A DNA stretch of 33,945 bases, from the NCBI GenBank assembly GCA_024103215.1, contig JAGFIY010000065.1, positions 1 through 33,945 of the forward strand. Reading direction: 5' to 3'. Both the position numbers and the translations under genes were made by a program. Under the pieces are notes generated by a model, which was not told where the DNA came from, made no database searches, and was given only the letters and a program-made list of their open reading frames with translations. Each line of letters opens with the position of its first letter. Positions within the stretch are counted from its first letter, which is position 1. This stretch comes from Melioribacteraceae bacterium. Its GTDB lineage: Bacteria > Bacteroidota > Ignavibacteria > Ignavibacteriales > Melioribacteraceae. Shown piece by piece: positions 1-33,945 of the stretch.

Positions 1-1
1 T

Positions 2-262
2 CCAAATCCGTTTAACCCGACAACAACAATAGAATATACTATTCCGGAAGTGGGGGGCGAAAATCTTCATCCCCAACAATCAGTGAAATTAATTGTTTAT
101 GATATTCTTGGGCGAGAAGTTGCAACACTTGTAAACCAACAGCAGAAAATGGGGAGATATGAAGTTGTATTCAATGCATCAAAACTTTCAAGCGGAGTCT
201 ATCTATATAGAATGACAGCAGGAAATTATACTGAAACGAAAAAAATGATTCTGATTAGATAA
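2..262 (+). CDS. C-terminal end of a T9SS-secreted protein (type A sorting domain), 5' truncated
   Basis: The open frame runs in from the left edge, so only the last 86 residues are visible. It begins NPFNPTTTIEYTIPE and continues through VYDILGREVATLVNQ, ASKLSSGVYLYRM and a basic KKMILIR tail. This is the classic type IX secretion system C-terminal sorting domain (Por_Secre_tail, type A), which is cleaved after passage across the outer membrane while the cargo is released or anchored at the surface. The cargo domain lies outside the window, so its function cannot be given. A GTG at position 50 could be mistaken for a start, but the domain clearly extends upstream of it. The wording of this tail is the version frequent in Ignavibacteria, which supports the lineage call. 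Confidence 0.93.
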   Translation, partial: PNPFNPTTTIEYTIPEVGGENLHPQQSVKLIVYDILGREVATLVNQQQKMGRYEVVFNASKLSSGVYLYRMTAGNYTETKKMILIR

Positions 263-360
263 TCAAAAAAATTCGATTATTGCTAGGATAGCATTATAAT
301 TAATTAGAATCGCAAAGCTTAATTTTCAACCTGCAACTTGTTACCTGCGACCAACAATAC

Positions 361-1857
361 TTAATCTAAGATTTTCAGATTCTCCGAACCTTCAGCTTCC
401 GGGAAAACATATCTTACAACAACAGGATTCTCAAAAGATTTTCCACTCACAATTTTTTTTCTCTTCACGACCGAGTGTTCGATTAAAACATTCTTTCCTA
501 TCTCCGAACCGAATATATAACTGTTTCCTTTAAGCACGACATTATTACCGATCTTAAGCGGGTCATTTGTGCTTCCGGTTAAAAACACCCTTGTTTCAAC
601 TTTAACGTTTTCGCCGAGTTCAACATTGCCCTTAATAAAATTTCCGGGATAGATTTGCGTTCCGTTTCCAACGACGATTTTCTGTCCTTCAAAAGTGCTC
701 ATGTTAACTCCGTCCATCACAACAATGTTCTTCCCGAACTTGACTGAGCCGGTAAGTTTAACATTTCGTCCGATTTCTAAATTATAGTTTATATCAACAT
801 CTCCGCCGATATATGATCCTTTTCTTATCATAATATCAAGAGGTGTTCCCTCGTTGTCCATTTTGATAATTTGTTTTACAACGTTCTCATGAAGATAAAA
901 ATCATCGGGGTCTTCGACTTCAACAATATTTTTAATTTTTTCATATATAAGTTTTCTGTAAATTGAATTCATTTCTTTCAATACTGTTTTATCGTTGAAA
1001 CCCATAATGACGTATTGTTTTTTAGGACTAACTGCATCAACACTTAAACCGGCGGAGTTGAAAATGGAAATCAAATCCGTAACATATATTTCACCTTGAA
1101 CATTATTGCTGTCTATTTTATTTATCTGCTCGAAAAGAGGTTTGAATTTAAATGCAAAAACGCCTGAGTTAAACTCATTTATACTAATCAATTCGTTTTT
1201 TGTGAATGAATATGTTCTGTCGTTGTATTTAAGTTTATATTCTTCGTCTTCGTTTAATGCGTGTATATCCTTGTTCTCTTTTATCTCTATCACTTTGCCG
1301 AAATCTTTGCCGGAAGGATTTCCATTAATATCTGTTTCTTTTACACGAATAATCCTCCCATAATAATTTTCCTGAGCATCTCCCTCATACAATCCGGTTA
1401 ACACCATCATATCAGATTTGCTCTCTTCAAAATCTTTTCGAAAACCGGAAATTGTATCCTCATCCAATAATCCCATGTCCCCAGGAAGAATAAAAACGTT
1501 TCCGTCGTAATTGTCGGTTCCCAAACTTTCCAGAGCTACTTGGACGGCATGTCCTGTTCCATTTTGAACCTCTTGGTAGGCAAATATTGTGCTGTTTTGC
1601 TTTCCGATTGTGCGGACAACATCTTCGGCTTTTATACCAACGACGATTACGGTGTTAACATCGCTTAATCCTTCCGAACAAGCATTATAAACTCTTTCAA
1701 CTGTCGGAACTTCCCAAATTTTGTGCAACATTTTGCTTGTTCTCGATTTAATTCTTTTCCCATGCCCGGCGGCAAGTATAATTACCGTGTTCTTTTTTGA
1801 AGGATCAAACTTTGCTGAAAATTCCTTTATCATTTTATGTGTAGATTGATTTTCCAT
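361..1857 (-). CDS. GlmU-like NTP-transferase with C-terminal hexapeptide repeats
   Basis: 498 residues. The N-terminal half follows the GlmU uridylyltransferase domain closely: LAAGHGKRIKSRTSKMLHKI (residues 29-48) is the nucleotide loop, followed by QNGTGHAVQVA, LPGDMGLLDEDT, YGRIIR and NSGVFAF...NNVQGEIYVTDLI. These motifs suggest transfer of a nucleotide to a sugar 1-phosphate, most likely GlcNAc-1-P or a relative, in the cytoplasm. The C-terminal third has hexapeptide-like IG..V turns (IGGDVDI, LEIGRNV, VELGENV) expected of a left-handed beta helix. I do not find the GlmU acetyltransferase signatures (the catalytic His region and the NIGAGTITCNYDG-type motif). It is therefore better called a GlmU-like pyrophosphorylase than bifunctional GlmU; a true glmU may lie elsewhere. 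It is transcribed divergently from the gene at 2018. Confidence 0.85.
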   Translation of the reverse strand: MENQSTHKMIKEFSAKFDPSKKNTVIILAAGHGKRIKSRTSKMLHKIWEVPTVERVYNACSEGLSDVNTVIVVGIKAEDVVRTIGKQNSTIFAYQEVQNGTGHAVQVALESLGTDNYDGNVFILPGDMGLLDEDTISGFRKDFEESKSDMMVLTGLYEGDAQENYYGRIIRVKETDINGNPSGKDFGKVIEIKENKDIHALNEDEEYKLKYNDRTYSFTKNELISINEFNSGVFAFKFKPLFEQINKIDSNNVQGEIYVTDLISIFNSAGLSVDAVSPKKQYVIMGFNDKTVLKEMNSIYRKLIYEKIKNIVEVEDPDDFYLHENVVKQIIKMDNEGTPLDIMIRKGSYIGGDVDINYNLEIGRNVKLTGSVKFGKNIVVMDGVNMSTFEGQKIVVGNGTQIYPGNFIKGNVELGENVKVETRVFLTGSTNDPLKIGNNVVLKGNSYIFGSEIGKNVLIEHSVVKRKKIVSGKSFENPVVVRYVFPEAEGSENLKILD

Positions 1858-2017
1858 GTTTCCCCGGTATTTTTAATCACCTTTAGTTTAATAATAAGAA
1901 GTATTATAATTATTACAAATCTACAAAACCATTTTGTAATCATTTTCGACTAATATTACACCGAAAATTTTTTTATATATGCAAAGTAAATCAAAAACGA
2001 AATTCAAGTCCATATCT

Positions 2018-2491
2018 ATGAAAAAAATCCTAACACTATCTCTGGTTTTGTTTTTACTGCAAACAGGTTCAATAAATTATTTTGCTCAAGATACTGGTTT
2101 TGGCGCCGGACTTATGCTAGGTGAACCGACGGGATTAAGCGGAAAGTACTGGCTCGATAAAACAAATGCTATCGATTTTGGACTCGGCTTTGCAATTTTT
2201 GAAGATGCCGGCAGAATGACATTTCACGCGGATTATCTTTATCATAATTGGAATTTGGTCGAAACAAATTTTGTGATGCCAATTTATTACGGATTCGGCG
2301 CAAGGTTCAGATTTAGGGAAGGGCGGAGCGGAAGTTTCGGAATACGAGGTGTTCTCGGAGCAACACTTTTCCTAAAGGAAGAACCTGTTGACATATTTTT
2401 TGAAATTGCTCCTGCGTTCAGGCTTTTTCCGAACACGGCTTTGGATTTTGATATTGCCCTCGGCGGACGATATTATTTTGAGATTCATTAA
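2018..2491 (+). CDS. Small outer-membrane-type beta-barrel protein
   Basis: About 157 residues from the ATG at 2018. That start gives a clean signal peptide (MKKILTLSLVLFLLQTG... ending near YFAQD); an upstream in-frame ATG at 1979 would add a basic 13-residue tail and is less likely. The mature part alternates glycine and aromatic residues in strand-like stretches (GFGAGLMLGEPTGLSGKYWL, DFGLGFAIF, YYGFGARFRF) and ends in an aromatic-rich strand (GGRYYFEIH), as in small outer membrane barrels. No specific function is recognisable. The stop codon shares a TTAA with the stop of the convergent crtU-like gene. Confidence 0.72.
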   Translation: MKKILTLSLVLFLLQTGSINYFAQDTGFGAGLMLGEPTGLSGKYWLDKTNAIDFGLGFAIFEDAGRMTFHADYLYHNWNLVETNFVMPIYYGFGARFRFREGRSGSFGIRGVLGATLFLKEEPVDIFFEIAPAFRLFPNTALDFDIALGGRYYFEIH

Positions 2492-4002
2492 GCTAGTATT
2501 CCTTTTAGAGGAACCGAGTAAATTTTTTCCTGTTTAAGACCTTCTTTTTTGAAAATCTCGTTGACGCTGAACAAAGCCGAGGTTGCGGCTGCTTCCATTA
2601 GCATTGCCGGAGACTCAAGCTTTATCCAATCACCGGAAAAGTATAGATTTTCCACCTCGGTTTTAAAAGTCAGTCTATTTGAATTTAATCCTGTGTGAAA
2701 TGCTGTAAAATCATCTCGAAGCTGAAGATGCTCATAAATTATTTGTGCATCTTTCATTTCGGGAAAGAAGTGATAAAATTCTGTTAAAAGATTTTCACTT
2801 ACTTTGCTTACGCTTAAATTTTCATCGGGAACCGCATAAGAATGCAGTTCGTAAATCCCACCGTTGTTTTGTTCCGCCCATCTGCGGGAATCTTCTTCCA
2901 TTTCATGATAGATGGTTATTGAATCAAGCATTTTCAAGGCTTCGGTAAATATGAAAAAAGGATATTTCCCTTTGTGCCTTTTGTTAGTCCAAATTCTTAA
3001 GACAGAATATTTCTGTGATTGCTTTTGTTTCATAACTTTATCAAAAAACAAGGGATAATTTCGCTTAAAATAAGGCGAATTTTGAATTATGTTTTTAGTG
3101 CCTTTTATATCGGAAGAAAGAACGAGATAATCGTAAAGTCCACCGTTTACCACAAACTTCCCGTTTACTTTATCAATCGAGGAAATGTTAATTCCTGTTC
3201 TATAAGAGAATTTTTTCTCTTTTGTAAAATTGAGGAATGGATTTATAAAAGTTTTTTCGAAATCATCGTTTAGAACATCGTAAATAAGTCCGAGATCGTT
3301 GCTTAGAAAATAAAAATGAAAACTCTTCATCAACTCTGCCACAGAAATTAACTGAGGTTCAGCAAAAAATGCCCGAGAGAATGATTCAAAAATCAGCTGC
3401 AATTCTTTAGGCAGCTTTGCTTTTGAAGCAAACTGAAGAAAATTAACGTTATCCCATTTATCAAATGTCTTTACCTGATCGTACTTGACCATATCAAGCA
3501 TTTTGAAAGAAGCAGAACTTTTAAAGAAAGGCGAAAGAGGAAAAAACCCTCGCTTAATCATATCGAAAATATTCAAAATAGGAACGGTTGAGATATCCTT
3601 AAATCTGTAATGCTTGTGATCTTTTGTGATTATAAGATAATCCTCAAGAGGAATTAAATATTTGTGCGCATCAATTTTATGAAGATAATTGCGGAGATTA
3701 TAATACTGTTTAAAAAACCCGTGAAAGCCATGTTCAACATTAGTTATATAACCGTTGCTAAACTCAACTTTCCAACTTCCGATTTTGCCGCCGAGATAAT
3801 TTTCTTTTTCAAAAAGATTAACTTCAAATCCTCGTTCAACAAGATATGCTGAGGATACAAGTCCGGCAATTCCACCGCCGATTACGGCAACTTTAACCTT
3901 TTTGCTTAATTGATTTGGTCTGTTTTCATCGACTCTGCTAATTATTTGCTTATAACCGCCAAGACGATTTTCTATAATGCTATTGAATTTTGACTTCTTC
4001 AT
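2488..4002 (-). CDS. crtU: CrtU-type carotenoid desaturase/methyltransferase (aromatic ring synthase family)
   Basis: 504 residues. An N-terminal FAD Rossmann motif (VIGGGIAGL, around residues 40-48) follows a roughly 35-residue leader and leads into EKENYLGGKIGSW. The diagnostic stretch is EHGFHGFFKQYYNLR (residues 90-104), which matches the CrtU/CruE family; these enzymes desaturate the beta-ring of carotenes and shift a methyl group to give an aromatic phi or chi ring. The C-terminal LYFSGDWIKLESPAMLMEAA is the FAD-dependent desaturase tail, ending YSVPLKGILA. It is the last gene of the carotenoid operon, 29 bp after the Rieske oxygenase gene. Phi versus chi specificity cannot be read from sequence alone. 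An alternative is a CrtU-like desaturase with another carotenoid substrate. Confidence 0.82.
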   Translation of the reverse strand: MKKSKFNSIIENRLGGYKQIISRVDENRPNQLSKKVKVAVIGGGIAGLVSSAYLVERGFEVNLFEKENYLGGKIGSWKVEFSNGYITNVEHGFHGFFKQYYNLRNYLHKIDAHKYLIPLEDYLIITKDHKHYRFKDISTVPILNIFDMIKRGFFPLSPFFKSSASFKMLDMVKYDQVKTFDKWDNVNFLQFASKAKLPKELQLIFESFSRAFFAEPQLISVAELMKSFHFYFLSNDLGLIYDVLNDDFEKTFINPFLNFTKEKKFSYRTGINISSIDKVNGKFVVNGGLYDYLVLSSDIKGTKNIIQNSPYFKRNYPLFFDKVMKQKQSQKYSVLRIWTNKRHKGKYPFFIFTEALKMLDSITIYHEMEEDSRRWAEQNNGGIYELHSYAVPDENLSVSKVSENLLTEFYHFFPEMKDAQIIYEHLQLRDDFTAFHTGLNSNRLTFKTEVENLYFSGDWIKLESPAMLMEAAATSALFSVNEIFKKEGLKQEKIYSVPLKGILA

Positions 4003-4031
4003 TAAAATTCACAATAAATTGATGTAATTAA

Positions 4032-5024
4032 TCACTCGCCTCTCAGTTTGCTTCGCCAGAACTTTCTAAACGCAAGCGAAACCTCGTCGCCTTTCACGCT
4101 TACTTCGTGAATTTCGTCTTTCATTTTGTTGTAGTGTTTCTTTTGAGATACCAGAAACTGAATGTCCTCTTTCACAATCGTATCCGATTTTTTTGCCATA
4201 AACTTTTTAGCGAACAATGGAAACTTTGGAAATATATTCTGCCACAAAGTTATCTGAGTCATGCTTACATGTGAATCATCGACTTGATAAACATGTTCAA
4301 GAATCAAAAGCACTCTTTTATTAAATCGTGTTTCGAGCCGGGAGATATTCGGGAAATAAAATCTGTAATTAACATCGTGATGATCATGGCTGCCGAAGTA
4401 AATTTTTTCTCCGATATTTCCTTTGTTTGATCGTTTGTAAGAACCTTTGATTCCGTCCTCCAGAAAATCAATATGAAATTCAGCCGGAAATTCTTCTATC
4501 TGACCGAGAAGTTGTTTTATTGAATCACGGTGAGTAAAGGCAATATGATAAGGATCAATTAGACTTTCGGCTGTGGATTCAAGATCAGCCTCAAAAATAT
4601 ATTCCTTGTAAGTAAATGGCCAATCTTTCATTTCGGGAATATCTGTCGGCGAATAATTTTCAGCTTCATCGGGATTACCGGCAAAAAGCCAGACCCAATT
4701 GTTGTAGTCTTTAGCAGCATATTTTTTTATGGCAGCTTTAGGTGGAATTTTATTATCGGGTAGCTGCGAAGGGATTAAAACACATTGACCGCTCTTATCG
4801 TATTCCCAGCCGTGATAACCGCACACCGGCCTATCGTTCTTCAAATATCCCAACGAAAGATTCACGTTTCTGTGGCAGCATCTGTCCTCAAGCGCAATTG
4901 GATTGCCTTCCTTATCTCTGAATAAAATGATTTCCTCACTCAAAATTTTGAAGGTTCTCATTTTGTTGTCTAAATCTGAGGAGGGACAGACTAGATACCA
5001 ATTATTTTTTAAAACTTCGCTCAT
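4032..5024 (-). CDS. Rieske non-heme iron oxygenase (alpha subunit), probable carotenoid-modifying
   Basis: 330 residues, starting MSEVLKNNWYLVCPSSDL as in many ring-hydroxylating oxygenases. The Rieske [2Fe-2S] ligands are C49-x-H51 and C68-x2-H71. The mononuclear iron site is ESLIDPYHIAFTH (D157, H160, H165), with D287 in VKEDIQFLVSQ as the likely carboxylate ligand. Both centres look intact, so this should be a functional oxygenase that needs a separate reductase; none is seen nearby. It sits between crtYcd (23-bp overlap) and crtU in an otherwise carotenoid-only stretch, so the substrate is most likely a carotenoid ring or its methyl group (hydroxylation or further oxidation). That substrate is inferred only from position. 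The overlap suggests translational coupling. Confidence 0.85.
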   Translation of the reverse strand: MSEVLKNNWYLVCPSSDLDNKMRTFKILSEEIILFRDKEGNPIALEDRCCHRNVNLSLGYLKNDRPVCGYHGWEYDKSGQCVLIPSQLPDNKIPPKAAIKKYAAKDYNNWVWLFAGNPDEAENYSPTDIPEMKDWPFTYKEYIFEADLESTAESLIDPYHIAFTHRDSIKQLLGQIEEFPAEFHIDFLEDGIKGSYKRSNKGNIGEKIYFGSHDHHDVNYRFYFPNISRLETRFNKRVLLILEHVYQVDDSHVSMTQITLWQNIFPKFPLFAKKFMAKKSDTIVKEDIQFLVSQKKHYNKMKDEIHEVSVKGDEVSLAFRKFWRSKLRGE

Positions 5025-5694
5025 TTTTACCTTTTTCTAATTTTATAAATATCGATGTAGCAATAAACAAAAGGGAAAAGCCGAAGAGGAAATCTTCAAT
5101 AGGAACTGTCAAAATTCTAAAATCCAATTGATAAATTGGATCGTATGTAACCACAGGTCTCCATGTCAAATAACCGTTGAATAATATTGTAAAAACAGTA
5201 ACGAGCAATAAGTAATAATAGAAATTCTTGCTAAGGAATAGTCCGGTTCGCAAAAATTTATCAACCAAAAACATAATGCCCGATGAAAGCATCACCAGAG
5301 CCGTGTATTCTTTGTTTATTGTAAAAAAATAAACAGCAGCGGCAAACAAAGGAATCGGTAGAATATACAAAATCCTTAAATTCTCAATTTCTTTATCGGT
5401 GTTGAATCTGTTAATCATTTCCCAAGTAAACAAACAGGCATAGGGAACAGAAATGAAAAACATAATCTCTTCAAACGGAAGATTTAAAATTCGAAATCCC
5501 AAAGTATAATCGCTGCTGAAAAACCAATGACGACCGGTTACTGCGGCATCCCAAATTAAAAACGGAATAAGAGGAATTGATAAGGATATCAAAGCCGATT
5601 TTGCTTTATCTAAAAAATAGAACCGTTTTATTGATCCAAAAATAACAGGACCAAAAATCACAATTAGATTGAAAAGTAAATATTCGTATTTCAC
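5002..5694 (-). CDS. crtYcd: Lycopene cyclase, fused CrtYc-CrtYd (CarR-like) type
   Basis: 230 residues, mostly hydrophobic with about six to seven membrane spans and two repeats of the lycopene cyclase domain. Each repeat carries the family PxE(E/D) motif: PFEE at residues 73-76 in NLPFEEIMFF and PIED at 198-201 in TVPIEDFLFGF. The WDAAVTGRHWFFS and LTWRPVVTYDP segments occupy equivalent places before each motif. In actinobacteria and myxobacteria the two halves are often separate proteins; here they are one chain. It should convert lycopene to gamma- or beta-carotene in the membrane. The start is GTG at 5694, one base after the crtB stop, and the 3' end overlaps the Rieske gene by 23 bp. 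Product range (one or both ends cyclised) is not decidable from sequence. Confidence 0.9.
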   Translation of the reverse strand: MKYEYLLFNLIVIFGPVIFGSIKRFYFLDKAKSALISLSIPLIPFLIWDAAVTGRHWFFSSDYTLGFRILNLPFEEIMFFISVPYACLFTWEMINRFNTDKEIENLRILYILPIPLFAAAVYFFTINKEYTALVMLSSGIMFLVDKFLRTGLFLSKNFYYYLLLVTVFTILFNGYLTWRPVVTYDPIYQLDFRILTVPIEDFLFGFSLLFIATSIFIKLEKGKNERSFKK

Positions 5695-5695
5695 T

Positions 5696-6547
5696 TTATG
5701 TTAATCTCAGAACTTTTACTTCAATAACAGATTTTAAGAGAAGCACCAATTTTTGAATGTTCGAAACGCGCACACGTCTTTTCATTAATTCTTTGACGTC
5801 CAGCCTTTTAATTTTTTTGAATAATATAAGGTAATACAAATATGCAGAATAAACTCCAATCTTAACTCCGATTGGAAGTTTTCTTATTCCTTTCAGCGCT
5901 TCGGCGAATTCTTCTTCGATTTCGTTTTCAAGTTTTTGTTTGTTAATATTATCTATGAACTCGTTATGATGAACATCCGGCAGATAAATTCTTCCTCTTT
6001 CGCTTAAATCGCTTTTTATATCCCGCAGAAAATTTACCTTTTGAAAAGCGGATCCCAGCATTCTTGCCGGGTGAACCAACTCATCATATCTCTGTTGATT
6101 GCCTCCGGCAAAAACTTTTAAGCACATCAATCCAACAACTTCGGCAGAGCCATGAATATATTCATCATAATCATTTCTTTCATAAGAATTTTCGTAAAGA
6201 TCCATTTCCATACTTTTTAGAAATGATTCAACTAACTTAATATCAATATTATATTCGCGAACAACAGCAGCAAAAGAATTTAAAATCGGATTTGTTGAAA
6301 TACCTTCTTCGATAGCAGCATAAGTATCACGGCTAAAATCATTAAGAAGTTTTTTCTTATCATAACCATAGAACGTATCTACAATTTCGTCCGCAATCCG
6401 TACAAATCCGTAAACCGCATAAATTGGATCTCTGTATTCGGTAGAGAATGCATTTATTCCCCAACCGAACGATGTGCTGTAAGCATGAGTAATATCCTTA
6501 CTCAACTTATAACTTAATTTATTATAATCTTGTAAATTCATTTTCAA
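5696..6547 (-). CDS. crtB: Phytoene synthase
   Basis: 283 residues of squalene/phytoene synthase type. Both aspartate-rich diphosphate-binding motifs are present: RIADEIVD (D53-x3-D57) and NFLRDIKSDLSERGRIYLPD (D176-x3-D180). The AYSTSFGWG segment near residue 22 is typical of the family. It condenses two geranylgeranyl diphosphates to phytoene, the first committed carotenoid step. Either the first Met (6547) or M3 (6541) could initiate; both overlap the end of crtI by about 20-26 bp, so translation is probably coupled. No crtE (GGPP synthase) is seen in the window, so GGPP must come from elsewhere. Confidence 0.95.
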   Translation of the reverse strand: MKMNLQDYNKLSYKLSKDITHAYSTSFGWGINAFSTEYRDPIYAVYGFVRIADEIVDTFYGYDKKKLLNDFSRDTYAAIEEGISTNPILNSFAAVVREYNIDIKLVESFLKSMEMDLYENSYERNDYDEYIHGSAEVVGLMCLKVFAGGNQQRYDELVHPARMLGSAFQKVNFLRDIKSDLSERGRIYLPDVHHNEFIDNINKQKLENEIEEEFAEALKGIRKLPIGVKIGVYSAYLYYLILFKKIKRLDVKELMKRRVRVSNIQKLVLLLKSVIEVKVLRLT

Positions 6548-8000
6548 TCCTTTCAGTTACTAATTTAGAACCGATTACTACCATTGGAAGACCGGTGCCG
6601 GGAGTTGTTGAAGCCCCGACATAGAAAAGGTTTTTAAATTTTTCATCAAAATTTTGTGGACGAAAAGCACCGACTTGATTCAAGTCGTGAGCCAGCCCTA
6701 ACCCCGAACCTTTATAAAGATTAAATTTTTGCTGCCAATCAATAGGTGTGAGCACTGTTTTTGTCAAAGTGTTTGCTTCTAAATCAACCCCGATTCGTGA
6801 TGAAAGATCATTGATGATCTGCGCCGCTAATTCATCTTTATCGCGCCAATCCGTTTTGTATCTTAAGTCCGGAACAGGGCAGAGGATAAATAAATTCTCA
6901 CATCCTTCCGGGGCGCACGTTTTATCGGTTGCCGAAGACATATTTACATAGTAATAAGGTTTTTGCGGAGAAACCGATGAAGTAAAAATTGTATCAGCAT
7001 ATTCTTTAAAGTTGCTTCCTAAGAAGTAATTATGATGAATTAGATTATTTATTTTTCCTTTTACGCCGAGATAAATTGTAAACGGAGAAAGCGTCCAATG
7101 AAGCTTATCCAATCTGGATTCCGAAAACTTTTCTCTTCCCAAAATTTTACCTCTGAACGATGCGGCATCCGAATTTGAAATAAAAATATCTGCTTGATGA
7201 ACGTTCCCTCGACTGTCAATTGCCCCGGTTACATCCTCCCCTTCGTAATTCAATTGAACTATTTCAGAATCAAATACAAATTCTACGTTCCTTGATTTTA
7301 GGATGTTCACTATTTCTTCGGTGATTTTGTACATTCCGCCTTCAACTGCCCAGTAGCCGTCGTTTTCGAGCTCGGTATAATTCAATATTGAATAAATCGA
7401 AGGAGTTTGAAAAGGTGTTGAACCCAAAAAGAATGCGACCAGAGAAAAAATTATTTTCACTTCGTCGGATTGAAAATTTTTATCAAGTTCTTTCCACATC
7501 GATTTGAACAGATAAGGAATATGCTTGAAAGGAACGCCGGTTAGTTTTAACAAATATTCAAGCTTGTTATTAAAATTTGTTTTTATAACCTTATCGTTTG
7601 TATCGTTATAAAATTCTCTTGCTCTTCCCAGATATTTTTGAATCTTTTGCATTAATTCAGGTTCAACAGATTCAAACTCCTTCTGCAGCTCTGCGAGGTT
7701 TTTATATATTTTATAAGGTTCTTGCCTGTTTTCGAAAAACACTTGATAAATAGGTTCGAGCGGCTTAAGCAAGAGGGGATTTTTCACGCCCCCGTCCGAA
7801 AATAACTCATCAAACTCGTAAGACATGCTCATAAACGAGGGACCCAAATCAAATTTGAATCCCTCTTTTTCCATAGTGTTCAATCTTCCACCAGGGGTGG
7901 AGTATTTCTCGATTATCTTAACATCATAACCTCTGTTTGAAAGACGCAGAGCGGTTGCTAAACCGCCCAACCCCGAACCTATTATTATGACTTTTTTCAA
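6522..8000 (-). CDS. crtI: Phytoene desaturase (CrtI family)
   Basis: 492 residues. The N-terminal FAD motif is VIIIGSGLGGLATALRLSNR, followed by EKYSTPGGRLNTMEKEGFKFDLGPSF, which matches CrtI proteins. The C-terminal NLFYVGASTTPGTGLPMVV is the CrtI hallmark (family form GASTHPGTGVPMV). It is expected to desaturate phytoene to lycopene at the membrane using FAD. Its neighbours are the fasciclin gene upstream (28-bp gap) and crtB overlapping downstream. The number of desaturation steps cannot be read directly, but the downstream lycopene cyclase implies lycopene. No second CrtI-type (CrtD or ketolase) copy is present in the window. Confidence 0.94.
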   Translation of the reverse strand: MKKVIIIGSGLGGLATALRLSNRGYDVKIIEKYSTPGGRLNTMEKEGFKFDLGPSFMSMSYEFDELFSDGGVKNPLLLKPLEPIYQVFFENRQEPYKIYKNLAELQKEFESVEPELMQKIQKYLGRAREFYNDTNDKVIKTNFNNKLEYLLKLTGVPFKHIPYLFKSMWKELDKNFQSDEVKIIFSLVAFFLGSTPFQTPSIYSILNYTELENDGYWAVEGGMYKITEEIVNILKSRNVEFVFDSEIVQLNYEGEDVTGAIDSRGNVHQADIFISNSDAASFRGKILGREKFSESRLDKLHWTLSPFTIYLGVKGKINNLIHHNYFLGSNFKEYADTIFTSSVSPQKPYYYVNMSSATDKTCAPEGCENLFILCPVPDLRYKTDWRDKDELAAQIINDLSSRIGVDLEANTLTKTVLTPIDWQQKFNLYKGSGLGLAHDLNQVGAFRPQNFDEKFKNLFYVGASTTPGTGLPMVVIGSKLVTERIENEFTRL

Positions 8001-8028
8001 TTAATACCTCGCAGACAAATAATTTAAT

Positions 8029-8541
8029 TTACTTTTTTTCCGGAATCAGAACAGCATCAATTACATGAATAACACCGTTGGATGATACTACGTCAACAGC
8101 AATTACCTTTGAATCATTTATCATTACGCCGTTATCATCTGCTTTGATTTTCAACAAATCTCCCGAAACAGTAGATGCTTCGGTTAATGTAACTACGTCT
8201 GTTGACATTACTTTACCGGCAACTACATGATATAACAAAATACTCTTTAGTATCTCTGTATCTTTAAGAAGATTCTCGACCGTTCCTTCGGGAAGTTTTG
8301 CAAATGCTTCGTCCGTCGGAGCAAAAACTGTAAAAGGTCCTTCTTTCTGCAGTTCAGCATCTAAGCCTGTAGCCTGCAATGCAGCAGCGAGAGTTGTGAA
8401 ATTACCTGCTTCGACAGCAACTTCAACAATGTTTTTCTTGTTTTTTGTCTTATCATCTCCAGCGAATAGGTCGGATAACCCAAGTGAAAGAACTAAAATT
8501 AAGAAAAACGATACGTTTCTTACTGATTTATATAGTGTCAT
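8029..8541 (-). CDS. Fasciclin (FAS1) domain exported protein
   Basis: 170 residues. A signal peptide (basic start, then FFLILVLSLGLSDLFAG) precedes one FAS1 domain. Diagnostic features are NFTTLAAALQATGL, GPFTVFAPTDEAFAKLP, LLYHVVAGKVMS and the terminal NGVIHVIDAVLIP. FAS1 domains mediate adhesion or surface interactions and act outside the cytoplasm. A strong Shine-Dalgarno (AAAGGAG) precedes the ATG, and the gene overlaps the end of the SRPBCC gene by 14 bp, so it is part of the same transcript. Its presence directly before crtI suggests that an extracytoplasmic protein is made together with the pigment; its exact role is unknown. Confidence 0.9.
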   Translation of the reverse strand: MTLYKSVRNVSFFLILVLSLGLSDLFAGDDKTKNKKNIVEVAVEAGNFTTLAAALQATGLDAELQKEGPFTVFAPTDEAFAKLPEGTVENLLKDTEILKSILLYHVVAGKVMSTDVVTLTEASTVSGDLLKIKADDNGVMINDSKVIAVDVVSSNGVIHVIDAVLIPEKK

Positions 8542-9001
8542 TTTGTACTCCTTTTGTATTGAATAATTGATTTATTTTGTTTTCTCTAAAGTCGAATATT
8601 GATTTCAAATTTTTTCTAACATAGATGTTGTTAATTAGGACCCCGATTGGACCGCCATACAATTTATAGTCAATATTATCGGTGATCTTTGTTTTATCCC
8701 CTTCAGTTTCAAATAAGTGTGTATGATGCCAATATTTATAGGGACCGTTCTTCTGAACATCAACAAACTTATAAGGCGGATCATAATCGGTAATAATCGT
8801 TTTCCACTTCAAAGGAACACTGAAAAGGTTAATTCTATAATCAAACTCTGCGTCTTTTTTCATTATAAGAGGTCTTGGAGTAAGAATCTCAAATTTCATC
8901 CAATCCGGAGTAATTACGCCGAGGTTTTCGGGGTTTTCGAAAAACTCGAAAACCTCATTTAAGTTTGCATCAACAATTTGTTCCATGAAGATGTTAAACA
9001 T
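8528..9001 (-). CDS. SRPBCC-fold (START/polyketide-cyclase-like) ligand-binding protein
   Basis: 157 residues with no signal peptide. The order MFNIFMEQIVDANLNEVFEFF, NPENLGVITPDWMKFEI, FDYRINLFSVPLKWKTIITDYDPP, WHHTHLFETEGDKTKITDNIDYKL matches the SRPBCC superfamily (helix-grip fold with a hydrophobic cavity). Relatives bind or act on hydrophobic ligands; a carotenoid or precursor is a plausible but untested ligand here. It lies 5 bp after the DUF4397 stop and overlaps the fasciclin start, so it is firmly within the operon. M6 is an alternative start. No catalytic residues are obvious. Confidence 0.82.
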   Translation of the reverse strand: MFNIFMEQIVDANLNEVFEFFENPENLGVITPDWMKFEILTPRPLIMKKDAEFDYRINLFSVPLKWKTIITDYDPPYKFVDVQKNGPYKYWHHTHLFETEGDKTKITDNIDYKLYGGPIGVLINNIYVRKNLKSIFDFRENKINQLFNTKGVQNDTI

Positions 9002-9006
9002 TGTTT

Positions 9007-10329
9007 TTATAATCCTAGTACTTCGTTGTTGATAATAATTTGAGCACCTAAAGCTTGATCTCCTGTACCATTGACAAAGCCTTTTGCAAAAACTGTGTAG
9101 ATATCTTGATTTTCAAGCATAACACCAGGGAGTTCAAGTACAACTGTTTCCGTTCCGGCAAGTCTTACCTGAAGATCATATGTTCCTGCATCAAACGGTG
9201 TAAACTCCGAGTAACTCTTGAAGGAAACATTTCCGAACAATACCATTCCGTTCGTCAATGTGATATCGACAGCCGGGGCATCAGGAGACAAGTGAATAAA
9301 TCTTAAATGTGCTTTTCCGCTAGCAGGCATTGCAAGATTATCTTCTAAAATTAAAGGTTCAATGCTGGAAACATTGTTAACTGCAAATACTGAGTAATCT
9401 TTGTAAGCATCGAACAAAATATCACCTTCGATTGCAGTAGTTGATGTTCCAGAAACATTAACTTTTATATTTTGAGTACCAGCATTTATGTTTAAATATC
9501 CTGTGTTGTTCGGAAAAGTCAATCCGGTTCCAACAACAGCATCATTTAGAAGTAGGTCGACTGCCGGGGCATTAGGACTTGCGTGGACTACTTTAACATT
9601 CGCGGTTGCTACTTCAAGATCAACAAATGATATACCCTGATTATTATCAACGTATGTTCTTACGTTAAATGGATAGGAATCATCACCGCTTAGTGTTCCT
9701 TGCGCCATAACCGTGTATATTCTTCCGGACATTAAAGGAGCATTGCCGAGAATCACAACTTCAGCGTTAGATCCCGCAGGTGTTACTGCCAAGTTATATG
9801 TTCCTTCAGGAACTTCGATATAATCTGCGATAGTTTTGAATTCTGCATTTCCGAACAATGTTGATCCCATACCGTTATTAACTTTAATATCGACTGCAGG
9901 AGCATCTGGTGCAGCATGTATAAAACGAACCTTTGCACTGCCGGAACTTATTCTGTCATCTTCTGAAATTATTGCTTCGATTGAAGTAAGATTATTAACC
10001 GCATATATAGTTAGCTCTTGATTTGCAATAATAGTAACTGTTGCAGAAATTACCGGTGTTGTGGTTCCGGCTGCAGAAACAATAATATTCTTTTCACCCT
10101 CTTCCAGTTCAGCGTAACCTGAACTTTCGCCGTAGCTTAAATTGCTGATTACCTGTGCATCATTTACCCATACATCCACGGCGGGCGCATCATAACTAGC
10201 ATGAATAACTCTCACTTGAGCTTTACCCAATTCACGGACTGGTGTATTTATTGTATCGTTATCATCAGCACAGCTGATAAAAAATGCTGCACTTAGAAAA
10301 ACAAGAATAAATTTTCTTAGTAGTTTCAT
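9007..10329 (-). CDS. DUF4397 repeat lipoprotein, first gene of the carotenoid operon
   Basis: 440 residues. A lipoprotein signal ends at the lipobox FISC (Cys20). Four related repeats follow, each opening with an (I/V)H-(A/L)-S/A-x-(D/N)APAVD core (VIHASYDAPAVD, FIHAAPDAPAVD, VVHASPNAPAVD, FIHLSPDAPAVD). They alternate in type: repeats 1 and 3 share YAVNN/FAVNN and a following EDD/EDN, while 2 and 4 share LFGN...F, EGTYNL/AGTYDL and IYTV(M/F)A. So it is a two-unit DUF4397 module duplicated once. It is probably an envelope protein of beta-sandwich type with unknown ligand. The start lies about 48 nt downstream of the predicted CarH-controlled start site and has an AAAGGA ribosome binding site. 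Confidence 0.88.
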   Translation of the reverse strand: MKLLRKFILVFLSAAFFISCADDNDTINTPVRELGKAQVRVIHASYDAPAVDVWVNDAQVISNLSYGESSGYAELEEGEKNIIVSAAGTTTPVISATVTIIANQELTIYAVNNLTSIEAIISEDDRISSGSAKVRFIHAAPDAPAVDIKVNNGMGSTLFGNAEFKTIADYIEVPEGTYNLAVTPAGSNAEVVILGNAPLMSGRIYTVMAQGTLSGDDSYPFNVRTYVDNNQGISFVDLEVATANVKVVHASPNAPAVDLLLNDAVVGTGLTFPNNTGYLNINAGTQNIKVNVSGTSTTAIEGDILFDAYKDYSVFAVNNVSSIEPLILEDNLAMPASGKAHLRFIHLSPDAPAVDITLTNGMVLFGNVSFKSYSEFTPFDAGTYDLQVRLAGTETVVLELPGVMLENQDIYTVFAKGFVNGTGDQALGAQIIINNEVLGL

Positions 10330-10361
10330 TTTGGATCCTTTCGTATATGTTTTTGAATTTG

Positions 10362-10412
10362 TGTCGAATTAATGTCTAGATCAAATATAGCTTATTGTCT
10401 AATGTTTGTCAA
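10362..10412 (-). promoter_or_regulatory. Predicted CarH-controlled promoter of the carotenoid operon with 11-bp-spaced half-sites
   Basis: On the minus strand TTGACA (10412-10407) is followed after 17 bp by TATATTTG (10389-10382), fitting both a sigma70-type promoter and the Bacteroidota TAnnTTTG form. The half-site TGACA in the -35 recurs as AGACA 11 bp on (10400-10396). A further pair, AGACA (10377-10373) and CGACA (10366-10362), also 11 bp apart, lies around and after the expected start site near 10377. Thermus CarH is known to bind 11-bp direct repeats overlapping a -35 element, so this arrangement suits repression in the dark. Binding is inferred. Confidence 0.72.
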
Positions 10413-10472
10413 GTCTTTTTGGATAATATTTTACCAATCGTCTTAAAACGTCTATTATTATGATCATATTGC

Positions 10473-10503
10473 TTGACAACAACTAGACAATTGCTTACAT
10501 TTG
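10473..10503 (+). promoter_or_regulatory. Predicted carH promoter with 11-bp direct-repeat operator (autoregulation)
   Basis: TTGACA (10473-10478), a 17-bp spacer and TACATTTG (10496-10503) form a promoter directed at carH. TGACA and AGACA are again 11 bp apart (10474-10478 and 10485-10489). CTTGACAA and TAGACAAT are identical in this promoter and in the opposite-strand crt promoter, so the two are mirror-image copies about 60 bp apart. The expected start site falls at or next to the ATG at 10508, which predicts a leaderless mRNA. Autorepression by CarH is the likely consequence. Confidence 0.72.
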
Positions 10504-10507
10504 AAAC

Positions 10508-11440
10508 ATGGAAAATGATTATAAATATCCGATAAAAGCTGTCTCTGAAATAACGGGACTTACCGTTCACGCAATTAGGGCATGGGAAAAAAGGTACAAT
10601 GCCGTTGAACCTGCGCGGACAGATACGAACAGAAGACTTTATTCCTCAAGAGATCTTGAGAAATTAACTCTTTTGAAAAAAGCGACTGAATACGGTCATA
10701 GTATAAGCGGAATAGCGTCACTTTCCGTAGAAGAATTAATGAAGCTTCTCGGAAAGAATCATGCTTTTGATGAAAAAGCCGGTTCGGTGAAACCTCAAAC
10801 AACATCAAACGGTGAGACAAAAATTCAGCGGTTTGTCGAAGCAATGAATAATTACGACGGGAAGAGATTGGAAGAACTTCTCCATCACGCCTCGGTTGAA
10901 TACAGCAGAACCAAACTTTTGGAAAATTTGATCACACCACTAATAATTACAATAGGTGATATGTGGCATAAAGGAGAGATAAGAGTTTCACATGAACATT
11001 TTGCATCTTCAATAATCAGAAAATTTTTGTTGAACCTTCTTGAAACACAAAGCATTCCGGAAACCGCACCTAATATTGTAATATGCACACCAAAAGGACA
11101 GACACATGAATTAGGTGCGCTTGTGGTTGCAAATTTTGCCGCTAACGAGGGATGGAAAGTAACATACCTCGGAGCCGATCTCCCGATGGAAGATGTGGTT
11201 TCGGCAGCCGAGGAAACAAAAAGCCGCGTGATCTGTTTTTCGATTGTCTATCCTTCCGATGATATTTTCTTAATTAAGGAATTTGAAAGACTTGATCATA
11301 TTTGTCCGCCGGATATCACAATAATTGCTGGTGGCGCAAGTGTAGGAGGTTATAAAGAAATTCTGAAAAAGGTAGGCGCTATAATTATTGAAGATAATTC
11401 GGGACTTTCGGATAAGTTCAAATTACTCAGAAAATTCTAA
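10508..11440 (+). CDS. carH: CarH/LitR-type B12-dependent light-sensing MerR repressor
   Basis: 310 residues in three parts. A MerR winged-helix DNA-binding domain (YPIKAVSEITGLTVHAIRAW, then RRLYSSRDL; residues 7-75) is followed by a helical B12-binding cap (about 105-185) and a cobalamin-binding Rossmann domain (about 188-310). The cap carries W153-x9-E163-H164, the Wx9EH motif that senses the adenosyl group in CarH photoreceptors. The lower axial histidine is H200 in GQTHELG; the family form is (E/D)xHxxG, and here the first acidic residue is Gln198. GG275-276 is the expected nucleotide-tail glycine pair. In known CarH proteins AdoCbl-bound tetramers repress carotenoid genes in the dark and light breaks them up. 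It is divergent from the crt operon with matching operators at both promoters. Confidence 0.92.
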   Translation: MENDYKYPIKAVSEITGLTVHAIRAWEKRYNAVEPARTDTNRRLYSSRDLEKLTLLKKATEYGHSISGIASLSVEELMKLLGKNHAFDEKAGSVKPQTTSNGETKIQRFVEAMNNYDGKRLEELLHHASVEYSRTKLLENLITPLIITIGDMWHKGEIRVSHEHFASSIIRKFLLNLLETQSIPETAPNIVICTPKGQTHELGALVVANFAANEGWKVTYLGADLPMEDVVSAAEETKSRVICFSIVYPSDDIFLIKEFERLDHICPPDITIIAGGASVGGYKEILKKVGAIIIEDNSGLSDKFKLLRKF

Positions 11441-12280
11441 TTATAAATTGAGAAGAACAATTGCGGCAATGCCTGTCAGCAGAGCCGCGGTTGAATAAAC
11501 ATTCCAAGTTTCCTTCCAAAAAATTCTTACAACAGTTGCAGTAACAATTATTATAGCCATATTTACAACGGGATAAACATATACGGCGCTGAACTTATCC
11601 AATGCGTTGATAAGGAAATGTGAACTTAATATGTTAGGTATTCCCATAATAATTCCAAGAGCCGCACTTTTCTTATGAAATCTGATTCGTCTTAAGATCA
11701 TCACCATGAATGAAATAACAAAAGCCGAAGTAAATATTGTAAACAGAAAAAATGCTTTTTGCGATGGATGAAAATTTGCTTGAAAAATTTTCATGTAAAA
11801 GTCCGCTAAACCAATACCGAGCAAGACGGCAATTAAGAACAAGAATTTTTTTAATCCATCGACATCTTTGTTGTTTCTTTGTACAGAAAGATAAAACAGA
11901 TATATAGTGATTGCTGTTACAAGAAGTCCAAACGATTGAAATAATGAAGGCAGTTCCAAATAAATTAACATTGAGAGAATAACAGGAACAAAAACAGAAA
12001 GTCTCGAACTTAAAGTTGAAATCGCTCCACCGCTGTAAGTGACGGATTTTGAAAAAGCAAAGATGGAAGCGACAAATAAAACCCCGGCGGACATTCCGAT
12101 TAAAGCTAAATCCATTGAAAAAGGAACCGGCTCCTGCGCATAGAATATCAATCCCAAAACGGATGCGGCAAAATAATTGCCGGTAATAAGCGGCATCGAG
12201 TCCCAGTTTTTTACACTGTTAATTTTTAATATAACTGCAATGCTTGAAGAACATATAATAGTGAGAATTAAATCAATCAT
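11441..12280 (-). CDS. DMT-superfamily (EamA-like) membrane transporter
   Basis: 279 residues, nearly all hydrophobic, with about ten predicted membrane segments in two halves, as in EamA/DMT permeases. Features include an N-terminal ILKINSVKNW segment, a YSGGAISTLSSRLSVFVPVILSM stretch near the fourth span and the terminal AAIVLLNL. The substrate cannot be inferred. It begins 5 bp after the photolyase stop, so the two are probably cotranscribed. Its stop codon abuts the carH stop with no bases between them, leaving no room for a conventional terminator between the convergent genes. Confidence 0.8.
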   Translation of the reverse strand: MIDLILTIICSSSIAVILKINSVKNWDSMPLITGNYFAASVLGLIFYAQEPVPFSMDLALIGMSAGVLFVASIFAFSKSVTYSGGAISTLSSRLSVFVPVILSMLIYLELPSLFQSFGLLVTAITIYLFYLSVQRNNKDVDGLKKFLFLIAVLLGIGLADFYMKIFQANFHPSQKAFFLFTIFTSAFVISFMVMILRRIRFHKKSAALGIIMGIPNILSSHFLINALDKFSAVYVYPVVNMAIIIVTATVVRIFWKETWNVYSTAALLTGIAAIVLLNL

Positions 12281-12285
12281 CGGAA

Positions 12286-13626
12286 TTAATCTTGATCAAA
12301 TTTTTTAATGTATTTCGCAACATCGAACTTGCGTTTGCAGCCGTTGTAATTCATATATCTAATTTTACCGAAAATGGGTCGTTCAGCCCACGCTCTGTCA
12401 TGTACTCCGCCGATTGACCAAGCAATCCCTGTATATCCGTTCGGATCACGACCGTCAAGTTCGTATTTATCGTTAAGCTTAATAGCTGTTTCCATTGCTT
12501 CTTCGGGGGAATTTGACCATTCCAAAATTTTCTTTCCCCAGTACATTCGCATATAACCGTGCATCTTACCCGTTGTTATCATTTCGGTTTGTGCTGCATT
12601 CCACAGATTGTCGTGTGTTTCTGCGTTTTCAAATTGTTTAAAAGAATATAAATATTCTCGCTTATCCGCTCTGTGGTCATACAATGTTTTTTTTGCCCAA
12701 TCATGAAATCCTTCGAAAGAATCGTATTTGTTATTATAGAAACAAAAATTATCTGCAAGCTCTCTTCGAATTATTAACTCTTCGAGAAAAGCTTTTCTGT
12801 TTTCATTATTAATTCCTAAGCGACTTATAACCAAAGCAATCCGCTGAGCGGAGATTTGCCCGAAGTGAAGGAATGGAGAAAGATTTGATAATGCATCATT
12901 ATTGGGATCATTTCTATTTGACGCATACTTTACAATTTTATTGTTGATAAAAGTTTCAAGCATTTTGTGGGCGGACGTCTCCCCCGGCGTTATCCAATCG
13001 ACGACACCAACCGAATAGTTAACTTTTAATGATCTATAAATTTTATCCCAATCACAGCTCGGAAAGTTTTTGGTTTTTTCCATCTTTTCAATTATCGGAA
13101 ATTCATCTAGAAATTCGGGAAGCAGTTTTGTGATTTTAGGACGAATAGTATAAGCAGCAAACTCAAGTTTGTTTGAAGCAGTCCAGACAGGAACTATATT
13201 GTGTGCATCAACTTCATAAAAACTGCATGTTATGTTTTTCTTTATTTCTTCTTTCCAAGTTCTTGTGATTTTTAAAGGATTCATATCAGTAAAAAGGAAG
13301 GCACAATTATTTTTATTAACAAAATCGGAAATACTTTTGCCGGGATCACCTTGAAGAAGGATGAAAGGAATATTGTATTGTGTTAAGTTTTTCTCGACTT
13401 CCTTAAGACCGTTTAGCAAAAAATCATATTGTCTTATTCCTGCCTCAAGAAAATCTGTAACAAGATTAAAAATTACAACAAGGTTATAACCTTTTGAAAT
13501 CGCAAACTTCTGTGCAGCAATTAATGCCCAGTTATCGTTTGTGCGCTGATCTCGCTGCATCCAATAAATTACGGGTCCAACACCTTCAGTGCCGTCTTTT
13601 ATTTTTCTGATTCTTTTTTTATTCAT
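12286..13626 (-). CDS. phrB: Class II CPD photolyase
   Basis: 446 residues. The N-terminus VIYWMQRDQRTNDNWAL is the class II photolyase signature (YWMxRDQRxxDNWAL). Further matches are VDAHNIVPVWTASNKLEFAA, HGYMRMYWGKKILEW, LNDKYELDGRDPNGYTGIAWSIGG and AERPIFGKIRYMNYNGCKRKFDV. It is not of class I or DASH type. The enzyme uses FADH- and blue/near-UV light to reverse cyclobutane pyrimidine dimers. Its position beside the CarH and carotenoid genes fits a light-damage response, but I see no CarH-type half-site pair in the 107 bp upstream, so its regulation may be separate. It is divergent from the S46 peptidase gene and followed by a DMT permease. Confidence 0.94.
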   Translation of the reverse strand: MNKKRIRKIKDGTEGVGPVIYWMQRDQRTNDNWALIAAQKFAISKGYNLVVIFNLVTDFLEAGIRQYDFLLNGLKEVEKNLTQYNIPFILLQGDPGKSISDFVNKNNCAFLFTDMNPLKITRTWKEEIKKNITCSFYEVDAHNIVPVWTASNKLEFAAYTIRPKITKLLPEFLDEFPIIEKMEKTKNFPSCDWDKIYRSLKVNYSVGVVDWITPGETSAHKMLETFINNKIVKYASNRNDPNNDALSNLSPFLHFGQISAQRIALVISRLGINNENRKAFLEELIIRRELADNFCFYNNKYDSFEGFHDWAKKTLYDHRADKREYLYSFKQFENAETHDNLWNAAQTEMITTGKMHGYMRMYWGKKILEWSNSPEEAMETAIKLNDKYELDGRDPNGYTGIAWSIGGVHDRAWAERPIFGKIRYMNYNGCKRKFDVAKYIKKFDQD

Positions 13627-13733
13627 ATTCTCAAAACATAATTAAAAACCGAATTCCGGCAAAGAAATTGGAAAACAAATGTCGAGTTTGGTAACTTAAA
13701 AAAAGCATTTATTCAACATTTATAGGTCATCCG

Positions 13734-15899
13734 ATGAAAAAAGCAAAATTATTATTTCTATTTATTATCCTTACAATTTCTTTGGGGATGATTTCCAGCG
13801 CTCCCGAAGAAGGGATGTATCCGCTGAGCGAAATTGAAAACATTGATTTAGTCGAAGCCGGTTTAAAAATCGATCCAAAAGAAATTTATAATCCGGAAGG
13901 AGTTAGTCTAATCGATGCGTTGGTTAAAATCAACGGGTGTACGGGTTCGTTTGTTTCCGGGGACGGACTTGTTATTACAAACCATCATTGTGCTTTTGGT
14001 GCAATTAGACAAGCAAGCACACCGGAAGAAAATTATTTGGAAAACGGGTTTCTTGCAGAAACTAGAGAAAAAGAAATTCCCGCCTCCGGTTACGTGGTTA
14101 GAATAACCGAATCTTACGAGGATGTGAGCGAACAGATCTTAAACGCAGCTTCCGGCGCGGCAGATCTAGCTGAACGAGCAAAATTGATTGAGAATAAAAT
14201 TAAAGAAATTGAAGCAGAAGCCTCGGATGAAACAAATTCAATCGAGGCAAGAGTTTCGGAAATGTTTATCGGAAAAACGTACATACTTTTTAAATACCGT
14301 TTGATAAGAGATGTACGGCTTGTTTATGCACCACCTAGATCTATAGGTGAGTTCGGCGGAGAGCTTGATAATTGGATTTGGCCCCGCCATACGGGTGATT
14401 TCACTTTTATGCGTGCTTATGTTGCTCCGGATGGAAGTGCAGCAGATTATTCGGAAGAGAATGTTCCGTATTCGCCTAAACGTTTTCTGAAAGTAAATCC
14501 TAACGGGGTTCATGAAGGCGACTTTGTTTTTATACTCGGTTATCCCGGAAGAACATACAGACACAGAACATCCAACTTCTTGGAATATCAGCAGTACTAT
14601 CAACTCCCTTTTATTTCAGACCTTTACGAATGGATGATAAATAAACTTGAAGACATAAGTTCAGAAGACCCGGCAATTGCATTGAAATATGCAAGTCGTA
14701 TTAAAGGTCTTGCAAACACAAAAAAGAATTATCAAGGAAAATTAAAAGGACTTCGCCGCATTGAACTGATTGATAAAAAGAAAGAAGAAGAAAAAATGAT
14801 TCAGCTATTCATCGATTCGGATAGTGATCTGAAGAATAGATACGGAACACTTCTTCAAGAAATTAACGAAGCATACAAACCAAGATTTGAACACGGATAT
14901 TCCAATTTGTGGCTCGGAAGTGTTCTGCGCTTTTCTGCACCAATAAGAATAGCTTCGTCAGTGTTAAGTTTTAAAGAAAATATATCAGAACTTCCGGAAG
15001 AAAATTATGATTCCTTGTTTACCGAACAAGCGTTGCGATTTGAAGGAAGAATGAAAAATGCATTTTCGTCATTGGATCACGCGTTTGATAAACCGCTTCT
15101 AGCGAGAGTGATTAAACAAGCTGTTTTAAATTCGGAGCAATTCAAAATAGATGCACTTAAGCAATTTGAAAGCAACACGGATCTTGATCAAGCAATAGAT
15201 GTGTTTTTAGAAGGAGTGGTTTATCAATCAGACATATTAAATGAAGAAGAGATGATGGAAATGATAAGCGAAGATCCCGAGGATGTGTTGGATATCGATG
15301 ATCCTCTTCTTGATTTTGTTAAATCGCTCAACGAACAATTTGATGCTGCGGATAAAATAATGGAAGACTGGGAAAACAAAATGACAGATCTTCTTGCAAA
15401 ACTTGTAGAAGTTAAACGTGAATGGAAAAAGACATCATTTATTCCCGATGCAAACAGTACACTGCGGCTGACTTACGGACATATATCCGGCTATTCTCCA
15501 GCTGATGCAGTTTACTATAATCCCATTACAACTCTCGATGGTGTGATAGATAAAAATTTATCCGGCGAAAAAGATTATCAAATTCCTCAAAAACTACGCG
15601 AACTTTATGAACAGAAAATGTTCGGCAGATTTTATGATGAAGAAATCGGCGGTCTTCCGACAGGTATTCTTTACAACATGGATACTACCGGAGGCAATTC
15701 GGGAAGCCCGATTCTTGATGCTTACGGAAATTTAATAGGAGTGAATTTCGACCGCGCTTATGAAGCTACAATAAATGATTTTGCCTGGGATCAATCATAC
15801 AGCCGCTCGATAGGAGTTGACATTAGATACGTACTTTGGGTTACTCAGTTTATAGGCGGAGCGGATTATCTTCTTGCAGAAATGGATGTTGATTTATAA
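13734..15899 (+). CDS. S46 family dipeptidyl-peptidase, DPP11-like
   Basis: 721 residues, the usual S46 length, with a signal peptide (KKAKLLFLFIILTISLGMISSA). The catalytic triad is visible: H85 in ITNHHCAFGAI, an aspartate in DNWIWPRHTGDF (D222 most likely), and S656 in TGGNSGSPILD. Residue 674, 18 after the serine in VNFDRAYEA, is Arg. In Porphyromonas gingivalis DPP11 the equivalent Arg673 confers preference for Asp/Glu at P1, while DPP7 has Gly there. The enzyme therefore probably releases dipeptides with penultimate acidic residues in the periplasm, feeding peptide catabolism. The gene stands alone and is closed by a strong terminator. Confidence 0.92.
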   Translation: MKKAKLLFLFIILTISLGMISSAPEEGMYPLSEIENIDLVEAGLKIDPKEIYNPEGVSLIDALVKINGCTGSFVSGDGLVITNHHCAFGAIRQASTPEENYLENGFLAETREKEIPASGYVVRITESYEDVSEQILNAASGAADLAERAKLIENKIKEIEAEASDETNSIEARVSEMFIGKTYILFKYRLIRDVRLVYAPPRSIGEFGGELDNWIWPRHTGDFTFMRAYVAPDGSAADYSEENVPYSPKRFLKVNPNGVHEGDFVFILGYPGRTYRHRTSNFLEYQQYYQLPFISDLYEWMINKLEDISSEDPAIALKYASRIKGLANTKKNYQGKLKGLRRIELIDKKKEEEKMIQLFIDSDSDLKNRYGTLLQEINEAYKPRFEHGYSNLWLGSVLRFSAPIRIASSVLSFKENISELPEENYDSLFTEQALRFEGRMKNAFSSLDHAFDKPLLARVIKQAVLNSEQFKIDALKQFESNTDLDQAIDVFLEGVVYQSDILNEEEMMEMISEDPEDVLDIDDPLLDFVKSLNEQFDAADKIMEDWENKMTDLLAKLVEVKREWKKTSFIPDANSTLRLTYGHISGYSPADAVYYNPITTLDGVIDKNLSGEKDYQIPQKLRELYEQKMFGRFYDEEIGGLPTGILYNMDTTGGNSGSPILDAYGNLIGVNFDRAYEATINDFAWDQSYSRSIGVDIRYVLWVTQFIGGADYLLAEMDVDL

Positions 15900-15940
15900 A
15901 CGCAGATTGTCCAAGGGGAAAATTTAGGATAATCTTAGTG

Positions 15941-15999
15941 GGAGGTTGTCATTAAACAAAATTTTGCGGTCTCTTTGTGAGACAGCCTCCTAATTTTTT
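15941..15999 (+). terminator. Rho-independent terminator after the S46 peptidase
   Basis: GGAGGTTGTC (15941-15950) pairs with GACAGCCTCC (15981-15990) with one G-T style mismatch, and an inner ACAAA/TTTGT stem can extend it. The right arm is followed at once by TAATTTTTTTTT. The T-run is on the plus-strand side only, so it serves the peptidase gene rather than the convergent aroE. Confidence 0.82.
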
Positions 16000-16022
16000 T
16001 TTATCAACTGTTTGAAAAAGAA

Positions 16023-16901
16023 TTATTGTTCAAGGTATGATTTAATTGTCGTCTTGATCTTATCTACAGGCATCTCTTCGCCCGTCCAAAGCTCGAACGA
16101 TTTTGCCCCTTGCTCAACGAACATTGTCAATCCGTTAATGGTTTTAGCTCCTTTAGAAGCTGCAAGCTTCAGAAATTTCGTTTTAAGCGGATTATAAATC
16201 AAGTCGAATACAATCTGTTTGTTGTTGAACGATTCTGCAATTGTTGTAGGAGAATCATCTATATCGGGAAACATTCCGACTGATGTTGTGTTGATTATCA
16301 ATTTCGATTTTGCAAAAACATCGACAAGATCAGGCGGAACAAGCTCGAATGATTTGATGGATTTATATAACATCTTAGCCGCAAAATAATCACGGAGTGA
16401 TTCAGCTTTCTGAGCTGTTCGGTTTACAAGATTAATTTTCTTCACTTTGAAATTTCTGATTAAAGCAAAAATTGTACTTCTCGCCGAACCGCCGGCACCG
16501 ATAACCGTAACTGTTTTGTCCGTAATCTCCTCTTTATATGGAGTAAGACTAGCGAGAACTCCGTGAACATCTGTGTTGTAGCCGATAAGTTTTCCGTTAT
16601 CGTTTACTATTGTATTTACCGCTCCTATTATTGTGGATTCTTCGGATATTTCATTAAGCAGTTCTATAATTTTTTCTTTATAAGGAAGCGTTACGTTAAA
16701 TCCTTTTATTCCCAAAGCAACCATTCCTTTCATCGCATCTTCAAGATTGGATTGAAGAATATCGAAAGGAAGGTAAACATATTTCAAATCGTTGAGTTCA
16801 AACGAAATGTTATGCATCAACGGAGAAAATGAATGTTTAATCGGATGTCCGATAACGCCGACAACAGTAGTATTGTGATTAAATTTATTAAGCGAGTTCA
16901 T
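16023..16901 (-). CDS. aroE: Shikimate dehydrogenase
   Basis: 292 residues. The N-terminal substrate domain has GVIGHPIKHSFSPLMHN and GFNVTLPYKEKI, whose Lys is the catalytic lysine of AroE. The NADP domain has VIGAGGSARS and LVNRTAQKAE, followed by INTTSVGMFP and VFDLIYNPLKTKFL. The C-terminus GLTMFVEQGAKSFELWTG matches the family. It reduces 3-dehydroshikimate to shikimate in aromatic amino acid synthesis. The start lies 3 bp after the TPR gene's stop, so the two form an operon. Confidence 0.96.
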   Translation of the reverse strand: MNSLNKFNHNTTVVGVIGHPIKHSFSPLMHNISFELNDLKYVYLPFDILQSNLEDAMKGMVALGIKGFNVTLPYKEKIIELLNEISEESTIIGAVNTIVNDNGKLIGYNTDVHGVLASLTPYKEEITDKTVTVIGAGGSARSTIFALIRNFKVKKINLVNRTAQKAESLRDYFAAKMLYKSIKSFELVPPDLVDVFAKSKLIINTTSVGMFPDIDDSPTTIAESFNNKQIVFDLIYNPLKTKFLKLAASKGAKTINGLTMFVEQGAKSFELWTGEEMPVDKIKTTIKSYLEQ

Positions 16902-16904
16902 AGG

Positions 16905-18326
16905 TTAAATATTTCCGTCCATCAATTTGTTGAAAAGTTTTGAAGATTTGATTTCCGGATAATCCTTCTCAAATTTTTGTTTAGTGCTGGGATCAAGTTT
17001 GAATGCCGATTTTAAACTTTCAATTGCTTCCTTTGTTCTTATAAGCAGAAAATTAATTTTTGCTTTTCCGTAATAGGAGCTTGCATTTTCCGGACGAAGC
17101 GAAATACATTTATCGTAAGCATTCAGCCCGTTTAGCCAATCCCCTATTTCAATGTAGCTTTCGGCAAGTTTTTGCCACACCTCAAAATTGCCCGGATCGT
17201 TTTCAATAACTTTTTTATAGCTCTCGATCGATTCGTTAATCTCTCCTATCGAATATTCTAGCTCGGCTTTTGTTATCCAAATTTCGTTTGGCTCCGATGT
17301 AAGAGAAATAGCGGAATTAAAATCCTTAAGCGCCGCTTGATATTTCCCGATAGAGTTGTAACAATAACCTCTTGCTAATATTGCTTCGAAATAGTGAGCG
17401 TCAAGTTTTACAGCAGTGTTATAAGATTTAATTGCGTCGTTGTATTTCCGCATTTCTTCGTAAACCTGACCGAGATAAAACCAAACAGTTTCATCATATT
17501 GGTCGTGTTTTACAGCTTCTTTATAACACTCCAGAGATTTTTCGAGATTACCCATTGTTCTATAACAAACACCTAAATTGAACCAGGCACTTGGAAAATC
17601 CTCTTTTATAGCTAGCGCGAAATCGAAGCACTGAATTGCTTCCTTTAATTTTTCCGTCCTGAGCAAAACCGTTCCTTTGTTATACCAAGCCGTTGAGCTG
17701 TAGGGCTGGAATTCAAGAAATCTGTCGTAGGATTTTATAGCCTCGTCAAAATTTTCGAGATTGTCGTAACAGATTCCCAATTCATACCAAGCTTCGCTGT
17801 AATCGGGATCTGTTTCAAGTGCTTTGAAAAAATAATCTATCGCATCGTTAAATTTTTCTTTTTTCTCATGCAGAATTCCCAAGGAATAAAAAACTTCCTC
17901 ATTTGCGGGATCCAATTCTTTTGCGCTGAAAAGTGTTTTGACAGCTTCATCAATATAGCCAAGATTTTCTTCGGCAATCGATTTGTTAAGAAGAGTTTCA
18001 ACGTCGTACGGATTAAGCGAAAATGATTTTGCAAAAGCATGATATGCTTCTTCAAATTCGAAAAGATTATTTAGAAACACACCTTTCAACTGCCACAATT
18101 CGGCGTTGTAAGAAACAACCTCTAAAACAGCATCGGCTAGTTTAAGACCGTCTTCGGGAAAATCGTACTCAACACAAAGATGAATTGTTTCTTCAAGCTC
18201 GGAAAGGTTTGCTACAATTTCGCCGCTGTGTATTATTTCTCTACATAAATCAATTCTTGCTATTATTTCATCATCATCAAAGAACGAATCATTATCATCG
18301 AAAAAATAATCATCGGAAAAACTCAT
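16905..18326 (-). CDS. Tetratricopeptide-repeat protein (about 12 TPRs)
   Basis: 473 residues with no signal peptide or membrane segment. The first 20 residues are strongly acidic (DDYFFDDNDSFFDDDE). From about residue 70 to 440 there are about a dozen 34-residue TPR units with the W/Y-x-x-L/K-G and hydrophobic spacing (for example AWYELGICYDNLENFDEAIK and AWFNLGVCYRTMGNLEKSLE). It is probably a cytoplasmic scaffold; partners are unknown. A good AAAGGAG ribosome binding site precedes the ATG. It is cotranscribed with aroE, which alone does not say what it does. Confidence 0.88.
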   Translation of the reverse strand: MSFSDDYFFDDNDSFFDDDEIIARIDLCREIIHSGEIVANLSELEETIHLCVEYDFPEDGLKLADAVLEVVSYNAELWQLKGVFLNNLFEFEEAYHAFAKSFSLNPYDVETLLNKSIAEENLGYIDEAVKTLFSAKELDPANEEVFYSLGILHEKKEKFNDAIDYFFKALETDPDYSEAWYELGICYDNLENFDEAIKSYDRFLEFQPYSSTAWYNKGTVLLRTEKLKEAIQCFDFALAIKEDFPSAWFNLGVCYRTMGNLEKSLECYKEAVKHDQYDETVWFYLGQVYEEMRKYNDAIKSYNTAVKLDAHYFEAILARGYCYNSIGKYQAALKDFNSAISLTSEPNEIWITKAELEYSIGEINESIESYKKVIENDPGNFEVWQKLAESYIEIGDWLNGLNAYDKCISLRPENASSYYGKAKINFLLIRTKEAIESLKSAFKLDPSTKQKFEKDYPEIKSSKLFNKLMDGNI

Positions 18327-18478
18327 ATAACTCCTTTGTTATTCCAGCAAAAAGTAAAATGATCACATGCTAAAATCAAGTTGATTTTCGTTGTAGATTT
18401 TCTATTGAAAAATTTATGACGGAAAGATAAACAAAACAAAATTAGTTTTTATAAACAAATGTTTGTGCATATTAATAC

Positions 18479-19048
18479 TTGATATTAACTTGGAGTATTA
18501 AGAAGTTTCGAAAAAAAAACAGACATAGTTTGAATAGCATAAAAAAATACATTGACGCAATTGATAAGCTGAACGGCTTTACGGGAATGTTTGCCGGATT
18601 TCTAACCATTCTGCTTGTAGTTCTTGTTACTGTTGATGTTGTTAACAGATATTTTCTTGATATAAGCAGTGTTGCCGTTCAAGAACTTGAATGGCATTTG
18701 TTTGCCGCAGCTTTCTTGATCGGCGCGGCATATACTTTAAGAGAGGACAGTCACGTTAGGGTTGATTTGTTTTACTCAAAGTTCAAACCTAAAACACAAG
18801 CTTGGATTAACTTGATTGGTTTCCTTTTGTTCTTTCTTCCTTTTTGTATGATTATAATCATATCTTCCAAAGATTTTGTAATAATGTCTTTTAACATTGC
18901 AGAAAAATCTCCAGATCCCGGCGGGCTTCCCGCAAGATATATTTTAAAATCAGTGCTGCCTCTTTCATTCTTGCTTTTAATTTTTCAAGGAACATCTCTT
19001 TTTCTAAAATCACTTCTGACGATATTAAACAAGGAACAGGAAAATTGA
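18479..19048 (+). CDS. dctQ: TRAP transporter small permease (DctQ)
   Basis: 189 residues from the TTG at 18479; there is no in-frame ATG near the N-terminus, and a second TTG at 18530 (LNSIKKYIDAIDKLNGF) is about equally plausible. It has four hydrophobic spans, the DctQ segment VDVVNRYF, then QELEWHLFAAAFLIGAAYTLREDSHVRVDLFY, which is diagnostic for TRAP small subunits. It forms a membrane complex with DctM for sodium-dependent uptake of organic acids or related solutes. Its stop codon overlaps the possible TTG start of dctM. No substrate-binding protein gene adjoins it. Confidence 0.9.
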   Translation: MILTWSIKKFRKKNRHSLNSIKKYIDAIDKLNGFTGMFAGFLTILLVVLVTVDVVNRYFLDISSVAVQELEWHLFAAAFLIGAAYTLREDSHVRVDLFYSKFKPKTQAWINLIGFLLFFLPFCMIIIISSKDFVIMSFNIAEKSPDPGGLPARYILKSVLPLSFLLLIFQGTSLFLKSLLTILNKEQEN

Positions 19049-19056
19049 TAGACGCG

Positions 19057-20364
19057 ATGCCCTTAATATTTTTTGTTACAGTTTTACTGCTTCTGTTGAT
19101 GGGTTTTCCGGTTGCGTTTACACTCGGCGGCGCTTCTGTGATTTTCGGCGCGGCAACTTTCGGACTTGATTTTTTTAATCTTCTCCCATTAAGAATTTGG
19201 GGAACTATGAACAACTATATTCTTATGGCGGTTCCTCTTTTTATCTTTATGGGTGTTATGTTCGAAAAATCCGGTTTAGCTGAAGAACTGCTCGAAACCA
19301 TGGCTCTATTATTCGGTAAACTGCGAGGGGGTTTGGCAATTTCCGTACTGGTTGTGGGTGCAATGCTCGCTGCTGCGACGGGAATTGTCGGAGCGACGGT
19401 TGTTACAATCGGGGTCCTTAGTCTTCCAACTATGCTGAAAAAAGGCTACTCTCCCGAAGTTGCATCTGGAATTATTTCTGCTTCCGGTACTTTAGGGCAA
19501 ATAATCCCTCCTAGCATAGTGCTTGTTTTGTTGGGAAGTATTTTAAACATTTCAGTCGGCGATCTTTTTATGGCGGCGGTTATTCCCGGTATTATTCTTG
19601 TTCTGCTTTATCTTCTCTGGCTGATTTTCTTGGCGGTAACAAAACCAGAATCCACTCCGGCGATGCCTAAAGAAGAGTTGAGAGATTTTGTTGGAGCAGA
19701 AAAATTCAAGCGAGTTATAAACGCGTTTTTAATTCCTTTTATTCTAATCCTTGCAGTGCTTGGATCTATTTTTGCGGGAATCGCTTCCCCGACAGAAGCG
19801 GCTGCAATCGGCGCGATGGGCGCAACTGTTTTAACGATGTTCCGGAAAAAGTTTAATCTTGCGACATTAAAAGAAGTTGCACTAAGAACAACAAGTTTAA
19901 CGAGTATGGCATTCCTGATACTGGTTGGAGCATCCGCATTCGGACTTGTTTTCAGAGGGATGCATGGCGACCGCTATCTTATTGAACTTATAACTTCCGG
20001 CGGCATCGAAGCACATCATTTTCTCATAATTGTTATGGTAATAATTTTTATCGCCGGATTTTTTATTGATTTTATTGAAATTACATTTATTATAGTTCCG
20101 GTTGTCGCGCCTATATTTGTACAGTTAAATTTGGATTTACTTTGGATCGGAATTTTGATCGCAATTAATTTGCAGACATCCTTCCTTACTCCGCCATTCG
20201 GGTTTTCGCTTTTCTACTTAAAAGGTGTTGCCCCGCCTGAAGTAACCACAAAACATATTTACCGGGGAATAATCCCCTACGTTGCTATTCAACTTTTAGT
20301 TTTGTTAATTATAATTATATTTCCTGATATTGCTTTATATCTTCCCAAATTAATTACAGGCTAA
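19057..20364 (+). CDS. dctM: TRAP transporter large permease (DctM)
   Basis: About 435 residues from the ATG at 19057; a TTG at 19045 overlapping the dctQ stop is an alternative. About 12 membrane segments with DctM signatures: GFPVAFTLGGASVIFG near the start, VPLFIFMGVMFEKSGLAEELLE, ATGIVGATVVTIGVLSLP, SGTLGQIIPPSIVLVLLG and the C-terminal NLQTSFLTPPFGFSLFYLKG. It provides the sodium-coupled translocation path. The substrate is unknown because no DctP is present. The TAA stop runs into the Shine-Dalgarno of the ATP-grasp gene. Confidence 0.94.
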   Translation: MPLIFFVTVLLLLLMGFPVAFTLGGASVIFGAATFGLDFFNLLPLRIWGTMNNYILMAVPLFIFMGVMFEKSGLAEELLETMALLFGKLRGGLAISVLVVGAMLAAATGIVGATVVTIGVLSLPTMLKKGYSPEVASGIISASGTLGQIIPPSIVLVLLGSILNISVGDLFMAAVIPGIILVLLYLLWLIFLAVTKPESTPAMPKEELRDFVGAEKFKRVINAFLIPFILILAVLGSIFAGIASPTEAAAIGAMGATVLTMFRKKFNLATLKEVALRTTSLTSMAFLILVGASAFGLVFRGMHGDRYLIELITSGGIEAHHFLIIVMVIIFIAGFFIDFIEITFIIVPVVAPIFVQLNLDLLWIGILIAINLQTSFLTPPFGFSLFYLKGVAPPEVTTKHIYRGIIPYVAIQLLVLLIIIIFPDIALYLPKLITG

Positions 20365-20376
20365 AAGGAGAAGTTT

Positions 20377-21591
20377 ATGAGCACCTCCGGTTTGACTTTT
20401 CTCTGCATCGCAAGCTATGAGAAAGGCTTTGATTTTTTGCGCGCCGCAAAAGAGCTGGGCAATCAAGTTATTCTTCTTACTTCTAAAAGTCTCGAGAATG
20501 TTAACTGGCCAAAAGATAGTATCGACGAGATTTTTTTTATTCCGGACGAAAACAAATTGTGGAATATGCAGGATCTTATTTATGCTGTAAGTTATCTGGC
20601 TCGATCCGAAAAAATTGATAGAATTGTTGCTCTCGACGATTTTGATGTTGAAAAAGCCGCAGCACTGCGCGAACATCTTAGGATTCCGGGAATGGGAGAT
20701 ACGACCGCAAGATATTTCCGTGACAAACTTGCTATGAGAACAAGAGCTAAAGAGGAAGAAATTAATGTTCCCGAGTTTATCCATGTTTTGAACTATGCCG
20801 AACTTAAATCATTCTTCAAGCGGGTTGAGCCGCCGTATATTTTGAAACCGCGAATGCAGGCAGGAGCAATAGGAATAAAAAAAATCGAAAGAGAAGAACA
20901 ATTTTGGAAGATTATTGACGAACTCGGCGACCAGCAGTCGTTTTATCTGCTTGAACAATTTATTACCGGGGATATTTATCACGTTGATTCGATTCGATAT
21001 AAAAACGAAGTGGTTTTTGCACGGGCAAGCAAGTACGGTAAACCCCCGTTTGAAGTAGCACATACGGGCAAAGTGTTCACGAGCAGCACGCTGAAGCGCG
21101 GCTCTTTGGAGGAGGATCATCTTAGAACTATAAACAGACAGGTGCTTAACGCAATGGGATTGGTGAAAGGAATTTCACATTCTGAATTTATTAAAGCCGA
21201 TAAAGATGGAAAACTTTATTTTCTTGAAACTTCGGCAAGGGTAGGCGGGGCAAATTTAGCGGAAATGGTTGAAGCAGCTACAGGAATTAACCTCTGGAGG
21301 GAATGGGCAAAAATAGAGTCTCTAACCGGAGAAAACCAAAAGTACGTTCTTCCGGAATATAAAAACGATCATTCCGGGATCATGATTTGTCTTGCTAAAC
21401 AAGAATGGCCAGACCTTTCGCAGTTTGACGCACCGGAAGTAATCTGGAAACTGAATAAAAAGTATCATGCGGGAATGATAGTTAGATCCGAGAGCTGCGA
21501 AAGGGTTGAAGAGCTTATGTCCGATTATACACAACGGCTATACGAACAGTATTTAACTACCAGGCCTATGGGTGATTCACCTTCAAATTAA
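20377..21591 (+). CDS. ATP-grasp ligase of unknown substrate
   Basis: 404 residues. An N-terminal nucleotide-binding-like domain (LTFLCIASYEKGFDFLRAAKELG) precedes an ATP-grasp fold. Visible features are PYILKPRMQAGAIGIKKI (ATP-binding lysine and glycine loop), LLEQFITGDIYHVDSI and the metal-binding LYFLETSARVGGANLAEM. Such enzymes join a carboxylate to an amine or thiol through an acyl-phosphate. The substrate is not recognisable. AAGGAG lies 6 nt before the ATG and 1 nt after the dctM stop, so it is cotranscribed with the TRAP permeases, which hints at handling an imported compound. A hairpin with a T-run closes the unit. Confidence 0.85.
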   Translation: MSTSGLTFLCIASYEKGFDFLRAAKELGNQVILLTSKSLENVNWPKDSIDEIFFIPDENKLWNMQDLIYAVSYLARSEKIDRIVALDDFDVEKAAALREHLRIPGMGDTTARYFRDKLAMRTRAKEEEINVPEFIHVLNYAELKSFFKRVEPPYILKPRMQAGAIGIKKIEREEQFWKIIDELGDQQSFYLLEQFITGDIYHVDSIRYKNEVVFARASKYGKPPFEVAHTGKVFTSSTLKRGSLEEDHLRTINRQVLNAMGLVKGISHSEFIKADKDGKLYFLETSARVGGANLAEMVEAATGINLWREWAKIESLTGENQKYVLPEYKNDHSGIMICLAKQEWPDLSQFDAPEVIWKLNKKYHAGMIVRSESCERVEELMSDYTQRLYEQYLTTRPMGDSPSN

Positions 21592-21639
21592 CAGATTTTG
21601 TAGAAATCATCGAATTTATCACTGAATTAAAACTCTCTT

Positions 21640-21678
21640 TATACTTGAAAAAAAGTATATGCAAGTATATTTTTTTTG
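21640..21678 (+). terminator. Probable intrinsic terminator of the TRAP/ATP-grasp unit
   Basis: TATACTTG (21640-21647) and CAAGTATA (21662-21669) are perfect inverted repeats with a 14-nt loop, followed by a run of nine T. The stem is AT-rich, so it may be only moderately efficient. It separates the ATP-grasp gene from ftcD. Confidence 0.6.
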
Positions 21679-21734
21679 ATTCGATAAAAAATTAAAATGT
21701 ATTCAAAGTTCAAATCTTAACCGGGGAAAATTTT

Positions 21735-23564
21735 ATGTCTCACAAATTAATTGAATGCGTACCGAATTTTTCTGAAGGAAGAAATACTGATGTGATTAAA
21801 CAGATAACCGATACGATAGAAAGCGTTGAAGGAACTCGGCTGCTCGATGTTGATCCGGGAGCCGAAATGAACAGAACAGTTGTTACATTTGTCGGCACTC
21901 CGGAAAGCGTTAAAGAAGCCGCATTTTTAGCAATCAAGAAAGCTTCGGAATTAATTGATATGAGCAAACATTCGGGTAGTCATCCGAGAATGGGTGCCAC
22001 GGATGTTTGTCCTTTCATTCCCGTAAGCGGAGTTACTGAACAAGAGTGTATAGAATATTCAAAAGAAGTAGCAAAACGAGTTGGAGAGGAACTTAATATT
22101 CCCGTTTATCTTTATGAAAAATCCGCACAAATACCGGAAAGACAAAATCTTGCAGTTGTTAGAAAAGGTGAGTACGAAGCATTGCCGGAGAAGCTCAAGG
22201 ACCCAAAGTGGAAACCTGATTTCGGTCCGGCAAAATTTAATGCAAAAGCCGGAGCAACGGTTATAGGGGTAAGAGAATTTTTAATTGCTTACAATATAAA
22301 TCTTAACACAAGAGAAAAACTTCACGCAACAGATATAGCTTTTGAACTTCGCGAAAAAGGACGTTCTGCTAGAAGAGGAAACATAAAACCGTTTTACTAT
22401 AAAGGAACCGAAATTCTTAAATATGAAGAAGGGAGATATCCTTGCGGCGAATGTGACTTTGACGGAAAATCAATGCAGGAAACAATAGATCACTGTAAGA
22501 AAGTTCACAATTATGATTTAATTGAACTGCTAAAATTGAATGATATAAATCCCGACAAACCAGAAGGTGAATCCGTAAAAAAGAAAGGAATGTTTTCAAA
22601 CTGCAAAGCCATAGGCTGGTTGGTGCCGGAATACGACAGAGCGCAGATATCTATCAATCTAACAAATTACAATATCACATCGATGCATCACGTTCTTGAA
22701 GCAACAAGACAACTTGCAGCCGAAAGGGGACTTGTAGTTACAGGAAGCGAGATTGTTGGTCTCGTTCCTTATCCTGCTCTTCTTCAAACAGGAAAGTACT
22801 ATCTAAAGCAGCAGCAAAGATCTACAGGTGTTCCGGTAAAAGATATTTTGCGAACCGCGGTTCAATCGTTAGGCTTAACCGATGTGTCGGATTTCAACAT
22901 TGAGGAAAGAGTTCTTGGTCTGCCTCAAAATTCTAAAGATGCCCTGGTCGAGATGAAAGTAACGGATTTTATAGACGAAGTCTCACGCGAATCCCCTGCT
23001 CCGGGCGGAGGATCAATTGCTGCACTTTCCGGAGCTTTGGGGGCGGCATTATCTTCGATGGTTAGCAACCTGACTGCAAACAACCGCGGAAGCGAAAAGG
23101 TGGATGATATTTTAAACGATGCAGCAGATAAGTGTCAGAAAATTTTAAGCAAACTTAGATTTGCAATAGATGAAGATACCAACGCATTCAATGCTTATAT
23201 GGATGCAAGAAGACTTCCGAACAAAACCAAGGAAGAAAAGAACGCTCGTTTCGAAGCGATGCAGAACGGTTTGAAACAAGCCGTAATGGTTCCGCTTGAG
23301 ACAGCAAAACTTAGTTTCGAAGCGATAAAGATTGCGCAGATTGTCGCAAAGAACGGAAATCCGAATTCGATTACCGATGTAGGTGTTGGAGCGCAAAGCG
23401 CTTTCACGGGAGTGCTGGGAGGAATTTACAACGTGCTGATCAATTTGAGAGACATAAAAGACGAATCCTTTGTGAAAGAAATGAGAGCCGCCTGCGCCGA
23501 ACTAAAAGAAGACGCACAATCCGAGTTGGCGAAAGTGCTTGACTATGTTGAAGCAAAACTTTAG
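21735..23564 (+). CDS. ftcD: Bifunctional glutamate formiminotransferase / formimidoyl-THF cyclodeaminase
   Basis: 609 residues. The N-terminal formiminotransferase domain has ECVPNFSEGRN, VDPGAEMNRTVVTFVG and SGSHPRMGATDVCPF, with H83 as the expected catalytic histidine. The C-terminal cyclodeaminase (about 405-609) begins VTDFIDEVSRESPAPGGGS. It moves the formimino group from formiminoglutamate (histidine breakdown) to tetrahydrofolate and deaminates it to methenyl-THF. The protein is longer than the roughly 540-residue animal enzyme mainly through an insertion around residues 214-285 that contains C237-x2-C240-x12-H253-x4-H258, a C2H2 zinc-finger spacing. No other histidine-utilisation gene is in the window. 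The start has a GGGGAA ribosome binding site. Confidence 0.95.
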   Translation: MSHKLIECVPNFSEGRNTDVIKQITDTIESVEGTRLLDVDPGAEMNRTVVTFVGTPESVKEAAFLAIKKASELIDMSKHSGSHPRMGATDVCPFIPVSGVTEQECIEYSKEVAKRVGEELNIPVYLYEKSAQIPERQNLAVVRKGEYEALPEKLKDPKWKPDFGPAKFNAKAGATVIGVREFLIAYNINLNTREKLHATDIAFELREKGRSARRGNIKPFYYKGTEILKYEEGRYPCGECDFDGKSMQETIDHCKKVHNYDLIELLKLNDINPDKPEGESVKKKGMFSNCKAIGWLVPEYDRAQISINLTNYNITSMHHVLEATRQLAAERGLVVTGSEIVGLVPYPALLQTGKYYLKQQQRSTGVPVKDILRTAVQSLGLTDVSDFNIEERVLGLPQNSKDALVEMKVTDFIDEVSRESPAPGGGSIAALSGALGAALSSMVSNLTANNRGSEKVDDILNDAADKCQKILSKLRFAIDEDTNAFNAYMDARRLPNKTKEEKNARFEAMQNGLKQAVMVPLETAKLSFEAIKIAQIVAKNGNPNSITDVGVGAQSAFTGVLGGIYNVLINLRDIKDESFVKEMRAACAELKEDAQSELAKVLDYVEAKL

Positions 23565-23593
23565 TATTTAATTAGAATTAAATTTAATATGAT

Positions 23594-24157
23594 TTGCAGT
23601 TGAACGATCGACACAACATATTCTTAAGAAGTTTAATGATATTCGGGGGCATTATTTTGCTTATAATATCCGCTTGTTCCGATGCCCCCAAAAGTATTCA
23701 TCCGGTCAAAGGGGAATCAAAAGAAAAATCGGAACTTATTACAGAACTTTGTAAAAAGTTTGATGCTCAGCAGCTCGCAGATTCCGTCGAGTTTTTTACT
23801 CCCGATTATCAATCCAAAATATTGGAAGGAACCGTAATAATTGATTCGACGCTTAAAGAAATAAAACACGACGAAAGCGGACACTATATTCAAGCCGAAG
23901 TTGCATCTAACGAATCGCTGAGGATTTATGCCAGCATTAAATTCGACGATTCGCAGTATGAAGATTATCTTAATTCCAAATCAAACAATGCGCTTCTTGT
24001 CGTGAAACTTTCAAACATAAATTTATCCGACGATCTTTTTGAATTGAAAGTTCTTGAAGGAGACACTTTATTTCTAAGAGCAAAGAACAGCCTTCTTTTG
24101 ACTGGCGAGTGCCTTGCGTACTATGAATATTCGACCCTCCTTCGAAATGACTTTTAA
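23594..24157 (+). CDS. Putative lipoprotein of unknown function
   Basis: 187 residues. A hydrophobic stretch LMIFGGIILLIISAC ends in a lipobox-like cysteine, so it should be a membrane-anchored lipoprotein. The start is uncertain: a TTG at 23594 or an ATG at 23636, the latter giving a very short signal. The mature part is acidic with a SNTF2-like feel (ELCKKFDAQQLADSVEFFTPDYQSKILEGTVIID) but I do not assign a family. It lies 29 bp after ftcD and 8 bp before the esterase gene, so it is likely cotranscribed with them. Confidence 0.65.
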   Translation: MQLNDRHNIFLRSLMIFGGIILLIISACSDAPKSIHPVKGESKEKSELITELCKKFDAQQLADSVEFFTPDYQSKILEGTVIIDSTLKEIKHDESGHYIQAEVASNESLRIYASIKFDDSQYEDYLNSKSNNALLVVKLSNINLSDDLFELKVLEGDTLFLRAKNSLLLTGECLAYYEYSTLLRNDF

Positions 24158-24165
24158 TTTTATTT

Positions 24166-24813
24166 ATGAAAGAAAATAGAATCCGGGTTACAAAATTAGC
24201 AAGATATTACACGCTTAACGAGTTGACCGAAAAAACAAAGCGTATCTGGTTCGTGCTTCACGGTTACGGAGAAATTGCAAAAAATTTCATAAAGAAATTT
24301 GATTTGCTGGAAAAAGACGAAAACTTTTTTATCGCGCCCGAAGCATTGAACAAATTTTACTTCAGAGGATTTTCGGGCAAGGTCGGCGCTTCCTGGATGA
24401 CAACCGAAGACAGAGAAAATGAAATTGAGGATTATATTAACTTCCTTGAAAAAGTTTATGAAGAGACAGTTTTGGAAAAAGATAAAGAAATAATCTTGTT
24501 CGGTTTTTCGCAAGGAACCGCAACAGCAGGAAGGTGGTTCTTAAATTCGAAGCACAGTTTTGACAAAATAATTATGTGGGGCGGTTTTCCGCCGGAGGAG
24601 TTTGTTTTATCAAAAACTAAGATGCCGGTTTTATTGGTTGTGGGGGAGCGAGACAGGTTTATAGACAAAAATTACTTAAACGAAAAGTTAAAAACCTTGG
24701 ATGATAATCACATTACTTATGACTTAATTTCATTCAATGGTGATCATGTGATTGACAGCGAAACGCTTGCTGCGGTTTCGCAAAAGTTAAATTCCGCTAA
24801 CGAAGGATCTTAA
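24166..24813 (+). CDS. Alpha/beta hydrolase, phospholipase/carboxylesterase-like
   Basis: 215 residues, cytoplasmic. VLHGYGEIAKNF gives the oxyanion region, and GFSQG (around residue 113) is the nucleophile elbow with the catalytic serine. The following MPVLLVVGERDRFID supplies the acid, and FNGDHVID the histidine, so the triad is complete. This order fits the short carboxylesterase/thioesterase group. The physiological ester is unknown. Its 3' end overlaps the convergent gene at 24797 by 17 bp. Confidence 0.85.
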   Translation: MKENRIRVTKLARYYTLNELTEKTKRIWFVLHGYGEIAKNFIKKFDLLEKDENFFIAPEALNKFYFRGFSGKVGASWMTTEDRENEIEDYINFLEKVYEETVLEKDKEIILFGFSQGTATAGRWFLNSKHSFDKIIMWGGFPPEEFVLSKTKMPVLLVVGERDRFIDKNYLNEKLKTLDDNHITYDLISFNGDHVIDSETLAAVSQKLNSANEGS

Positions 24814-25402
24814 GTTTTTCAATATATACAAGCTCGCAAGCTCCGCCTCCCGTATCTTCCCACGACATAGAACTCTTCCACTTCCAGTTATCCGTTGCTT
24901 TCACTTCAACCAAATATCCTTCGATCTCTATTAAATTTCCTACTATAATTTGATCCAGAATATCTTCAATCTCCTCGCTCGAAGGGATCATATGCATGTT
25001 TGAACTGTTTTTGATAACAGTTCTGTTATCAATTGAAGGATCAAGTTTCTTCCAGTGATACCACCGTCTGCCTTGAGTAATTTCTAGTTTTGATAAAATA
25101 GCTTCATCCGACATAGGTCCCCATCCCAAAGCAAGATCGAAAGGAGCGATATCACTTTCCCTGTCGAAACTGTATCCTTCTTTGCCGAGAACCCGCGCTT
25201 TAATTTTTACACCCGCTAAAGATTTGATAACATAATCGTCAATAAGCCGAATCTCTTCGTGTTCTAATTTAAAACGTGTTGGATATTCTTCAACTAAAAT
25301 TCCATGAGGATAAGTTATGGGTGTCTCGCGTGGGAAGAAAATAAAGGCCAAAACAACGGCAGTTAAAACAAGCATTGTATATAGTAAGTGTTTAATCGTC
25401 AT
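24797..25402 (-). CDS. Conserved membrane-anchored protein of unknown function
   Basis: 201 residues with one N-terminal membrane segment (LLYTMLVLTAVVLAFIFF), the rest probably extracytoplasmic. It carries ungapped aromatic-rich blocks that look strongly constrained: IAPFDLALGWGPMSDEAIL, GRRWYHWK, NSSNMHMIPSS, EIEGYLVEV and WKSSMSWEDTGGGACELVYIE. I recall proteins with the same blocks in other phyla but know of no assigned function. The SRNNHMIP-like and WGPMSD blocks might form a binding surface; this is speculation. It overlaps the convergent esterase gene at its 3' end. Confidence 0.75.
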   Translation of the reverse strand: MTIKHLLYTMLVLTAVVLAFIFFPRETPITYPHGILVEEYPTRFKLEHEEIRLIDDYVIKSLAGVKIKARVLGKEGYSFDRESDIAPFDLALGWGPMSDEAILSKLEITQGRRWYHWKKLDPSIDNRTVIKNSSNMHMIPSSEEIEDILDQIIVGNLIEIEGYLVEVKATDNWKWKSSMSWEDTGGGACELVYIEKLKILR

Positions 25403-25446
25403 CTTTATTTCTATCAGTTGTTTTTTAAGATGAAATTAATTTTTTA

Positions 25447-26343
25447 TTAATGTGCATTTTCTGTGTGATAAATTTTTTCTCCGGCTGTTATTTCCAAATA
25501 AAGATAATTCTGTTTCGGCGGAAGCGGACAAGTGGCATACTTGGAAAATGCGCACGGCGGATTATACGCACGGTTAAAATCTACGGTAATTTTACCATCC
25601 TTAACGGAATCGGAAATCACAAGAAATCTGCCCGCTCCGTAGGTTTCTTCCCCGTTGGTTTTATCCGCAAATACAGCAAAGAAATTTCCGTTCTTCCCTG
25701 TGGGTTCGAAAGAATGGGTTTTTCCTTCTCGCTCAAATTCAATTCTTCCATAGCATGAGTCTCTGCTTACTGTACCGATTACCGAAGGTATCTCAATTAT
25801 TTTCGGAGGATCGTAGGGAATGTAATCGCATTCAATTTCCCATTCAGGATCAACCGGGTAACGCTCAATTCCCTCGAATGAAAGAAGCTCCGGATTTTGC
25901 TCGTTAAGCAGTCTTATTCCTATCATCTCTTCTCTTTCAATAACATACCAACTGTAATTTCCGAAGCTGAGAACAGTGGGGTTCGATTTGATGTCGGGGA
26001 TCATTTCGGTTTCTTTTACAATCAGACTGTCAGCAATTACATTTATCCCCTCGTTGATTTTCACGTTTACTTTATTGCCGCGGCGAATAAAAGTACCGAT
26101 CTGTTCGGGTAAATCGGAAGGGAAAATTATTTTATTATTTCTAGAAGAACCGAATGTTGATTCACCATCTTCCAGCCAGAAAAGTCCCGCCAATCTCAGC
26201 CAAGGCGATCTTTCCTTTAATGCCTCAATTCTCTTTGCATGCCACCCGTTTATTTCTTTTTCGTAAGGAGTTTCGATCTTGTTTTCACTTGTGCAGGAGA
26301 AAACAAAAACAGAAAGGACAAAAATTATTACAATACTTTTCAT
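25447..26343 (-). CDS. DUF1684 lipoprotein
   Basis: About 298 residues from the ATG at 26343. That start gives a lipoprotein signal (KSIVIIFVLSVFVFSC) and avoids overlap with the upstream gene; an earlier ATG at 26373 would overlap it by 11 bp. DUF1684 features are WHAKRIEALKERSPWLRLAGLFWLEDGEST split over its N-terminal block, a central PYDPPKIIEIPSVIGT, and the C-terminal VDFNRAYNPPCAFSKYATCP followed by PLPPKQN. The family's function is not established. It follows the TPR gene by about 20 bp, so an operon is likely. Confidence 0.88.
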   Translation of the reverse strand: MKSIVIIFVLSVFVFSCTSENKIETPYEKEINGWHAKRIEALKERSPWLRLAGLFWLEDGESTFGSSRNNKIIFPSDLPEQIGTFIRRGNKVNVKINEGINVIADSLIVKETEMIPDIKSNPTVLSFGNYSWYVIEREEMIGIRLLNEQNPELLSFEGIERYPVDPEWEIECDYIPYDPPKIIEIPSVIGTVSRDSCYGRIEFEREGKTHSFEPTGKNGNFFAVFADKTNGEETYGAGRFLVISDSVKDGKITVDFNRAYNPPCAFSKYATCPLPPKQNYLYLEITAGEKIYHTENAH

Positions 26344-26362
26344 TAGATCCCTTGAGTAATTT

Positions 26363-27778
26363 TTATAAATCATATTTTTTTATCATCTCCGATGCGGCAA
26401 ATTCAATTCTTTCATATTCTTTATCTTCAATTTCATCAAGAAGATTTTCCGCTTTTTCGCGGTCAACATCTATGTTCGTATAGATAACGCCTAAAAACTT
26501 GCATCCCATGTAATTGAACAACTGCAATTGCGATTTTCTTATCTCGTCAAAAAAGGGTTCTGCTTCATTAAATTTTTTCCCGTTGATCAAATAAATTCCG
26601 TAATTAAGACGAACTGCTGATTTAACTTCGCTGCTTTTCAACGAATTAAGACTTTGTTCAATATCAACCTGTTGGTTTCTATTTATTGCAGATTGAAATT
26701 CTATATACTGCTTCAGTTCAATTGTATTTTTAAGAATTCCAGACAGCAAATCTTTATAATTATCACCGAGCGATTCATCAACGCTTGGGGCTTTCCCTTC
26801 GATCATAACGGAATTAAGTGTATTTGTAAATGATGCTTGGTCGTAAAACCAGCGCCAATAAACCGATTTTTCTTTCTCTATTTTCTGCCAATATTTTTCC
26901 GATACTTCGTAATTGCCGATTGCAAAATGATATCTCTGTTTTACTATATCGTCAACCAGGTTTAAGCTGTCCGTTTCAATAAACATTTCAACTCGTTCGG
27001 TCATATTTAAATCAAGCAATTCACGGCAGTACCAATTTATCATATAACTGCTGTTCGGAAATTTTTTCAAGAACTTTTCAAAGTAGGGAAAAGCCGGATA
27101 TTCGTTGTCTTCGAGTCTAGTATAAATTTCAACCAAAGAAATTGCGGCTTGCGCAAATGACAGCTCACCTTTATCCGCCGCACGTTTGATGTAATCAATA
27201 CCTTTATCACGGTCACCCGAAAGTCCAAGAATGCCGGCAACAAATCCGATAAATCCGCTTAATCTATCCGCAAAATAGTATGACATTCCAAGCAGGAGAT
27301 AAACATCGTTGAAGTCCGGATTTTCTTCTAGAATATCTTCCATGATTTTCTGTCCGTTTTTCGCACTTGAAAAGGCGCTCATATAAGACCTGTCGAGTCC
27401 GTAAAATCTTGCAAGATACCCATGGAACCCGCCGACATAAAATTTATCTTCCAATGTTTCAGCGTTATCCTCGAACATATCAAGGTACTTTTCGGCTTTT
27501 TCGATTGCGAGGTTATTAAGCGAATCCCGAACCTGAAATTTTCTTTCGGCAGCCGCGCTGTTTACAAGAACAATCGAATGCATAATATCGTTGCCGAGTT
27601 CGAGAAAATAATATTTGGGGTCTCCGGGATATTTTTTAATTCTTTCGCTAATGAGCTGGGCTGCTTTCGATGTTTCGTCGTTGTAGGTGTAATTTAGAAT
27701 TTTATTATCAACCGAATCGAGACTGACAGAACCAAAAATTGACGTAGACGCTATAATTAAAATCAATATAGTTTTCAT
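26363..27778 (-). CDS. Exported TPR-like protein
   Basis: 471 residues with a signal peptide (MKTILILIIASTSIFGSVS). The remainder is helical with TPR/Sel1-type helix pairs, such as EDILEENPDFNDVYLLLGMSYY and FAQAAISLVEIYTRLEDNEYPAFPYFEKFLKKFPNSS (each read in pieces of the same array). Likely periplasmic scaffold or processing role; nothing more specific is visible. It is the first gene of a two-gene unit with the DUF1684 lipoprotein. Confidence 0.82.
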   Translation of the reverse strand: MKTILILIIASTSIFGSVSLDSVDNKILNYTYNDETSKAAQLISERIKKYPGDPKYYFLELGNDIMHSIVLVNSAAAERKFQVRDSLNNLAIEKAEKYLDMFEDNAETLEDKFYVGGFHGYLARFYGLDRSYMSAFSSAKNGQKIMEDILEENPDFNDVYLLLGMSYYFADRLSGFIGFVAGILGLSGDRDKGIDYIKRAADKGELSFAQAAISLVEIYTRLEDNEYPAFPYFEKFLKKFPNSSYMINWYCRELLDLNMTERVEMFIETDSLNLVDDIVKQRYHFAIGNYEVSEKYWQKIEKEKSVYWRWFYDQASFTNTLNSVMIEGKAPSVDESLGDNYKDLLSGILKNTIELKQYIEFQSAINRNQQVDIEQSLNSLKSSEVKSAVRLNYGIYLINGKKFNEAEPFFDEIRKSQLQLFNYMGCKFLGVIYTNIDVDREKAENLLDEIEDKEYERIEFAASEMIKKYDL

Positions 27779-27863
27779 AATTTCCTTATTTACTTCAAAT
27801 GATCAGGTTGAAGATACAGAAATCAATTTTGATCTTCCATCAAAAGCGGTAATCCAGTTTCTG

Positions 27864-27891
27864 TTGCCGGTAGATGCTGGACGTCCGGCAA
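27864..27891. repeat. GC-rich hairpin between divergent genes
   Basis: TTGCCGG (27864-27870) and CCGGCAA (27885-27891) are a perfect 7-bp inverted repeat with a 14-nt loop, followed by A6 on the plus strand, which reads as T6 after the hairpin on the minus strand's opposite side. It lies in the 187-bp gap between two divergent genes, where a terminator has no obvious gene to serve, so a regulatory or mRNA 5'-end role is possible. Confidence 0.4.
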
Positions 27892-27965
27892 AAAATTAAC
27901 ATATTTCTTATTTTGCAATTTGATGATGTGATTTCGATTCGATTAAAATATATGGGAGACGGACA

Positions 27966-28403
27966 ATGAACAAAAAGCGTCCTGTTCAAGCATTGGTTTT
28001 ATTTGTTTTGGTTTTGTTCCAAGGTATTAGCGGAATTTTCGGTGGAATCGGTTTGACAATTGATCCTACCAGTGAATCACTTAAGATACCCATTGACTGG
28101 CTTGAAGGATCCCCGTTCGGTAATTACACTATTCCCGGAATAGTTTTACTTTTTCTTCTCGGTATCGTGCCGGTTATAATTGCTATTGGGCTATGGAAGA
28201 AAATAGCCTGGAGCAGAAAGATGAGTGTATATCTCGGAATCGCGTTACTGGTTTGGATAGTTGTTGAAATTGCTGTTATCGGCTACCAGCACGATCCCCC
28301 GCTCCAGTTGATTTACGGCATCGTAGGAGTTTTAATATTAATGTTTTCGCTTTCTTCAACAATAAAGGAATATTATAAACCCGGAACAGTTCATCAACTA
28401 TGA
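27966..28403 (+). CDS. Small integral membrane protein
   Basis: 145 residues with four hydrophobic segments (QALVLFVLVLFQGISGIFGG, IPGIVLLFLLGIVPVIIAIG, VYLGIALLVWIVVEIAVIG, LIYGIVGVLILMFSL). A GGGAG ribosome binding site lies upstream. No catalytic motif is seen and I do not recognise a family. It overlaps the next gene by ATGA, so the two are translationally coupled and probably form a pair. Confidence 0.78.
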   Translation: MNKKRPVQALVLFVLVLFQGISGIFGGIGLTIDPTSESLKIPIDWLEGSPFGNYTIPGIVLLFLLGIVPVIIAIGLWKKIAWSRKMSVYLGIALLVWIVVEIAVIGYQHDPPLQLIYGIVGVLILMFSLSSTIKEYYKPGTVHQL

Positions 28404-29269
28404 AACAAAATAAGATATTAACAATTCTCGTTTTATTGATTGCAGCCGCAGCAATTACAGCTTCTTCTTTCGGTATTTTCAGTGATGACGGCAAAGGTGT
28501 TTATGAGTATCAATCAATTCGCGGCGAAGAGGTTATGATTTACGGAAAAGGAATTTACAAACACATGTCCGCTGATGTTGCTGTTCAAGGAATTGCACAG
28601 GATTATGTTACGCTGCTTGTCGGCGTTCCTTTTCTGCTGGCGGCATTGTTTTGGTCCCTTAAAAATTCAACCAAGGGAATGCTCCTTCTTTCAGGAACAC
28701 TATTGTACTTTTTGGTCACTTATCTTTTCTATCTTGCGATGGGAATGTACAACGAAATGTTTCTTGTTTATGTGTTCCTTACGGGGTCTTCCTTTTTTGC
28801 GTTTGTCGTCGCGTTGTTCTCGTTTGATTTCAATAAAGTGAAAGAAATATTTTCCTCACATAAACTGATGAGAAATACCGGTGTTTTTTTGATAATCAAT
28901 TCGGTAATGGTTGCTCTTCTTTGGCTGGGAATAATTGTTCCGCCTCTTCTCGACGGTTCAATTTACCCGGAACAGCTTCAGCATTATACAACGCTTATTG
29001 TGCAGGGGTTTGATCTGGCGCTGCTGCTTCCGATTTCATTCGTGGTAGGAATTCTTGCTGTAAGAAAAAGAGGAATCGGTTATTTGTTCGCTTCCGTATA
29101 TGTTGTTTTTCTTTCGTTTCTGATGGTTGCCCTTACTTCGAAAATTTTGTTTATGGCAAACACCGGGCAAAACGTAGTTCCGGTAATTTTTATTATGCCG
29201 ACGATTGCGTTAATTGCAATTATTTTTTCTGTTTTAATTTTGAGAAGTATTAAGAAATTTAGCTCTTAG
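28400..29269 (+). CDS. Integral membrane protein of unknown function
   Basis: 289 residues with about eight membrane spans and one extracytoplasmic loop (SDDGKGVYEYQSIRGEEVMIYGKGIYK) after the first span. It overlaps the preceding small membrane protein by ATGA. The loop residues GIYKHMSADVAVQGIAQDYVT look conserved-like but I do not recognise a family. A role cannot be assigned. Confidence 0.78.
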   Translation: MKQNKILTILVLLIAAAAITASSFGIFSDDGKGVYEYQSIRGEEVMIYGKGIYKHMSADVAVQGIAQDYVTLLVGVPFLLAALFWSLKNSTKGMLLLSGTLLYFLVTYLFYLAMGMYNEMFLVYVFLTGSSFFAFVVALFSFDFNKVKEIFSSHKLMRNTGVFLIINSVMVALLWLGIIVPPLLDGSIYPEQLQHYTTLIVQGFDLALLLPISFVVGILAVRKRGIGYLFASVYVVFLSFLMVALTSKILFMANTGQNVVPVIFIMPTIALIAIIFSVLILRSIKKFSS

Positions 29270-29330
29270 CGCCTCTGCGCCTTCACGGTTAATTTTTAAA
29301 GACAACCGCTGAGACGCCAAGACGCAAAGA
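29269..29330. repeat. Imperfect palindromic element with CGC/GACGC repeats between convergent genes
   Basis: The left arm (29269-29290, GCGCCTCTGCGCCTTCACGG then TT) and the right arm (29304-29329, starting AACCGCTGAGACGCC) are imperfect inverted repeats separated by an AT-rich loop. The right arm also has an internal GACGC direct repeat. It is much more GC-rich than its surroundings. It resembles short dispersed palindromes seen in many bacterial genomes and may act as a bidirectional transcription end for the convergent genes at 28400 and 29355. Confidence 0.6.
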
Positions 29331-29354
29331 ATTATTAACTCACTTCAATCTTGT

Positions 29355-30272
29355 CTATTCTACACCCGTTTTTTCTTTTATCATTTCGGATATTTTTGAA
29401 ATTCTGAGGACATTTTTATCAAGCTGAAGCGGCTCTTTAGAGTATTTTTTCCTGAGCACTTGAGTAAGTTCAGCACCGAAAAAGAAAATGAGTCCGGAAT
29501 AATAAATCCAGAAAAGAAGAATAACCAGCGAACCCGCGGCACCGTAAACCGAAGAATAACTTGTGGTGCTCAGATAGTAATTGATCCCGAACTTACCTAT
29601 ACTGAACAAGACTGAAGTTATAACAGCTCCGATGAAAGCGTAACGCCATTCTACTTTTACACTTGGTAAAACTTTCATTATCACGGCAAACATCAGTGTT
29701 ACTAAAAGAAACGAAAACAACATATCGAGAATGTGAAGTAGAGGAATTACGTTTCCGATTAAATCGCTTAAAAAAGAATCCAGCACGCTGAGAAGAGTTC
29801 CCGCAATTAGTGAAACTACTAGAAGCAGTCCGATAATCAATAAAATTAGAAACGAAAAAATTCTGCTTATAAAGAAAACCTTAAATCCCTTGCCCGGTTT
29901 AACCTCAACTCCCCAAATAGCATTGAGTGAATCTCTAAGTTCCACAAATATTGCAAGGGACGCCCAGAGAAAAACCGCGATACCCAGAACAGCAGCCGTG
30001 ATTCCTGTATCGGGAACTGATGCGTTCATTACCAAATTTTGAATCAGTTCGGCAGATTGTGTTCCAACATATTCTTCTATACTTCCGAACAACTGTCCCG
30101 CAGCAGCTTGTTTTCCGAAAACAGCTCCGGCAATTCCGGTGATAATAAGCAATAGAGGTGCTAGGGATATAAGCGAGTAGAATGAGAGGGCGGCAGACAT
30201 CTTGAATGTTTTATCGTCGAGCCATTCATTGAAAGTAGTCACAGTGATGTTTGAAATTTCCTTAATGCTCAT
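29355..30272 (-). CDS. YihY/BrkB-family inner membrane protein
   Basis: 305 residues with six membrane spans. Family features are an N-terminal amphipathic stretch, MSAALSFYSLISLAPLLLII in the first span, a LFGSIEEYVG loop, WASLAIFVELRDSLNAIWGV, and YYLSTTSYSSVYGAAGSLVI followed by LLFWIYYSGLIFFFGAELTQ. These are the conserved blocks of the family once called RNase BN, which are not ribonucleases. The function is unsettled. The gene stands alone with the cytochrome c terminator just upstream. Confidence 0.93.
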   Translation of the reverse strand: MSIKEISNITVTTFNEWLDDKTFKMSAALSFYSLISLAPLLLIITGIAGAVFGKQAAAGQLFGSIEEYVGTQSAELIQNLVMNASVPDTGITAAVLGIAVFLWASLAIFVELRDSLNAIWGVEVKPGKGFKVFFISRIFSFLILLIIGLLLVVSLIAGTLLSVLDSFLSDLIGNVIPLLHILDMLFSFLLVTLMFAVIMKVLPSVKVEWRYAFIGAVITSVLFSIGKFGINYYLSTTSYSSVYGAAGSLVILLFWIYYSGLIFFFGAELTQVLRKKYSKEPLQLDKNVLRISKISEMIKEKTGVE

Positions 30273-30325
30273 AATCGAATACTAATTCGTTCTACAATCT
30301 TCTTAATGTACGAATAAATTATGAG

Positions 30326-30355
30326 CTTAAAAAACAAACCCCGCATTAAGCGGGG
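30326..30355 (-). terminator. Rho-independent terminator of the cytochrome c gene
   Basis: On the minus strand CCCCGC (30355-30350) pairs perfectly with GCGGGG (30344-30339) across a 5-nt loop, followed by TTTGTTTTTT. It lies 13 bp after the cytochrome c stop. Confidence 0.9.
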
Positions 30356-30367
30356 CGATAAAGTCTA

Positions 30368-30952
30368 TTAGTTGCCTGGAGCAGCCGGAGGAATATTTGC
30401 AGGAACAACATTCCTTATAGGTGTTGTTGATTTTAAGAATGCGAACATTGCTCTAAGATCCTCATCGGATAATTTTGCGAAATTTTGCCAGGGCATTGGC
30501 GGAAGCAGAGGACGGCTTCCTTCCATCCCTTTGTAAAGACCTTGACGCATTGCTCTTTCGAACTGTTCGTAAGACCAAGTTCCTATACCAGTCTCATCCG
30601 ACGTTATGTTGGCGGAAAAAGAAACTCCCCACGGTCCTACAGCCGCAGTCAACTCGTGATTAAACAATGCCCAGTTCGGGAGAACAGATTCATCAATAGG
30701 CGGCAGTTCTTGATCTGCCGGATATCCCATAAATCTTCTGGACATATCAAACTCCGGTCCCTTAGGACCCATAACTTTTGGTGTGTGGCAGTCATCGCAG
30801 CCGATTGTGCTTACGAGATAATCTCCGCGAGCTATCATTTCTTCCTGTGTCATTGCCGGTTTTGCTTCTTGCTCCGGCTTTTGATTACAAGCCGCAAGCA
30901 AAATAAACAGAGCTGCCGTTGCTCCGATGTAGAAAAGAAATCCCCTCTTCAT
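30368..30952 (-). CDS. Monoheme cytochrome c lipoprotein
   Basis: 194 residues. A lipoprotein signal ends at LLAAC (Cys22). A single heme site CDDCH (C52-C55-H56) lies in YLVSTIGCDDCHTPKV, and M153 in LLPPMPW is a likely distal ligand. The order and the LSDEDLRAMFAFLKS helix resemble periplasmic cytochromes of the alcohol-dehydrogenase/c-553 type. It should carry electrons at the outer face of the inner membrane. The start codon lies in the second of two tandem copies of a 23-bp ribosome-binding unit. A strong terminator follows, so the gene is monocistronic. Confidence 0.92.
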   Translation of the reverse strand: MKRGFLFYIGATAALFILLAACNQKPEQEAKPAMTQEEMIARGDYLVSTIGCDDCHTPKVMGPKGPEFDMSRRFMGYPADQELPPIDESVLPNWALFNHELTAAVGPWGVSFSANITSDETGIGTWSYEQFERAMRQGLYKGMEGSRPLLPPMPWQNFAKLSDEDLRAMFAFLKSTTPIRNVVPANIPPAAPGN

Positions 30953-30989
30953 TAATCCTCCTTTTACCTCTTCATTAATCCTCCTTTTA
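30944..30989 (-). repeat. Tandem 23-bp duplication of Shine-Dalgarno plus start codon
   Basis: Two exact 23-bp copies abut (30944-30966 and 30967-30989). On the minus strand each holds AAAGGAGG, a short gap and ATGAAGAGG. The upstream copy thus makes a complete mini-ORF ATG AAG AGG TAA (Met-Lys-Arg-stop) whose stop is formed by the start of the second copy and lies next to the second Shine-Dalgarno. The second copy starts the cytochrome c gene. Confidence 0.93.
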
Positions 30990-31248
30990 TTTGTATATTT
31001 TTGTGAAATAACTGCTGAATAGAAAGTATTATTTAACGAGATGTTGTAGCCGAAATCTTAATAAGACATTATGTCCAAAATTAATGAGTTTCCAGAACGG
31101 AAGCAACAAAATTGAAACATTTATTTGTTCTTTTAATACTTTCCTGTATTATAAGTTGAAAAGATGTTTGTATCGGGCAAATGTTGCTTGTAATGGAGAA
31201 AAATTTCGAAAAGTTGAATTGGAAAATAAGAAGCCGGTAAAAAACAGT

Positions 31249-31632
31249 ATGCGAAAAGAGATAGATAAAATAAATGGCGATAATTATATATACCACCGCT
31301 TCACTTTTGATGCAGCAATTCAAAATCACACCTTTATCGGCGATGAGTTTATTGGAATGGACCCGGTTGAAGAAACCCGCAATTTGAATGCATTCGAAAG
31401 AGTTGTAGCAGCAGGTCCCTACGGTTTTATGCCGAATCTTGTTGAAGAAATAAAAAAAGTACTGGGCGAAGGAAATTACATATACGACGGCTACGAAATA
31501 GGCGAAGAAGATTTCGGAATTTACTTTTTTATCAAAGCCGAATTGTATGAATCACTTTTGAAGAAAGTAAAACTTTGGAGTAAGGCGGTTGATATTGATG
31601 GGTTTATGTGGTGGGAGGAGGAACGCGATTGA
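31249..31632 (+). CDS. Small protein of unknown function
   Basis: About 127 residues from the ATG at 31249. The frame is open from 31084, but the upstream part (to residue 55) looks unlike the rest, so I prefer the later start. The sequence is acidic and mixed (TFDAAIQNHTFIGDEFIGMD, AAGPYGFMPNLVEEIKKVLG, DGYEIGEEDFGIYFFIKAEL, ending WWEEERD). No signal peptide, membrane span or known motif is seen. It precedes mrr by 77 bp; whether it belongs to the restriction module is unknown. Confidence 0.6.
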   Translation: MRKEIDKINGDNYIYHRFTFDAAIQNHTFIGDEFIGMDPVEETRNLNAFERVVAAGPYGFMPNLVEEIKKVLGEGNYIYDGYEIGEEDFGIYFFIKAELYESLLKKVKLWSKAVDIDGFMWWEEERD

Positions 31633-31709
31633 ATGTTTGATTGGTAGAATTATTTACACTAATTTAATAGCATTGAGTTTATATCATCAGCAAATTAGGA
31701 ACCCTCACT

Positions 31710-32615
31710 ATGGCAATTCCAGATTATCAATCGTTAATGCTTCCTTTGTTAAAACTCATCTCTGATTCTAAAGAATATTCCGTACACGAAGCCGTCGAAA
31801 TATTAAGCAAGGAGTTTAAATTGACAGAGGAAGAAAAAGTTGAAATGCTTCCTAGTGGTCAACAAACAGTTATCTTTAATAGAATAGCTTGGGCTAAAAC
31901 ATATATGAAAAAAGCCGGGTTAATCGAAACACCTAAAAGAGGGAAGTTTAAAATTACACAACGTGGTTTTGATGTTCTCTCTTCAAATCCTTCAAAAATA
32001 GATAATAAATTTCTGTCTCAGTTTGATGAATTTGTAGAGTTCAAAACAAGAAAGAAGGAAAAAATTGAATCAACAAAGAACGAACATTTGGAAAACGAAA
32101 CGCCTGAAGAAGCATTCGAATCAGCATATGAAAATTTGAAGGCAGAACTTATAAGTGATTTAATTCAATATCTTAAAAGTTGTCCACCTCCTCTTTTCGA
32201 GAAAATTGTAATAGAGGTGTTGGTCAAAATGGGTTATGGTGGAAGTATTAAAGATGCTGGCAAAGCTGTCGGAAGAAGCGGTGATGAAGGTATTGATGGA
32301 ATAATCAAAGAAGATCGTCTTGGATTAGATATAATATACGTTCAAGCAAAAAGATGGGAAAATGTTGTTGGTAGACCTGAAATTCAAAAATTTGCAGGCG
32401 CGTTACAAGGACAAAGAGCAAAAAAGGGAATCTTCATTACAACCTCAAATTTTACCAAAGAAGCCACGGAATTTGTCACTAAAATAGACTCAAAAATAAT
32501 TTTAATAGATGGTAATAAATTAGCGGAGTATATGATTGATTTTAATGTCGGTGTTTCCATTACTTCTACTTATGAACTAAAGAGGATTGACTCAGATTAT
32601 TTCATTGAGGATTAA
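31710..32615 (+). CDS. mrr: Mrr-type (type IV) restriction endonuclease
   Basis: 301 residues. An N-terminal Mrr_N-like winged-helix domain (about 5-90: VHEAVEILSKEFKLTEEEK, RIAWAKTYMKKAGLIETPKR, ITQRGFDVL) is linked by a charged segment to a PD-(D/E)xK nuclease domain. Its catalytic residues are D196 in GDEGIDGIIKED and Q212-A-K214 in DIIYVQAKRW, the D...QxK form of Mrr enzymes. FAGALQGQRAKKGIFITTSNF is the conserved C-terminal part. Mrr enzymes cut DNA carrying modified bases and thus defend against foreign modified DNA. The HNH nuclease gene begins 5 bp downstream. Confidence 0.9.
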   Translation: MAIPDYQSLMLPLLKLISDSKEYSVHEAVEILSKEFKLTEEEKVEMLPSGQQTVIFNRIAWAKTYMKKAGLIETPKRGKFKITQRGFDVLSSNPSKIDNKFLSQFDEFVEFKTRKKEKIESTKNEHLENETPEEAFESAYENLKAELISDLIQYLKSCPPPLFEKIVIEVLVKMGYGGSIKDAGKAVGRSGDEGIDGIIKEDRLGLDIIYVQAKRWENVVGRPEIQKFAGALQGQRAKKGIFITTSNFTKEATEFVTKIDSKIILIDGNKLAEYMIDFNVGVSITSTYELKRIDSDYFIED

Positions 32616-32620
32616 TTGAA

Positions 32621-33355
32621 ATGAAATCCTTTCTCCTAAATCCCAAATTCGAAGTTGATGATATAATCTCCTACACGGAACTCACCGCTGCGGAAAAAAT
32701 GAATCTTCAAAAAGGAATGAATTTTAATGTCAATCCGGAGTATTCTGTTTTTTTAATGTCCGTTCGTAAAGGGGCGCCATACGCAGATAAAATTGACGAG
32801 AAAACTAACACGTTAATCTATGAAGGTCATGACGTACCCAGTAATATTTCGGACAAACCTAAAGAAGTAGATCAGCAACTAATTACACCAAATGGTTCAC
32901 TTACTGAAAATGGAAAATTCTACACAGCAGCACAATCTTACAAATTAAATCTTATTAAGCATCCACATCGAATAAAGGTTTACGAAAAGATTCAAAATGG
33001 CGTCTGGTGCTATAAAGGTTTTTATAATCTAATTGATGCAAAAATTGAAAATGACGGAAAAAGAAACGTATTTAAATTTTATCTGCAGCCAGTTGAAATA
33101 AAATCAATGAAAAAAGAAGTAGTTATACCCTTCAACAGAGTAATTCCAACTCACGTTAAAGTAGAAGTTTGGGCAAGAGATAAAGGTCGTTGTGTAAAAT
33201 GTGGTTCAACTGAAAATCTACATTATGATCACGACTTACCATATTCAAAGGGCGGTACAAGTTTAACTGCAGAAAACGTGAGAATTCTCTGTATGAAATG
33301 CAACCTAAGTAAATCCAACAAAATCCTTTCCCTTCCGCCAATTTTATTTCCTTAA
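32621..33355 (+). CDS. HNH endonuclease with N-terminal modified-base-reader-like domain
   Basis: 244 residues. The C-terminal HNH/zinc domain (about 185-235) shows C191-x2-C194, YDHDLPYSKGG (H204), N219 in AENVRILC, and C224-x2-C227 followed by N228. These are the zinc knuckles and HNH catalytic residues. The N-terminal 165 residues include VRKGAPYADKIDEKTNTLIY, EGHD, and YEKIQNGVWCYKGFYNLID followed by FKFYLQPVE. This resembles the SRA/PUA-like domains that read modified cytosine in SRA-HNH nucleases. The domain match is by eye, so that part is tentative. It is cotranscribed with mrr. Confidence 0.85.
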   Translation: MKSFLLNPKFEVDDIISYTELTAAEKMNLQKGMNFNVNPEYSVFLMSVRKGAPYADKIDEKTNTLIYEGHDVPSNISDKPKEVDQQLITPNGSLTENGKFYTAAQSYKLNLIKHPHRIKVYEKIQNGVWCYKGFYNLIDAKIENDGKRNVFKFYLQPVEIKSMKKEVVIPFNRVIPTHVKVEVWARDKGRCVKCGSTENLHYDHDLPYSKGGTSLTAENVRILCMKCNLSKSNKILSLPPILFP

Positions 33356-33467
33356 ATAAGACAGTATAATTTTTTTGAATATATTCTTTTTTATTGTGTA
33401 TCATTCCTGTAACCAATATCTGTATAAGTCCGTCAAAAGTACTATTAACTAACAACGGGAAGGTAAT

Positions 33468-33945
33468 ATGCGTAAGATATTTTTTATTATTTCAGCATTT
33501 GTGTTGTTGATCGGGATTGTTGAACTTAACGCACAAGACAAAGCCCAAAAAATCGATGAGTTTATTCAAAAAATGGTCGAGTATAATTCTTTTACAGGCA
33601 CGGCGCTCGCTGCCGATAACCGAGAAGTAATTTTCAAAAAGGGATACTCGTTTGCAAACCGCGAATGGAATATTCCGAATGACGTCGATACAAAATTTCG
33701 TCTCGGTTCAATTACAAAACAATTTACTGCGGCAATAATTTTAAAACTGCGCGAAGAGGGTAAGCTGAAACTTGAAGATAAAATTACCGATCATATCCCT
33801 TACTATAGAAAAGATACAGGCGATAAGGTAACAATTCATCATCTGCTTGTTCATACTTCGGGAATACCAAGTTATACAAGTAACCCCGATTTCTTCCCGG
33901 AAGTGAGCAGGCAGGAATTCACCGTTGAAGATTTTGTAAAAAAAT
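33468..33945 (+). CDS. Serine beta-lactamase-like hydrolase, 3' truncated by window edge
   Basis: 159 residues are visible from the ATG at 33468, which has a GGGAAGG ribosome binding site. A signal peptide (RKIFFIISAFVLLIGIVELNAQ) leads to the beta-lactamase/class C fold: TGTALAADNREVIFKKGYSFANRE, then FRLGSITKQFTA with the SxxK catalytic motif (S-I-T-K). HHLLVHTSGIPSY is the next conserved block. The YxN and KTG motifs would lie beyond the right edge. Such proteins are usually periplasmic peptidases or esterases rather than resistance enzymes. The gene continues past the window. Confidence 0.92.
   Translation, partial: MRKIFFIISAFVLLIGIVELNAQDKAQKIDEFIQKMVEYNSFTGTALAADNREVIFKKGYSFANREWNIPNDVDTKFRLGSITKQFTAAIILKLREEGKLKLEDKITDHIPYYRKDTGDKVTIHHLLVHTSGIPSYTSNPDFFPEVSRQEFTVEDFVKK

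What the first reader, a model, noticed from the sequence alone, without database searches (positions are those of the whole stretch)
2488..13626. Light-controlled aromatic-carotenoid and photorepair locus under a B12 photoreceptor
An eight-gene minus-strand operon (DUF4397, SRPBCC, FAS1, crtI, crtB, crtYcd, Rieske oxygenase, crtU) faces a CarH-type regulator with the complete Wx9EH adenosylcobalamin-sensing motif, and a class II photolyase lies beyond it. CarH control of carotenogenesis is known in Myxococcus and Thermus; this gene set, with envelope proteins first and an oxygenase plus CrtU last, is not one I recognise.
Basis: partly seen in the sequence, partly recalled or inferred. Interest (0 to 1): 0.78.

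Follow-up and report, generated by a model that had tools for sequence, protein, structure and literature searches.

The report
Light-switched aromatic carotenoid gene cluster
A bacterium that appears not to be photosynthetic carries pigment genes, probably switched on by light through a vitamin-B12-based sensor, that look able to make a hydroxylated aromatic carotenoid of a kind used as a chemical fossil of photosynthetic sulfur bacteria.

Summary
In detail: an eight-gene minus-strand operon (DUF4397, SRPBCC, FAS1, crtI, crtB, crtYcd, Rieske oxygenase, crtU-like) faces a CarH-type regulator; a class II photolyase lies beyond. CarH control gains strong DNA support: both divergent promoters carry paired 11-bp repeats (TnnACA) containing the -35, as in published CarH operators; 11 of 14 related carH upstream regions have such pairs, against 9 of 908 control tiles. 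None precedes the photolyase, so 'photorepair under CarH' is unsupported. The gene set is not unique: the Rieske gene belongs to a clade found beside a distinct CrtU clade in Ignavibacteriota and Bacteroidota (20 of 23 loci found by CrtU; the other three end at the gene). Streptomyces crtU clusters carry another Rieske oxygenase, CrtV, proposed in print to hydroxylate isorenieratene. Best reading: CarH-AdoCbl represses in the dark, light derepresses, and CrtU plus the Rieske enzyme make a hydroxylated aromatic carotenoid. Main rival: the Rieske protein is CrtU's electron partner, since green-sulfur, purple-sulfur and cyanobacterial CrtU carry an inserted Rieske domain. New variant of a known kind; no activity, light response or pigment is shown.

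The parts
10508..11440 (+). carH: MerR-type repressor with B12-binding domains (Wx9EH at residues 153-164; His ligand in QTHELG; RAWEKRY in the DNA-reading helix)
10473..10490 (+). Predicted operator at the carH promoter: two 11-bp direct repeats TTGACAACAAC-TAGACAA; the first half-site is the -35
   Evidence: exact pattern found only here and at 10395-10412 in the 3.2-Mb genome
10496..10503 (+). -10/-7 element TACATTTG of the carH promoter, 17 bp after TTGACA and 4 bp before the ATG (possible leaderless mRNA)
   Evidence: sequence; inference
10395..10412 (-). Predicted operator at the operon promoter: TTGACAAACAT-TAGACAA, containing the -35
10382..10389 (-). -10/-7 element TATATTTG of the operon promoter, 17 bp after TTGACA
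   Evidence: sequence; inference
10362..10378 (-). Second repeat pair TAGACATTAAT-TCGACA just downstream of the operon promoter
9007..10329 (-). DUF4397 protein with four DUF4397 stretches and a lipobox-like N-terminus (FISC, by eye)
8528..9001 (-). SRPBCC/START-like protein (PF03364, just under cut-off)
8029..8541 (-). FAS1 (fasciclin) protein with a signal-peptide-like N-terminus (by eye)
6522..8000 (-). crtI phytoene desaturase family
5696..6547 (-). crtB phytoene synthase (SQS_PSY family)
5002..5694 (-). crtYcd lycopene cyclase, both domains in one protein
4032..5024 (-). Rieske oxygenase with complete [2Fe-2S] motif (C49xH51..C68xxH71) and mononuclear iron motif D157xxH160x4H165; proposed aromatic-ring hydroxylase
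2488..4002 (-). crtU-like beta-ring desaturase/methyl-shift enzyme, no inserted Rieske domain

Best explanation
The locus is a CarH-repressed carotenoid operon of an Ignavibacteriota-type bacterium. In the dark, AdoCbl-bound CarH sits on paired 11-bp repeats that contain the -35 hexamers of both divergent promoters, shutting off the operon and itself. Light breaks the Co-C bond, CarH lets go, and the operon and carH are transcribed. CrtB, CrtI and CrtYcd make a carotene with beta-rings, the CrtU-like enzyme turns the ring(s) aromatic, and the neighbouring Rieske oxygenase hydroxylates the aromatic ring, as proposed for CrtV of Streptomyces. The methyltransferase that relatives carry between the two genes is missing here, so the predicted product is a free phenol (3-hydroxy- or 3,3'-dihydroxy-isorenieratene type, or a one-ring analogue). 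DUF4397, FAS1 and SRPBCC proteins probably serve the envelope or pigment handling. Shown by sequence: gene content, motifs, repeats at the promoters, the conserved Rieske-CrtU pairing. Inferred: every biochemical and regulatory step, the product, and the light response.
For: CarH: aligned over residues 6-305 of 310 to T. thermophilus CarH (E 6e-31 to 8e-31), Wx9EH and the B12 motif from the His onward. Operator: published CarH sites are tandem 11-bp repeats nnnnTnnACAn overlapping -35 or -10 (PMC9304148, passages); here both promoters carry a pair, and in 14 relatives TNNACA pairs number 25 at spacing 11 and 0-2 at each other spacing from 7 to 19. AdoCbl supply: PF01923 adenosyltransferase. 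CrtU: branch between CrtU family and FAD-enzyme outgroup 100/100; model closest to phytoene desaturase 5mog, in the CrtP/CrtQ/CrtU kin group (PMC2889829, passages). Rieske: both motifs complete in the window protein and in two Streptomyces CrtV-position proteins; profile match to CrtV spanning both motifs, E 2e-7; pairing with CrtU; CrtV/CrtT proposed as hydroxylase and methyltransferase of isorenieratene (PMC5993118, section 12); the G002 methyltransferase is nearer to the CrtT-position protein (33%, 6e-40) than to the own-genome UbiE-like protein (28%, 9e-14).
Against: No expression, binding or pigment data exist. The window CrtU is only about 27-33% identical to the other CrtU types. The Rieske tree does not unite the window clade with CrtV; ten other Rieske oxygenases lie nearer (91/87), though those were picked by similarity to the window protein. 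The pairing is stricter than expected for an optional tailoring step. The B12 motif has Gln instead of Asp/Glu. Each promoter has only two full repeats, while three and four are described for T. thermophilus and B. megaterium CarH. With two mismatches allowed, the repeat pattern is not enriched genome-wide (64 matches, 167 for the reversed control). Four Bacteroidota CarH loci beside crt genes show no such repeats in 400 bp upstream. No crtE lies in the operon.
Confidence: 0.5

Rival explanations
1. The Rieske protein is the redox partner of CrtU rather than a tailoring hydroxylase: it takes the electrons that CrtU strips from the beta-ring, so the pair together make the aromatic ring.
For: CrtU of green sulfur bacteria (20 of 20 loci fetched, of 77 genomes with a match), a purple sulfur bacterium and a cyanobacterium carries an inserted Rieske motif (Pfam domain in the three proteins scanned); in Thiodictyon and Calothrix it scores as cytochrome b6f-like (2 of the 3 scanned), i.e. 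an electron carrier. CrtU without the insert had a separate Rieske gene in 14 of 14 plasmid records and in 20 of the 20 Bacteroidota loci with DNA upstream.
Against: PMC5993118 (section 12) states that crtV and crtT are dispensable for isorenieratene in S. griseus. The window protein keeps the mononuclear iron site of oxygenases, which a pure carrier would not need.
Confidence: 0.22
2. The CrtU-like enzyme of this clade does not make an aromatic ring; with the Rieske protein it makes another oxidised beta-ring end group.
For: About 27-33% identity to the other CrtU types, a separate clade (78/99, under the tree's own mark for firm support), and no biochemically studied member known to me (recalled).
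Against: It falls with CrtU against the outgroup (100/100) and shares near-invariant CrtU columns that the outgroup lacks. Gene context (cyclase, Rieske, CrtT-like methyltransferase in relatives) mirrors the Streptomyces clusters.
Confidence: 0.15
3. CarH here controls the photolyase too.
For: In one relative (L063) carH and a class II photolyase lie in one co-directional run, and L061/L062 have one about 8 kb away.
Against: No TNNACA pair at 11-bp spacing upstream of phr2; the exact repeat pattern occurs only at the two carH-side promoters in the genome.
Confidence: 0.1
4. CarH senses AdoCbl level rather than light, or is a B12-blind relative.
For: Gln two residues before the His ligand; among 12 relatives whose loop was read, 10 have Gln, one Phe and one Glu. 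One relative (L070) of 14 lacks Wx9EH.
Against: Wx9EH with His after Trp, the lower His ligand and the spaced SxV...GG are intact.
Confidence: 0.1

Closest known systems
CarH-controlled carotenogenesis of Myxococcales, Thermus and B. megaterium (PMC9304148, passages)
   Same: MerR-type B12 regulator with Wx9EH; tandem 11-bp repeats TnnACA over the -35; operators at two divergent promoters, as in some myxobacteria
   Different: Two full repeats per promoter, Gln in the B12 motif, a crtYcd-Rieske-crtU gene set, DUF4397/SRPBCC/FAS1 genes at the head of the operon
Isorenieratene cluster crtEIBV/crtYTU of Streptomyces (PMC5993118, section 12)
   Same: crtB, crtI, a cyclase, crtU and a Rieske oxygenase together; relatives of the window also have a CrtT-like methyltransferase
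   Different: The Rieske protein is not of the DUF5914 type, the cyclase is CrtYcd, one operon beside CarH, no methyltransferase in the window
CrtU/CruE of green sulfur bacteria, Thiodictyon and cyanobacteria
   Same: Same CrtU family, Rieske centre associated
   Different: Rieske is a domain inserted in CrtU (after window residue ~282), b6f-like in 2 of 3 scanned; the hosts are phototrophs (FMO protein in 4 of 4 green-sulfur genomes tested; puf genes beside it in Thiodictyon)
Light-induced carotenoid cluster of Chryseobacterium lacus (PMC7064467, passages)
   Same: Bacteroidota, crtB-crtI-CarR-domain cyclase, light-induced
   Different: crtZ instead of Rieske-crtU; the paper only speculates that a hypothetical gene acts like CarA/LitR

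Membership tests
CarH/LitR B12 photoreceptors | MerR DNA-binding domain with RxWE[R/K]RY helix plus cobalamin-binding domains | tested here: met
   (published helix motif is RxWERRY; here RAWEKRY)
CarH/LitR B12 photoreceptors | Wx9EH motif contacting the adenosyl group | tested here: met
   residues 153-164; found in 13 of 14 relatives examined
CarH/LitR B12 photoreceptors | Classic D/ExHx2G-x41-SxT/V-x22-27-GG motif | tested here: inconclusive
   His, spacing, SxV and GG met; Asp/Glu replaced by Gln, as in 10 of the 12 relatives whose loop was read
CarH/LitR B12 photoreceptors | Operator of 11-bp direct repeats overlapping the promoter | tested here: met
   repeats only, no binding assay; two full repeats per promoter
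CarH/LitR B12 photoreceptors | AdoCbl-dependent dark binding lost in light | not testable with these tools
   needs protein
CrtU carotenoid ring desaturase | Sequence falls inside the CrtU family | tested here: met
   100/100 against the FAD-enzyme outgroup, own subclade 78/99; CrtP/CrtQ sequences were not in the tree
CrtU carotenoid ring desaturase | Forms aromatic phi or chi rings | not testable with these tools
   pigment analysis needed
CrtV-type Rieske oxygenase (Rieske + DUF5914) | DUF5914 C-terminal domain | tested here: not met
   window protein has VanA_C, no DUF5914; two Streptomyces proteins have DUF5914. It may work like CrtV but is not filed as a CrtV
Rieske non-haem iron oxygenases | CxH..CxxH plus D-x2-H-x4-H iron site in the oxygenase fold | tested here: met

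The most novel reading that the evidence does not exclude
Non-phototrophic Ignavibacteriota and Bacteroidota make phenolic aromatic carotenoids through a CrtU subfamily obligately paired with a Rieske oxygenase recruited independently of Streptomyces CrtV, in this lineage switched by light through B12. They would be an unrecognised source of isorenieratene-type biomarkers.
Probability: 0.42. Interest if true: 0.66.

Novelty: new variant of a known kind. Interest (0 to 1): 0.5.

Why it matters
Aromatic carotenoids are read as chemical fossils of phototrophic sulfur bacteria; PMC9342728 (passages) already warns that non-phototrophs may make them. A light-switched, widespread CrtU-Rieske module in Ignavibacteriota and Bacteroidota without the green-sulfur light-harvesting protein would extend that warning within the phylum that (in the taxonomy used here) contains the green sulfur bacteria. 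It also gives a testable question about CrtU chemistry: whether the Rieske centre that accompanies CrtU in each lineage examined here is an electron acceptor or a separate hydroxylase. The operator prediction makes the CarH part directly testable by gel shift.

Tried and rejected
Looked for other CarH sites in the genome with a strict pattern drawn from the two promoters: only these two places match exactly. The single one-mismatch site (L039) lies at the start of a reading frame without the promoter arrangement, rejected. At two mismatches the pattern gives no signal (64 matches in all, 167 for the reversed control). Looked for CarH-type repeats before phr2: none. Looked for TNNACA pairs at spacing 11 within 400 bp before carH in four Bacteroidota crt clusters (L087, L089, L092, L093): none, so the operator reading does not extend to them. 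Considered a saxitoxin-type enzyme because SxtT/GxtA are the best PDB matches of the Rieske protein: rejected, 24-26% identity and only the general fold. First favoured the electron-partner idea for the Rieske protein; lowered it after PMC5993118 reported CrtV dispensable. Sought the CrtT-like methyltransferase elsewhere in the genome: best match 27%, UbiE-like. Rfam found nothing in the window at its curated scores.

Limits: papers with both 'Rieske' and 'CrtU': one, an unrelated co-mention; with 'isorenieratene' and 'Rieske': three, of which only PMC5993118 was opened, and it names the genes crtaU/crtaV, so the first search missed it; with 'CarH' and 'Ignavibacteri': none. Only open-licence PMC papers are held. 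The half-site TNKACA was chosen after seeing the sequences; (15 regions with the window: 22 pairs at spacing 11, two at 15, none at the other spacings from 7 to 19, 12 of 15 regions; shuffles mean 0.06, at most 2) used it. One search repeats the test with the published TNNACA and the window left out. Whole-genome protein searches scored only the best few candidates of each genome (three; four).
Full report
What is there. The eight reading frames of the minus-strand operon, the divergent carH, the EamA gene and the class II photolyase are all present at the stated coordinates and match the families named, with the SRPBCC protein just under the Pfam cut-off. The genome (G000, 3.2 Mb, 186 contigs, 99.88% complete) is unnamed. 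Its nearest named kin by the Rieske protein are titled Ignavibacterium, Ignavibacteriae or Ignavibacteriaceae, with one titled only 'bacterium BMS3Abin03'. It shows no match to the green-sulfur light-harvesting protein FMO, which 4 of 4 tested genomes of family f24 have; other signs of phototrophy were not searched.

The regulator. The window protein aligns over residues 6-305 with T. thermophilus CarH and has RAWEKRY, Wx9EH and the B12 motif, except for Gln in place of Asp/Glu two residues before the His. The search of 58 genomes including the own one gave 14 near-full-length carH-like loci in 13 other genomes; 13 of these 14 keep Wx9EH. The genome encodes a cobalamin adenosyltransferase (PF01923).

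The operator. PMC9304148 (passages) describes CarH sites as tandem 11-bp repeats nnnnTnnACAn overlapping -35 or -10. In the window, TNKACA pairs at spacings 7-19 number three, all at spacing 11, all in the carH/operon intergenic region, two of them containing the TTGACA of each promoter; with TNNACA there are 14 pairs at spacings 7-19, of which the three at spacing 11 are these same ones. The strict pattern occurs exactly twice in the genome, at these two places; since it was drawn from them, that shows locality, not significance. The independent test is the relatives: with the window left out and the published half-site, 14 carH upstream regions hold 25 pairs at spacing 11 and 0-2 at each other spacing; 11 of 14 regions have one, against 9 of 908 control tiles from the same loci. 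The three without are L061, L062 and L068; the start of L068 was uncertain. Four Bacteroidota CarH loci beside crt genes show none.

The operon elsewhere. G025 has carH with DUF4397-FAS1 and no crtB, crtI or crtYcd in the 12 kb fetched, only a weak 26% match to CrtU at the contig edge. Rieske (E at most 1e-40) occurs in 2 of 79 family genomes, G000 and G002, and (E at most 1e-60) in 1 of 296 phylum genomes drawn, G000; I did not see G002 among the genomes listed in that draw. CrtU of this type (E at most 1e-60) occurs in 2 of 395, G000 and G002.

The Rieske-CrtU pair. A Rieske-based scan kept 80 loci of 213 relatives. The 27 strongest (L073-L099) hold a CrtU-like gene in 25; L073 has a run of N inside the methyltransferase gene that follows Rieske and no CrtU match elsewhere in its genome, and the L098 contig ends within the Rieske gene (no CrtU match in its genome either). 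In 22 the two genes are adjacent or their open frames overlap; in L074-L076 a methyltransferase lies between. Of the 53 weaker loci, 16 were examined (L100-L115) and none shows CrtU in the DNA held. That search is biased, so I repeated it from CrtU: 23 of 348 genomes of the order of G460 (L094, titled Chitinophagales) had it, with Rieske directly upstream in 20; the other three loci (L200, L203, L204) end at or inside the CrtU gene, which I read as contig ends. On plasmids CrtU occurs in 16 of 72,556 records. Fourteen are actinobacterial and are the same 14 accessions that hold the DUF5914 Rieske protein, within about 120 bp of crtU in 13 and about 6 kb away in one, by the coordinates. The other two, Thiodictyon and Calothrix, have the Rieske motif inside CrtU. 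Thiodictyon CrtU found homologues (E at most 1e-50) in 77 of 395 phylum genomes, all family f24; all 20 fetched carry the inserted motif.

Families. The CrtU tree (28 rows) gives four groups: window plus Ignavibacteriota/Bacteroidota (78/99, not firm by the tool's mark), Rieske-insert type (98/99), Streptomyces (100/99), outgroup (100/100), with warnings on long branches and letter make-up, the window row included. The outgroup is FAD enzymes from other carH loci; CrtP/CrtQ were not included. The Rieske tree gives the window clade 95/98 and puts CrtV apart; the 12 other oxygenases were picked by similarity to the window protein and only two CrtV proteins were used, so independent recruitment is likely but not proven. 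A profile comparison still links the window clade and CrtV over both metal-site motifs (E 2e-7). AlphaFold models (pLDDT 86.6 and 83.2) match Rieske oxygenases (best E-values SxtT/GxtA, TM about 0.75-0.79; dicamba monooxygenase up to 0.84) and rice phytoene desaturase (TM up to 0.77/0.82).

What it does. PMC5993118 (section 12) reports that the S. argillaceus cluster expressed in S. albus gives 3-hydroxy- and 3,3'-dihydroxyleprotene and proposed methylated derivatives, suggests the CrtV Rieske oxygenase and CrtT methyltransferase as candidate enzymes, and cites Kruegel 1999 (not read) for both being dispensable for isorenieratene in S. griseus. By analogy the window Rieske protein is best read as an aromatic-ring hydroxylase, and the window genome, in which no close match to the methyltransferase was found (best 27%), would stop at the phenol. 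The electron-partner rival stays open because of the inserted Rieske domains and the strictness of the pairing.

Photolyase. phr2 and EamA form a separate minus-strand unit 5 bp apart; no repeat pair precedes them. CarH and phr2 are close in some relatives (L061-L063), so co-control elsewhere is possible.

Assessment. The regulator part is a well-supported new member of a known kind. The pathway part is a new variant with an unproven product. All functional steps are inference.

Noticed in passing
L155, L157-L176, L180: CrtU of green sulfur bacteria, Thiodictyon and Calothrix contains a Rieske motif inserted in the flavin-enzyme fold, cytochrome b6f-like by NCBIfam in two of the three scanned. 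Its role in CrtU chemistry is not discussed in the section on CruE/CrtU that I read (PMC10604819 section 12).
   Followed up: partly
L177 4419-5432, L179 4438-5454: The gene in the crtV position of Streptomyces crt clusters, listed as 'putative methylesterase' for S. coelicolor in PMC8539372 (passage), is a Rieske protein with DUF5914 and an oxygenase iron motif; PMC5993118 already calls it a Rieske oxygenase.
   Followed up: yes
window 10496-10508; carH starts of L057 and L058: carH promoters have Bacteroidota-like TAnnTTTG elements (TAnnTTTA in L058) ending only a few bases before the ATG, so carH mRNA may be leaderless. The promoter type is recalled.
   Followed up: no
L060, L063, L069: Other carH genes of the group lie beside another gene set: in L063 ECF sigma, DUF1365, FAD amine-oxidase-like protein, DUF1295 (families scanned only in L063; L060 and L069 share the FAD protein).
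   Followed up: no
L057 12614-13255; L087, L089, L092, L093: An ECF sigma factor sits inside the G002 operon, and beside CarH in four Bacteroidota crt loci, but not in the window operon.
   Followed up: no
L058 2066-3301: In G025 the carH-side repeats face DUF4397-FAS1 without crtB, crtI or crtYcd nearby, so these envelope genes may be the core CarH target in this family.
   Followed up: partly
window 18479-20364: TRAP transporter DctQ-DctM pair; no DctP-like protein among the 20 window proteins scanned with Pfam.
   Followed up: no

Follow-up and report, generated by a model that had tools for sequence, protein, structure and literature searches.

The analysed window, i.e. the whole stretch of 33,945 nucleotides of the Melioribacteraceae contig, contains a carH gene (10508–11440, + strand) that encodes a protein with MerR and B12-binding domains. 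Its ATG at 10508 is separated by a gap of 178 bases from the start of a divergent gene for a DUF4397 lipoprotein (10329, − strand). This lipoprotein gene (9007–10329) is the first of eight genes on the − strand, which overlap or lie at most 30 bp apart and are presumably co-transcribed as one operon. It is followed by the genes for an SRPBCC/polyketide-cyclase-like protein (8528–9001; a weak Pfam match below the cut-off), a fasciclin (FAS1) domain protein (8029–8541; the sole one in the genome), a CrtI-like phytoene desaturase of the amino-oxidase family (6522–8000), named according to its family and its neighbours, the phytoene/squalene synthase CrtB (5696–6547), a lycopene cyclase (5002–5694), a Rieske oxygenase (4032–5024) and a FAD-dependent enzyme of the amine-oxidase family (2488–4002). 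The first-pass annotation had assigned a crt promoter to this side of the gap. While crtI and crtB do lie further along the same operon, the adjoining gene encodes the DUF4397 lipoprotein and is not a crt gene, and since the operon starts with the DUF4397, SRPBCC and fasciclin genes before crtI and crtB, the promoter is referred to here as that of the DUF4397-led operon.

The protein encoded by carH contains the domains PF13411 (MerR_1), PF02607 (B12-binding_2) and PF02310 (B12-binding), all above the Pfam cut-off, and thus has the MerR, four-helix and Rossmann cobalamin domains expected of class I CarH/LitR proteins. It matches the structures of Thermus thermophilus CarH (3whp and 5c8d) over its full length, and the positions aligned with W131, H132, E141, H142 and H177 of the Thermus protein are all kept. 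These include the Wx9EH motif of class I CarH/LitR (W131, E141 and H142 in Thermus) and the HxxG motif of the lower-axial histidine (H177 in Thermus), with which H200 and G203 are aligned in the window CarH. Two positions before H177, Thermus CarH has a glutamate; the window CarH has a glutamine there, as do 65 of the 68 aligned homologues, which means that an acidic residue at this position is not diagnostic. The equivalent of H132, the histidine that caps the cobalt after photolysis in Thermus, is present in just eight of the 68 aligned homologues, the window CarH included. The same genome also encodes a cobalamin adenosyltransferase, and besides carH it contains only two MerR_1 genes (open frames of 158 and 151 amino acids), both elsewhere. 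By its domains and motifs the protein is a class I CarH/LitR, for which AdoCbl binding, oligomers in the dark and dissociation in the light are predicted.

The + strand of the gap carries CTTGACAACAACTAGACAATTGCTTACATTTG, with its 3' end at 10503, in the order C-TTGACA (10473–10478)-N5-TAGACA (10484–10489)-AT-N4-TACATTTG (10496–10503), followed by AAAC and the carH ATG. TTGACA is both the −35 element and the first direct repeat (DR1) of the putative carH-side operator, TAGACA within the spacer is the second (DR2), 11 bp from DR1, and TACATTTG represents the −10/−7 element according to the consensus TAnnTTTG (PMC6847099). The carH-side operator therefore consists of two clean repeats, as the flanking 11-bp positions do not match TnnACA. 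The − strand carries CTTGACAAACATTAGACAATAAGCTATATTTG, with its 3' end at 10382, in the order C-TTGACA (10412–10407)-N5-TAGACA (10401–10396)-AT-N4-TATATTTG (10389–10382), with DR1 again serving as the −35 element, DR2 in the spacer and TATATTTG as the −10/−7 element, which places the predicted +1 near 10377. At the sequence level, TACATTTG and TATATTTG both match the TAnnTTTG-type −7 element of Bacteroidota (sigma-ABfr). The promoter layout that the first-pass annotation had described for both strands (TTGACA, a 17-bp spacer and TA(C/T)ATTTG), together with the 11-bp step between the TTGACA and TAGACA hexamers, is thus confirmed by the sequence. A further pair on the − strand, TAGACA-N5-TCGACA (10378–10362), was absent from that annotation: DR3 (TAGACA, 10373–10378) lies 23 bp after DR2 over the predicted −1 to +5, and DR4 (TCGACA, 10362–10367) lies 11 bp after DR3 over the predicted +11 to +16. 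The − side hence carries four repeats in two pairs, the second of which deviates from the 11-bp grid by 1 bp. For CarH, nnnnTnnACAn has been published as the direct repeat, with one repeat including the −35 element (PMC9304148); the repeats in the gap equal it and occur in direct orientation at 11 bp, and DR1 on either strand includes the −35 element; the earlier proposal that the −35 element and the spacer are parts of the operator holds in this respect. Operators bound by CarH with one or two full repeats have been reported (PMC9304148). It is highly probable that the gap contains two copies of a putative CarH operator on opposite strands, each fused to a promoter.

The first-pass annotation had also proposed conservation of the repeats beside carH orthologues as a test. 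For this comparison, genome contigs were scanned with a profile from an alignment centred on Ignavibacteria, and the 80 best matches were used; these carH loci are mostly from uncultured members of the Ignavibacteriota, KSB1, Poribacteria, Latescibacterota, Verrucomicrobiota, Gemmatimonadota, Acidobacteriota, Zixibacteria, Hydrogenedentota and others. The repeats were counted in 68 non-redundant upstream regions of 350 bp, including that of the window, from more than 10 phyla. TnnACA pairs at exactly 11 bp form the dominant distance peak with 93 occurrences, as opposed to 1.2 ± 1.1 expected from dinucleotide shuffles and 0.5 ± 0.7 from random windows of the same loci, which corresponds to an approximately 80-fold enrichment upstream of carH across phyla, so that the test was passed strongly. 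Pairs on both strands in diverging order were found at 14 of the 68 loci. At some loci, e.g. L056, L062, L064 and L081, no 11-bp pair was found in the 350 bp upstream, and the design is accordingly common but not universal. The strict full pattern (fixed N6, TAnATTTG) occurs among 79 family genomes twice in each of two carH genomes and once each in G043, G050 and G071, which makes it too narrow to track carH. The exact operator–promoter match in G050 (G050:C65:47572–47602, L027) lies in a family genome without a CarH match at E ≤ 1e-20.

In the 68 upstream regions, TnnACA repeats beyond the 11-bp pairs also show a periodic spacing, which extends to 75 bp, as though one face of the DNA had to be shared by the CarH blocks. 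Lesser distance peaks are located at 20–22, 30–31, 41–42, 51–53, 62–63 and 72–74 bp, corresponding to a period of about 10.25–10.5 bp. The phase is non-random when one gap is counted per neighbouring block (Rayleigh p ~1e-5, with the gaps of related Poribacteria not being fully independent), which indicates that the repeat blocks tend to share one helix face.

The position of the carH promoter relative to the coding sequence also recurs at other loci. Because of an in-frame TGA at 10502–10504, an earlier start of carH is excluded and the ATG at 10508 is the only possible one; the first base of TTGACA (10473) lies exactly 35 nt ahead of it. In F. johnsoniae, the last base of TAnnTTTG is at −5, with transcription starting 4 or 5 nt downstream of it (PMC6847099), and a distance of 4 nt would place +1 on A10508, with which the start codon begins. 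From this geometry, the carH mRNA should be leaderless, with its 5' end at the start codon. At 19 of the 29 loci with a forward pair, T(T/A)GACA of that pair is followed by an in-frame ATG or GTG at a distance of 33–38 nt, which has its mode at 35 (8 cases). The loci with this layout are spread across the CarH tree, on which the state changes 14 times, and L030, L031 and L043 show the same start-codon layout by eye, though they fall outside the strict regular expression. On plasmid pTT27 of T. thermophilus HB8 (L116, 3440–3490), TTGACA likewise lies 35 nt before the annotated carH ATG, implying that carH may be leaderless in this model system too.

Since conserved binding repeats lie on both promoters, one CarH sensor would repress both sides in the dark and release them in the light, a reading that we consider very likely on the basis of the sequence. 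Binding, repression, light release and start sites are predicted by analogy with the CarH biology summarised in PMC9304148. In the dark, oligomers of AdoCbl-bound CarH would occupy both arms by way of the 11-bp direct repeats, covering −35 to about −20 on the carH side and, on the operon side, the −35/spacer stretch together with the second pair at about −1 to +16. Bound CarH would keep RNA polymerase off both promoters, and shutting both would combine autorepression of carH with repression of the pathway. Light would break the Co–C bond of AdoCbl, whereupon CarH would fall off and both transcripts could start, with the released carH transcript beginning at AUG.

The four repeats of the − side as against two on the + side would also fit CarH binding mainly to the operon side, with the carH side being weak and subject to mild autoregulation, or with carH being expressed as a leadered transcript from another promoter; further promoter-like sites are indeed present upstream of carH, e.g. 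at 10430–10458. However, it is the carH-side layout that is better conserved, with a start 33–38 nt after the −35 repeat at 19 of 29 loci, and carH of Thermus has the same layout, which makes this explanation unlikely. A second question is whether the two promoters resemble each other only as good housekeeping promoters (TTGACA, 17 bp, TAnnTTTG) with incidental repeats in the spacer. The −35 and −10 elements alone do explain part of the similarity, but TAGACA at exactly 11 bp in the spacer is not a promoter element, and the enrichment of 11-bp pairs upstream of carH refutes this explanation in its general form. In addition, the genome has TTGACA-N5-TNGACA in a promoter context at no other place. 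Taken together, this makes the housekeeping explanation very improbable. The genome has a size of 3.2 Mb and is 99.88% complete, and the full pattern TTGACA-N5-TAGACAAT-N4-TAnATTTG with 21 specified bases has two exact matches in it, namely 10473–10503 on the + strand (carH) and 10412–10382 on the − strand (divergent operon), none at one or two mismatches and one at three, and the reversed pattern used as a control has no match in the 3.2 Mb. The looser TTGACA-N5-TNGACA has three matches in the genome, i.e. both gap sites and a third in antisense orientation, located at the beginning of an ORF that we take to be ribosomal L28-like from its translation; the third was rejected as an operator because of this position. 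The spacers of MerR activators typically measure 19–20 bp. That the regulator, as a member of the MerR family, might act as an activator untwisting a long spacer instead of a repressor is hardly credible, because the spacer here has 17 bp and direct repeats cover the −35 element as in repressor operators (PMC9304148), and a classical MerR activator site was rejected for these reasons.

The best 32-mer match between the two strands reaches 24 of 32 positions compared to 18.1 ± 1.0 (maximum 21) in 100 shuffles, and a repeat search recognised the mirror similarity as a 33-nt inverted repeat with 76% identity. TnnACA-N5-TnnACA occurs exactly three times across the whole window, each time inside the carH gap, and the promoter upstream of 13626, belonging to a photolyase gene near carH (12286–13626, − strand), contains no CarH repeats.

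The proposed repression of both promoters by one CarH can be placed in the context of the known systems. The gap between carH and crtB on Thermus pTT27 contains TGTACA-N5-TTGACA-N5-TATACA before carH. Both loci share 11-bp TnnACA direct repeats, one of which includes the −35 TTGACA while the following one falls in the spacer, the distance of 35 nt from TTGACA to the carH ATG, and a divergent carotenoid gene. However, Thermus has three tandem repeats in a single array, whereas in the window each strand has a separate array of its own (two repeats on the + strand, two plus two on the − strand), and crtB is directly divergent in Thermus as opposed to the DUF4397-led operon here. The parallel to Thermus CarH drawn by the first-pass annotation consequently applies to the 11-bp direct repeats including the −35 element, but not to the three tandem repeats, in place of which pairs are found on each side. 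Bacillus megaterium, whose CarH is tetrameric, also has tandem 11-bp repeats overlapping the −35 or −10 element according to its description, although its operators are described as four tandem repeats or three plus a pseudorepeat, unlike the window (PMC9304148). In the Myxococcales (M. xanthus, Cystobacter, Sorangiineae and Nannocystineae), the promoter TTGACA lies in one repeat as in the window, and degenerate repeats are tolerated in the CarH operators; those of Sorangiineae and Nannocystineae are expected to serve divergent promoters, as here (PMC9304148). The operators of one myxococcal genome differ from each other, whereas the two promoters of the window are near copies. Characterised CarH operators comprise three to four repeats or contain additional degenerate ones, in contrast to the two clean repeats on the carH side of the window. 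The closest full match among the best 80 loci is Ignavibacteria bacterium IGN16 (L032/G034), which has a mirrored pair of the exact pattern and an ATG 35 nt after TTGACA, and whose divergent side encodes DUF4397, FAS1, SRPBCC, CrtI and CrtB as in the window. Its gene order differs in detail and the second block on its − side consists of three repeats; its CarH is only 47% identical to the window CarH and has K where Thermus has H132.

The genes neighbouring carH were identified by phmmer with the window proteins within 6 kb of carH at 67 other loci. FAS1 genes were found at 14, DUF4397 genes at 13 and either of them at 21 of the 67 loci, from many phyla, while chance would yield about 0.15 loci each, as roughly estimated from the gene densities with some 10 kb flanking each locus. 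Both families are rare, with usually zero or one FAS1 gene per genome (in 25 genomes, most of them chosen for FAS1 or DUF4397 near carH) and about one DUF4397 per genome, counted as genes. A Pfam spot check confirmed DUF4397 or fasciclin in nine divergent genes. CrtI or CrtB was detected in the same stretch at only three of the 21 DUF4397/FAS1 loci, where many of the 80 carH loci are on short contigs and crt genes were detected by single-sequence queries. Further divergent partners of carH are an IDI-like Nudix protein, sigma-70-family factors, fatty-acid desaturases and GTP cyclohydrolase I. Where a repeat pair lies on the reverse strand, the longest − strand ORF upstream of carH encodes a sigma-70-family factor at L055, L065, L071 and L088, which suggests that sigma factors may be under light control, and a fatty-acid desaturase at L038, L058 and L095.

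Nothing linking DUF4397 to light was found in the searchable literature, and the papers in it that mention both CarH and fasciclin concern unrelated subjects judging by their titles and abstracts. Among the papers searchable without subscription, none relevantly joins CarH with leaderless mRNA. Carotenoids are bound by AstaP, a FAS1 protein of algae, but not by a homologue from a cyanobacterium (PMC10147662), so that a carotenoid role of the FAS1 protein is only a guess. The operator itself is of a known kind, while the leaderless geometry and the link to DUF4397/fasciclin look new. The wider reading is that carH is leaderless in many phyla, with AUG at or beside +1 and the operator locked onto the −35 element and the spacer (Ignavibacteriota, KSB1, Latescibacterota, Hydrogenedentota, Acidobacteriota, Deinococcota and others), and that among the genes of the window operon DUF4397 and fasciclin are its top neighbours in many uncultured phyla, as secreted proteins with crt genes usually not detected within 6 kb. 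We regard this reading as evenly balanced between holding and failing.

For Ignavibacteriota, the two arms of the gap provide testable candidate operators of a B12-dependent control by light, and TnnACA pairs 11 bp apart, with the −35 element inside the operator and the ATG at +1, offer a rule that could be used across phyla. DUF4397 and bacterial fasciclin proteins would gain a regulatory context, namely light acting through CarH, and, if the wider reading is true, these surface proteins would belong to a general B12–light regulon, possibly with a function in carotenoid handling or adhesion.
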